The translations under genes were made by a program, and so were the position numbers. 35,568 nucleotides of DNA, from positions 1 to 35,568 of IMG/VR virus record IMGVR_UViG_3300027733_000123; one strand, 5' to 3'. The stretch is from a virus. The notes beneath the pieces are model-generated. The model worked only from the letters and a program-made list of their open reading frames with translations. It was not told the DNA's origin and searched no databases. Positions within the stretch are counted from its first letter, which is position 1. Every line of letters starts with the position of its first letter. Positions 1-35,568 of the stretch are shown piece by piece.

Positions 1-1900
1 TTGTACTTGCACCTGTAAATTTAGGTAGGTAGTTGGTAGTACCTGTTCCTGTTACAGGATTAGTTAAAGCACTTTGCTTATTATTGAATGTTGTCCAATC
101 TGCACTTGATAATGCACCTCTATTTGCTGCACTAGCAGTTGGTACATTTAAAGTAATTACAGGGGTTGTTGTACTTGTTGCTACACTTGAACTTAAATCC
201 GTTCCACTTGTTCCTATTGTTAAAGCAGCTACGCTTGTAACTGTACCCCCTGTTAAATCGCTTGTTAAAGCAATAGTTCCTGTTGCAGCAGGGAATGTGT
301 AAGAATATGATGTTGATTGAAATATTAATGAACCTCCACCTCCTGCACCTAAACTTAAAACCAACCCTGTTGTTGTTGCAGTAATACCTGTATAACCACT
401 TGCGGTAAGAATGCCTGTATGTTTTATTAAAATACCTGCATCTAATAATGGATAAGTGCTAAATGTCTTAACTCCGCTAATTGTTTGTGCAGTCGCTAAA
501 GTAACATAAGGAGTTAAATCGCTTGTTAAAGCTAAAGTACCTGTTCCGTTAGGAAAAGTAAAAGTATATCCTGTTGCAGATGGCAAAGTAAATGTATTAC
601 TAATACCGCCTCCGCTTGTGAACTTAACTCCATTAGTTAATCCACCTAAATTCATATATCCTGCTAATGAACTACTTGAAGCATTTTGTAAGAATATACC
701 TCCGTTGTTTTTAGTAGCATCCGAGAAAGTCTTTGTACCCCCTATTGTTTGAGCAGTAGTTAAATCTACATAGTTTGCTAAATCACTTGTTAAGGCAACT
801 GTTCCATTTGCATTAGGGAATGTATAAGACCTAGCAGCAGTATTACTTGATGTAATAAACTTGCTTAAATATAAGTTACCATTTTGCCAACTTAAATCCC
901 CAAGACTATCAGCAAATAAAGACACCTCATTAGCCGATGCGGTTGCACTTGCTGATTGATGCTTTAATCCTAAATGACCATTCCCTCCTGTTCCTTTAAT
1001 ATGTAAAGATTGAGCATTCAATTTAAACGCACCTAAATCAACATCTTGTGTTGCACCTGTATAAGGAACATAGCCTGTTAATGCTGAACCATAGTTAGGG
1101 ATATTTAAAGTCGCACCTACTAATGTACTTGCTCCGCTTGTTCCTGTTGTGGTTAGCGTTATAGCGTTCTGCTTTGCATTAAATGTTGCCCAATCAGTTG
1201 AAGATAATAATCCATTTTGTGATGTCGTTGCGGTTGCAATAGCTAGGGTAATTGTTCCGCTTGTTGTAATTGGTGATGAACCTATTGTAACTCCGCTAGT
1301 TGCAGAAGATAAGCCAACACTCGTAACTGTACCCACCGCACCGCTTGACCTCTGCCAAATACTTCCGCTATAAATAACATAATCACCTACTGCAAAAGTT
1401 ATTGCACCTGCTCCAAAGTTTACACTTCCTGCTGCACTACAAATATAAACATCACCTGTGTCTCCTGTTCCATTAGCTAATGTTGGTGTATTTGTTGCTG
1501 CTGACCATAAACCCTTGTACTCCATTATTGATGAAGGTAATTGAGCAATAGGAACTTTACCTGCTGAATCTAAACTTGCATAGCCATTAGCTACTCCCTT
1601 TGCACTTAATAACTGATAAGTATTTAAAACCGCTTGACTTGGGAAAGTTTCTACATAAGCAGAGCCTGACCACAAATAAAGTTTCTGCGTATCCTTTGCA
1701 CAATAAATTATATTAATAGTTCCTGCTACAGGAAATGCAGCAAGGTTTGCATAAAAATCAATAGACCCTGCAAACAAATTAGCTATCTGTGATAAGGTTA
1801 TCTTTTTACTTACCCCTGTTATTGGGTCACCTACTATTGTAAGGTCAGTTGAAAGCGGTGCTAAATTTGTAGCTAACTGATTTATTTTTTTAGATTCCAT
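1..1900 (-). CDS. Tail fibre, N-terminal two thirds (runs off window start)
   Basis: The frame opens with ATG at 1900, one base after the stop of the 142-aa gene upstream, and stays open to position 1. If the window is circular it continues in frame at 35568 and ends at 34511, giving about 985 aa. The N-terminus (MESKKINQLATNLAPLSTDL) resembles virion-attachment ends of Bacteroidota phage fibres. Most of the rest is low-complexity Thr/Ser/Gly/Ala sequence with recurring modules such as LTSDLANYVDLTTAQTI and LTSDLTPYVTLATAQTI, each followed by a KTFS motif, typical of trimeric beta-structured fibre shafts. The C-terminal part at the other window end carries an intramolecular chaperone. The role is host-surface recognition at the tail tip. 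Plus-strand open frames over this region are mirror artefacts of the repetitive composition. Confidence 0.88.
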   Translation of the reverse strand, partial: MESKKINQLATNLAPLSTDLTIVGDPITGVSKKITLSQIANLFAGSIDFYANLAAFPVAGTINIIYCAKDTQKLYLWSGSAYVETFPSQAVLNTYQLLSAKGVANGYASLDSAGKVPIAQLPSSIMEYKGLWSAATNTPTLANGTGDTGDVYICSAAGSVNFGAGAITFAVGDYVIYSGSIWQRSSGAVGTVTSVGLSSATSGVTIGSSPITTSGTITLAIATATTSQNGLLSSTDWATFNAKQNAITLTTTGTSGASTLVGATLNIPNYGSALTGYVPYTGATQDVDLGAFKLNAQSLHIKGTGGNGHLGLKHQSASATASANEVSLFADSLGDLSWQNGNLYLSKFITSSNTAARSYTFPNANGTVALTSDLANYVDLTTAQTIGGTKTFSDATKNNGGIFLQNASSSSLAGYMNLGGLTNGVKFTSGGGISNTFTLPSATGYTFTFPNGTGTLALTSDLTPYVTLATAQTISGVKTFSTYPLLDAGILIKHTGILTASGYTGITATTTGLVLSLGAGGGGSLIFQSTSYSYTFPAATGTIALTSDLTGGTVTSVAALTIGTSGTDLSSSVATSTTTPVITLNVPTASAANRGALSSADWTTFNNKQSALTNPVTGTGTTNYLPKFTGAST

Positions 1901-1901
1901 T

Positions 1902-2330
1902 TTAAGGTATTTGACAAGTGTCGTTTAATGAAGATAATGTTAATGAAAAATCTATTTTAATACCTGCTAAATAATCAGGGTCGCTTTCAGTATAAAAGGT
2001 TATTGGCATATTATCACTTGCTATCCAATTATAAATTGGGTCTCTTAATTCAGCAACCATATCCTGACCTACTAAAGTCATATCACTTAAAACCTCTGTT
2101 TCGTTTGTTTCTTCCATTAGCATTCTATCCATTACATAGATAGAGAAATTGTATTGTATTTGCTTTGCTAATATTTGTGCATCAGTTAAAGTAAAAAACA
2201 TAGCAGGGTAAGTTACCTCACCATTGCTTAATCGTTCCCAAACATCACCGAAATAAACGAACTTAATTTGCTCGTGATTGTTTCCGAATGTTGTTATTTG
2301 ATTTACTATTTGATTCAGTGTTAATGCCAT
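1902..2330 (-). CDS. Putative neck/tail-completion protein
   Basis: A 142-aa soluble protein between the connector-like gene and the tail fibre. It starts MALTLNQIVNQI and has alternating hydrophobic strands (QIKFVYFGDVW, YPAMFFTLTD, IKIDFSLTLSS), consistent with the small beta-rich neck or tail-terminator proteins common in Bacteroidota phages. It has no catalytic motif, signal peptide or membrane segment. The stop TAA at 1904-1902 is one base from the fibre ATG, so translational coupling is likely. The function is inferred from position (portal, connector, this gene, fibre) and fold character only; a tail-fibre-attachment role is an alternative. Confidence 0.6.
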   Translation of the reverse strand: MALTLNQIVNQITTFGNNHEQIKFVYFGDVWERLSNGEVTYPAMFFTLTDAQILAKQIQYNFSIYVMDRMLMEETNETEVLSDMTLVGQDMVAELRDPIYNWIASDNMPITFYTESDPDYLAGIKIDFSLTLSSLNDTCQIP

Positions 2331-2398
2331 TCTTTTTTGTTTTTTCTAAATAAACTTTTAGCTTATTTTGATTCTTAATGTTCGCTTCTTTGCTCATA

Positions 2399-2971
2399 TT
2401 AGCATCCTATTTTACCTTGATACTTTTCAGCTAGGTTTTTATTCTCATAAACATTATCATCCTCTAAATATAAAGATGTAGTGTATCCTTCTAAATCAGG
2501 TATTATGGTATCAATACCACTTGTAAAGTTTAAATATTCAGGGAACAAAGTATTATTTTGTCTTAAATATTTAATCACTCTTTGCTTGTAAAATTCTGCT
2601 CGTGTTCTATATCTGTTTGCTACATCAATCATATCTTGCATTGATGGGTTCTCTGTGTTATCACCTGACTTTCTTAATAAACCTTTGTTATAAAACTGAT
2701 ATGATAACCCCATAGGTAACTCACTCATAACATAATAAATTAAACAATCAGCTATGTAATTATTTAAAAGTATTACTTCATTAGCGGTTAAATTAGATGC
2801 AGTTATTCCTGCTTGTAATCTATTATATAGTGTACTACCCAAAGTAGGAAGTATATACATATCCTGTGCAGTTTTTATTTCAGGCAATACTAACTTCTCA
2901 TCTACATTTGCGTGTAATCCTGTTCTATCTTTTATACCTTGTACAGATATGAATAATGTATTTAATGACAT
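2399..2971 (-). CDS. Head-tail connector (adaptor) protein
   Basis: A 190-aa, mostly helical protein directly downstream of the portal gene, with 3 bases between them. It resembles the Bacteroidota-phage adaptor-type family often annotated as DUF6712: an N-terminal LPEIKTAQDMYILPTLGS segment, a helix containing NYIADCLIYYVMSELP, then NRYRTRAEFYKQRVIKYL. These features match ring-forming connector proteins that bind under the portal. It has no signal peptide or membrane span. Family membership is from recognition of the pattern; the adaptor role is supported by its position after the portal. Confidence 0.65.
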   Translation of the reverse strand: MSLNTLFISVQGIKDRTGLHANVDEKLVLPEIKTAQDMYILPTLGSTLYNRLQAGITASNLTANEVILLNNYIADCLIYYVMSELPMGLSYQFYNKGLLRKSGDNTENPSMQDMIDVANRYRTRAEFYKQRVIKYLRQNNTLFPEYLNFTSGIDTIIPDLEGYTTSLYLEDDNVYENKNLAEKYQGKIGC

Positions 2972-2974
2972 TTC

Positions 2975-4957
2975 TTATTTTTTTCTTGTTACTACATTTG
3001 TTTTCCACTCGTGTCTGCAGGATTCACTTATTGTTCCGTTATCATTCCACCATCCTCCCCTTCTATCCCAAACTGAATATCCTAATCTTGCACTCATAGA
3101 TTCAATATCACTTCTGCTATATAGTTTGTTAGCACCTAGTAAAGCCTTACAAAAAGGTCTGCTATTAGTTATATCACTATTATTAAATCCTGCAATCCAA
3201 TCATAAGAATAGCGAACTAAAATTTCAGTTGTTTGCGGCTTTGTTTCACCAACTGCCTTGCTCAATGGTTGTGTTAACTCCCTTGAAATTATAATGTTGC
3301 TATTTATTCCCTTACCTATTTTAGTTTCAGTAGTCTTTAATATCTTTCTATCTTCTAAATCTTTTATAATTGTATTAATAGTTTCAACACTTTCATCTAA
3401 AACCTCTGCCAATACTTCAGGTGTTATATCCTTTTGTTTTGCTATTTGGTCTAATATGTCTGATTCTAATTGGTTAACATCTGCAAACATATAAAAGTCT
3501 GTTTCATCATTAAAACGCTTTTTAGATTTCCAAATGTTATAACTTTCTTTTGCTTCACCGAACTCCATAAATACTCCAAAATCTTGTGCTGCAAATTGTG
3601 CATCTAGTTCTTCTGAACCTAGCCAAGTATTAACTTCTTCATCACTTAACGCATATCCTGTTTTAAGCATTGCTCCTGCTTGTTCTCTGTTAATCTTACC
3701 TTTAGTGTACTCACGAATGATACGCTGCATATTTTGCCACTCACGACCTTTTAAACCTTTGATATGCTCGTTAACAGATAAAGTTTGTGCAGGTGCACTT
3801 GCATCTTGTACAGGTGCATATTTGGTCATATCAATACCTATCTTTTCTAATACCCATTCTTTTGGAGCAACTGAAACTATTGTTTGCTCACTAAACTCAA
3901 TTCCTATTGGTTCTGTTGGTATAATTTTAATCTCACTTGTAACACCTTTTAATTTAGCTAACATATTAAATACACTTTCTAGGTGCATCTGTTTAGCATT
4001 AACATAAGTGTTTTTAAATATCTCGTAACCATCACGCATCTCTGTTCTGCTTCCTAACTTACCTGCTTCTGCAATACCCATAATGGAAGGAGTAGTAACC
4101 TGATGTCCACTAAAAATATTAGTTTGAATCAAAGAATCTATCCTACCAAAATCTTCTTTGGTTAAATCACTTGTACCTAAATCATCTACGACAGGCTTCC
4201 TAGATATGTCATTAACAAAAGCAATCATATATTTTTTGCCATCAGCACCACTATAAGTCTTGCGTAATCTATTATCTACATTTCTTTTTTCTTCATCATT
4301 AGGCTCACCATTAGGTAAGGTAATAAGTTTACTTGCAGAAAACCCTGTTTGAGCATTCCCTAAAATATGTTTAGAAACCTCAATGTCTGATTCAATATAA
4401 TTTAATGCAGCAAAATAACTAGGCAATCCATATATACCTATGTTTGGTCTGTACTCTTTTACATATAAAATTTGTTTGCCTATTGGTTGTTTAGGATTAA
4501 AAGCAGCAATAACATCAGGTTTAACTTTGTTATCCTTCCAATCTTCTTTATACCAATACTGCGTATTATCTTTATTCGTGCGTATCTTAACATAATCACA
4601 ATGCCATATCTCGGCTAAATTACCTGCTAAATCCCAAATAACTTCCATATAAGCACCCCCAAATATTTCAATATCTAAAGATACCTTTCTAGTTAAATCA
4701 TCTAAAGATTCAACTCTATTTGCGTAATCAATAAAGGCTTGAGCATCTGCCTCACCACTCCAACCATTACCTGTAATGTAGTGAACCTTACTTTTAATGA
4801 TTGCACTATGCTTTGATGACTTGTTATATAAGTCAACTATATATTCAGGGTAATCATTATTTTCCCCATATTTAATGTAGCCGCCATCAATACCTTTTTT
4901 CTCTTTGAATTCAGGTTGCCTAGCTTCTGCGAATGTTAGAACTCTTAAATCTATCAT
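2975..4957 (-). CDS. Portal protein with winged-helix and minor-head C-terminal extension
   Basis: A 660-aa protein, longer than a usual portal of about 400-500 aa. Residues 1-380 look like a phage portal: early KYGENNDYPEYIVDLYNKSS, then an YITGNGW segment and a long region containing FSGHQVTTPSIMGI. Around residues 490-560 there is a winged-helix-like unit (LESDILDQIAKQKDITPEVL, then DLEDRKILKT). The last 80 residues (SRPFCKALLG, SRSDIESMSARLGYSVWDRR, CRHEWKTNVV) resemble the C-terminal segment found in minor-head/MuF-type proteins of Bacteroidota phages. The portal forms the dodecameric DNA gate of the capsid; the extension may replace a separate minor head protein, since none is seen elsewhere. 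The start ATG overlaps the stop of the upstream gene as ATGA. Confidence 0.85.
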   Translation of the reverse strand: MIDLRVLTFAEARQPEFKEKKGIDGGYIKYGENNDYPEYIVDLYNKSSKHSAIIKSKVHYITGNGWSGEADAQAFIDYANRVESLDDLTRKVSLDIEIFGGAYMEVIWDLAGNLAEIWHCDYVKIRTNKDNTQYWYKEDWKDNKVKPDVIAAFNPKQPIGKQILYVKEYRPNIGIYGLPSYFAALNYIESDIEVSKHILGNAQTGFSASKLITLPNGEPNDEEKRNVDNRLRKTYSGADGKKYMIAFVNDISRKPVVDDLGTSDLTKEDFGRIDSLIQTNIFSGHQVTTPSIMGIAEAGKLGSRTEMRDGYEIFKNTYVNAKQMHLESVFNMLAKLKGVTSEIKIIPTEPIGIEFSEQTIVSVAPKEWVLEKIGIDMTKYAPVQDASAPAQTLSVNEHIKGLKGREWQNMQRIIREYTKGKINREQAGAMLKTGYALSDEEVNTWLGSEELDAQFAAQDFGVFMEFGEAKESYNIWKSKKRFNDETDFYMFADVNQLESDILDQIAKQKDITPEVLAEVLDESVETINTIIKDLEDRKILKTTETKIGKGINSNIIISRELTQPLSKAVGETKPQTTEILVRYSYDWIAGFNNSDITNSRPFCKALLGANKLYSRSDIESMSARLGYSVWDRRGGWWNDNGTISESCRHEWKTNVVTRKK

Positions 4958-5328
4958 TGTCTAATTGTATAAGTGTCTGTTGTTGTATATTCTGTATATG
5001 AAATAGTAGTACCTAGAAGCCACATAATGCCTGTTTCTAGCTTGTTTAAGCCACTAGGATTTGTGTTGCTAGTACTTGCTTGTTCATATATCTCGTATGT
5101 GTATTGCCCTTCTAAAGCGGTGCTAAAATTGGTATTAGTTACAATGCTAAATTCATTATATCTATCCTTATATAAACTTGTATCTGTTGCGTATAATTTT
5201 ACAAAACTTATTACTACATTGCTACTTCTGTTAGTAAACACAAATAAGTAGTTTGGGTTAGTCAATAACTGCTTTTCAGTTAATGTTAACACAATAGTAT
5301 TTGTTTCGCCTTTTGTCAAATGTATCAT
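4954..5328 (-). CDS. Unknown structural-region protein, 124 aa
   Basis: The open frame reaches 5469, but the first 47 residues of that longer reading are atypical, and the ATG at 5328 (MIHLTKGETNTIVLTLTEKQ) gives a well-behaved protein, so this start is chosen. The sequence is beta-rich (YLFVFTNRSS, VISFVKLYAT, QYTYEIYEQAS, ETGIMWLLGT). It resembles short immunoglobulin-like or beta-sandwich proteins found next to the portal in Bacteroidota phages. It overlaps the portal start by four bases (ATGA), so the two are probably translated together. It could be a head decoration or neck protein; no specific function can be assigned. Confidence 0.65.
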   Translation of the reverse strand: MIHLTKGETNTIVLTLTEKQLLTNPNYLFVFTNRSSNVVISFVKLYATDTSLYKDRYNEFSIVTNTNFSTALEGQYTYEIYEQASTSNTNPSGLNKLETGIMWLLGTTISYTEYTTTDTYTIRQ

Positions 5329-5531
5329 TACTAATATATAGGGAAATAATGAATGTTTGCAAAATAGAATAAGTGTTACCGATTTATATAAATATGTGAC
5401 AAAGTGATGGGCAATTCGGTTATATCTTGTAACATATAAAGGGTAAGATTTGTTACGAAATAGGTGCAAATGAATATAAAAGTAGTAATACTACCCTAAT
5501 AGCAAAAGATGTAAACTCTGCAAGTTTTGAT

Positions 5532-5553
5532 ATTACTCAATGGAGTGAGTAAT
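5532..5553. repeat. Inverted repeat, 8-bp stem
   Basis: ATTACTCA at 5532-5539 and TGAGTAAT at 5546-5553 are perfect reverse complements separated by 6 bases. It has no T-tract of terminator type. It could be a protein-binding dyad or an RNA hairpin in the leader of the portal operon. Confidence 0.6.
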
Positions 5554-5560
5554 TTTACTC

Positions 5561-5592
5561 AAAGTAAAATAGTAAAGCTATTATTTTACTTT
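5561..5592. repeat. Inverted repeat, 11-bp stem
   Basis: AAAGTAAAATA at 5561-5571 pairs perfectly with TATTTTACTTT at 5582-5592 across a 10-base loop. The stem is AT-rich, so as DNA it may be a dyad operator and as RNA only a moderately stable hairpin. It begins 7 bases after the previous inverted repeat. Confidence 0.6.
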
Positions 5593-5625
5593 ATCAATCA
5601 AAAGGTAAATATATAACTTGACAAA

Positions 5626-5654
5626 TGAGCCGAAAATGATTGATAAGCGGCTCA
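5626..5654. repeat. Inverted repeat TGAGCCG/CGGCTCA overlapping an operator-like motif
   Basis: TGAGCCG at 5626-5632 is the perfect reverse complement of CGGCTCA at 5648-5654, with 15 bases between. The right arm overlaps GATAAGCGG (5642-5650), the half-site found in pairs at the phage promoters near 16.6, 29.6 and 30.2 kb. Here only one clear half-site is present. Confidence 0.5.
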
Positions 5655-5757
5655 ATAATGATTAACAAATGTACATCATAAAGTGCCATTAATGACTCAT
5701 ATTGCCATCATTAGTGTCAAATAAGATACATTATGGTGGATATATATAACACAAAAA

Positions 5758-5783
5758 CCCCCACCTAGAGAACTAGGCAGGGG
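5758..5783 (-). terminator. Rho-independent terminator after the tail tube gene
   Basis: On the minus strand a GC-rich hairpin (CCCCTGCCTAG, loop TTCT, CTAGGTGGGGG) is followed at once by TTTTTG. It lies 25 bases past the stop of the 172-aa tail tube gene and separates the capsid operon from the portal operon. Confidence 0.85.
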
Positions 5784-5807
5784 AACTAACTATGAAAAAC
5801 TACAAAC

Positions 5808-6326
5808 CTAACCTGCAGTTGTAAGAGCAGCAGCAACTGCACTATTTACTTCAGGACATAAACTAGGTTCAGCACCTGTAAATGTTAAAGTATATCCGCT
5901 TCTGTCTCCTTCAGCAGTACCTGTTGCGGCACTACCTGCAGTTAAATCTATTGCCCTTGTTTTACCTACATACCAAAACTTACCATTGTTGTCTTTAGCA
6001 ACTGCGACAAGTCTATTTTGTGCTAATAACAAGATTTCATTTCTTGTATTTGCTTGTAACTTATTTAAAATTATTGTCAATTCAGGGGTAAAATATAAAG
6101 TACCATTTTGAACATTAGATGCTACATTCTCTGTAAGCATTGAAGTTCCTTTGGTTAACTCATATTTATAGAACCTCTTACCTGTTGCTTTAACTAATGC
6201 AGTAATTACACCACTAGCTTCGGTAGTTGAAGTTACATCTGAACTTGCAATAAAATAAACCTCCGTAATTCCGCCTAAAGAATCACGACAATCTAGGGTA
6301 TATCCCTGTGTTAATGCACACGCCAT
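5808..6326 (-). CDS. Probable major tail (tube) protein
   Basis: A 172-aa protein beginning MACALTQGYTLDCRDSLGG, an N-terminus I recognise from structural proteins adjacent to the capsid gene in Bacteroidota phages. It is beta-rich with Ala/Thr/Gly-rich ends and no membrane or signal segments. Terminators on both sides (6355-6374 upstream, 5758-5783 downstream) indicate that its transcript level is set separately, as expected for an abundant virion protein. It ends in an Ala-rich tail (NSAVAAALTTAG). The tube assignment rests on size, composition and position next to the capsid gene; a capsid decoration protein is the main alternative. Confidence 0.6.
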   Translation of the reverse strand: MACALTQGYTLDCRDSLGGITEVYFIASSDVTSTTEASGVITALVKATGKRFYKYELTKGTSMLTENVASNVQNGTLYFTPELTIILNKLQANTRNEILLLAQNRLVAVAKDNNGKFWYVGKTRAIDLTAGSAATGTAEGDRSGYTLTFTGAEPSLCPEVNSAVAAALTTAG

Positions 6327-6354
6327 TTTTGTTTATTTTATCTTATTAAAAAAT

Positions 6355-6374
6355 AGGGGGATATTTCACCCCCT
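6355..6374 (-). terminator. Terminator between capsid and tail tube genes
   Basis: On the minus strand AGGGGG, an 8-base loop (TGAAATAT), CCCCCT is followed by ATTTTTTAAT. It lies within 10 bases of the capsid stop. Being intercistronic, it may be partial, reducing rather than ending transcription into the next gene. Confidence 0.8.
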
Positions 6375-6379
6375 TATAA

Positions 6380-7330
6380 TTAAATTGTTACTTTAACGAT
6401 TTCATCAGGGAAAGCAAAGTTTACACCCATTTTGAACTCTGCTGCAAAACGAACTTCATCAGCCTCTTTTGCAAAGAAGATTTCAAACTTTTCTTCCTCA
6501 TTCAATAAATCTGTACCCAAGAACAAGTTACTTAAACGCATTGCAAAAACATCATTTGTTCCGTTTAAACCTTGTAAAGCTACTACTTTAATAGAAGTGC
6601 CAGGCAATACAAATTCAGCATCTGCTTTACCATCAAAAGCATAATTGAACATATTAGCGTTCTTTAATGCAATTGTGTAAGTTCTAAAAGTATCCATACC
6701 ACAAACAATAACCATATCTTCAGCAGCTACTACTTTTGCAGGGATTGCTTTGTAGATACCATCAAACAAGCTAACAACATTAGCTGCAGTGATAGAAGTT
6801 AATGGAGCACCTGAAATAAATCCTGATACATTCGCATCTACTACACCACTTGCAGCACCGATTAATTTGATAAAACCATCAAACTTATTCAAGTTACCAT
6901 TAGCAGAAGCAGTATCTCCTGTCCAAATAGCAGTCTCTAATTGAGAAGCAATTGTTTTAGCTTTTCTATCAGAATAATCTTGCTCAAAAGGAATTGAATC
7001 ATATTGGCTACCTGTTGGTAAAGCCTTTTGTAAGTATTTAGCTTCTAATGCTTTAGGACATAAAGCCTCTTGTACTTTGATTTTACCTACTGTTACAGTT
7101 CTTTGAGTAAAAGTAGTTGTACCTGATGCATTCCATCCGCAAGTACCACCTGCTTGGAAGAAAGCATCTGTATCCATAATGTTGATAGTTTCTGCTGATT
7201 TAACACCGACCATAACATTACCTGCACTTTTAATAAGGGCAGCAGTTTTTGCACCTAATACAGATGAAGTCACTAACTGTGCTTCGTTTTCTTTTGTATA
7301 GTTGCTTAATGTTGATACTGAAAATGACAT
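6380..7330 (-). CDS. Major capsid protein (HK97-like fold expected)
   Basis: A 316-aa protein following a scaffold-like gene and a prohead-protease-like gene. Features fit a HK97-type capsid protein: an N-terminal helical stretch (NYTKENEAQLVTSSVLGAKT), a central domain with QLETAIWTGDTASANG and DGIYKAIPAKVVAAEDMVIV, then a P-loop/A-domain region ending FAAEFKMGVNFAFPDEIVKV. No membrane or signal segment is present. It is flanked downstream by a terminator, consistent with high independent expression. The function (icosahedral shell subunit) is inferred from neighbours and architecture; this family shows low sequence identity across phages. Confidence 0.85.
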   Translation of the reverse strand: MSFSVSTLSNYTKENEAQLVTSSVLGAKTAALIKSAGNVMVGVKSAETINIMDTDAFFQAGGTCGWNASGTTTFTQRTVTVGKIKVQEALCPKALEAKYLQKALPTGSQYDSIPFEQDYSDRKAKTIASQLETAIWTGDTASANGNLNKFDGFIKLIGAASGVVDANVSGFISGAPLTSITAANVVSLFDGIYKAIPAKVVAAEDMVIVCGMDTFRTYTIALKNANMFNYAFDGKADAEFVLPGTSIKVVALQGLNGTNDVFAMRLSNLFLGTDLLNEEEKFEIFFAKEADEVRFAAEFKMGVNFAFPDEIVKVTI

Positions 7331-7341
7331 TTTTTATAAAT

Positions 7342-7947
7342 TTATTTGTTTAAAATTGCGTTTCTATATTTTTCTAATCTATCATATTTTGTATCATTTG
7401 TAGATACATATGATTGAAAAGCGTTTGCTGCTTTTTGAGTTGGTTCAGCAGTTGGAGTATTTGAAAGTGCTTCTACTAATTCAGCTACTTGTGCAAACCC
7501 TTGTTTTACTTTACTCTCTAATTCAGCAATTTTTGTTTCTAATTGACTTTTTTGCTCTGCAAAATCTGCTTTTAATTCAGCTACCATTGCAGTAGTGTCT
7601 TGTGCAGGTGCAATAGCAGCAGCAGGTGCAACAGGTTCTTCAGGCATAATATCTTCTTTAGGAGAAGCTATTTCAATGATTGTTCCTGTTTCATCTACTT
7701 GGATAGAAGTACCATCCATTAATTTATGTTCGCCTTGTGGAGCAGGAGTGCCATCAGCCATCTCTACTTTACCACCAACTTCCAATGCGGAAATCATAAC
7801 CTTACTACCATCAGCCAAAGAATACTCTGCCATTTCTACCTTTGTAACTGCAGGTTCTGCAGGTTCAACAGGTGCTTGTGGTTGAGCAACTTGTGGCATA
7901 TCTTCAAATAATGCTCTTATTTGTTGTAATGCTTCTTTTGGGTTCAT
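7342..7947 (-). CDS. Scaffold-like protein, coiled-coil
   Basis: A 201-aa acidic protein directly upstream of the capsid gene. Residues 1-110 are rich in Pro, Ala and Glu and contain a beta-like unit (YSLADGSKVMISALEVGGKV). Residues 115-160 form a clear coiled coil (MVAELKADFAEQKSQLETKI, then AELESKVKQGFAQVAELVEA). This combination, with a capsid gene downstream and a protease upstream, is typical of head scaffolding proteins. The scaffold would chaperone procapsid assembly and then be degraded by the neighbouring protease. No catalytic residues are seen. Confidence 0.75.
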   Translation of the reverse strand: MNPKEALQQIRALFEDMPQVAQPQAPVEPAEPAVTKVEMAEYSLADGSKVMISALEVGGKVEMADGTPAPQGEHKLMDGTSIQVDETGTIIEIASPKEDIMPEEPVAPAAAIAPAQDTTAMVAELKADFAEQKSQLETKIAELESKVKQGFAQVAELVEALSNTPTAEPTQKAANAFQSYVSTNDTKYDRLEKYRNAILNK

Positions 7948-7990
7948 CTTTATTTTTCTTTAAATGTTAATAAATATAATTGTTTATCAC

Positions 7991-8584
7991 TTAAGCACTT
8001 ATTGTACTTAAAATGTCTTTAATCTTTTGCATCTTAACTTCATCTTTAGATAGCTTTGGAGTGTAATTAAATATGCCCTCAATAGAGAATCCATTAATCT
8101 TACCTTCCTTAACTTGCTGCCATACTTCATCATTCTCTACTAACATAGATACAAACCAACTTCCATCAGGTGCATCCTCAAATCCTTTCATTGGCAAAAT
8201 ACCCCTAGTCTTATCACTTATAAAACTCTCAAACATTGTTACCCCTGTTTCTATTTGAGTAGGGTCGTGCATTAGGTTTACATTGTTTTGATATCCTTTT
8301 TTAAAGTACTTCTGTACAATTTTGACAATAGTATCTTTAGAAAATGCCACATAATAATCACCAAAATTAGTATCACTTCTAAAAATAGGAGTGTCAGCCA
8401 ACATAGCACAACCGCTAATGATACGCTTGTCATCACTAATAACTTGAAACTTTTGCTCATTCTTAAATGCATTCCAATTCTTTTGAATAGCAGGTCTGTC
8501 AACCAAAGCGACAAACTGCACTTCTGCATCATCTAATGGGTCATCAGAAATCTCTAACATATATAAAGGTAATTCCATACTCAT
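7991..8584 (-). CDS. Prohead serine protease, XkdF-like
   Basis: A 197-aa protein resembling the XkdF-type phage serine protease family. The N-terminus (LYMLEISDDPLDDAEVQFVALVDRPAIQKN) is the characteristic opening of that family. Candidate catalytic residues are His106 in NLMHDP and Ser167 in GFSIEG, with acidic residues between them. It would process scaffold and capsid during head maturation. It sits just upstream of the scaffold and capsid genes and 21 bases after the tape measure stop. A start at Met3 is also possible. Confidence 0.8.
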   Translation of the reverse strand: MSMELPLYMLEISDDPLDDAEVQFVALVDRPAIQKNWNAFKNEQKFQVISDDKRIISGCAMLADTPIFRSDTNFGDYYVAFSKDTIVKIVQKYFKKGYQNNVNLMHDPTQIETGVTMFESFISDKTRGILPMKGFEDAPDGSWFVSMLVENDEVWQQVKEGKINGFSIEGIFNYTPKLSKDEVKMQKIKDILSTISA

Positions 8585-8604
8585 AAATATCTAATTTTAA
8601 AATA

Positions 8605-10413
8605 TTAACTAAATCTTGCTCTTTGTCTTATTGCAGCTATTCTTTGTTGATTGCTAGTAACATCACTTTCAATTACATAGGCTCTTACCGCTTGATTGCC
8701 TATATCGTTAATTGATTGTTGACTTATATTAGTTGTAGTTGCTGAAGGTAATTGTGGCATCATAGGTGCAATATTTGATAATGAAGGCATAGCACCACCG
8801 CCACCATTAGGAAGTCTAACTGAAGCAATAGATTTAACAGTTTTAATACCTGTACCTATAATCATTGCTACATTAGCTATTTTAGCTATTACATCAAAAG
8901 GTGATGGCAATGTAGACTTTTGTTTTAGTGCCTCACTTGCTCCTTGATATGTATTAATTGTTGCAGTAGCTATTCCTAATGCTTTTCCTGCTGCAGTATC
9001 TTGACCAACAAAATCAGAAAGCCTACCCATTAATTGCATACTTTCTTCAACTTGTGCTTTTTTATCTAATGCTTTTTGTGCATCAAGTTCTTTTTCACCA
9101 TCTATAGTTTTTTGTATAATATTAAGTTCTTCTGTTTTTTTATTTAAGAATTTACCTAAACTATTTTTATCATTTTTATCTGATAATTTTTCATATTGTG
9201 CATCAGTATATTCTTTTGTTTTAATCTTTTCTTCTTCAGCCGCTTTTCTTTCACTTGCAGTCATACCATCTGAACCTATTAACGCATCATTTACTTTGCT
9301 TCCTGCTTTTTTTCTTTTTTCATAAGCAGCTAATTCTGCATCAATAGCTTTCTTTTCTCTTAATGCAGCTTCTACTTCTAATTGCAGGTCTATTTCTTGT
9401 TGCTCTTTTCTTAATCTTCTTTCATTTGCAAACTTATTAATTATTCCTTCATTTCTTAATTTTGCTATTTGTTTTTGTATTTCACCTTCAGCTTCTACAT
9501 CTAAACCTTTTATTTTTTTATTATGTGCATCTAATGCATCTATTTTTTGTTTTCTGTATTTTTCTTCAATAGCGTATTTAGCATCTTCATCCTCCCCTAC
9601 TTTTGCTAATTCAGTTTCTTTTAAATCATCTAAATCTTCTAAATATTGAGTATTCGCTTTTTTACTTCCTTCAACAAATGCTTTATCAAATCTTTCTTTT
9701 TCCTTCCTAGCTTTTTCAGTAGCACCTGCTAATGATGACATATATTCAATCAAAAGACCAACCCCTACAATTAAAGCACCTACTCCTGTTGCTACTAATG
9801 CTGCTCTAAATAATCTTAAAGCTATTGTTGCTCCTGTTGTTGCAGTTGCAACTCCTGTTGTTGCTACTGCCTCTGCCTCTAATGCTATTGTTTGTTCAAC
9901 TGTACTAATTGTTGCCGCTTCTGTTGCAACAATAGTTTCACCCATTATAAAATTATATGCAGCTTGATATAAAGATGTACTTTTAATTACTGCACCTAAT
10001 TGTTTAAAGCTATCTACGCTTTCACCTATTGATTGTAATCCTTGAGACAAAGCCATTGCAGATTGAACTTTAAGTAATGTCTTTTGAACATTCTCACTTT
10101 CAGCACCAAACAAAGCCATTGCACCTTGCACCGCACCAAAGCCACCTGCTATTCCTGATAAAGATGAAGTTACCGCTTTAAACTTTGCATCAGGATTAAA
10201 AGCATCAGCTAATGATTTTGCATCTCCAATTCTATCACGAAGTTCAGCTACTTTCTTTGCTGCGTTTACTGCCTCTATTGATGTAGCACCAAACTTTTCA
10301 GATAAGTTAATTACATCTTTACTAGCTTCTCTTAATTGCTCTCTAAATGATTTTACTGCACCTTTGGCTTGTTCGCCATCAACCTCTACTTTATATTGTA
10401 AATTATTTGCCAT
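8605..10413 (-). CDS. Tail tape measure protein
   Basis: A 602-aa protein with the tape-measure pattern: a helical, Ala/Lys-rich N-terminus (EVDGEQAKGAVKSFREQLRE), a hydrophobic stretch near residues 200-225 (ALVATGVGALIVGVGLLIEY), then a long charged coiled coil rich in K, E, A and R (residues about 230-430), and a Gly/Pro-rich C-terminus. It sets tail length and probably spans the host membrane during DNA entry. The start ATG overlaps the upstream stop by one base. At about 0.15 nm per residue the tail would be near 90 nm; that is an estimate from the general rule. Confidence 0.88.
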   Translation of the reverse strand: MANNLQYKVEVDGEQAKGAVKSFREQLREASKDVINLSEKFGATSIEAVNAAKKVAELRDRIGDAKSLADAFNPDAKFKAVTSSLSGIAGGFGAVQGAMALFGAESENVQKTLLKVQSAMALSQGLQSIGESVDSFKQLGAVIKSTSLYQAAYNFIMGETIVATEAATISTVEQTIALEAEAVATTGVATATTGATIALRLFRAALVATGVGALIVGVGLLIEYMSSLAGATEKARKEKERFDKAFVEGSKKANTQYLEDLDDLKETELAKVGEDEDAKYAIEEKYRKQKIDALDAHNKKIKGLDVEAEGEIQKQIAKLRNEGIINKFANERRLRKEQQEIDLQLEVEAALREKKAIDAELAAYEKRKKAGSKVNDALIGSDGMTASERKAAEEEKIKTKEYTDAQYEKLSDKNDKNSLGKFLNKKTEELNIIQKTIDGEKELDAQKALDKKAQVEESMQLMGRLSDFVGQDTAAGKALGIATATINTYQGASEALKQKSTLPSPFDVIAKIANVAMIIGTGIKTVKSIASVRLPNGGGGAMPSLSNIAPMMPQLPSATTTNISQQSINDIGNQAVRAYVIESDVTSNQQRIAAIRQRARFS

Positions 10414-12485
10414 TATGTGTATGTTGTTTCAATTACTTTTAATAAACTTATTTTGGTTGTATTGTATTCCATAGGATTAAATCCATCAACTTTGTTTAGC
10501 CTAAATAAAACTCCATCTATCCAAATGTATTTGCTAAAGTCTAAATTCAATATATCAATAGTATTAAGCAAAGCAGAACAAGTTAATAGTTTACTATTCT
10601 TGTCTGTAATCTCGGCTATGTAATCACTATGATATGCGTTAAATAGATTTGTTGTAGGATATGTTGTAGGGGTAAATGATAACTCTTTAGGTGCTCCAAA
10701 GTTAATATCATTAGCAGGAGTAGTAGGGTCATCTAAATGCCCTGCATAACCATAAGAAGTAGGACTACTTAATACAGTTGCAAGATTCATTATATTCCAA
10801 CTAGCTACACCTGTTATCTTTTTAACTTGCATAATTCTTATAACACTATCCATAACATCCTCTTTTGTGTTGTTGTTAGATAGTTTATAAATAGCAGGGT
10901 ATATTTTATCAGTTCCTGTTTGTTGAAATAGAACGCTAGGTGCAAATATTATATCTGTTGTTTCTGTATCTTTTGCAAAGTCAAACTCTGTATCATAAAT
11001 CCTATCTGCGTATCCTTCGCTATATTTCTTTGTGTAGTTTTCATTATAAAAATCGTTATCTGTCTTATACTTATATTGAAAGTATCTTGCATTAAGTTCA
11101 CTCATTGGTTTAATGCTTAAAGGTTTTGACCTATCTATTTTATTAGACCAATCCTCTGCATTGTCGCTAACTGAAGGATAAAAATTTATATAAGGTTTTA
11201 TTAGTATCTTTTTGTCATCCCACTTATCATCATAAACATATAGGTTAAACATTTTGCAAATACTTAAAAAGAAATCCTTTTGAAAGATACCTTTAGGAAT
11301 TACATTATTAATTTTAATAGTTTCGCCATAATTAATAGGTACTATTTCTACTGAAGTAGTTGTCATATTAAATCCTGAAGAACTTAAACTATTAAACTCA
11401 TAAGGCTGACTACCTAATGACCAAGTAATATGTAATTGAAAATAATCAGTTGGATTAATTGTTACACCTGTTAAATTAAAGTTTACTTGGAAAAAATTAC
11501 CACTAAATCCGCTACCCATACTATATGAAGCAATAGCAGTTCCATTTTTCTTTAAAGACATTGTAGCATTTTGACCTATTGCCCACTCTGCGTTTACATT
11601 AAAATCTATATTTACTACTTTTGAAGTAGCACCTGTAAAAGTAAATTTAGTATTGCTTTCTGTTAAAGTAAAATTACCTAATGTAAATGTTCCAAATTGC
11701 AAATATAATTCAACTGCAGTTCCACTATATGTTTGGTCTATTGGGTATGCTTTTAATTGAACATTACTTGAACTAGATAAAACCTTTTGATTATGTGGTA
11801 TTATAAGTCTATTAAATAAATTTAAATCAGGTGTTTCTAAATCTAAAGTATATGTATAATCAGTTCCTGCAAATATTTTATCTATATATTCTTTAACAAA
11901 TAAAGCAGGTCTAAATGTACTTACTTGAAAATCCTTTTTTAAAACACCATAAGTTCCTGTGCTTACATTGCCAAAGTCAATCAATGGGTAATAATAACCT
12001 GCACCTGTTATGCTATTCCAACTGCTTGTAATATTTGAAACATTATAAGTATGGTCGTATGCACTAAAATCTAAATCTTCTATTCTTGAATTTCCTAATG
12101 CAGTTATAAATCCGCCTAACTCACCAAACACAGAACATTGATATTCTATTGTTTTATTATCTACAACTATCTCAAGTATTCTTAATGTACCCTTAAATAT
12201 TTGTACCTTGTCAATAAATATCTTGCATTGTGCTGCTTTACTAGCATTGAAGTTATAGTTAACATTAGGTAAAGTATTATCAAAGAAGTTAGCATTACCC
12301 AAGTCAAATACAAAGCCAAAGATTTGATTATTTATAGCAGTACCTGATAATGATATTGTTTTGCTAAAGGAAGTATTTTTACTACCAAAGTCTGTAATAT
12401 CATCAATGGCATAAGTAAACTCTGTACTTATATCTTGCAATAAATCTAGCTTATAATCTTCTACATATATCTCTGTACTAATCAT
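10413..12485 (-). CDS. Large tail/baseplate protein, 690 aa
   Basis: A beta-rich 690-aa protein without signal peptide or membrane segments. The N-terminus (YVEDYKLDLLQDISTEFTYAI) and the segment SFSKTISLSGTAINNQIFGF resemble tail-tip or baseplate proteins that bind the tube end in Bacteroidota phages. The C-terminal third contains Asp/Tyr-rich strands (DIIFAPSVLFQQ, SDYIAEITDKNS). It overlaps its neighbours on both sides by one base, placing it in a coupled cluster with the 409-aa protein and the tape measure. A distal-tail or hub role is inferred from size and context; no enzymatic motif was found. Confidence 0.65.
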   Translation of the reverse strand: MISTEIYVEDYKLDLLQDISTEFTYAIDDITDFGSKNTSFSKTISLSGTAINNQIFGFVFDLGNANFFDNTLPNVNYNFNASKAAQCKIFIDKVQIFKGTLRILEIVVDNKTIEYQCSVFGELGGFITALGNSRIEDLDFSAYDHTYNVSNITSSWNSITGAGYYYPLIDFGNVSTGTYGVLKKDFQVSTFRPALFVKEYIDKIFAGTDYTYTLDLETPDLNLFNRLIIPHNQKVLSSSSNVQLKAYPIDQTYSGTAVELYLQFGTFTLGNFTLTESNTKFTFTGATSKVVNIDFNVNAEWAIGQNATMSLKKNGTAIASYSMGSGFSGNFFQVNFNLTGVTINPTDYFQLHITWSLGSQPYEFNSLSSSGFNMTTTSVEIVPINYGETIKINNVIPKGIFQKDFFLSICKMFNLYVYDDKWDDKKILIKPYINFYPSVSDNAEDWSNKIDRSKPLSIKPMSELNARYFQYKYKTDNDFYNENYTKKYSEGYADRIYDTEFDFAKDTETTDIIFAPSVLFQQTGTDKIYPAIYKLSNNNTKEDVMDSVIRIMQVKKITGVASWNIMNLATVLSSPTSYGYAGHLDDPTTPANDINFGAPKELSFTPTTYPTTNLFNAYHSDYIAEITDKNSKLLTCSALLNTIDILNLDFSKYIWIDGVLFRLNKVDGFNPMEYNTTKISLLKVIETTYT

Positions 12486-13714
12486 TATCTAAATTGGCTT
12501 GTTAAATATTTACCTACTTCAATGTCAATTTCAAAGTTAAATAACTTGTCGCTACTTTCTAACTTGTACTCATAGTTTGTGCTGCTAATAGTAACAGGGA
12601 AATAAGCACCCTGTACTTCCATATATGTAATAGTACTTGCAAATAGTTGTGCTAACCATTCGTAGTCTTGTTGGCTCACCCAATCAGATATAAGATGAAA
12701 CTTATCCTTGTGCTGAATAGCATAGTTCAAAGTAGTTTCGTTATACTTGTTATAACCATCTATGTTAGTCATAATGTTTCCACTTATCTGCCAATCGTTC
12801 CTTCTGTACGAAGCCCTTTGTACTTCAGTACTTCGTTTATTAACCAAAGCAAACTTCATAGTATCCCAACCGCCTAGCCTATTAAGGAAATGTAAATTGT
12901 ACTGCTTATATTTAGGATAGCACTTTTGTATAAATTGTAACTTCCTAGATATTGCCACCCCTAATTTAATATAAACATTGTAGCCATAAGTAGATGCAGT
13001 AATTAAACTTCTACCTGCGAATGTATTGATATGCCCTGCCTGTAAATTAAATAAGTTCATCTCACCATTAAAGGTAATTCCACCACTTGCAGTATCTATT
13101 ACAGAACCTGATTCATTTATAACATCAATGAAAGCCGAATAAGAACCTGCAGTAATCTTAAAATAAGTTGCATAAAAATTATCCCCATATTCAATCGTAA
13201 TATTCTCATTGTCTCTTTCCGTAATCCAATCATCTGTAAAGTTTTCTATTAGTAAATTGTCATAATAATCAGACAATACTAATGGGGTATTGTTATTTGT
13301 AAATAGAATATCTGCAAATAATGGTGGATAATAATTGTAAGCACTCAAAGCACCTGATGCAAGGTTTAAACTTGTAACTAAATTACCACCGCTTATATAC
13401 TCCTCACCTACTTTAATTTCTGATGCTACCTTTATTTTGTCATTAGATGCTACTAATATTGATGAACCTGAAGGCTCAAAGTAATTAGTTACATAAGACC
13501 TTACCATTGGTGATGCGTTAAATATACCATAGCTGCCCTCTGCTGAAGGAGATGGATACACCTTTGTTCTGCTTACTTGTGCATTATTCACATAAACATC
13601 ATACACGAATTTAAACGCAGTTGTTGAAGTTGCGTTTGTTGAACTTGATACGAACCATAAGTCATCGTGCATACTACTATAAGGTGCAGGACTACTTTGT
13701 ATTGTTATTGCCAT
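12485..13714 (-). CDS. Minor tail protein, 409 aa
   Basis: A 409-aa beta-rich protein starting MAITIQSSPAPYSSMHDDLW. It has repeated beta-sandwich-like segments (FKFVYDVYVNNAQVSRTKVY, NYHPP-type loops) and an aromatic-rich C-terminus (LESSDKLFNFEIDIEVGKYL). Such proteins occur next to the tape measure and the 690-aa-type protein in Bacteroidota phages and are probably tail-tip components. It overlaps the downstream gene by one base and the upstream gene by 23 bases. No catalytic signature is visible; the structural role is inferred from location. Confidence 0.6.
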   Translation of the reverse strand: MAITIQSSPAPYSSMHDDLWFVSSSTNATSTTAFKFVYDVYVNNAQVSRTKVYPSPSAEGSYGIFNASPMVRSYVTNYFEPSGSSILVASNDKIKVASEIKVGEEYISGGNLVTSLNLASGALSAYNYYPPLFADILFTNNNTPLVLSDYYDNLLIENFTDDWITERDNENITIEYGDNFYATYFKITAGSYSAFIDVINESGSVIDTASGGITFNGEMNLFNLQAGHINTFAGRSLITASTYGYNVYIKLGVAISRKLQFIQKCYPKYKQYNLHFLNRLGGWDTMKFALVNKRSTEVQRASYRRNDWQISGNIMTNIDGYNKYNETTLNYAIQHKDKFHLISDWVSQQDYEWLAQLFASTITYMEVQGAYFPVTISSTNYEYKLESSDKLFNFEIDIEVGKYLTSQFR

Positions 13715-14357
13715 TGTTTTGTTTATTTGTTGCTTGAATCTTTATATTTATATCTTCTCCTAAAGCTGCTAGTATAACAGTAGTAAAATTACTACCAAAT
13801 GTTGAAGTCAATGCTTCATCAAAGTAATGCGTACTTCTTAATCCTTTTCTATGAATAGACCTAGCTACTACATAAGCTAATGACTTTTTACTATCTATTG
13901 CTTTTAATTCTACTCCTAGTTTTGTATATCGTTTTACAGATACTGCCTTTAGTTTGTTATAACCTAGCCACCCTTCTACTACTGAAACAGGGATGCTCTT
14001 TTTAGATGGATTAAATTTAAATGGGGTCTTTGAATCAGCCTTCTCGTTTTTAGTTCCCTTTACACCCTTATTTACATACTCAAAGTATTTAGAAGCAGGT
14101 TTGTTTTCAGGGTAACCTAATGATAAAACATAAGTATTGCCAAACTTGTTTTGTTGAATCCTTATGTCGTTAATTGCACCTGATGCTATTGACTTATTCT
14201 TACGCAGATTAGATTGTGCTTCTGTAATAAATACACCACCAAATAACTTCATAATCTCCTCAACTACAGGCAATTCCCCATCAGGGATATTTGCAGTACC
14301 TAATGTATTAAGTATTTTAGATGCTAAAAATTTAGCTTGTGATTGGGATATATTCAT
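13692..14357 (-). CDS. Tail completion / HK97 gp10-like protein
   Basis: A 221-aa basic protein. It contains the pattern of gp10-type tail completion proteins: a KYFEYVNKGVKGTKN segment in the middle and ARSIHRKGLRSTHYFDEAL near the C-terminus, which recall the [FY]xxxGxxG and (A)xxxRKGxxxTxFF features seen in this group. The last 20 residues are Asn/Lys-rich and probably disordered. It lies just after the terminator that follows the chaperone gene and starts the tail protein cluster. Role at the head-proximal tail end is inferred. Confidence 0.65.
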   Translation of the reverse strand: MNISQSQAKFLASKILNTLGTANIPDGELPVVEEIMKLFGGVFITEAQSNLRKNKSIASGAINDIRIQQNKFGNTYVLSLGYPENKPASKYFEYVNKGVKGTKNEKADSKTPFKFNPSKKSIPVSVVEGWLGYNKLKAVSVKRYTKLGVELKAIDSKKSLAYVVARSIHRKGLRSTHYFDEALTSTFGSNFTTVILAALGEDINIKIQATNKQNNGNNNTK

Positions 14358-14391
14358 TACTAATAAATAGAGTAATGCCTAAAAATAACTA

Positions 14392-14415
14392 ACCCCACCT
14401 TTTTAAGGATGGGGT
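14392..14415 (-). terminator. Hairpin terminator after the tail assembly chaperone
   Basis: On the minus strand ACCCCATCCTT, a short A-rich loop, AAGGTGGGGT is followed by TAGTTATTTTT. It lies 22 bases past the stop of the frameshifted chaperone frame (14437), so it would end that operon. The T-tract is interrupted, so termination may be incomplete. Confidence 0.7.
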
Positions 14416-14436
14416 CGGTAACCAAAAACTAAAAAA

Positions 14437-14709
14437 CTATCTAACCTTCTTTATTTGCTCATTGTCATAATCTGTCTTTGCTTTTAGATAGGACAGGATA
14501 TTAAGACATTCTATTGTTGTGAGTTCATACGCTTCCGTAACTGTGCAATTTTCGTACTCGGCAATAAGTTTGGTACTATACTGCCATCCAAAATACTCAA
14601 TAAATTTACTACCACCTCTGTCGCTTCTTGCTCCTTCATCCCTGCCTTTGTCATTTTGTTCGCCATATAATCCTGTGAAACTTCTATCCAATTTCTGTAT
14701 AGTTGATAA
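14437..14709 (-). CDS. C-terminal extension of tail assembly chaperone (-1 frame)
   Basis: This frame is -1 relative to the 232-aa chaperone and stays open across the T-run. If ribosomes slip on T TTT TTT (14715-14709) after 167 codons, they read 90 further codons and stop at 14437, giving a fusion of about 257 aa instead of 232. The extension is charged (GEQNDKGRDEGARSDRGG, AKTDYDNEQIKKV) and has no plausible start of its own; the only candidate is TTG at 14691. This layout matches the G/GT type of tail chaperone pair known from lambda and many siphophages. Confidence 0.7.
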   Translation of the reverse strand, partial: LSTIQKLDRSFTGLYGEQNDKGRDEGARSDRGGSKFIEYFGWQYSTKLIAEYENCTVTEAYELTTIECLNILSYLKAKTDYDNEQIKKVR

Positions 14710-15209
14710 AAAAAAACCAACGAGTGATAAACATCTATAAACTTTGCTTCTAACATATCATTAGCGTATTCTTGATGGCTACTTGCATCATAGGGTAAGT
14801 CAACCCAAAAGCCTAGCTTTCTTTTCTGCGGAATAACCATTGTCGCTGCTAACTTGTGCAGGTTGCCATATAAATCCTGACTAAATACCTTGCTCTCAAT
14901 ATACCTTGCAAATGGCATCTTACTGACATCGTAATTTATTCTATACCTTCTACTCCTAGATATGCCAATAAACTTTACAGGCTTCCCATTAATAGGCTCA
15001 TTTAAGAAAGCAATACTTTTACTCATCTCTGCATATTCATCTAAAGGAAGGCTATCTATTTGCATCTCTGTCATATTGTTGACTATTGCAACTAATCGTA
15101 CATTAATGTCAAGGTCAGTATCATTCTTATCCTTTGAGTTAAGAACATTGTATATCTGTTGGTATTGCCATACGCTTATTTTTTCCCACATAGTTCCTTG
15201 ATTTTGCAT
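14511..15209 (-). CDS. Tail assembly chaperone, zero-frame product
   Basis: A 232-aa helical protein. The opening (MWEKISVWQYQQIYNVLNSK) and the region VRLVAIVNNMTEMQIDSLPL resemble tail-assembly-chaperone/T4-like early baseplate families of Bacteroidota phages. It would bind the tape measure and recruit tube subunits. The gene overlaps a second frame at its 3' end and contains a T9 run at 14716-14708, supporting a programmed -1 shift. The start could be the ATG at 15209 or the one at 15191 (MWEK); the second reduces overlap with the small membrane gene upstream. It is the last gene before a terminator and precedes the tail cluster. Confidence 0.75.
   Translation of the reverse strand: MQNQGTMWEKISVWQYQQIYNVLNSKDKNDTDLDINVRLVAIVNNMTEMQIDSLPLDEYAEMSKSIAFLNEPINGKPVKFIGISRSRRYRINYDVSKMPFARYIESKVFSQDLYGNLHKLAATMVIPQKRKLGFWVDLPYDASSHQEYANDMLEAKFIDVYHSLVFFYQLYRNWIEVSQDYMANKMTKAGMKEQEATEVVVNLLSILDGSIVPNLLPSTKIAQLRKRMNSQQ
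14709..14715 (-). promoter_or_regulatory. Putative -1 frameshift slippery site
   Basis: In the chaperone frame the codons read GTT TTT TTT TAT, containing the heptamer T TTT TTT in the X XXY YYZ register. A single -1 step places the ribosome in the open frame ending at 14437. The T9 run is the longest homopolymer within this gene. Confidence 0.7.
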
Positions 15210-15301
15210 AAAGATACAACAATTATTAATAGCACCACACCTAATATTGTACCTAAAATTAATCTTATGAGTTCTATTATGTACTCTAGTATTTCTTTCA
15301 T
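15176..15301 (-). CDS. Small single-span membrane protein, 41 aa
   Basis: A short frame from ATG 15301 to TAA 15176. Residues 11-31 form a strong hydrophobic helix (LIRLILGTILGVVLLIIVVS), followed by a Lys/Cys-rich cytoplasmic-type tail (LCKIKELCGKK). It begins three bases after the stop of the 85-aa gene and overlaps the chaperone start by 34 bases (16 if the chaperone starts at 15191). Its hydrophobicity and operon fit support a real gene. The function is unknown; membrane association only is inferred. Confidence 0.6.
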   Translation of the reverse strand: MKEILEYIIELIRLILGTILGVVLLIIVVSLCKIKELCGKK

Positions 15302-15303
15302 AG

Positions 15304-15561
15304 TTATTTGTTTTGGTTATAGGTTTGGTTGTAGTATTCTTCTGCTTTAATTTCTTCTTTAATATTATTAAAATCTTTTATCCCATATTCGCCATTCCAA
15401 CCTTCCGCACTAATATCAAATCCTTTAACATAAGCATTCATTATCTGCTCTTTTTCTACATTTAATTGACTTTCGCACATATCTATTACTTCAATAGGTA
15501 TATTAAATTCTAGTTGATATTCTTTTAATTCATCTAGTAACTCTTGCATTGCTGTTTTCAT
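15304..15561 (-). CDS. Unknown 85-aa protein of the MKTAMQEL family
   Basis: A small acidic protein starting MKTAMQELLDELKEYQLEF, with a central EKEQIMNAYVKG segment and a C-terminal EEYYNQTYNQNK. The same three landmarks occur in the 82-aa gene at 33935-34183, so the two are paralogues. This family is frequent in Bacteroidota phages and its function is not known to me. The start overlaps the stop of the preceding 59-aa gene as ATGA, indicating coupled translation. The middle part differs most between the two copies. Confidence 0.75.
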   Translation of the reverse strand: MKTAMQELLDELKEYQLEFNIPIEVIDMCESQLNVEKEQIMNAYVKGFDISAEGWNGEYGIKDFNNIKEEIKAEEYYNQTYNQNK

Positions 15562-15737
15562 AGGTTATTTGTTTTAGCTATTAAGTTTAATTGTTTTTCA
15601 TATTCCAAATATTCTTTAAGTGCTTTGATTTGTAAATCCCTTATTGCTATTTCAATTTCTTGTTTCTTGATTCGTTCAATTAGAACTTCTATTTCTAAAT
15701 TGTCTAATATACTTTGTTTTAGTTCGTATGGTTTCAT
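15558..15737 (-). CDS. Small coiled-coil protein, 59 aa
   Basis: The frame runs from ATG 15737 to TGA 15558 and overlaps the next start as ATGA. The product (MKPYELKQSILDNLEIEVLI and onward) is almost entirely a charged heptad-like helix (IERIKKQEIEIAIRDLQIKA), suggesting a short coiled coil. Nothing more specific can be said. The ATGA junction and position in an unbroken run of small genes are the main evidence that it is real. Confidence 0.65.
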   Translation of the reverse strand: MKPYELKQSILDNLEIEVLIERIKKQEIEIAIRDLQIKALKEYLEYEKQLNLIAKTNNL

Positions 15738-15753
15738 AGTTTTTGTTTTAAAA

Positions 15754-15812
15754 TATCCCTGCCCCCATTGGGATAACCCACTAACGATTATTAATTTAAT
15801 TAAGCAGGGATA
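15754..15812. repeat. 9-bp inverted repeat enclosing a 41-base region
   Basis: TATCCCTGC at 15754-15762 is the exact reverse complement of GCAGGGATA at 15804-15812. The interior holds a smaller TGGG-ATAA-CCCA hairpin. It sits between the 27-aa membrane gene and the 59-aa gene on the same strand, so the RNA could fold into a two-level structure, perhaps limiting readthrough or protecting the downstream message. Confidence 0.55.
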
Positions 15813-15817
15813 GTAAG

Positions 15818-15901
15818 TTAAATGTTTTGTAGGTAAGCAGTCACTAAAAAAGCGACCACCAATATTATTACTGCCTCTATTTTGTATTGTCTTTGTTTCA
15901 T
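15818..15901 (-). CDS. Single-span membrane micropeptide, 27 aa
   Basis: ATG 15901 to TAA 15818 encodes MKQRQYKIEAVIILVVAFLV followed by TAYLQNI. It has a basic N-terminus and one hydrophobic helix (residues 9-23), the layout of a phage inner-membrane micropeptide. The start overlaps the stop of the upstream gene as ATGA. It is below usual gene-calling length. Function unknown. Confidence 0.55.
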   Translation of the reverse strand: MKQRQYKIEAVIILVVAFLVTAYLQNI

Positions 15902-16080
15902 AATTTTATTAATTTAGTTTCTAATTCCTCTAATTTTATTCTGTCATTGCTATACATTTTAATTAATATAGGGTCATCAAAGCAGTTTAATAGTTTATCT
16001 ATTTGTCTTATTCTGCTATTTACAGAATCTAATAATAAGGATAATTCTTGATTTGTTAGTTCCATTGTTTTAGTTTTCAT
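15898..16080 (-). CDS. Unknown small helical protein, 60 aa
   Basis: The start at ATG 16080 (MKTKTMELTNQELSLLLDSV) is preferred because the longer form from 16101 overlaps the upstream gene. The product is a helical hairpin candidate: two amphipathic helices around SVNSRIRQIDKLLN and NDRIKLEELETKLIKL. It resembles small coiled-coil proteins common in phage accessory operons. It is coupled to the 27-aa membrane peptide through ATGA. No function can be proposed. Confidence 0.65.
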   Translation of the reverse strand: MKTKTMELTNQELSLLLDSVNSRIRQIDKLLNCFDDPILIKMYSNDRIKLEELETKLIKL

Positions 16081-16085
16081 ATTGT

Positions 16086-16286
16086 TTAGTTTAAGTTCCA
16101 AAAAAAAGATTCAAAATTTTGTTCATTGATTTCCTCTACTTTCCAACCTTCATACTTCAAAGCGTGGCTCATACTATTTCCTTGACTATTTAGTAAATAT
16201 TTGCATACTTCAAAGTCAGTTTTGCAGTTAGTAAATACGGCTTTTTGTATTCCATCTAAAGTTATTCTAAATGTGTAAGTGTTCAT
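16086..16286 (-). CDS. Unknown 66-aa protein
   Basis: MNTYTFRITLDGIQKAVFTN begins a small alpha/beta protein with two Cys residues, ending in aromatic-rich NEQNFESFFWNLN. The order (strand, strand, helix with CKYLLNSQG, then strand EGWKVEEIN) suggests a compact fold. It starts two bases after the previous stop and ends 5 bases before the next start. It is unrecognised; its place in the operon driven by the promoter at 16586-16618 suggests a role in host takeover or in tuning late expression, which is only a guess. Confidence 0.65.
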   Translation of the reverse strand: MNTYTFRITLDGIQKAVFTNCKTDFEVCKYLLNSQGNSMSHALKYEGWKVEEINEQNFESFFWNLN

Positions 16287-16288
16287 AA

Positions 16289-16564
16289 TTAATTGTTTAT
16301 AGCTTTAAAAGTATAGTATTCGCAACTTGCAAAGCATACGGAAATTTCGCCTTGCTTATCTCCATAGATTCTCACCCTAGAGATATACCAATCATCAAAG
16401 TAGTTTTTGTCAGCTACATTAAAATACTCATCTTTTTGGAAATTGTAAGCAGCATCAAAAGCGTAGTCATCACTATACTTTCCTGTGCATTTTACGATTA
16501 AGTTACCTTTTCTCATTTGGTTTTTGAACCAAGTGCGGTTGATTGTTTTGAATTGTGTGCTCAT
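16289..16564 (-). CDS. Unknown 91-aa protein, first gene of the post-terminase operon
   Basis: The ATG at 16564 (MSTQFKTINRTWFKNQMRKG) is chosen because an earlier ATG at 16588 would lie inside the -7 promoter box. The protein is mixed alpha/beta and rich in Tyr, Phe and Asp (YAFDAAYNFQKDEYFNVADK, YFDDWYISRVRIYG). It resembles small conserved proteins seen in Flavobacteria phages, without known function. It is the first gene downstream of the promoter at 16586-16618 and the paired operator at 16647-16675. Confidence 0.7.
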   Translation of the reverse strand: MSTQFKTINRTWFKNQMRKGNLIVKCTGKYSDDYAFDAAYNFQKDEYFNVADKNYFDDWYISRVRIYGDKQGEISVCFASCEYYTFKAINN

Positions 16565-16585
16565 AGTTATTTGGTTTTTGTTATA

Positions 16586-16618
16586 CAAATATACTACTTG
16601 TAAACACCTTCTACCAAA
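16586..16618 (-). promoter_or_regulatory. Bacteroidota-type promoter of the post-terminase operon
   Basis: On the minus strand TTTG (16618-16615) and TATATTTG (16593-16586) are 21 bp apart, matching the primary Bacteroidota sigma-factor consensus (TTTG, 17-23 bp, TAnnTTTG). The expected transcript start is near 16582, about 18 bases before ATG 16564. The sequence between and around the boxes is clearly related to the promoters at 29549-29579 and 30133-30164. Confidence 0.8.
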
Positions 16619-16646
16619 TATTTAAGCAACTATTTTTAAACTTTGT

Positions 16647-16675
16647 GATGAGCGGTAAATATCAATGATAAGCGG
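16647..16675. promoter_or_regulatory. Paired operator-like motif, 20-bp spacing
   Basis: GATGAGCGG at 16647 and GATAAGCGG at 16667 are direct repeats spaced exactly 20 bp, two helical turns. The pair starts 30 bp upstream of the -33 box of the promoter at 16586-16618 and ends at the terminase stop codon. The same pair with the same spacing is found near 29.6, 30.2 and 30.3 kb. Confidence 0.7.
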
Positions 16676-17836
16676 TTATGCTAGGCTGTATCTGCCTGTT
16701 CCTCTCCTTGTATTGTAACTTGACCACGCTAATGCTAATGCCATTACACAATCATCGTGGAATCCGCTAGGTGCTGAATATCTAACTCCTGTACTTGTAA
16801 AGATATATTCAAAGATGTTTAATTCATCTACGATTACTCCATCAGGATACTTAATTTGTTTTTGTTGTATTGCAGCAGATAGCCCTTCCATTAATTGCTG
16901 CTTACTTGAACTCGTAAACCTTAACCCTTCTATTTGCATACCACTGCGTTGTAAATCCTCTAGTACAGGGTCTCCTACTCCTGTGCTATCTATTAAAGTA
17001 TGAGCCTTTGGTAATCGTTTAATGTTCTCTTTTGTATTATGCCAATCCATTTGGAATCTATCAAAGTAGCATACTTGCCCTAAATCATCCAACCCAACTA
17101 TAACTGTCCAATCCACAGACTTGGCAATATCTATACCAAATGATACAGGTATGCGACCACTCATAGGAGATATACATTTTCTAATGAACTCACTACCAAA
17201 AGGATTTGCACTATTCTCGGCAGGGTTTGCCATATATTCTTGCTCAAATACTGCGTGTGGTAATTGGAATTTAGCTGAATCTATTTCACTTGCAGGTATA
17301 GTTGGATTGTCATAAGTGCTAAATTTAAAACTCTCCCAATCAGTCTCACCGCCTTTCATAAATAAGCTATAAAAGTAGTTAGTGCCTTTAGGTGTAGATA
17401 AGAAGATAGCACCACCCTGATAATCAGTTAATGTAGGTCGTATTGAATTAAGCCAACCTTTCTCAAGGTCAGGTATAAAAGAAGCCTCATCCATAATTAC
17501 TTTATGAAACTTCAATCCTCTAAATGAATCAAGCCTTGTACCTGTAAAGAATCTAATCTTTCCCCCTGTTCTAAACTCAATGATTAAATCTGACCTATTA
17601 GTTTTGTATGCTCCATCAGGTAAGTGAGTACATAACTCATCAAAGAATACTTTGGATAGTAAAAATGTAGGAGTAACATAAGCAACTGACTTCCCCTCTA
17701 ATGCTTCTTTAATAGCAATAATTTGTGAAACTAAAGACTTCCCCCATCTTCTGCCACACATTAAAACAATAAACCTGCTATTTGATTCTAATACAGGTAA
17801 TTGAGTGCTATGGGGTTGTGGTAATATTATTTCCAT
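16676..17836 (-). CDS. terL: Terminase large subunit
   Basis: A 386-aa DNA-packaging motor. Walker A is GRRWGKS (residues 28-34), Walker B VIMDEA (113-118), and a SxTPKG coupling motif is present as LSTPKGTNYF. The C-terminal RNase H-like nuclease shows its acidic residues in GIDIAKSVDW, in LIDSTGVGDP and in the final DDCVMALALA. The length is typical of the short TerL forms seen in phages with HK97-like heads. It overlaps the small subunit gene by 29 bases. It cuts concatemers and pumps DNA through the portal. Confidence 0.95.
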   Translation of the reverse strand: MEIILPQPHSTQLPVLESNSRFIVLMCGRRWGKSLVSQIIAIKEALEGKSVAYVTPTFLLSKVFFDELCTHLPDGAYKTNRSDLIIEFRTGGKIRFFTGTRLDSFRGLKFHKVIMDEASFIPDLEKGWLNSIRPTLTDYQGGAIFLSTPKGTNYFYSLFMKGGETDWESFKFSTYDNPTIPASEIDSAKFQLPHAVFEQEYMANPAENSANPFGSEFIRKCISPMSGRIPVSFGIDIAKSVDWTVIVGLDDLGQVCYFDRFQMDWHNTKENIKRLPKAHTLIDSTGVGDPVLEDLQRSGMQIEGLRFTSSSKQQLMEGLSAAIQQKQIKYPDGVIVDELNIFEYIFTSTGVRYSAPSGFHDDCVMALALAWSSYNTRRGTGRYSLA

Positions 17837-18185
17837 AAGGCATAAACTTAACTGTTATTGTATTATCAGTTGTAATATCAATTTCAGCCTGTTCTTTAGG
17901 TCTACCATATACCCTTGTTAATAATGTCTCAAGTGAGTAAAGGCTTCCTTTAGCTAGGCTTTTATTCATAGCGTGTGCTATTGTCTTTTCTAATATTGTG
18001 GCATCAGGATTGTCATACACTGATTTAAGTTCATCACTATTCATTGACATCATTGCTTGAATGGTATCATTAATCTCACTTAACTTATATCCTTGTGCTT
18101 TTAGTAATGTAACATACTTTCTTGGTCTCCCATTAGGATTGCCTGATTGACCTTTGACAAATGGTATTAAATGTTCCTTGCTCAT
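17808..18185 (-). CDS. terS: Terminase small subunit-like protein
   Basis: A 125-aa protein beginning MSKEHLIPFVKGQSGNPNGR, with the KGQSGNPNGRP motif typical of DUF5681-type proteins found before TerL. A helical centre (KLSEINDTIQAMMSMNSDEL, ILEKTIAHAMNKSLAKGS) and VYGRPKEQAE follow, a pattern seen in small terminase subunits. It is directly upstream of, and overlapping, the large subunit, so DNA recognition for packaging is the natural role. The start is four bases past the ParB-like stop. Confidence 0.8.
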   Translation of the reverse strand: MSKEHLIPFVKGQSGNPNGRPRKYVTLLKAQGYKLSEINDTIQAMMSMNSDELKSVYDNPDATILEKTIAHAMNKSLAKGSLYSLETLLTRVYGRPKEQAEIDITTDNTITVKFMPYGNNITTTP

Positions 18186-18189
18186 TCTG

Positions 18190-18852
18190 TTATTGTTCTG
18201 TTTTATCTTTATTATAGTCTAACCTGATTTTAATTTGGCTCTTACTTTCCCACGCTTTTTTGTATTCAGCATCTGCAAACAATTTGCTAAATCCTGTTAT
18301 ATGTTTTAGTTTAAGCAACTCTTCAACTTCCATACCTAACTCGTTACATATTTCTTCATCTGCCCATCCGTTCTCTAACATCTTGAATACCATACTTGAC
18401 ATTCCTGTTATAGAGTGTTTTCCCCTTGCTCGGTTATGTCTAACTGTACTTGCCATTCTGTCGTTAATATCTTTCTTTATTACTACAATTGGCAACATAC
18501 CTAGATTTCTTTCATATATGTCTCTATTGTTTTTGCAGGTAAAGTATCTGTGGAATCCGTCTACTATTACATATTTCTTTATTGATTCATCATATATGGT
18601 TACAATAGGTTGGGTATAGCCATCGTGTTGGATTGAGTGATAAAGTAATTGCATCTCTGTCTTTGCTACGCTATTTGGGTTATAGTCATTAGGTTGTACC
18701 TCATCTATGCTAACCCATCTTATATAGTCAATCGGTTGTGAATTAACAGGGCTTAACTCCTCGTGAATCCATTTCCTTAACTCGGCTATAAAATCTAGTT
18801 TATTGTTTGCTTTCTCAAAATGCTCTAGTATTGTATCTTTAATCTGCTTCAT
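18190..18852 (-). CDS. ParB-fold protein, IbrB-like
   Basis: A 220-aa protein with a ParB/Srx-type N-domain at about residues 45-135: EVQPNDYNPNSVAKTEMQLL, SIQHDGYTQPIVTI, VDGFHRYFT in place of the GERR box, then STVRHNRARGKHS. A HTH-like segment (WADEEICNELGMEVEELLKL) follows. This composition matches IbrB-type proteins, which occur next to an IbrA PAPS-reductase-like partner, exactly as here (genes overlap by 14 bases). ParB-fold domains bind DNA and many bind or hydrolyse nucleotides. IbrA/IbrB were first linked to gene regulation in E. coli; their biochemical activity is not known to me. It lies directly upstream of terminase. Confidence 0.8.
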   Translation of the reverse strand: MKQIKDTILEHFEKANNKLDFIAELRKWIHEELSPVNSQPIDYIRWVSIDEVQPNDYNPNSVAKTEMQLLYHSIQHDGYTQPIVTIYDESIKKYVIVDGFHRYFTCKNNRDIYERNLGMLPIVVIKKDINDRMASTVRHNRARGKHSITGMSSMVFKMLENGWADEEICNELGMEVEELLKLKHITGFSKLFADAEYKKAWESKSQIKIRLDYNKDKTEQ

Positions 18853-19990
18853 TCTTTGCTTTATAATAATTGTAATATAATGGGTTTACTGTACCTTTTA
18901 GGAATCTTCTATAACCTTGTGCCTCTCCATTTCTTTCAAAGTTATCTATTGTAGTGCTATGATAATCATTAGATAAGATAGCGTTAACACATACTTTGTT
19001 TGCTCTATCCATTATCCATTTATGCTTATAAGTTGCATCTATCTTTTTAAAATACTTATAAAACTTCTCTTTGATTGTCTCATCACTTATTAGATTATCA
19101 CATAAATAGTTTCTATATTCAACCCAACTACTAAACATATATGGTATTTCCTTAATCCTAAATGCCTCACCTTTCATTTGTCCTGCCGTATTTATTCCTT
19201 TTATTCTATCAGTTAATTTAACCCAAGTATCAGCCTCAATTTCTTGTAAGAAAAACAACTGCTTAAATGCGGTTTCGTGATGTAAGTTACTTACTCTCAT
19301 ATCTAAAATAGAATAACCATACTGATACATATAGTCGTAAATCTTACAATACTTCCAATTGTTATCGTGTATGGCTTTCCATATATCTGTGTAACTCCAA
19401 TCATATAATGGATAAAATACATAATGCTCTAACTTTTTATTGAACACTTTGCCATAAGTAATGTCTTGATAAGTAGCTTGTTGTGTCATAGCCAATGCCC
19501 TTCTTGGACTCTCCTCTGCTCTTACTCCACCTAGTAATGCAGTCTTTTTATCATTGAACTCAACTTCAATTACTTTATCAAATAGTTTTGAGAATCTATC
19601 TGTGCCATATTTGTTTTCCTTTATAGATATGGGGTTTTGCTCTCTCATCCACTTCTTACCTTGCTCCCAAGTTATAAGCCATTCTTCTGTAGTGCTCGTG
19701 CTATTAAATAACTTTATGGGTATTTGTAACCAATATGGTATAACTTTTTTGTCATACATTATATTCTCAACATAGTTAATTACATTTTGCCATTCCGCTT
19801 CTTGGTCAATAAATACTACTGAAATTGGCAACCGATTCTTTTCTTCAGCAACCTTTAAAGCCATATTTAAAATAACTGTGCTATCCTTTCCACCTGAAAA
19901 AGCTACTACTACATTAGGGAACTCATCAAATAAATAACGGATTCTATCTAAAGCAGCTTCGTAAACATTTTGGTTTTTAAATACTTTCAT
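18839..19990 (-). CDS. PAPS reductase-family protein, IbrA/DUF3440-like
   Basis: A 383-aa member of the adenine-nucleotide alpha-hydrolase/PAPS reductase superfamily. The ATP-pyrophosphatase loop SGGKDS is at residues 32-37, and GGVRAEESPRRALAM is the second conserved block. The C-terminal half with YPLYDWSYTDIWKAIHDNNW is diagnostic of the DUF3440/IbrA group. The catalytic Cys motif of true PAPS reductases (ECGLH) is absent and scattered Cys residues do not form an obvious iron-sulphur site. It overlaps genes on both sides: DNA methyltransferase upstream and IbrB-like ParB downstream. Activity on DNA or nucleotides (adenylation, sulphur transfer) is inference by analogy with DndC-like relatives. 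Confidence 0.85.
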   Translation of the reverse strand: MKVFKNQNVYEAALDRIRYLFDEFPNVVVAFSGGKDSTVILNMALKVAEEKNRLPISVVFIDQEAEWQNVINYVENIMYDKKVIPYWLQIPIKLFNSTSTTEEWLITWEQGKKWMREQNPISIKENKYGTDRFSKLFDKVIEVEFNDKKTALLGGVRAEESPRRALAMTQQATYQDITYGKVFNKKLEHYVFYPLYDWSYTDIWKAIHDNNWKYCKIYDYMYQYGYSILDMRVSNLHHETAFKQLFFLQEIEADTWVKLTDRIKGINTAGQMKGEAFRIKEIPYMFSSWVEYRNYLCDNLISDETIKEKFYKYFKKIDATYKHKWIMDRANKVCVNAILSNDYHSTTIDNFERNGEAQGYRRFLKGTVNPLYYNYYKAKNEAD

Positions 19991-20519
19991 ACTTTGATAT
20001 TACTTTCATTAACTTTTCATACCTCTTTGGATTTAATTCATAACCTATATATTTAGCACCGCTTTTATAAACTGCTTCAGCTGTTTTGCCTATACCTGCA
20101 AAAGGGTCAAATACTATATTTGGTTTTAGGCTTCTTACTACATAATTAACAATATTAAATCCTTTGGGATTATCAGGCAATTTAAGCGAAGTATTAAATG
20201 AAATGATATTGTATGGCAATCCATTTTTTTGATGTCCTAAAATTGTTTCTATATGTTTATGACCACTATTCTCAAAATGACTTATAACTCTTTCTGTTCC
20301 TAAAATAGAATACTCAACAAATGCAGGTTTATTACAATTACTTAAAGATGCTAATTTATTTAGTATTAAATCTATATCATTTTCAACTATTAATCCTGTA
20401 TCTTTTTTTAATTGTGTTTGAAAAAACTTAACCATTCTGTCTTCCCATGGTGGGTCGCAATAAAGTATATCATATTCAGGAAAAAAATCAACTTTTATTA
20501 TATCAATGTTTTTATGCAT
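19977..20519 (-). CDS. Small DNA methyltransferase, DPPW type
   Basis: A 180-aa amino-methyltransferase. The catalytic motif DPPW is at residues 22-25 and the SAM-binding motif DPFAGIG at 138-144, so the motif order is IV before I, as in beta-class DNA N6-adenine or N4-cytosine methylases. The small size leaves only a short target-recognition region between them (residues 40-125). DPPW favours adenine as target. The gene overlaps both neighbours by a few bases and is directly upstream of the IbrA-like gene. A role in protecting phage DNA from restriction, or as part of a larger modification pathway, is inferred. Confidence 0.85.
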   Translation of the reverse strand: MHKNIDIIKVDFFPEYDILYCDPPWEDRMVKFFQTQLKKDTGLIVENDIDLILNKLASLSNCNKPAFVEYSILGTERVISHFENSGHKHIETILGHQKNGLPYNIISFNTSLKLPDNPKGFNIVNYVVRSLKPNIVFDPFAGIGKTAEAVYKSGAKYIGYELNPKRYEKLMKVISKYESI

Positions 20520-21096
20520 AATAGTTTTTTATGTAATTTTTATCATAAATGTCAGAAGTTCTTTTAATGCTATTAGCGTTTCCCATTGATGAATTTATAT
20601 TTATATTGTGTTGTATAATACTAGGCAAATGTACATACGCTTTCCTTTTGTAGTGTTTTAAATAAGCTGCGACAAATACATCATCCCATTTTATTTGAGT
20701 ATTAATTTTTAAATATTCTTTCATTTCATCTACTGCTCTCCGACTAAACACAGTACCTTGTAACCATAAAAAATTTGGGAACTCACTATATTTGATTCCT
20801 TTTTCATATTGGCTTTTAAGAAATGCCCTTCTTGGTGCAAATAAAGATAATACATCTATGTCCTTTTCTTTCATATCATTTTTAATTACTTCAAGATATT
20901 TCTCAAATTGTTCAGGAATTATTATATCATCTTGTAAATGTAATTTATAATCATCAAATGGAATATTTAGCATTTGAACAAAAGAATTAAAACAACCATT
21001 CATTCCATAATCATAATATACTTCTGCTTTGATTTGGTTAATAATTTTTACTACATTACTTTCTCTATCCTTAATAGCTTGTATCGTTATTTTCAT
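20512..21096 (-). CDS. Glycosyltransferase-like protein (GT-A type)
   Basis: A 194-aa protein resembling short GT-A glycosyltransferases: an N-terminal MKITIQAIKDRESNVVKIIN region, a DxD-like LQDDI at residues 54-58, and WDDVFVAAYLKHYKRKAYVH near the end, similar to acceptor-proximal segments in such enzymes. It is short for a full glycosyltransferase and has no membrane segment. It sits between two methyltransferases in an overlapping operon. Possible acceptors are virion protein, host glycan or modified DNA bases; the sequence does not decide. Confidence 0.65.
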   Translation of the reverse strand: MKITIQAIKDRESNVVKIINQIKAEVYYDYGMNGCFNSFVQMLNIPFDDYKLHLQDDIIIPEQFEKYLEVIKNDMKEKDIDVLSLFAPRRAFLKSQYEKGIKYSEFPNFLWLQGTVFSRRAVDEMKEYLKINTQIKWDDVFVAAYLKHYKRKAYVHLPSIIQHNININSSMGNANSIKRTSDIYDKNYIKNYYA

Positions 21097-21880
21097 AAGT
21101 AACTATTTTATAATTATTAAAAATAAAGCCATCTTGATTTGATGTATAGTAATTAGTATTTATATTTAAATTTTCGTGAGTAATTGGGAAATACCCATCT
21201 TTAAAATACATTAAATATGCCTTACCTCCTACACTTAACATTGACTTAACTCTATGTAAAGATGTTGGATTTATATATGAAGGACTTCCAAATAATGAAA
21301 TAATTGTGTCAAACTTTAAAGGAGTATAAAAATCTTCAAATGCACAATTTAATACATCTTTGTTTGTAAAGTTTTGCTTTAATGTTTTTAATTGATTTAT
21401 AGAAATATCAATGCCTAGATATTTTTCCGAATTAATATAATTTAATGCCATACCATAACCGCAGCCAATGTCTAATACACTTCCTTTTATATCTAACTTT
21501 TTAAATAATTCTAACTCCTCTAAATGACTTTCTTCATTATTAAACATTTCAAAATACTTGTCAGCTATTGTATCATATTCTGTTTTATATTCTACTACTG
21601 CTCTATTAATTAAAATAGTTTCATTAATTGGAGCTCCCATAGTCCAATATTTATAGCCATTTAATTTAAAAATTTGGTATGGCTTTTTCCAAAACCATTC
21701 TATTTCGCTATGCTCTCTTATATATTTTACTACATTATTAAACAATATATCATTTTTCCAATTTTCTCTCAATGTATATGCGTGTGGATTTCTTATTGCA
21801 GTTTTAGCGTTCTTAAAATATTGACCTAATAATGTTTCAGCTACTTGTTCAAATATCATATTGTAATTATTTTCTAACAT
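21071..21880 (-). CDS. SAM-dependent methyltransferase, class I
   Basis: A 269-aa protein with a clear Rossmann methyltransferase core from about residue 130: VLDIGCGYG (135-143) is motif I, LGIDIS is the acidic post-I strand, and FDTIISLFGSPSYI is motif IV. The order resembles small-molecule or protein methylases rather than DNA methylases (no NPPY/DPPW). The N-terminal 100 residues (RNPHAYTLRENWKN, YQIFKLNGYKYWTMGAPINE) are unusual and might bind substrate. Overlaps of 14 bases with the ParB-like gene and 26 with the glycosyltransferase-like gene suggest a shared pathway. Confidence 0.8.
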   Translation of the reverse strand: MLENNYNMIFEQVAETLLGQYFKNAKTAIRNPHAYTLRENWKNDILFNNVVKYIREHSEIEWFWKKPYQIFKLNGYKYWTMGAPINETILINRAVVEYKTEYDTIADKYFEMFNNEESHLEELELFKKLDIKGSVLDIGCGYGMALNYINSEKYLGIDISINQLKTLKQNFTNKDVLNCAFEDFYTPLKFDTIISLFGSPSYINPTSLHRVKSMLSVGGKAYLMYFKDGYFPITHENLNINTNYYTSNQDGFIFNNYKIVTYENNDTSY

Positions 21881-22415
21881 AAAATGTGCTTCCGCAATCA
21901 GGGCAACATACTTCCATCTCCTCTACTTTAGATATGTCACTCATTCTATCACTCATTTTACCCTCTACTTGTTTTACCTCATTAGCAGTTACTACCTTGT
22001 GATTCGTTTCAGGTATAAGGTTTGGATTAAAATCAGGTACATCCCATTGAATTACATCCCACTCTTTTAGTGTTGCATTATCCCAAGTGTTAGCTAACTC
22101 ATCCCAATCAAATTGACCTGCGTTAGTATTATCTTTAATCATAAACTCATCTTGTTGTTCTTGACTCCAACCTAAAATATATATAACAGGTACTTCTTTA
22201 TATCCTAAATGAATTGCAGCTTTATATCTCATATTGCCACCAAGAATAACTCCATCTTCATTAACAACAATAGGTCTTGCGTGTAACATTTCAGGAAAAT
22301 CTGTCAAACTTTGTATGAGTTTTTTAAATTTAGAATCCTTAATCAATCTAGGATTTTTTGGATGTGGTTTAATTTCATTAATACTAACTACTTTAACCTC
22401 TGTAATTTGTTGCAT
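21867..22415 (-). CDS. ParB-like protein with C-terminal Cys motif
   Basis: A 182-aa protein. Residues 5-90 are a ParB N-terminal-type domain (EIKPHPKNPRLIKDSKFKKL, then HARPIVVNEDGVILGGNMRY and AAIHLGYKEVPV). Residues 95-140 (DNTNAGQFDWDELANTWDNA) match the linker that follows ParB domains in ParB-DNA methylase fusions of phages and plasmids. The C-terminus ends CCPDCGSTFYVRK, a single zinc-knuckle-like motif. Here it looks like the ParB half of such a fusion, encoded apart from the methylase at 19977-20519. It overlaps the HNH gene by 23 bases. DNA binding is likely; catalysis is uncertain. Confidence 0.8.
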   Translation of the reverse strand: MQQITEVKVVSINEIKPHPKNPRLIKDSKFKKLIQSLTDFPEMLHARPIVVNEDGVILGGNMRYKAAIHLGYKEVPVIYILGWSQEQQDEFMIKDNTNAGQFDWDELANTWDNATLKEWDVIQWDVPDFNPNLIPETNHKVVTANEVKQVEGKMSDRMSDISKVEEMEVCCPDCGSTFYVRK

Positions 22416-22659
22416 TTAATTTGTCTTTATGTTTAGTTTTTAAAAAATCCATATATTGTTTTTTGTCTCCGTATTCTAAATGATGCTCTCTACACAATGC
22501 CATAAGATTATCTATTGTATCTCCTTTTTTTGTTCCCCCCATTCCCCTTGCTTCAATATGATGAATATCTACTGCCCTTGCTCCACAAGTTTCACAAGGT
22601 ATAAAATCCTCACCTGTGTAACCAAAATGGTTCAAATAGACTTTAGTATGATTTTTCAT
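22393..22659 (-). CDS. HNH endonuclease
   Basis: An 88-aa protein with a compact HNH fold: zinc-binding Cys22, Cys25, Cys56 and His59, the HH pair at 33-34 in DIHHIEARGM, and Asn51 in the IDNLMALC segment. The length is typical of stand-alone phage HNH enzymes. In many phages an HNH enzyme near terminase helps packaging, but here it is about 4 kb upstream of terS, inside the accessory cassette. It could instead act as a homing-type or host-DNA-degrading nuclease. It overlaps its neighbours by 17 and 23 bases. Confidence 0.85.
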   Translation of the reverse strand: MKNHTKVYLNHFGYTGEDFIPCETCGARAVDIHHIEARGMGGTKKGDTIDNLMALCREHHLEYGDKKQYMDFLKTKHKDKLNATNYRG

Positions 22660-23650
22660 TTCCTATTAGTTTATTAAAAATATTATACCTTTTTTTATTT
22701 ATCTCATCAAAGTTAAACTCTTTATTGCAAAACTCAAATAGTTTTTGTCCGTATTCTATCCTAGCTGCTTCATCAAATGTCAATAGCTTAATCCATTTGT
22801 ACCAATCAGTTTGTTTATTTACATAGCATACAGGCATATTTTTATATGGATGCACATTACTAACTATGGCAGGGTTTTTCTTTGCTGCAGTTTCTAATAC
22901 CTTTAAATTAGATTTCATTGAACCAAACTTGTTTTCTACTAAAGGAATTATGCTTATATCAGAATCAGCATAAGCACCCATATACTTTGTAATTTCTGCA
23001 TAATCATATATGGTAGGGTTTAACTTTAATCCGTTTGTAAATACTCCTATCATTCTATCCCAAAGATGTTTCTCACCTAGATTATATCCTGCAATAACTG
23101 TCCTAACAGGAAAGTTTATCTTCTTCATTGGTTGTCGTAATATATCTAAATCAGGTGTATGTGTTCCTGAACCTGACCAAAACAACCTAACCATATCTGA
23201 TTCAATCTTATTATCTTGAAACTGCTCTTTACCATAAGGTAAAGCATTAGGAAGTATCTCTACATTAGGATTGTAGATGGCTATTTCTTCTGCTAATCTT
23301 TCGTGTGTGCAAGTGCAAAGGTCTGCTATTCTAATAAAGTCAGTTATCCTTTTAGTTACATCACTATCCCTGTATCTTTCATATAAAATATGTGAAGGTG
23401 GTAAAATCCAATAGTCATCATTATCAACCACTAACTTAAACTTGTATCTCTTTCGCATAGCCTCTAGCATAATTATTTCAGTATGTGCTAGGAATCTATT
23501 GAATATTACTATGTCATAATTATTATCAAATACTGCTTCATTGATTGTATCTGTAATCATACAATAATCCTTACGCATATTAACTAATGGCATCATTATT
23601 CTATGATAGCCAACCCCACTAAATTTACTTGTTATTGCTAGGATTCTCAT
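22643..23650 (-). CDS. Glycosyltransferase, GT-B (family 4-like)
   Basis: A 335-aa protein with GT-B features: N-terminal MRILAITSKFSGVGYHRIMM (Rossmann start), IVIFNRFLAHTEII, a NDDYW segment, and a C-terminal Rossmann half containing LFWSGSGTHTPDLDILRQPM and the donor-site region SDISIIPLVENKFGSMKSNL followed by KVLETAAKKNP, typical of family 4. No membrane segment is present. The neighbouring GT-A enzyme starts four bases before its start codon ends. The donor and acceptor are unknown. Surface-glycan alteration (superinfection exclusion) or virion glycosylation are both plausible. Confidence 0.8.
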   Translation of the reverse strand: MRILAITSKFSGVGYHRIMMPLVNMRKDYCMITDTINEAVFDNNYDIVIFNRFLAHTEIIMLEAMRKRYKFKLVVDNDDYWILPPSHILYERYRDSDVTKRITDFIRIADLCTCTHERLAEEIAIYNPNVEILPNALPYGKEQFQDNKIESDMVRLFWSGSGTHTPDLDILRQPMKKINFPVRTVIAGYNLGEKHLWDRMIGVFTNGLKLNPTIYDYAEITKYMGAYADSDISIIPLVENKFGSMKSNLKVLETAAKKNPAIVSNVHPYKNMPVCYVNKQTDWYKWIKLLTFDEAARIEYGQKLFEFCNKEFNFDEINKKRYNIFNKLIGNEKSY

Positions 23651-24234
23651 AAAGGAAGGTAATATGTTTTGCTGCCATTTGAATAGTTTGCAACATTGCT
23701 AGTATGTAATTCCCAAGTACTTTTGACTAATTCATTCTTGTTATAACCATAAGCATCTATTCCATTCTGTTCTATATGAGTTGCCCAACCTAAATGAATA
23801 TATTTAGTATATAATCCTGCTGCTCTTACTCGTGTGCAATAGTCAAGGTCAATAGCACCATAAGGGTCAAGTGCAGTATTAAACGCACCTACATTTTTTA
23901 TAACTTCTTTGCTTATTGTAAAGTTTCCTATTATATCTGTTGTGTCATCAAAGCCACCGACTAATGGTATTGCACATATACCTACGCTTTTGTCTTGCAT
24001 AAATATATTTCTTACCTTTAACCAATTATCAGGCTCTAAAATATCATTAGATAACAAAGTAACATATTGAATGTTGCTAAAGTCTATTTTATTTAGACCA
24101 ACATTAATAGCATTAGCTATTCCTTTTTCTTTTACTATTACAACTTGCTCAACATCTAAACCTGCATTAGATAAGTTGATGCCTAATGTTTTAACACTAT
24201 AATTTTTGTAGTTTAAAAATATTACTGCGTTCAT
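23647..24234 (-). CDS. Glycosyltransferase, GT-A (family 2-like)
   Basis: A 195-aa truncated GT2-like enzyme. MNAVIFLNYKNYSVKTLGIN opens a Rossmann-like domain, ANAINVGLNKIDFSNIQYVT and LLSNDILEP carry the nucleotide-sugar binding region (SND in place of DxD), and the C-terminal ALDPYGAIDLDYCTRVRAAG has the acceptor-side ED-like position as LD. It is shorter than most GT2 enzymes (about 230-300 aa). ATGA-type overlaps link it with the genes on both sides. Confidence 0.8.
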   Translation of the reverse strand: MNAVIFLNYKNYSVKTLGINLSNAGLDVEQVVIVKEKGIANAINVGLNKIDFSNIQYVTLLSNDILEPDNWLKVRNIFMQDKSVGICAIPLVGGFDDTTDIIGNFTISKEVIKNVGAFNTALDPYGAIDLDYCTRVRAAGLYTKYIHLGWATHIEQNGIDAYGYNKNELVKSTWELHTSNVANYSNGSKTYYLPL

Positions 24235-24713
24235 TTGATTATATTTTGTCCTAAAGATTTAGCAGGTACACCTGCATATTTTGTATATGGTTCTGATTCA
24301 CCTTTAAAAAATGCACTTGCTCCAATCATACAACCTTCTTCTATTTCACTAAATTGATGCAATACTGCATTTAATCCTATGTTTGAATTAGGTTTTATAG
24401 TAGAATGACCACCTATTTTTGCTCCACAACTAATTGTTACATTACTTCCAATCCAACAATCGTGTCCAATATGTGCGTGTTTCATTATAAAACAATTACT
24501 TTGAATAATTGTTTCGTATTCTGTACCTGCATCAATCGTAACCAAGCCTGTAATAATATTATTATCTCCAATAATTACTTTGCCTTTTGACTTATCCCAA
24601 TACTTCTTATGTTCGGCAGGGTCGCCTATAATACAATAAGCACCTATGTAATTGTTATCACCTAGTATAACATTATTACCTATGATTGCAGTTGGATGTA
24701 TATTATTTGCCAT
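24231..24713 (-). CDS. Left-handed beta-helix acyltransferase
   Basis: A 160-aa protein made of hexapeptide repeats ([LIV]-G-x4): HPTAIIGNNVILGDNNYIGA, then KVIIGDNNIITGLVTIDAG, SNCFIMKHAHIGHDCWIGSN and GGHSTIKPNSNIGLNAVLHQ. It resembles LpxA and sugar O-/N-acyltransferases. The conserved HAHIGHD segment fits the catalytic His of LpxA-like enzymes. The C-terminal helical extension of LpxA is missing, so a sugar acetyltransferase is more likely than lipid A synthesis. It begins the sugar-related part of the accessory cassette. Confidence 0.85.
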   Translation of the reverse strand: MANNIHPTAIIGNNVILGDNNYIGAYCIIGDPAEHKKYWDKSKGKVIIGDNNIITGLVTIDAGTEYETIIQSNCFIMKHAHIGHDCWIGSNVTISCGAKIGGHSTIKPNSNIGLNAVLHQFSEIEEGCMIGASAFFKGESEPYTKYAGVPAKSLGQNIIK

Positions 24714-24930
24714 TCTCTAAATTTATGTAATGTTTGTATAATCTTAAAATCATATCCATTCTACAAAACGCACACCAAATAGTAAGAATGAATCCTGCAT
24801 CAATATATGTCCTATAAATTTCCTCATACATTTTAAGAACAGGTAAATCTAAATTTCTTAAATAGCCACTTAAAGCAGTTTCGTAATTATAATAATGTTC
24901 CTTTAAAAATTCCCTATGTTTTAGTTCCAT
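24703..24930 (-). CDS. Unknown 75-aa protein
   Basis: MELKHREFLKEHYYNYETAL opens a helical protein with two long amphipathic helices; the C-terminal helix includes FILTIWCAFCRMDMILRLYK, moderately hydrophobic with two Cys. It overlaps its neighbours by 10 and 11 bases. Similar short Tyr/Leu-rich proteins are common in phage accessory operons. No function is recognised. Confidence 0.65.
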   Translation of the reverse strand: MELKHREFLKEHYYNYETALSGYLRNLDLPVLKMYEEIYRTYIDAGFILTIWCAFCRMDMILRLYKHYINLENGK

Positions 24931-25160
24931 ATCTTGTGCATTAATGTTTCAATGATTGCACCTAAAAATCCTGATATAAACAATACACTTGCTATGTCTA
25001 AAACTAATTTAGGTGACAAATAGAGTACGACCCCAATCCACGCAGCCAAACAACTTCCGCAACTGAAAGGCTTGAAGTTGATATGCCATTTACGATGAAG
25101 GTTGTGTATTGAATTAAAAAATAATGATGTACAGACACTTGTTATAATAATTTGAATCAT
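24921..25160 (-). CDS. Small membrane protein with CxxC motif
   Basis: A 79-aa protein with two or three hydrophobic segments: residues 1-17 (MIQIIITSVCTSLFFNS), 35-50 (CLAAWIGVVLYLSPKL) and 53-72 (VLDIASVLFISGFLGAIIET). The motif PFSCGSCLAAWIG (about residues 31-43) recalls the CxxCxxxWxG signature of DUF1360-like phage membrane proteins. The start overlaps the sigma-like gene stop by 4 bases. The function is unknown; a membrane role in superinfection control or takeover is speculation. Confidence 0.7.
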   Translation of the reverse strand: MIQIIITSVCTSLFFNSIHNLHRKWHINFKPFSCGSCLAAWIGVVLYLSPKLVLDIASVLFISGFLGAIIETLMHKIWN

Positions 25161-25639
25161 TTGCGAATGTGTTTTTTTAGTTCGGTTTTTGTTTGTTTTA
25201 ATGTTCTTATGATTGACATATATGGTATGCCTGTTTTTCTGCTTAACTCTTTTGCGTTCTTATTAAAGTCAAAAGTGTATAGGTTTAATATCTCTTTTTG
25301 ATACCAATGTAGTTTTTCTATACCATTCTCCATTATATCAATAACGCTATTTTGTTCCGTTTCAGCCTGTTCTTTGTCCTCATATTCAGTATAGTTCCTG
25401 TACTTTTTCCAAAATTGGCTTCTGTCTGATTTAATCATATTGAGCATAGTTCGTACTATGTAGAACCTTATCTCACCTCTTTCGTATAAGCCAAATAACT
25501 TCTCATCATCCATTTCTAGTAGAACCATAAACACTTCTACCTTTAAATCATATTGCAATTCTTCAGGTTGCATTTTTGCAAATGCCTGATTTACTTCATC
25601 ATTAAGCCAATATTGTTCTACAATTTTATTTTTGTCCAT
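25157..25639 (-). CDS. Sigma factor-like DNA-binding protein
   Basis: A 160-aa protein resembling small sigma-70-family (ECF-type) factors. Residues 25-85 are helical with DEKLFGLYERGEIRFYIVRT and MLNMIKSDRSQFWKKYRNY, similar to the region 2 part that touches core polymerase and the -10 box. The C-terminal 50 residues (WYQKEILNLYTFDFNKNAKE, LSRKTGIPYMSIIRTLKQTK) form a region 4-type HTH. It overlaps the nuclease gene by 22 bases. It could redirect host RNA polymerase to later phage promoters; alternatively it could be a Bacteroidota-phage transcription regulator of HTH type. Confidence 0.7.
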   Translation of the reverse strand: MDKNKIVEQYWLNDEVNQAFAKMQPEELQYDLKVEVFMVLLEMDDEKLFGLYERGEIRFYIVRTMLNMIKSDRSQFWKKYRNYTEYEDKEQAETEQNSVIDIMENGIEKLHWYQKEILNLYTFDFNKNAKELSRKTGIPYMSIIRTLKQTKTELKKHIRK

Positions 25640-25932
25640 TCCACCAAAGCAGGTTTATTTTCTACTTCAGTACAAATATAGACTAAACTTCCACATTTCC
25701 AACAATCTGTAAACCTTTCAATTTGTTCTTTACTTAATTTATCACCTAGTTTTTTAACTTCTACCATCACATATTTACCTTCTGTATTATATCCTTGTAG
25801 GTCTGCCCATCCCTTTTCTATTGTTCCTTTTCTTCTGCCATAAGGGATATTGTTAACTCTGTTAAGTCTAACTCCAATATAACCTAAATTTAACTTTGCC
25901 CATTGAGTAAGTTCGTTTGCTGAAATATCCAT
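25618..25932 (-). CDS. VRR-NUC-like nuclease
   Basis: A 104-aa protein with features of the VRR-NUC/restriction-nuclease fold: ANELTQWAKLNLGYIGVRLN, then KGWADLQGYN (the D of the GxxD site) and VMVEVKKLGDKLSKEQIERF (the ExK and the conserved Ser-x-x-Gln). It is the size of stand-alone VRR-NUC domains in phages. These act on branched or flapped DNA and fit the recombination and replication genes nearby. It overlaps neighbours on both sides. Confidence 0.8.
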   Translation of the reverse strand: MDISANELTQWAKLNLGYIGVRLNRVNNIPYGRRKGTIEKGWADLQGYNTEGKYVMVEVKKLGDKLSKEQIERFTDCWKCGSLVYICTEVENKPALVEWTKIKL

Positions 25933-26090
25933 AATTTGTCGTAAAATTCTTGTGTGAATAAAAGCCTGTCTTTATTGTTTTCTAAATCAGGTATAGATAA
26001 ATAGCAATCTTTAAGGTTATTTGTATAGCACCATTTTACTACTCCGTAATGTGTGTACCTAACTTGATAGGTTTTCAAAATATTTGACAA
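25890..26090 (-). CDS. Unknown 66-aa protein
   Basis: MSNILKTYQVRYTHYGVVKW opens a small beta-rich protein with two Cys residues (KWCYTNNLKDCYL). It overlaps the nuclease gene by 43 bases and the 246-aa gene by 32 bases, more than the usual coupling, so either starts or the call itself should be treated with care. No family is recognised. Confidence 0.5.
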   Translation of the reverse strand: MSNILKTYQVRYTHYGVVKWCYTNNLKDCYLSIPDLENNKDRLLFTQEFYDKLWIFQQTNLLNGQS

Positions 26091-26799
26091 GTGCTAATTT
26101 TTTACATTGTGTATCTACAAAATCATTATCCTTAATTTTCTTATTAAACTCTTTTGCATCTGTGCCATACATTTTCTTTAATCTTTGTGCATTATCTTCT
26201 CTAACTATTCTAACAATCTTTTGCATTTCTTTAGGCTCAAATATTAATTTACCTTGTTTTAATAAAATATCAAATACTCTATCTGCATTAAATACTCTAT
26301 TGTAGTCGCTTTTAGATGAATCTTGCCACTCTTTCTGCGTAAATAGTATTATCTCCTCATCAGTTAATTTTGGTGGCTCTAATTGGTTTATTTTTGGTTT
26401 TGCTATTCTTCTAACTTCATTAGCTTTTTTTGTATATGCTACCATAATCTGACCTATAAACTTCGGACTAAACTTCTCATAGTGTTCGGTTATACAATCT
26501 AACTTACCCTGAACCGCCATTTTAAAAGCAATTCTAAATTCTTGTATTGTGTATAATGGGTAGCTACTTCTAATAAAATCTTCTATGATTGTCATTTCTT
26601 CCTTATCAGGATAGTTCTTAAATCCTAGTAAAGTAAATATGTAAGCTAGATTTTCCCTTAATGTTATTGGTGATACTAGATTTAGCTTTTCGCCATTGAA
26701 TGAATTTAGTATTTCATTATCAACTATGTACCCACTCTTTAAGGGTTGCCATTCTTGATTGACTTGCAGCGGTTGGGTTAAATGTTTTTGGATTTGCAT
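26059..26799 (-). CDS. Replication-associated protein, 246 aa
   Basis: A protein family I recognise from Bacteroidota phage replication regions but without a known function. Residues 1-45 have VNQEWQPLKSGYIVDNEILN; the middle (PDKEEMTIIEDFIRSSYPLY, EFRIAFKMAVQGKLDCITEH, FSPKFIGQIMVAYTKKANEV) resembles helical proteins that partner replication initiators, such as helicase loaders. It has no Walker motif. The gene overlaps the initiator gene by 80 bases, so its true start may be inside; no later ATG gives the conserved N-terminal part. Proposed role: helicase loading or primosome assembly (inference from position). Confidence 0.6.
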   Translation of the reverse strand: MQIQKHLTQPLQVNQEWQPLKSGYIVDNEILNSFNGEKLNLVSPITLRENLAYIFTLLGFKNYPDKEEMTIIEDFIRSSYPLYTIQEFRIAFKMAVQGKLDCITEHYEKFSPKFIGQIMVAYTKKANEVRRIAKPKINQLEPPKLTDEEIILFTQKEWQDSSKSDYNRVFNADRVFDILLKQGKLIFEPKEMQKIVRIVREDNAQRLKKMYGTDAKEFNKKIKDNDFVDTQCKKLALVKYFENLSS

Positions 26800-27367
26800 A
26801 TTTGTTTGTGTTTTTATTCCAAGTATTAATTCTTCTTTTTATGTCAAAAAACTTTTCGCATTGATATCTTAACTTTCCTTTAGCATTTGGCTCTGTCCAA
26901 TAATCAAAAAAATCTTTGTAATTATTGCCTATTATATCTTTGAATGGTGTTAATAAATTTTCAAATGATTTTAAACTTTCTTCTACAAACCTATTATATA
27001 TTAATGTATTATTAATAAGTGTATTATTATCCTTCGCCTTTTCCGAATACCCCCCTTCGGTATTCCGAATACCCCCCTTCGGTATTCCGAATACCCCTAT
27101 GGTTTTTAGTACTCTCTTTTTAACCTGCAATCCTTCGTATATTAAAGTACTTGTTATATACTTTTTTTCTACTAATGAATTGACTATTTCGCTAATGCGT
27201 GATGTACTTAAATTAAAAAAATCACCAAAGTATTGATTTGATGCATAGCAGCCATCTGCATTATCTAGGCTATTTATTTCTACTAAAAGTAGCTTTTCCA
27301 TCCAAGTTAAATCTTTATCTATCCAAATTTCTTTTGGAATCCATACTCCTTTAAAATCTCTATTCAT
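26720..27367 (-). CDS. Replication initiator, HTH protein with iterons in the gene
   Basis: A 215-aa protein. The first 85 residues are a winged-helix domain of the phage replication type (FKGVWIPKEIWIDKDLTWME, then YASNQYFGDFFNLSTSRISE). Residues about 90-118 (GVFGIPKG, GIRNTEGGYSEKAK) are encoded by 22-bp DNA repeats at 27041-27097. The C-terminal part (ESLKSFENLLTPFKDIIGNN, DFFDYWTEPNAKGKLRYQCE) resembles DnaD/O-type domains that bind helicase loaders. This is the layout of lambda O: DNA-binding N-terminus, origin repeats in the gene, C-terminus for partner binding. The ATG at 27367 follows a hairpin and U-run by a few bases. Confidence 0.75.
   Translation of the reverse strand: MNRDFKGVWIPKEIWIDKDLTWMEKLLLVEINSLDNADGCYASNQYFGDFFNLSTSRISEIVNSLVEKKYITSTLIYEGLQVKKRVLKTIGVFGIPKGGIRNTEGGYSEKAKDNNTLINNTLIYNRFVEESLKSFENLLTPFKDIIGNNYKDFFDYWTEPNAKGKLRYQCEKFFDIKRRINTWNKNTNKYANPKTFNPTAASQSRMATLKEWVHS
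26990..27032. other. AT-rich tract beside the iterons
   Basis: About 40 bases with almost no G or C (ATTATATATTAATGTATTAT and onward) lie immediately next to the iterons inside the initiator gene. An AT-rich stretch adjacent to iterons is what a DNA-unwinding element of a replication origin looks like. Inferred; no binding data. Confidence 0.5.
27041..27097. repeat. 22-bp iterons inside the replication gene (probable origin)
   Basis: Two identical 22-bp units (27041-27062, 27063-27084) and a partial third (27085-27097). Each junction creates the palindrome GGTATTCCGAATACC (27059-27073 and 27081-27095). Because 22 is not a multiple of 3, each copy is read in a different frame of the gene. The C6/G6 runs stand out from the AT-rich surroundings. 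Tandem repeats with dyads next to an AT-rich tract in an initiator gene are typical of a lambda-type origin. Confidence 0.65.
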
Positions 27368-27375
27368 AAAAAAAA

Positions 27376-27424
27376 TAGGGTTCGGACTTGCCGCAGGTCG
27401 TATCTGCGGTTTGTCCTCGCCCTA
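27376..27424. terminator. Symmetric multi-stem hairpin with U-run before the initiator gene
   Basis: Three nested stems: TAGGG/CCCTA (27376-27380, 27420-27424), GGAC/GTCC (27384-27387, 27413-27416) and CCGCAG/CTGCGG (27391-27396, 27404-27409), separated by symmetric 3-base internal loops and closed by a 7-base loop. On the minus strand it is followed by TATTTTTTTTATG, so the initiator ATG comes right after a terminator-like U-run. It may be a terminator of the DnaA-like gene, an attenuator of the initiator, or an origin-associated structure. Confidence 0.7.
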
Positions 27425-27461
27425 ATATTGTTTTTAATACTATATACGACATAGTAGTTTT

Positions 27462-27887
27462 TTAATTCTGTACAAAGGTATTAAAATTTTTGATTTCATT
27501 TTCAACTTCATCAATTTTATTTTTATACCAATCTTCAGTTGTGATTAAATTTCTAGCAGTTGATATATTGTAAAGGACTGTAGTATGGTCGCTTACTCCT
27601 ATGTATGGTGCTATTTCTTTTAAAGATAATGATGTATGCTTTTTTAAGATATAAGCTGCTGCTTTTCTTGCGAAGACTGTATTTTGCATTCTATTCTTTG
27701 CTAATACATCCGTATCAAAAATTTCTTCAACTAATCCAACTAGCTTTTTCATTGTAACTCTGTTATTGTTTCTATTACTTTCATCCTTTTCAATTAGATT
27801 ATGTGCAACTAAAGTATTTTTTAATTGTCTTAAATTTTTCTTTTGTGCTAAATAATAATCTATAATGTTCGTTTCTATTGTTTGCAT
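27462..27887 (-). CDS. Stand-alone DnaA domain IV-like protein
   Basis: A 141-aa protein. Residues 60-120 match the DNA-binding domain IV of DnaA: FARKAAAYILKKHTSLSLKE, IAPYIGVSDH and the signature DHTTVLY at 100-106. The AAA+ ATPase domain of DnaA is absent; the N-terminal 60 residues are a helical region of unknown role. It could occupy DnaA boxes or the phage origin and so help or block host DnaA. It starts two bases after the 63-aa gene and is followed by a structured gap before the initiator gene. Confidence 0.8.
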   Translation of the reverse strand: MQTIETNIIDYYLAQKKNLRQLKNTLVAHNLIEKDESNRNNNRVTMKKLVGLVEEIFDTDVLAKNRMQNTVFARKAAAYILKKHTSLSLKEIAPYIGVSDHTTVLYNISTARNLITTEDWYKNKIDEVENEIKNFNTFVQN

Positions 27888-27889
27888 AA

Positions 27890-28081
27890 TTAAAATTCTA
27901 TATCATCTTTGGGTTTATAATTGTCTTCATAAATTTGATAATCAGGCTGATTGTCGGCTTTCTTATATGTATTGACCCACATATTATACTTCTTGCCTTC
28001 AATGCTAAAATTGATTACTTCACCTTTAGGTGTTTGTTTTTTCCACGCACCATACTTCTTTTTTACTTGTTCGTTTTCCAT
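27890..28081 (-). CDS. Unknown 63-aa basic protein
   Basis: MENEQVKKKYGAWKKQTPKG opens a small Lys-rich protein with a beta-like middle (EVINFSIEGKKYNMWVNTYK) and an acidic end. It overlaps the HTH gene by one base (stop/start) and starts two bases from the DnaA-like start region. Similar proteins are present in Bacteroidota phage early regions without known function. Nucleic-acid binding is possible from its charge only. Confidence 0.65.
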   Translation of the reverse strand: MENEQVKKKYGAWKKQTPKGEVINFSIEGKKYNMWVNTYKKADNQPDYQIYEDNYKPKDDIEF

Positions 28082-28293
28082 TAGTTTTTATTTTTAAATA
28101 GTGTATATTCTGCAACAAATTTAGAGTTGCGTTGACTTCCTACATTAACAATCTTTGTTTTAATGTTGTGTCCTTCATCACGAAGGTTAAAAATTAATGC
28201 AGCTAATCTCATTGTACCATATTTTTTTAACGCTACTAATGGTGTAAGCGGTTGACTTTTTAGGTGGTTAAGCACCATTGTTTGTTGACTCAT
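28081..28293 (-). CDS. Winged-helix DNA-binding protein
   Basis: A 70-aa protein whose whole length matches the compact wHTH of the HTH_39 type: TMVLNHLKSQPLTPLVALKK, YGTMRLAALIFNLRDEGHNI, then VAEYTLFKN as the wing strand. The N-terminus overlaps the preceding gene by 26 bases. It is a good candidate for a DNA-binding regulator, for instance of the paired operator motifs seen at 16.6, 29.6 and 30.2 kb, but no direct link is visible in the sequence. Confidence 0.75.
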   Translation of the reverse strand: MSQQTMVLNHLKSQPLTPLVALKKYGTMRLAALIFNLRDEGHNIKTKIVNVGSQRNSKFVAEYTLFKNKN

Positions 28294-28471
28294 TTTGTCG
28301 GTTTTTAATTTTAGAAAAATTGTATTGATTGTTTAACGAAATTGCATTGTGTATTGGCTCATTATCATAGTACCTACTTGATACCTTTAATTTTTTAAAC
28401 CATTCATTTTGTGTTAGTTTTTCTTCAGGTAAAACTATTCTGCTTATTTTGATTCCCCAAATATTTTCCAT
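28268..28471 (-). CDS. Unknown 67-aa protein
   Basis: MENIWGIKISRIVLPEEKLT opens a small protein with a YYDNEPIHNAISLNNQYNFS middle and a disordered Asn-rich end. It starts one base after the ERF stop and overlaps the wHTH gene by 26 bases. No family is recognised. Its position between a recombination gene and a DNA-binding gene suggests an early function only. Confidence 0.6.
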   Translation of the reverse strand: MENIWGIKISRIVLPEEKLTQNEWFKKLKVSSRYYDNEPIHNAISLNNQYNFSKIKNRQNESTNNGA

Positions 28472-28472
28472 A

Positions 28473-29018
28473 TTAATTGTTTTGATTTGCCATTATAATT
28501 TTTAATGCCTTGTCGTATTGCTCGTTGGTAGTAAAGGTGCTAATCTTAATTGCCTGTTTGCTTTTTAATGTCTCATCCCAAATAGTGCTTTCAAGTAATA
28601 AAATAAGTTTCATTCTTTTTTCTTCGCCTACTTCATCTTGATGGTTATTTGTAGCATCAGCATCTTTGGTGTCATCTATTGCAAATAATCCATTAAGTGC
28701 GTACTTTCGTGCATAGCTTGATGCACTACCTGTTATTTGTGCTGCATCCATTCCCTTTTTTACTTCTTCTTCTCGTGCCCAACCATTGACAGAAATTACA
28801 TCATCTGTTGCATCTAATAAAGTTGCAGTAGCTTTGATGTAAACTCTATCTCCAACTTGCACTACTTCATCACTTACTACTAATGCAGTTCCATATTTAT
28901 TTAGTATGGGTTTGACTGCTTCAATAATGTCTTCAGCACTTCGGTATTTATATTTACCGAATGAGTTAGTTTGATTTTTTGGCACTTTTAATTCTGCTTG
29001 AATTTTGACTAGGTTCAT
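28473..29018 (-). CDS. ERF family single-strand annealing protein
   Basis: A 181-aa recombinase of the ERF family. The N-terminal VPKNQTNSFGKYKYRSAEDI and the long conserved block GMDAAQITGSASSYARKYAL followed by NGLFAIDDTKDADATNN are diagnostic. The C-terminal 45 residues are a short variable tail. It anneals homologous single strands during phage recombination and concatemer formation, and pairs functionally with the VRR-NUC-like nuclease. The start is a standard ATG after an AAAAAACAACT leader. Confidence 0.92.
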   Translation of the reverse strand: MNLVKIQAELKVPKNQTNSFGKYKYRSAEDIIEAVKPILNKYGTALVVSDEVVQVGDRVYIKATATLLDATDDVISVNGWAREEEVKKGMDAAQITGSASSYARKYALNGLFAIDDTKDADATNNHQDEVGEEKRMKLILLLESTIWDETLKSKQAIKISTFTTNEQYDKALKIIMANQNN

Positions 29019-29036
29019 AGTTGTTTTTTTTATTTA

Positions 29037-29285
29037 TTAATGTTCGTATTCTTCATATTTTTCAGTAAGGTCAACAATCATAGTGTAATCCTTTGATGGC
29101 TTTATTTGTTTTGCATTTGGATAAGCAACTCTGTAATACTCACCAAATTTTTCCCTTGCTTCTTGATACTTTTCATAGTATTCAGCTTTGAAAAATCGGT
29201 GGCAATGCTCATACTTGTCTCTCCAATAATCTAGGTTAATGCCTAATTCATTTAGTTTGTTGTCTTGTGTTAGTGCGTGTCTCAT
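29037..29285 (-). CDS. Unknown 82-aa protein
   Basis: Starts at 29285 (MRHALTQDNKLNELGINLDY), two bases after the upstream stop (TAATATG); longer forms from 29309 or 29297 overlap that gene. It is highly charged and Tyr-rich, with one long helix (YYEKYQEAREKFGEYYRVAY). It resembles small proteins in Bacteroidota phage early regions. No function is known. Confidence 0.65.
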   Translation of the reverse strand: MRHALTQDNKLNELGINLDYWRDKYEHCHRFFKAEYYEKYQEAREKFGEYYRVAYPNAKQIKPSKDYTMIVDLTEKYEEYEH

Positions 29286-29286
29286 A

Positions 29287-29520
29287 TTATAATTCATTAT
29301 AGTTTTCAACTAAACAATCCCAAGCGTTTGATGGTCGGTGATTATATACTTTGCTAAAATAGTTTTCAATATCTAAAATACAAAAGTATTTTAGTTCGTT
29401 CATATAATAAGTACTTGTTAATTCATTAATTAAAAGTTGAGTACTTGTTGGATATTCAAGCAAATCATTGTTGATTAGTTCTTGAATTTGCGGTTTTAAT
29501 TTTTCTAATAAATTTTTCAT
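29287..29520 (-). CDS. Unknown 77-aa protein
   Basis: The ATG at 29520 (MKNLLEKLKPQIQELINNDL) is used because a start at 29559 would lie over the -7 box of the promoter at 29549-29579. The product is helical, with a Tyr-rich centre (LTSTYYMNELKYFCILDIEN) and a PSNAWDCLVENYNEL end. It is the first gene of the second early transcript, which continues into ERF and the replication genes. Confidence 0.7.
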   Translation of the reverse strand: MKNLLEKLKPQIQELINNDLLEYPTSTQLLINELTSTYYMNELKYFCILDIENYFSKVYNHRPSNAWDCLVENYNEL

Positions 29521-29548
29521 AGTTTTTTTTTGGTTTTTAATTATACAA

Positions 29549-29579
29549 CAAATATACAAGTTGTTAAAATGATTTCCAA
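29549..29579 (-). promoter_or_regulatory. Bacteroidota-type promoter before the 77-aa gene
   Basis: On the minus strand CTTG/TTG (29579-29577) and TATATTTG (29556-29549) are 20 bp apart. The sequence around it is closely similar to the promoters at 16586-16618 and 30133-30164. It should drive the operon through ERF to the replication genes. Confidence 0.8.
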
Positions 29580-29588
29580 GTAAATTGT

Positions 29589-29617
29589 GATGAGCGGTAA
29601 TATAACTTGATAAGTGG
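29589..29617. promoter_or_regulatory. Paired operator-like motif, 20-bp spacing
   Basis: GATGAGCGG at 29589 and GATAAGTGG at 29609, 20 bp apart. The near half-site begins 10 bp from the -33 box, whereas at 16.6 and 30.2 kb the distance is 30 bp, so the helical phase is kept (a 20-bp difference). Confidence 0.7.
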
Positions 29618-29619
29618 TA

Positions 29620-30102
29620 TTAAAAATTAAAGTCATAAAATTTATATGGTGTATCTCTCATTGTAAATCTACCCTTACCCCAACCATTCTTTGCTAAATT
29701 CAATCTTCTTATTTCATTTGTTTCATTGCTAAAGTACTCATACTTTTGATTGTGATTATCAGCGTAGTGTCCTGCAAATCCACCTGCATAAAATTCTTTT
29801 GGGCTTTCTATTGTCTCTGTCCTTAATTCTCTTATTTCTACTACATTAGGGCTTACTTGTCTTATAACTTCATAGGCTCTTACATCAGTATAAAGTCTTT
29901 CACTTATATACTTTTTAACAGGGTACTTTAATTTAGGTCTAGCATCAAGGTATTTTTTAAGTCTTGTTTTAGCATCACTTAAAAATAAACATACTTCCGT
30001 TAATTCATCAAGTGTGTACTTTTGAGCAACTTCACATAATTGTTCAATTGTAATTTGCCCTTTTCTTAATTTGTTTTCAGCAAGTAAAATTTCGTTGTTC
30101 AT
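29620..30102 (-). CDS. Conserved phage early protein, 160 aa
   Basis: The ATG at 30102 (MNNEILLAENKLRKGQITIE) is chosen because the frame start at 30135 lies inside the promoter. The N-terminal 60 residues are helical. The C-terminal half has a beta-rich unit with SERLYTDVRAYEVIRQVSPN and EFYAGGFAGHYADNHNQKYE, a pattern common in small phage proteins of unknown function. It is the first gene of the minus-strand early region and reads away from the plus gene at 30440. Confidence 0.7.
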   Translation of the reverse strand: MNNEILLAENKLRKGQITIEQLCEVAQKYTLDELTEVCLFLSDAKTRLKKYLDARPKLKYPVKKYISERLYTDVRAYEVIRQVSPNVVEIRELRTETIESPKEFYAGGFAGHYADNHNQKYEYFSNETNEIRRLNLAKNGWGKGRFTMRDTPYKFYDFNF

Positions 30103-30132
30103 AATTTTTAGTTTTAGTGTTTGTTTGTAAAG

Positions 30133-30164
30133 CAAATATACAAGGTATAAACACTATTTCCAAA
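30133..30164 (-). promoter_or_regulatory. Bacteroidota-type early promoter, minus strand
   Basis: TTTG (30164-30161) and TATATTTG (30140-30133) are separated by 20 bp. The predicted start is close to 30129, about 27 bases before ATG 30102. It matches the consensus for Bacteroidota housekeeping sigma and is similar along its length to the promoters near 16.6 and 29.6 kb. Confidence 0.82.
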
Positions 30165-30192
30165 TATTGTACACACTTTTTTTAATTAATTT

Positions 30193-30221
30193 GATGAACG
30201 GCAAATAGAATGGATGAGTGG
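30193..30221. promoter_or_regulatory. Paired operator-like motif, 20-bp spacing
   Basis: GATGAACGG at 30193 and GATGAGTGG at 30213, 20 bp apart. The near half-site begins 30 bp from the -33 box of the minus promoter, as at 16.6 kb. Confidence 0.65.
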
Positions 30222-30292
30222 TATTTGTCCAAAAAATTGTCCAATATTTTGTCCAACCAAAAAACAGGACAAACTAAAAAATTTAGTATTTA
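30222..30292. other. Gap between divergent regulatory sites
   Basis: About 70 bases between the minus-strand and plus-strand operator pairs. It holds several short direct repeats of TTGTCCAA/TGTCCAA type (30226, 30238, 30251), each spaced 12-14 bp. No gene is seen. Confidence 0.4.
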
Positions 30293-30321
30293 CCGCTTAT
30301 CCTTGAATATTACCGCTTGTG
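30293..30321. promoter_or_regulatory. Inverted paired operator-like motif overlapping the plus promoter
   Basis: On the plus strand CCGCTTATC (30293-30301) and CCGCTTGTG (30313-30321) are the reverse complements of GATAAGCGG and CACAAGCGG, again 20 bp apart. They overlap the plus-strand promoter boxes, so a bound protein could repress the plus gene. Confidence 0.65.
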
Positions 30322-30332
30322 TAATAAATTTG
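30303..30332 (+). promoter_or_regulatory. Plus-strand promoter
   Basis: TTG at 30303-30305, 19 bp, then TAAATTTG at 30325-30332. The transcript would start near 30336 and have a leader of about 100 bases before ATG 30440. Another possible -33 at 30350-30352 has no matching -7 box. Confidence 0.6.
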
Positions 30333-30439
30333 GATATGTCGTTAATAAGTTGTATATTGTTTTATAATTAAGAAATTAATTATGCTCTTTGAAATTAACC
30401 AAAAACAAGTGAGACACACTATAAACTGTAAAATCAATT

Positions 30440-30742
30440 ATGATAAACCCACTTATCAAATTGCAAATTAAAGACATCATTAGGCAATTACCTAAAGAAT
30501 TACCTTTTGACCACCCTGATTTTTTTACAACTTATGAATTGATGATTTACACAAATCAAGAAAATGGAGATTGGGATTTAGAAGACTTTAGCCATTTTAA
30601 AAGTTTAAAAGAATTAGATAAGGTAATTAAAAAAATTAAGAATGATTATGGTGAAAGGCTTAATCACATTGATTTTAAATGGTCAGAAGAAGAAGGGGAT
30701 TTTGACCAAATGACAATTTTCGTTAGACCTATTAAAAGGTAA
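30440..30742 (+). CDS. Unknown 100-aa protein, the only plus-strand gene
   Basis: MINPLIKLQIKDIIRQLPKE opens a mixed alpha/beta acidic protein with FDHPDFFTTYELMIYTNQEN, a helical region (SLKELDKVIKKIKNDYGERL) and a strand-rich C-terminus (FDQMTIFVRPIKR). It lacks a HTH motif and membrane segments. Being expressed divergently from the early operon and under operators of the same type, it may be a regulator or an early anti-host factor; that is inference. No family is recognised. Confidence 0.7.
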   Translation: MINPLIKLQIKDIIRQLPKELPFDHPDFFTTYELMIYTNQENGDWDLEDFSHFKSLKELDKVIKKIKNDYGERLNHIDFKWSEEEGDFDQMTIFVRPIKR

Positions 30743-30772
30743 ACTAATCAGGGGTGCGACTGACCAACGCAC

Positions 30773-31042
30773 TTATATACTGCCATCTTGCATAGGCAAA
30801 TCAATAGTGTCATCTATCTTACGATAACCTTCCTTCCATAAAACTTTGGTTAATAGAACACTCTTACGAATAATAGTTTGTTCACTATCCTTTGGATTTG
30901 TCAAGTGCATTAGTTCGTGGATTAAAACCTCCATCATCTTTCTACCCTTTAACCTTTCATCAATCTCTATAACCCCATCACTTGATGAAATGCCATAAGC
31001 CTGTTCCTTACCAAGTTTACGATATATGATTGTAATCTTCAC
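30773..31042 (-). CDS. Zinc metalloprotease, SprT-like
   Basis: An 89-aa minimal zinc protease domain: the HExxH motif is HELMH at residues 42-46. The N-terminal half (IIYRKLGKEQAYGISSSDGV) forms the preceding strand region. It is shorter than host SprT (about 160 aa) and lacks a C-terminal zinc ribbon. It resembles compact phage metallopeptidases; the substrate is unknown. It overlaps the upstream gene by 4 bases. Confidence 0.75.
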   Translation of the reverse strand: MKITIIYRKLGKEQAYGISSSDGVIEIDERLKGRKMMEVLIHELMHLTNPKDSEQTIIRKSVLLTKVLWKEGYRKIDDTIDLPMQDGSI

Positions 31043-31224
31043 GACTTTAATAATGCTTCATCAGGTCTATCAATCTCTTTTACTTCTATCTTATGACCGC
31101 CTCGTATCTTTGCTAACATCTTTACTATTTGACTTTCAACTGCATAGTATTCCTGTAGTCTATTAACTAGCCATAACTCTTGTTCGGTTAAACTCCATTT
31201 GCTAAAACCCTTTGGCATTTTCAT
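31039..31224 (-). CDS. Unknown 61-aa protein
   Basis: A small basic helical protein (MKMPKGFSKWSLTEQELWLV, LQEYYAVESQIVKMLAKIRG). It overlaps the MazG-like gene by 23 bases and the protease gene by 4. It resembles short phage proteins containing a SLTEQELWLV motif. No function is known. Confidence 0.6.
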   Translation of the reverse strand: MKMPKGFSKWSLTEQELWLVNRLQEYYAVESQIVKMLAKIRGGHKIEVKEIDRPDEALLKS

Positions 31225-31405
31225 CTTGTTTAGTTTTTATAATTTTTTTTAAATAGATAGCTAAATCTAATGCTTCCTCGTAAGCGTGTTGTAACCATTC
31301 CTGTTCAGTTAAATCCTTTCTATCCATAGTTGTTCCATATTCCATCCTACCCTTTTCTTCTCTATATAGCAAATCATCTATGATTGAATATAATAGTTTG
31401 CTCAT
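31202..31405 (-). CDS. MazG-like nucleotide pyrophosphohydrolase (short)
   Basis: A 67-aa helical protein: MSKLLYSIIDDLLYREEKGR, then EYGTTMDRKDLTEQEWLQHA and YEEALDLAIYLKKIIKTKQ. The WLQHAYEEALDLAIYL stretch carries the ExxD-type metal-binding helix seen in MazG/dUTPase-like phage proteins such as MazZ. The length is close to a single MazG-type domain in phages. The likely role is removal of unwanted dNTPs or host alarmone-type nucleotides. It overlaps the exonuclease gene by one base. Confidence 0.65.
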   Translation of the reverse strand: MSKLLYSIIDDLLYREEKGRMEYGTTMDRKDLTEQEWLQHAYEEALDLAIYLKKIIKTKQDENAKGF

Positions 31406-32139
31406 TATTTATCAGTTTTAGAGTGCATTTTATGACAGGTCTTACAAATGTATTGTATCTTTTTTACCCCTAATGCAGTTGTTCTTCTTTGATTTACAAT
31501 TATATCATCACTACCACATTCAGGACAAGTACCTTTATCCTGTCCAAAGATAACCCCATAATGAGTTTTAGATTCTATATGATTATTAAGTGCTTTAAAT
31601 ACTTGCTCTAATAATGTTACATCTTTTTTGCAATACTTAATCATCTTTTCCATTGCTACTTTATCCCTCTTTAAAAGAATGTCCTTCCAAAGTGAATACT
31701 CTGTTTTAATCTTTTGCCCTATTCCTAAAAAATTTGCTATGTAATTTAAACGATTTGAATTAAACCTGAACTTTGACCTTGCTACTTTTAAGGTATCTAT
31801 GGTTGTATATTTAGGGAACATTTCTATATGGTGAAATAGACATCTAGTTCTAATCCACGCTAAATCAAACTTATCTCCATTATGACCTACTAATTCATTT
31901 GCCTGATTTGCGACAAGTATAAACTTTTGTAGCATTGTTTTATCATTCTGCTTTGCATCCCAATTTAATGAGTAAACTTCTTTTTCTTCTTCCCATTTAT
32001 AACAGATGCAAATGATTGCTCGTTCCTGTATGATGTTTGATACATCAATGTTTTTTTTATATCCTGCTTCCCAAAATAAGCCAATGTTAGGACTTGTCTC
32101 TATATCAAAGAAAAGCCTTCTGCGTTTTGTTTGTAGCAT
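31405..32139 (-). CDS. DnaQ-like 3'-5' exonuclease with C-terminal zinc ribbon
   Basis: A 244-aa protein with a RNase H-like exonuclease domain: DxE as FDIETSP (Asp12, Glu14), HNGDKFD at 86-92 and YCKKD at 169-173, corresponding to ExoI, ExoII and ExoIII. The C-terminal 50 residues contain two CxxC pairs (CPECG, CKTCH), a zinc ribbon. It resembles YprB/PolB-exonuclease-like proteins. No polymerase domain follows, so it works as a separate nuclease, probably in DNA repair or degradation of host DNA. Confidence 0.85.
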   Translation of the reverse strand: MLQTKRRRLFFDIETSPNIGLFWEAGYKKNIDVSNIIQERAIICICYKWEEEKEVYSLNWDAKQNDKTMLQKFILVANQANELVGHNGDKFDLAWIRTRCLFHHIEMFPKYTTIDTLKVARSKFRFNSNRLNYIANFLGIGQKIKTEYSLWKDILLKRDKVAMEKMIKYCKKDVTLLEQVFKALNNHIESKTHYGVIFGQDKGTCPECGSDDIIVNQRRTTALGVKKIQYICKTCHKMHSKTDK

Positions 32140-32597
32140 TAAAATTTTTTGTAGTGTGTATTACCATTTGTTTTATATGCTATTAAAACCTCTTTTCTAT
32201 GCCTTTCTGAATAAGAACAATGAACCCAATCAGGGTTTGTATCATTGCCAAATTCCCAAATAAGTTGGTCAAAAGGAAGTTTATCTTTTATGTAATGAAA
32301 TATCTCTGCATTGGTTACACCATAGTTAGTGCCATCCATATCTATATCTATTGCCTGTCCAAGTGAGTGCTGCGAAGTATTAGCACCCCCTATTTTAGCG
32401 TTTAATTCTTTAGACCTATAACCACTTGAAATAAGTATAGGGCATCTAAAATTGGCTCTTATAGGCTCAAAAATGTTTTCAGCTAGTTCTTTTAGGTTAG
32501 CTATGTGTTCAGGTGTTGGCATATTAGTAATGCCATTACGCTTTGCAGATTCACTACGAATTAATTCTGCTAATGTAAGATGTTCAGATATGACCAT
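32139..32597 (-). CDS. Endolysin, peptidase M15 (D-Ala-D-Ala carboxypeptidase family)
   Basis: A 152-aa lytic enzyme with the M15 zinc site: SQHSLGQAID (His77, Asp84) and DWVHCS (His126). The fold order is as in phage L-alanyl-D-glutamate or DD-peptidases of 130-160 aa. It has no signal peptide, so it would rely on a holin. It overlaps the spanin-like gene by 28 bases. It cuts peptidoglycan at lysis. Confidence 0.92.
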   Translation of the reverse strand: MVISEHLTLAELIRSESAKRNGITNMPTPEHIANLKELAENIFEPIRANFRCPILISSGYRSKELNAKIGGANTSQHSLGQAIDIDMDGTNYGVTNAEIFHYIKDKLPFDQLIWEFGNDTNPDWVHCSYSERHRKEVLIAYKTNGNTHYKKF

Positions 32598-33058
32598 ACA
32601 AATCGTTTAATTAATATGTATCCAATTAAAATGCCTAATAAGCCCCAAAATCGCCACTTCCATTTATTGCTAGTCTTTATACTATCTTGCAAAGAAGTGC
32701 TAAAATAACGCACCGAATCAGCCATTATGCCTAACCTTCGGTTATCTACTATATAACTTGTTTGTATTTCCTTAACCTTAATAGTCTTTACAATGGTTTT
32801 AGGCTGCTCTTTAATCGTTATGTATTCAACCCCATTAATACGGATTGTATCTGTTTTGTAGTTAGTAAGGGTATCAACAAGTAATGTAGTATCATATTTT
32901 GTAATTATGGTAGTGTCATTAGCACAGGGTCTAGTCTTTTCTAACTGCCTAAATACTCGTTCACTACTTTCAAGATTGTTTAGTACAGTTCTTTCAGCCT
33001 TCTTAATTGGGTTGCACCCTAGCATAAACAATGCCAAGATTAAGATTTTATTTGCCAT
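32570..33058 (-). CDS. Candidate one-piece spanin (lipoprotein with C-terminal membrane anchor)
   Basis: A 162-aa protein with a lipoprotein signal (MANKILILALFMLGC, Cys15), a long periplasmic region rich in helix (residues 20-135), and a C-terminal transmembrane helix (WRFWGLLGILIGYILIKRFV, about residues 132-152). A lipoprotein anchor at one end and an inner-membrane helix at the other is the architecture of a unimolecular spanin, which fuses inner and outer membrane at the last step of lysis. It lies between the candidate holin and the endolysin. Confidence 0.7.
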   Translation of the reverse strand: MANKILILALFMLGCNPIKKAERTVLNNLESSERVFRQLEKTRPCANDTTIITKYDTTLLVDTLTNYKTDTIRINGVEYITIKEQPKTIVKTIKVKEIQTSYIVDNRRLGIMADSVRYFSTSLQDSIKTSNKWKWRFWGLLGILIGYILIKRFVWSYLNILH

Positions 33059-33236
33059 ATCTTTTGTCGTGTGGATTTATGTAGTTAATAATAATAGGCA
33101 AAATTGAGATTATTCCTGCACTAATACATTCTTTTAATGTTACTAAATAAATATCACCTTTAGCCATTACCATAGTTAGGATAGCAGATAGGAATATTTT
33201 AATCCACGAACCATAAATACTATTCAGGAATTTCAT
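33048..33236 (-). CDS. Candidate holin, two membrane segments
   Basis: A 62-aa protein with hydrophobic segments at about residues 9-25 (WIKIFLSAILTMVMAKG) and 35-54 (CISAGIISILPIIINYINP), a short basic tail and no signal cleavage site. Size and layout match a class II holin. It overlaps both neighbours, sitting directly upstream of the spanin-like and endolysin genes. Confidence 0.65.
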   Translation of the reverse strand: MKFLNSIYGSWIKIFLSAILTMVMAKGDIYLVTLKECISAGIISILPIIINYINPHDKRYGK

Positions 33237-33411
33237 CTTTCTTTATCTTTTTAGTTGCGTTGTAATAATAACGAATGGCAAATAAACCACTGATAATAGC
33301 AGTGAACCCTGCTAATAAAGTAACAAAGGGTTGTACCTGTGTTAGCGTTAAGGATGCAGCGGTTAAGCTAATCCCTGTATTAATGAGTGCACTGCTACTA
33401 TCTTGTGTCAT
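33220..33411 (-). CDS. Single-span membrane protein, possible second holin
   Basis: The start at ATG 33411 (TAATG overlap with the upstream stop) is preferred over 33459, which would overlap that gene. The 63-aa product has an N-terminal polar part (MTQDSSSALINTGISLTAAS), a hydrophobic helix (FVTLLAGFTAIISGLFAIRY) and a Lys-rich tail. In Bacteroidota phages similar small proteins lie next to holins. It may be a holin or antiholin. Confidence 0.6.
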   Translation of the reverse strand: MTQDSSSALINTGISLTAASLTLTQVQPFVTLLAGFTAIISGLFAIRYYYNATKKIKKDEIPE

Positions 33412-33797
33412 TACAATTCTTCTTCTTCTTCTGTTATAAATGCGATACCTGTTGTCCAATCTTGAAGGAATGTAAATTCTTTAAGTCCTGAAGAATTAAC
33501 CACTTCAATAGGTGTAAACTCAAATTCCTTTTCCCCTAGTTCTTTAACTTGAGCAGTTAGCTTTTTGATACTTTCTTTAGTAAACTTGTAACCACCTTTT
33601 TCATCCAATAATAAAATGTCTTTATCATCGGTTGATGCGTTATCAAGGCGGAGTTCTTCAACTTGGGCTTGATAGCTTTCGTGGTAGGATTTGACTTTTT
33701 CATAAATCTTAAATAATTTCTTTTGAACTTTAGTTTCTTGTGAACCAATAACCGCATTAATTGATGCGACTAGGGTGTTGAGTTGTTGATACTTCAT
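33411..33797 (-). CDS. Unknown 128-aa protein upstream of lysis genes
   Basis: Residues 1-65 are helical (MKYQQLNTLVASINAVIGSQ, VQKKLFKIYEKVKSYHESYQ), and the C-terminal part is beta-rich and ends in an acidic EEEEEL tail. This composition is common in conserved Bacteroidota phage proteins found before lysis genes. No function is established. It overlaps the next gene through TAATG. Confidence 0.65.
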   Translation of the reverse strand: MKYQQLNTLVASINAVIGSQETKVQKKLFKIYEKVKSYHESYQAQVEELRLDNASTDDKDILLLDEKGGYKFTKESIKKLTAQVKELGEKEFEFTPIEVVNSSGLKEFTFLQDWTTGIAFITEEEEEL

Positions 33798-33812
33798 TTG
33801 ATTGATTTTTTA

Positions 33813-33820
33813 CAAATATA
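33813..33820 (-). promoter_or_regulatory. TATATTTG box without clear -33 element
   Basis: An exact TATATTTG (minus strand) lies 16 bases upstream of ATG 33797, but no TTG is found 17-23 bp further upstream. It may be a weak or activated promoter, or chance in AT-rich DNA. Confidence 0.3.
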
Positions 33821-33844
33821 GTTAATTGTTATAGGTTTTCTTTA

Positions 33845-33931
33845 TTACCATTTTTTTCTTTTTTCATCATCAGTTTTTAATCCTATTAATATTGCTATTA
33901 TAAAAATTATTATTAAAGGTATTGCTGACAT
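33845..33931 (-). CDS. Membrane micropeptide, 28 aa
   Basis: ATG 33931 to TAA 33845 gives MSAIPLIIIFIIAILIGLKT followed by DDEKRKKW: one hydrophobic helix and a charged tail. It begins three bases after the upstream stop (TAACATATG). It is too short for usual gene callers. Function unknown. Confidence 0.5.
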   Translation of the reverse strand: MSAIPLIIIFIIAILIGLKTDDEKRKKW

Positions 33932-33934
33932 ATG

Positions 33935-34183
33935 TTAATTGTTATAGGTTTGGTTGTAGTATTTATTTCTCATTTGTATAGATACCCATCCGTTCTCGTG
34001 TTGACCTTTATTACCATTTGCCCCACCTTTAGCACCATCACAATAAGCATTCATTATCTGCTCTTTTTCTTTTTCAAGTGCTTCTTTAAATAATTTTTCC
34101 ATTAATTCATAATCAGCATTTAAGACAATTTGTTTTAAATTATCTTTTAACTTTTCTTCTAATTCTTGCATTGCAGTTTTCAT
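33935..34183 (-). CDS. Unknown 82-aa protein of the MKTAMQEL family (second copy)
   Basis: It shares MKTAMQEL at the start, KEQIMNAY in the middle and YYNQTYN at the end with the gene at 15304-15561, so it is a paralogue. The middle (CDGAKGGANGNKGQHENGWV) is Gly-rich here but not in the other copy. It has no motif of known activity. A Bacteroidota promoter lies just upstream. Confidence 0.7.
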   Translation of the reverse strand: MKTAMQELEEKLKDNLKQIVLNADYELMEKLFKEALEKEKEQIMNAYCDGAKGGANGNKGQHENGWVSIQMRNKYYNQTYNN

Positions 34184-34197
34184 AATATTGGTTTTGC

Positions 34198-34228
34198 CAA
34201 AATTAGTACTATTCGGTTACTTCAGCAA
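34198..34228 (-). promoter_or_regulatory. Promoter of the lysis-side operon
   Basis: TTG at 34228-34226, 20 bp, then TAATTTTG at 34205-34198 on the minus strand. The start of transcription would be about 11 bases before ATG 34183. The -33 box lies inside the 3' end of the 98-aa gene. It has no GATRAGYGG pair, so its control differs from the early promoters. Confidence 0.65.
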
Positions 34229-34505
34229 CTACTTCAGGCACAGGCGGAACATAATCCCCTATGATTGTAAGGTTAAGTTGCTCCGCTACCCAATCCCAAG
34301 CATACGAATCTACTGTCCATTGAGTGTAGCCTTCACCTGTCATTACTAAATTACCTTGTGCAACGGGAGCCATAGCCTCATCTACTAAATTATAGTAGAA
34401 AGTTGCAGATACACCTAATGCTACATTAATAGCATAAGCTTTTAAAATTGTTGCTTGAACTGATTGTCCGTTAATCCAACTTGTTACAGGAGAGATTTGT
34501 TTCAT
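34209..34505 (-). CDS. Unknown 98-aa protein after the tail fibre
   Basis: MKQISPVTSWINGQSVQATI opens a small acidic protein with aromatic-rich strands (SATFYYNLVDEAMAPVAQGN, WTVDSYAWDWVAEQLNLTII) and an acidic Val/Pro-rich end. It follows the fibre gene by 5 bases. Such proteins occur downstream of fibre genes in Bacteroidota phages and may assist or attach to the fibre. The function is unproven. Confidence 0.65.
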   Translation of the reverse strand: MKQISPVTSWINGQSVQATILKAYAINVALGVSATFYYNLVDEAMAPVAQGNLVMTGEGYTQWTVDSYAWDWVAEQLNLTIIGDYVPPVPEVVAEVTE

Positions 34506-34510
34506 TTTAT

Positions 34511-35568
34511 TTATTTTATTAATTGTTTAAGTTCATTTATTTCTTTTTGTTGCTCTTGTATAGCCTTTACTAATACAGGCACTAATTCTGTATATCTAAC
34601 CCCTAACATTCCATCATCATTTTTATCTATTAGTTCAGGGAATATTTTTTCAACCTCTTGTGCTATTAAGCCAAGATTTTGCCTTTTAAACTTATCATCT
34701 TTATATGAGAAGTTAATAGTCTGCAAGGTAGATAATTTTTCAACTGCGTTCTCAATATGACTATTTATGTTTTTAAGTCTAATATCCGAATTAGCAGTCC
34801 AAGATGTAGCACCACTTGACAAATAAACACCACCGCTATAAGATACTGCGTAAAGTTTTTTACCACTAAATTGATTAATAAAAATAGTATCACCTGCTGC
34901 AGTTCCTGATAAGAAATCACCTGCTGATGTAGCTACTCCTAAACTACCCCCCATTGAAGGGGAAGCAATAGTATTAGTAAATGTCATCGCAGCAGCACTT
35001 CCTGCTATTTTAAACTGATTTGCAGGTGATGTAGAGTAAAATGCCATACCATTTGAACTTCCGCCATCAACATAAAGTTTATATCCTGCATCAGTAGTAG
35101 TTCCTATTAATAAATTACCTCCTGTTGTAATAACCATTCTATCTACTCCCGCATTATAATCGTATATTCTAAATCCACTACTATTGTTATTTGCTATTGC
35201 AAAAGGAGAAACACCCGATGCACCTTCTAGTCTTATTACTGCTCCGTAAACTGTTAATTTTTCAGTAGGGCTTGTAGTTCCTATACCTACATTGCCTCCA
35301 CTTGTTATTGTTAATTTTGAATTTGTAGGGTCAGTAGTATTACTTGAACTTACAAGAATTTCAAAATTTCCATTTGCTGTATAATTAGGTGCTATCTGCC
35401 AAGACCTTGAATTTGCATTTGAACCACTTGCGGCATTATATAAACTTATTCCTTGATAATCACTTGTTGCACCTTGCGTTCTTATTGCACCTATTGTATT
35501 TGATGTATTACCTCTTACAATTAGATTGTCAGAGAATGTAGCTGCTCCTGATGCAGCATTAATAGATA
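34511..35568 (-). CDS. Tail fibre, C-terminal part with endosialidase-type chaperone (runs off window end)
   Basis: The frame is open from the window end down to TAA at 34511 and is in register with the N-terminal part at 1-1900. Repeated GGNVGIGTT / GGNLLIGTT motifs (FxxGNVGIGTTxP type) form the distal shaft. The last about 90 residues carry the peptidase S74 intramolecular chaperone: Ser in SDIRLKNINSHIENA is the autocleavage site, followed by LGLIAQEVEKIFPELIDKND and VPVLVKAIQEQQKEINELKQ. This domain helps trimerise the fibre and is then released. An internal ATG at 35137 would give only a short version and is not the likely start. Confidence 0.9.
   Translation of the reverse strand, partial: SINAASGAATFSDNLIVRGNTSNTIGAIRTQGATSDYQGISLYNAASGSNANSRSWQIAPNYTANGNFEILVSSSNTTDPTNSKLTITSGGNVGIGTTSPTEKLTVYGAVIRLEGASGVSPFAIANNNSSGFRIYDYNAGVDRMVITTGGNLLIGTTTDAGYKLYVDGGSSNGMAFYSTSPANQFKIAGSAAAMTFTNTIASPSMGGSLGVATSAGDFLSGTAAGDTIFINQFSGKKLYAVSYSGGVYLSSGATSWTANSDIRLKNINSHIENAVEKLSTLQTINFSYKDDKFKRQNLGLIAQEVEKIFPELIDKNDDGMLGVRYTELVPVLVKAIQEQQKEINELKQLIK

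Follow-up and report, generated by a model that had tools for sequence, protein, structure and literature searches.

Probable LytTR-type paired sites in the promoters of uncultured Bacteroidota-type phages suggest a link to host signaling

Phages are known to carry binding sites for the response regulators of their hosts: sites for CtrA have been described in alphaproteobacterial phages, for Spo0A in phi29 (PMC9437464), and for PhoB in cyanophages (PMC10976474). The phages considered here resemble these cases in that their promoters bear sites for what appears to be a host two-component regulator; however, the CtrA, Spo0A and PhoB systems involve other regulator families and other hosts and are backed by binding data, whereas the present site is predicted from sequence. 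That phages draw on the response regulators of their hosts is established; the LytTR family in that role appears to be new, in that the open-licence literature searched yielded no description of LytTR sites at the promoters of phages. LytTR sites consist of two repeats of 9-11 nt, 11-13 nt apart (PMC4847170). The E. coli YehT/BtsR site oligonucleotide contains ACCGCTTA and ACCACTCA, 21 bp apart (PMC4847170), AlgR sites include CCGTTCGTC and CCGTTCATC (PMC4064291), and AgrA activates from repeats centered near -60 (PMC4227749). The Bacteroidota promoter has the form TTTG/TANNTTTG, with the first T of the latter at -12 (PMC6847099).

How does the phage locus compare? With 35,568 bases and 32% G+C, the window (the whole stretch of DNA that was analyzed) makes up one whole IMG/VR viral record. 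It contains four pairs of a 9-nt repeat spaced exactly 20 bp from start to start (Table 1), which read CCRCTYATC-N11-CCRCTYATC in the sense of transcription; 9-nt repeats with an 11-nt spacer are likewise found in the relatives. A preliminary description had reported these four pairs; they are present where it placed them, and 300 dinucleotide shuffles of the window give a mean of 0.007 spacing-20 pairs and a maximum of one. The single 9-mer is only weakly enriched (20 matches in the window vs 12.9 expected), so the signal is carried by the pairing. Of the eight half-sites, two deviate from the consensus, both in the proximal position: CCGTTCATC of pair 30193 has one mismatch, and CCGCTTGTG of the plus-strand pair has two; this CCGCTTATC/CCGCTTGTG pair is nevertheless unchanged in relatives G037 and G045. 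Many equally spaced pairs in coding DNA would have spoken against the proposal of the preliminary description; the coding DNA of the window holds none at the 20-bp spacing. The sole further pair-like match at a spacing of 10-40 in the window, the element at 5624-5650, may be a degenerate site or chance.

Table 1. Putative LytTR-type pairs, predicted promoters and neighboring genes in the window
Feature	Position	Strand	Remark
Pair-like element CCGCTTATC-N9-CGGCTCATT	5624-5650	-	18-bp spacing; within intergenic stretch 5470-5807
Promoter TTGG-N20-TATATTTG	16586..16617	-	-7 box 53 bp from pair 16647
LytTR-type pair CCGCTTATC-N11-CCGCTCATC	16647..16675	-	Directly behind the terminase large-subunit stop
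Terminase large subunit	16676..17836	-	Marker for finding relatives
ParB-like protein, PAPS reductase and methyltransferase-like genes	18190-21880	-	Block upstream of the terminase genes
Sigma-like protein, 160 aa	25157-25639	-	Conserved in 18/28 phages; no convincing Pfam match
Free-standing DnaA domain IV protein (DnaA-C)	27462-27887	-	PF08299, 2.6e-13; in 18/28 related phages
HTH_39 protein	28081-28293
Promoter TTGG-N19-TATATTTG	29549..29579	-	-7 box 32 bp from pair 29589; register of cellular LytTR promoters
LytTR-type pair CCACTTATC-N11-CCGCTCATC	29589..29617	-	Upstream of the replication-gene operon
p29620, protein without assigned function	29620..30102	-	160 aa from its ATG
Promoter TTGG-N19-TATATTTG	30133..30163	-	-7 box 52 bp from pair 30193
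LytTR-type pair CCACTCATC-N11-CCGTTCATC	30193..30221	-	Upstream of p29620
LytTR-type pair CCGCTTATC-N11-CCGCTTGTG	30293..30321	+	Second half-site off consensus, conserved in relatives
Promoter-like TTGG-N19-TATATTGT	30330..30360	+	Serves the only plus-strand gene; 31 bp from pair 30293
Plus-strand protein, 100 aa	30440..30742	+	Sole plus-strand gene

With 9-nt repeats and an 11-nt spacer, the window pairs follow the LytTR repeat rule (PMC4847170), and their half-sites match the BtsR and AlgR sites nearly letter for letter. Like the site of BtsR (YehT) at the yjiY/btsT promoter of E. coli, the phage pairs are a direct repeat of ACCRCTYA; the E. coli site differs in its period (21 vs 20), in residing in a cell rather than a phage, and in serving a promoter that is not of the TAnnTTTG type. 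The 9-mers of Pseudomonas aeruginosa AlgR recur as CCGTTCATC/CCGTTCGTC variants in G025, G031, G037, G039, G045 and G048, where the AlgR-like form of the half-site in relatives is CCGTTCRTC; unlike the phage pairs, AlgR sites are often not spaced direct repeats (PMC4064291). Together with the cellular pairs described below, these likenesses make the pair very probably a LytTR-type response-regulator site. Since the window encodes a DnaA domain IV protein, a DnaA-box reading was also considered and rejected: CCGCTTATC misfits TTATNCACA, and 10 of 28 phages lack the gene.

All four window pairs stand upstream of a promoter of the Bacteroidota type (TTTG/TAnnTTTG) at one of two distances, 31-32 or 52-53 bp, which form two registers, and every pair points towards its own promoter, in keeping with the common orientation proposed earlier. 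The distance from the end of the pair to the TTG of the -33 box is about 29, 9, 29 and 8 bp for pairs 16647, 29589, 30193 and 30293, respectively, which bears out the "10 or 30" of the preliminary description. Across the phages, the pair mostly lies 31-33 or 50-53 bp from TAnnTTTG, and in a few cases 40-43 bp, a distribution consistent with binding on one DNA face. The promoter-like element of the plus-strand gene is kept in G037, G039 and G045. In two relatives (L197 and L192), the TATATTTG promoter is kept behind the terminase gene and the pair is missing.

The genes downstream are of several kinds. Pair 16647 lies at the promoter of the next gene block, which comprises small ORFs and then structural genes, among them those for the portal, a virion structural protein and the head protease. 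The operon behind pair 29589 holds small ORFs and the genes for ERF, HTH_39, DnaA-C and the replication initiator. The plus-strand protein matches no Pfam or PHROG family and has five viral relatives that are 71-87% identical; its predicted structure (mean pLDDT 68.8) has an alpha-beta-alpha-beta-beta order and is of too low confidence to support a fold search. A search of 24 viral records turned up no integrase, and thus the phages look virulent.

Is the pair a peculiarity of one record? An exact pattern scan of IMG/VR matched at least 118 stretches. To avoid circularity, 86 viral loci were picked by their terminase or p29620 protein rather than by the motif: loose pairs at these loci have a spacing of 20 in 65 instances (54 loci), and the only other spacings within 9-60 are 22, 40 and 60 (3, 2 and 2 times). 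The motif scan of related phages that the preliminary description had called for finds the pair in 46 of 49 viral records, against 0 for a reversed-pattern control. Scanned in full, 28 phage genomes yield 66 pairs in 27 of them, and 63 of the 66 are intergenic though about 92% of the sequence is coding. The most frequent position is 1-10 bp behind the stop codon of the terminase large subunit (TerL) gene, where 39 of 63 distinct loci carry the pair (38 perfect in its loose form and one with a single mismatch); the remaining 24 loci have four or more mismatches, so presence of the pair is bimodal, and its absence there shows that it is not obligatory. The logo of 152 sites is TTTACCRCTYATC twice, with a conserved ACA behind the second half. 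Half-sites also occur three or four in tandem at 20-bp steps (G009, G011 and G035), and G009 and G035 both lack the terminase family, placing the sites in several unrelated phages. A consensus query of 50,697 records turned up no named phage with the pair; the best match of TerL is about 34%, and the capsid protein has no match.

Two of these genomes deserve mention on their own account. G035 (L309-L310), a 76-kb phage without the terminase family of the window, has four tandem half-sites at 20-bp steps before one promoter (21397-21465). The densest case seen is phage G025 (L302-L304), whose 41.8 kb hold seven pairs; most are CCACTCATC, and all stand about 32 bp from the -7 box. The letters of the half-sites co-vary weakly within one phage (two of six permutation tests give p 0.01-0.02); given the weak signal, a match of co-varying half-sites to one host regulator was not counted as evidence.

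The same pair exists in cells. When 84,980 genomes of bacteria and archaea were scanned for the pair pattern, 51 stretches matched, and 24 of the pairs lie in Bacteroidota and the neighboring FCB groups. A TTTG at offset 32, which lies outside the search pattern, accompanies 14 of these 24 pairs (the next best offset has 3) and 0 of the 27 sites of other phyla; this 32-bp register is that of window pair 29589. Promoter registers are two in the main among phages and mainly one at cellular sites. The cellular pairs precede or adjoin genes for a LytS-type kinase and a LytTR regulator, seven of which were checked with Pfam as receiver plus LytTR. In 12 of 15 FCB genomes, themselves found via the pair pattern, a LytTR gene lies on the same contig no more than about 3.5 kb from the pair (P about 1e-16, based on 279 LytTR domains in 78.2 Mb, or 2.8% expected per 8-kb neighborhood; distances are by contig coordinates, except that those for L211, L237, L243 and L251 come directly from the locus). 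In Saprospiraceae, Salinivirgaceae and Melioribacter, the LytS/LytTR operons (L241, L237, L211 and L247) share the pair and its 20-bp period with the phages and mostly have the same 32 bp to TAnnTTTG; they differ in that a LytTR gene is in or near the operon, whereas the phages carry the site but no recognizable LytTR gene. At L241, a Saprospiraceae locus, the pair is followed by genes for a secreted alpha/beta hydrolase, the kinase and LytTR, in that order, and this is apparently an uncharacterized autoregulated operon. Exact-form pairs are rare across the phylum (with the gap left free, they occur in 20 of 395 genomes, and few of those have period 20 or 21), and variable-gap scans of 395 phylum and 248 family genomes give few matches, with periods 20 and 21 the commonest.

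Two further features of the cellular loci were seen. L267 and L269 on the one hand and L268 on the other are close kinase/LytTR operons in which the repeat period is 20 vs 21 and both half-sites are retained. At eight loci, mostly from Saprospiraceae (L241, L217, L219, L220, L221, L223, L229 and L255), a promoter with the pair stands before a gene for a secreted alpha/beta hydrolase.

If the phages have the site, who makes the regulator? The LytTR domain (PF04397) goes undetected in the window at thresholds up to E 10, and at E 0.1 in 49 viral records, which are partly fragments; it is found in 15 of 15 pair-bearing FCB genomes, with 4 to 43 matches each. A 28-genome comparison, with 27 genomes carrying the pair, reveals no protein family common to all pair-bearing phages: terminase is present in 26, ERF in 20, DnaA-C and the sigma-like protein in 18 each, and HTH_39 in 10. 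The preliminary description proposed a phage-encoded regulator that binds two sites on one face of the DNA. Two half-sites on one face are retained here, given the fixed spacing and registers about two turns apart; the phage origin is not, as its candidates (HTH_39, the sigma-like and the plus-strand proteins) fail the presence test with 10 of 28, 18 of 28 and five viral relatives, respectively, and the LytTR evidence favors the host. A host-made LytTR regulator is the simplest reading and the best fit, and it probably acts as an activator; that the pairs are docking sites for such a regulator we consider likely. Weighing against it are the two main registers of the phages next to mainly one in cells, the rarity of exact-form pairs in the phylum, the selection of the FCB genomes by the pattern itself, and the 24 TerL loci that have no pair.

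Several other explanations have to be set against this one. A regulator encoded by the phage itself would find ready candidates in HTH_39, DnaA-C and the sigma-like protein, DNA-binding or sigma-like products of the operon behind pair 29589, or in the plus-strand gene, which runs divergently and whose own promoter carries a pair. This is improbable: none of the four is present in all pair-bearing phages, the low-confidence model of the plus-strand protein is not LytTR-like, pairs occur in G009 and G035, which miss even the terminase family, and beside the LytTR genes of cells stands the same pair, again in the 32-bp register. With many small proteins of the phages unannotated and several records perhaps incomplete, there would be room for a phage LytTR-like protein that was acquired together with the sites and has diverged too far for PF04397, or whose gene lies beyond the fragments; the failure of that profile at permissive thresholds and the lack of a shared family make this more doubtful still. 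Direct repeats that so often follow TerL immediately might also be replication iterons or a packaging signal rather than promoter elements. We regard this as very unlikely: each window pair has, and points to, a promoter at a fixed register, which argues against iterons, and pairs also precede unrelated genes and stand in cellular operons, which argues against a packaging signal.

The host-made regulator could work as follows. From what computation shows, namely the pairs and their conservation, the registers, the identity of the half-sites, the cellular LytTR neighbors and the lack of a detectable phage LytTR, we infer that a regulator binds the pairs, comes from the host and activates rather than represses. 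A LytTR dimer would sit on two direct repeats 20 bp, or about two helical turns, apart, and thus on one DNA face. With TAnnTTTG starting at -12, the near register (offset 31-32) would place the pair at about -73 to -45, and the far register (offset 50-53) at about -94 to -65; the two registers, two turns apart, would preserve the face. From this position, which is upstream of the -33 box but on its side of the helix, the regulator would meet RNA polymerase from behind, where activators usually sit, and could touch and activate it. The state of host LytS/LytTR signaling would then be passed on to three phage targets: the replication-gene promoter, the promoter behind terminase that serves the structural genes, and the divergent promoter pair. 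The main rival to activation is repression or delay of the phage by the host regulator, which would act as a "wait" signal with precedents in Spo0A in phi29 and in the proposed CtrA "lytic deferment" (PMC9437464); the divergent promoters at 30193/30293 would permit joint control. Repression seems to us the less likely sign, although a real possibility: the pairs, in their phased registers, leave the -33 box wholly free and stand upstream of it, a position that would favor activation, and the use of the same 32-bp register at LytS/LytTR operons points the same way.

Taken at face value, the sites suggest that a large group of uncultured Bacteroidota-type phages ties its genes to host signaling via LytTR docking sites. 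On balance, we lean towards a broader picture, in which widespread, virulent-looking phages of this kind use host LytS/LytTR as a switch for replication and late structural operons, the course of infection follows the LytS signal, and lineages employ BtsR-like or AlgR-like site variants, perhaps matched to different host regulators. If true, these phages would read host signaling through a regulator family that is numerous in the FCB genomes tested (4 to 43 domains each), and one more regulator fold would join the short list of host response regulators borrowed by phages. The rule of motif plus register (pair, 31-32 or 50-53 bp, TAnnTTTG) would serve to locate promoters under LytTR control, both in cells and in phages, and the regulatory link would be testable by one gel shift. 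For phages that have no cultured relative, it would offer a handle on host assignment and on the timing of infection.

What the first reader, a model, noticed from the sequence alone, without database searches (positions are those of the whole stretch)
18190..24713. Accessory cassette: IbrA/IbrB-like pair, DNA methylase, second ParB and glycosyl/acyl transferases
Ten overlapping genes lie between the replication genes and terminase: hexapeptide acyltransferase, GT-A, GT-B, HNH, ParB with Cys motif, class I methyltransferase, short GT, DPPW DNA methylase, IbrA-like PAPS-reductase-family protein and IbrB-like ParB. Overlap of nearly every start and stop argues for a shared transcript and pathway. 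PAPS-reductase and ParB folds recur in DNA-modification systems (for example DndC in phosphorothioation), and glycosyl and methyl transferases could decorate a modified base. The complete set has no counterpart I know and is the best candidate for a new DNA or virion modification / anti-restriction system.
Basis: partly seen in the sequence, partly recalled or inferred. Interest (0 to 1): 0.85.

Follow-up and report, generated by a model that had tools for sequence, protein, structure and literature searches.

The report
Swappable phage DNA-modification gene set
A freshwater-type phage carries, next to its DNA-packaging genes, a six-gene set that recurs in dozens of other phages and most likely adds an unusual chemical group to the phage's own DNA; in sister phages the same spot holds other, known kinds of DNA-modifying enzymes.

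Summary
The ten overlapping genes are real and the domain calls are right, but they are not one cassette. Hexapeptide acyltransferase, GT-A, GT-B and HNH are core genes of this phage clade and occur with or without the rest. The other six (18190-22415: ParB2, N100-methyltransferase, short GT, DPPW methylase, IbrA, IbrB) form a genuine ordered module. It recurs, with parts exchanged, upstream of terminase in many unrelated phages: of 27 nonredundant IbrA loci, 24 have ParB2, 23 IbrB, 22 the N100 domain. In sister phages the same HNH-terS slot holds ParB plus a known DNA-modifying enzyme (Mom, C5-methylase, N4/N6-methylase, TET-associated glycosyltransferase), or nothing. IbrA has an intact PP-loop but no conserved cysteine, so it is neither a PAPS reductase nor DndC. 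Some modules carry AdoMet or arginine decarboxylase beside it. I infer ATP-dependent attachment of an amine-type group to DNA, then tailoring; that chemistry is not shown. A caution: the window lacks eight tetranucleotide palindromes (GATC 0 of 83 expected), so the phage still evades restriction by losing sites, which argues against blanket protection. Verdict: probable DNA-modification module, new variant of a known kind; the ten-gene claim is rejected.

The parts
18190..18852 (-). IbrB-type ParB/Srx-superfamily protein (220 aa), partner of IbrA
   Evidence: ParB_N 1e-6, phrog_2159 1.5e-72; DGFHR and RHNRARGKH invariant in the alignment; co-inherited with IbrA, Mantel rho 0.61, 0/500 permutations
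18839..19990 (-). IbrA: PP-loop ATP pyrophosphatase (383 aa); SGGKDS, DQEAEW, RAEESP, DWSYTDIW motifs; no conserved Cys
   Evidence: nearest solved chains FAD synthase and CysD
19977..20519 (-). DPPW protein: small permuted (motif IV before motif I) N6/N4 DNA methylase-like enzyme (180 aa)
   Evidence: N6_N4_Mtase 8e-8; DPPW invariant in 21 homologues; profile matches DpnA, CcrM, MboIIA structures
20512..21096 (-). Short GT-A-fold glycosyltransferase (194 aa) with the DD motif (LQDDI)
   Evidence: AlphaFold pLDDT 94; Foldseek GT-A enzymes E 2e-6; phrog_854; homologue fused to the N100 domain in L165
21071..21880 (-). N100 domain (about residues 1-100, PH.Y...YWTMG...INR) fused to a class I SAM methyltransferase (269 aa)
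   Evidence: model pLDDT 95; MTase part matches sugar/small-molecule N-methyltransferases; a 93-aa viral protein matches with TM 0.84, taken to be a stand-alone N100
21867..22415 (-). ParB2: ParB-superfamily protein with C-terminal CxxC; a ParB2 homologue accompanies most modification enzymes in the slot
   Evidence: phrog_620/498; C-terminal CxxC in 69/69 IbrA-linked ParB2 against 1/23 ParB of sister phages with other partners
22393..22659 (-). HNH protein, clade core and one border of the swap slot; not part of the module
   Evidence: HNH 1.8e-5; found in 72 loci (window locus included)
22643..24713 (-). GT-B, GT-A and hexapeptide acyltransferase: clade-core genes, not part of the module
   Evidence: GT-B in 66, GT-A in 47, Hexa in 44 loci, many of them contig fragments; present when the slot is empty or holds other enzymes
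17808..18185 (-). terS-like protein, other border of the swap slot
   Evidence: conserved in 75 loci; directly upstream of terL 16676-17836; terS role inferred from position, no named family match

Best explanation
The six genes at 18190-22415 are a self-contained, horizontally exchanged phage DNA-modification module sitting in a swap slot between HNH and terminase. Shown: conserved gene content and order in many phages, intact catalytic motifs, and replacement of the module in sister phages by other ParB-linked DNA-modifying enzymes. Inferred: ParB2 and IbrB bring the enzymes to phage DNA. IbrA uses ATP to activate (adenylate) a group on a DNA base, either a ring carbonyl as TilS does in tRNA or a handle placed by the DPPW/class I methylase pair. 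A nucleophile, probably an amine, replaces the AMP. Methylase and glycosyltransferase then tailor the product, with N100 acting as their substrate-positioning domain. The modified DNA is packaged and hides some sites from host defences.
For: (1) Swap slot: in terL relatives the HNH-terS interval holds ParB+Mom (PF25680, 1.9e-51), ParB+C5 methylase (4.9e-45), ParB-N4/N6 methylase fusion, ParB+TAGT (3.4e-36), or nothing. (2) Recurrence: of 27 nonredundant IbrA loci with enough flank, 24 ParB2, 23 IbrB, 22 N100, 20 terL; IbrA-IbrB co-inherited (rho 0.61) more than IbrA-terL (0.24). (3) Tailoring enzymes: methylases, GTs, GNAT; near IbrA also AdoMet decarboxylase (1e-12 to 1e-22) and pyruvoyl arginine decarboxylase (1.4e-48), both amine-yielding. 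(4) Fusions N100-methylase, N100-GT (L165) and ParB-methylase. (5) IbrA PP-loop intact, no conserved Cys in 49 homologues. (6) Precedent: CmoA/CmoX plus the ATP-dependent ligase CmoY, often beside a ParB, make 5-glycylcarboxymethylcytosine in phage DNA, shown by LC-MS (PMC12783734).
Against: No chemistry is shown. The window avoids eight 4-bp palindromes almost completely, so the module does not spare the phage restriction-site avoidance; the IbrA-free sister L057 shows similar avoidance. The decarboxylases are in a minority of modules and not in this window. IbrA+IbrB also occur without the rest (Streptococcus, Flavobacterium phages), and DPPW+GT occur without IbrA (L164), so the parts need not act in one pathway. 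AdoMet decarboxylase could serve aminopropyl transfer unrelated to IbrA. N100 divergence does not track ParB2 (rho -0.02) or IbrB (0.11).
Confidence: 0.6

Rival explanations
1. Phosphorothioate or thio-base modification (Dnd-like): IbrA is a DndC-type sulfurtransferase, ParB2's CxxC relays sulfur and IbrB replaces DndB.
For: Weak DndC and BrxP profile matches; C-terminal CxxC in 69/69 IbrA-linked ParB2.
Against: IbrA scores 34.8 bits against the DndC cut-off of 290; no cysteine conserved across 49 IbrA, whereas DndC has cluster cysteines and a cysteine dyad (PMC10853773); no DndD or DndE match among the module genes.
Confidence: 0.12
2. Two independent sub-modules that sit together: DPPW+GT(+N100) make one modification, IbrA+IbrB(+ParB2) another.
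For: L164 has GT+DPPW without IbrA; most IbrA loci lack DPPW (6 of 27 have it); IbrA with ParB proteins and few or none of the other parts in Mycobacterium, Bacillus and Streptococcus phages.
Against: Largely constant order and position in many contigs; N100 is linked to IbrA in 22 of 27 loci and is fused to the methylase or the GT.
Confidence: 0.3
3. Auxiliary sulfur metabolism: IbrA is a viral cysH that helps host sulfate reduction, as PHROG annotation suggests.
For: PAPS_reduct Pfam hit 1.5e-18; phrog_2302 is named phosphoadenosine phosphosulfate reductase.
Against: Below the curated cysH cut-off (26.1 against 165); no conserved catalytic Cys; partners are ParB, methylase and GT, not sulfur genes.
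Confidence: 0.03
4. Transcription co-activators: IbrA/IbrB act as regulators, as the names (immunoglobulin-binding regulator) suggest.
For: Historical naming; records annotate them as co-activators of prophage gene expression.
Against: Enzyme motifs fully conserved; repeatedly linked to modification enzymes and terminase rather than to one regulated gene. A DNA modification could itself explain expression changes.
Confidence: 0.07
5. One ten-gene pathway, including the GT-A/GT-B/hexapeptide set.
For: Contiguity and overlap.
Against: Hexa, GT-A, GT-B and HNH are present in sister phages with an empty slot, Mom, or methylases; overlaps are common in the neighbouring region.
Confidence: 0.04

Closest known systems
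CmoA/CmoX/CmoY cytosine carboxymethyl-glycine system of Synechococcus phage S-B43 (PMC12783734)
   Same: SAM-type enzymes plus an ATP-dependent AMP-forming ligase, often next to a ParB-domain protein, in phages; working analogue
   Different: CmoY is asparagine-synthetase-like, not IbrA; the methylase is C5-type CmoX, not DPPW; N100 and IbrB were not found mentioned in the passages read
Lysidine synthase TilS (PP-loop, amine onto tRNA cytidine)
   Same: PP-loop ATP pyrophosphatase; chemistry proposed for IbrA
   Different: IbrA scores 24.3 bits against the TilS cut-off of 93.6; substrate unknown
Dnd/Ssp phosphorothioation (DndC, DndB)
   Same: PP-loop enzyme with a ParB-superfamily partner acting on DNA
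   Different: No conserved cysteines, no DndD or DndE match, below the DndC cut-off
Mom, TAGT and ParB-methylase DNA-modification genes in sister phages
   Same: Occupy the same slot with a ParB2 homologue; likely the same biological role
   Different: Different enzymes; their stand-alone ParB lacks the C-terminal CxxC (22 of 23)
Computational predictions of phage DNA hypermodification (Iyer et al. 2013, NAR; from memory, not held in the library)
   Same: I recall predicted 'pyrimidines comparable with lysidine' and modified-SAM systems in phages
   Different: Could not be read here; whether this exact module was listed is unverified

Membership tests
IbrA (DUF3440-type PP-loop family) | Full-length match and intact SGGKDS PP-loop | tested here: met
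   PF11922 30.9 bits against cut-off 25; phrog_2302 5.8e-87 over residues 2-348; SGGKDS invariant in 49
PAPS reductase (CysH) | Catalytic C-terminal Cys motif and curated score | tested here: not met
   26.1 bits against 165.1; no conserved Cys column
DndC | Cluster cysteines and cysteine dyad; curated score | tested here: not met
   34.8 against 290.4 bits; no conserved Cys; the feature as described in PMC10853773
TilS | Curated score of the TilS N domain | tested here: not met
   24.3 against 93.6 bits
N6/N4 DNA methylase (N6_N4_Mtase) | DPPW motif IV and FxGxG-type motif I, curated score | tested here: met
   32.9 bits against 26.7; motifs invariant or nearly so in 21 homologues
N6/N4 DNA methylase (N6_N4_Mtase) | Methyl transfer to DNA | not testable with these tools
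   needs biochemistry
ParB partition protein | Curated ParB family score | tested here: not met
   IbrB 24.9 and ParB2 17.8 against 58.45 bits (TIGR00180); ParB_N domain only
GT-A glycosyltransferase (short GT) | GT-A fold and acidic metal motif | tested here: met
   Foldseek hits are mostly GT-A enzymes; D57 of the DD motif invariant in 30 homologues
MADS defence (Mad2 methylase) | Specific match to Mad2 | tested here: not met
   PADLOC match 8.5e-11, but that profile also hits many generic methylases per genome and all 14 control genomes

The most novel reading that the evidence does not exclude
A widespread, combinatorial phage DNA-hypermodification system in which an IbrA PP-loop enzyme adenylates a DNA base and attaches an amine or polyamine (a lysidine/agmatidine-like reaction in DNA), varied by swapping decarboxylases, GNATs, glycosyltransferases and methylases, with N100 as a new tailoring-enzyme adaptor domain. 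Many viral 'cysH' metabolic genes would then be DNA-modifying enzymes.
Probability: 0.3. Interest if true: 0.85.

Novelty: new variant of a known kind. Interest (0 to 1): 0.62.

Why it matters
It would give a function to IbrA/IbrB, which are common in phages but named after a regulatory effect, and would reassign many viral 'PAPS reductase' genes from sulfur metabolism to DNA modification. The swap slot shows phages exchanging whole modification chemistries at one site beside terminase, and cultured Microbacterium phages make the prediction testable.

Tried and rejected
Single-sequence search with IbrA in viral contigs found nothing; an alignment query fixed that. The lead that MTc1 is Mad2 of the MADS system was dropped because the profile is a generic methylase. 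tblastn for relatives of the short GT and of MTc1 in isolate phages gave no match; an N100 query and profiles found the Microbacterium phages. The 'relatives' mode does not work for virus records. Literature on IbrA/IbrB in the held library is thin. The ten-gene unit, a sulfur-metabolism role and a close DndC relationship were considered and rejected as above. A palindrome test meant to look for relief from restriction came out against it.
Full report
Observation. The window is a 35,568-base virus record. All ten ORFs are present on the minus strand between 18190 and 24713, every neighbouring pair overlaps (9/9), and the domain assignments hold. Terminase lies on one side and replication genes (DnaD-like, Erf-like, polymerase exonuclease) on the other. 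Overlap says little here: 7 of 11 pairs immediately upstream also overlap.

The ten genes split in two. With the terminase as bait, 80 loci from related phages were fetched. Hexa, GT-A, GT-B and HNH recur throughout that set (44, 47, 66 and 72 loci, many of them fragments), whereas within that set IbrB occurs only in the closest relatives L004 and L005, IbrA only in L004 (L005 is cut off there), DPPW weakly in L004, and the short GT and MTc1 are matched only by the window itself. So Hexa-GT-A-GT-B-HNH are clade core, and 18190-22415 is an accessory island in the interval between HNH and terS.

The interval is a swap slot. In about 70 relatives where it is complete, it is empty, or holds a 117-aa ORF of unknown function (26 loci), a ParB-N4/N6 methylase fusion (12), ParB plus Mom (13 loci), ParB plus C5 methylase (4), ParB plus TET-associated glycosyltransferase (4), or ParB plus an ABC/GNAT protein (1), besides a few other fillings. 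The ParB-linked fillings are DNA-modification enzymes or plausible ones. This is guilt by position for the window's island.

The island is a real module. IbrA and DPPW alignments fetched about 100 viral loci, and a genome scan 36 more. The order ParB2 - N100(+methylase) - GT/DPPW - variable enzyme - IbrA - IbrB - (terS) - terL recurs, with variants that place ParB2 after IbrB. In 27 nonredundant IbrA loci with enough flank: ParB2 24, IbrB 23, N100 22, terL 20, class I methylase 12, short GT 11, DPPW 6. IbrA and IbrB distances correlate (rho 0.61), IbrA and terL less (0.24), consistent with transfer of the pair between phage lineages; N100 distances do not track the others significantly. The ParB2 of IbrA loci has a C-terminal CxxC in 69 of 69 cases (redundant set), against 1 of 23 stand-alone ParB proteins in sister phages with other partners.

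Parts. IbrA keeps SGGKDS, DQEAE, RAEES and DWSY.D.W but has no conserved cysteine in 49 homologues; its nearest solved chains are FAD synthase and CysD, and it misses the curated cut-offs for CysH, CysD, DndC and TilS. DPPW is a small permuted adenine/N4-type methylase relative. MTc1 has a confident model (pLDDT 95): a class I methylase resembling sugar and small-molecule N-methyltransferases behind a roughly 100-residue N100 domain. N100 has no clear Pfam match, occurs alone in many modules, is fused to the GT in L165, and a 93-aa viral protein matches over its length by fold. The short GT is GT-A fold.

Variable enzymes near IbrA include AdoMet decarboxylase, pyruvoyl arginine decarboxylase, GNAT, a second GT, an EPPF methylase-like protein and a possible Asp/Arg-hydroxylase-like dioxygenase (weak, E 0.03). 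Loci with the class I methylase domain tend to lack these small enzymes (4 with against 19 without, Fisher p 0.0014), as if they were alternative tailoring options. That test was chosen after seeing the data.

Mechanism. The best-supported reading is DNA modification. The specific chemistry, ATP activation by IbrA followed by attack of an amine, rests on the PP-loop fold, the absent cysteines, the decarboxylases and the CmoA/CmoX/CmoY precedent (PMC12783734). It is an inference; roughly one in three in my judgement.

A counter-signal. The entire window contains no ACGT, CCGG, CGCG, GATC, GCGC, GGCC or TCGA and one CATG, against expectations of 8 to 114 each. The island itself is purged too. 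Related phages avoid different subsets. The phage therefore seems to live under strong restriction pressure that it meets by site loss, and the module does not visibly relieve it. A sequence-specific or partial modification, or one aimed at other defences, remains compatible; blanket protection is less so.

Novelty. Phage DNA hypermodification is known, and ParB-linked enzymes are known; from memory, Iyer et al. (2013) predicted lysidine-like DNA bases, but that paper could not be read. I therefore rate this a new variant of a known kind, with the modular IbrA set, the swap slot and the N100 domain as the new elements.

Noticed in passing
window 1-35568: Near-total absence of eight 4-bp palindromes (GATC 0/83 expected, CATG 1/114, ACGT 0/32, TCGA 0/29, GCGC 0/26, GGCC 0/19, CCGG 0/13, CGCG 0/8), while AGCT, CTAG, GTAC and TGCA are much nearer expectation; sister phages avoid different subsets.
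   Followed up: partly
L013:9253-9606 and 25 similar loci: A conserved 117-aa ORF of unknown function fills the HNH-terS slot in 26 loci of the phage clade; no Pfam or PHROG match.
   Followed up: no
L177:5925-6458: Pyruvoyl-dependent arginine decarboxylase (Pfam 1.4e-48) between DPPW and IbrA in a viral contig.
   Followed up: partly
L182:5517-5894; L174:5671-6045; L165:6518-6886: AdoMet decarboxylase-like genes inside IbrA/DPPW modules; L182 keeps an ESH..IHT motif, L174 and L165 have TSH.
   Followed up: partly
L164:5344-6525: Short GT and DPPW sit directly upstream of likely terminase genes with no IbrA, IbrB or ParB2, so this pair can occur on its own.
   Followed up: no
L165:5099-5998: Fusion of the N100 domain with the short glycosyltransferase.
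   Followed up: yes
L066:2133-3212: ABC ATPase-GNAT fusion next to ParB in the same slot, matching phrog_11143 of unknown function at 2.2e-98.
   Followed up: no
window 22643-23650: The core GT-B has relatives (about 31% identity) in Phapecoctavirus-type Escherichia and Klebsiella phages, usually two places per record.
   Followed up: partly
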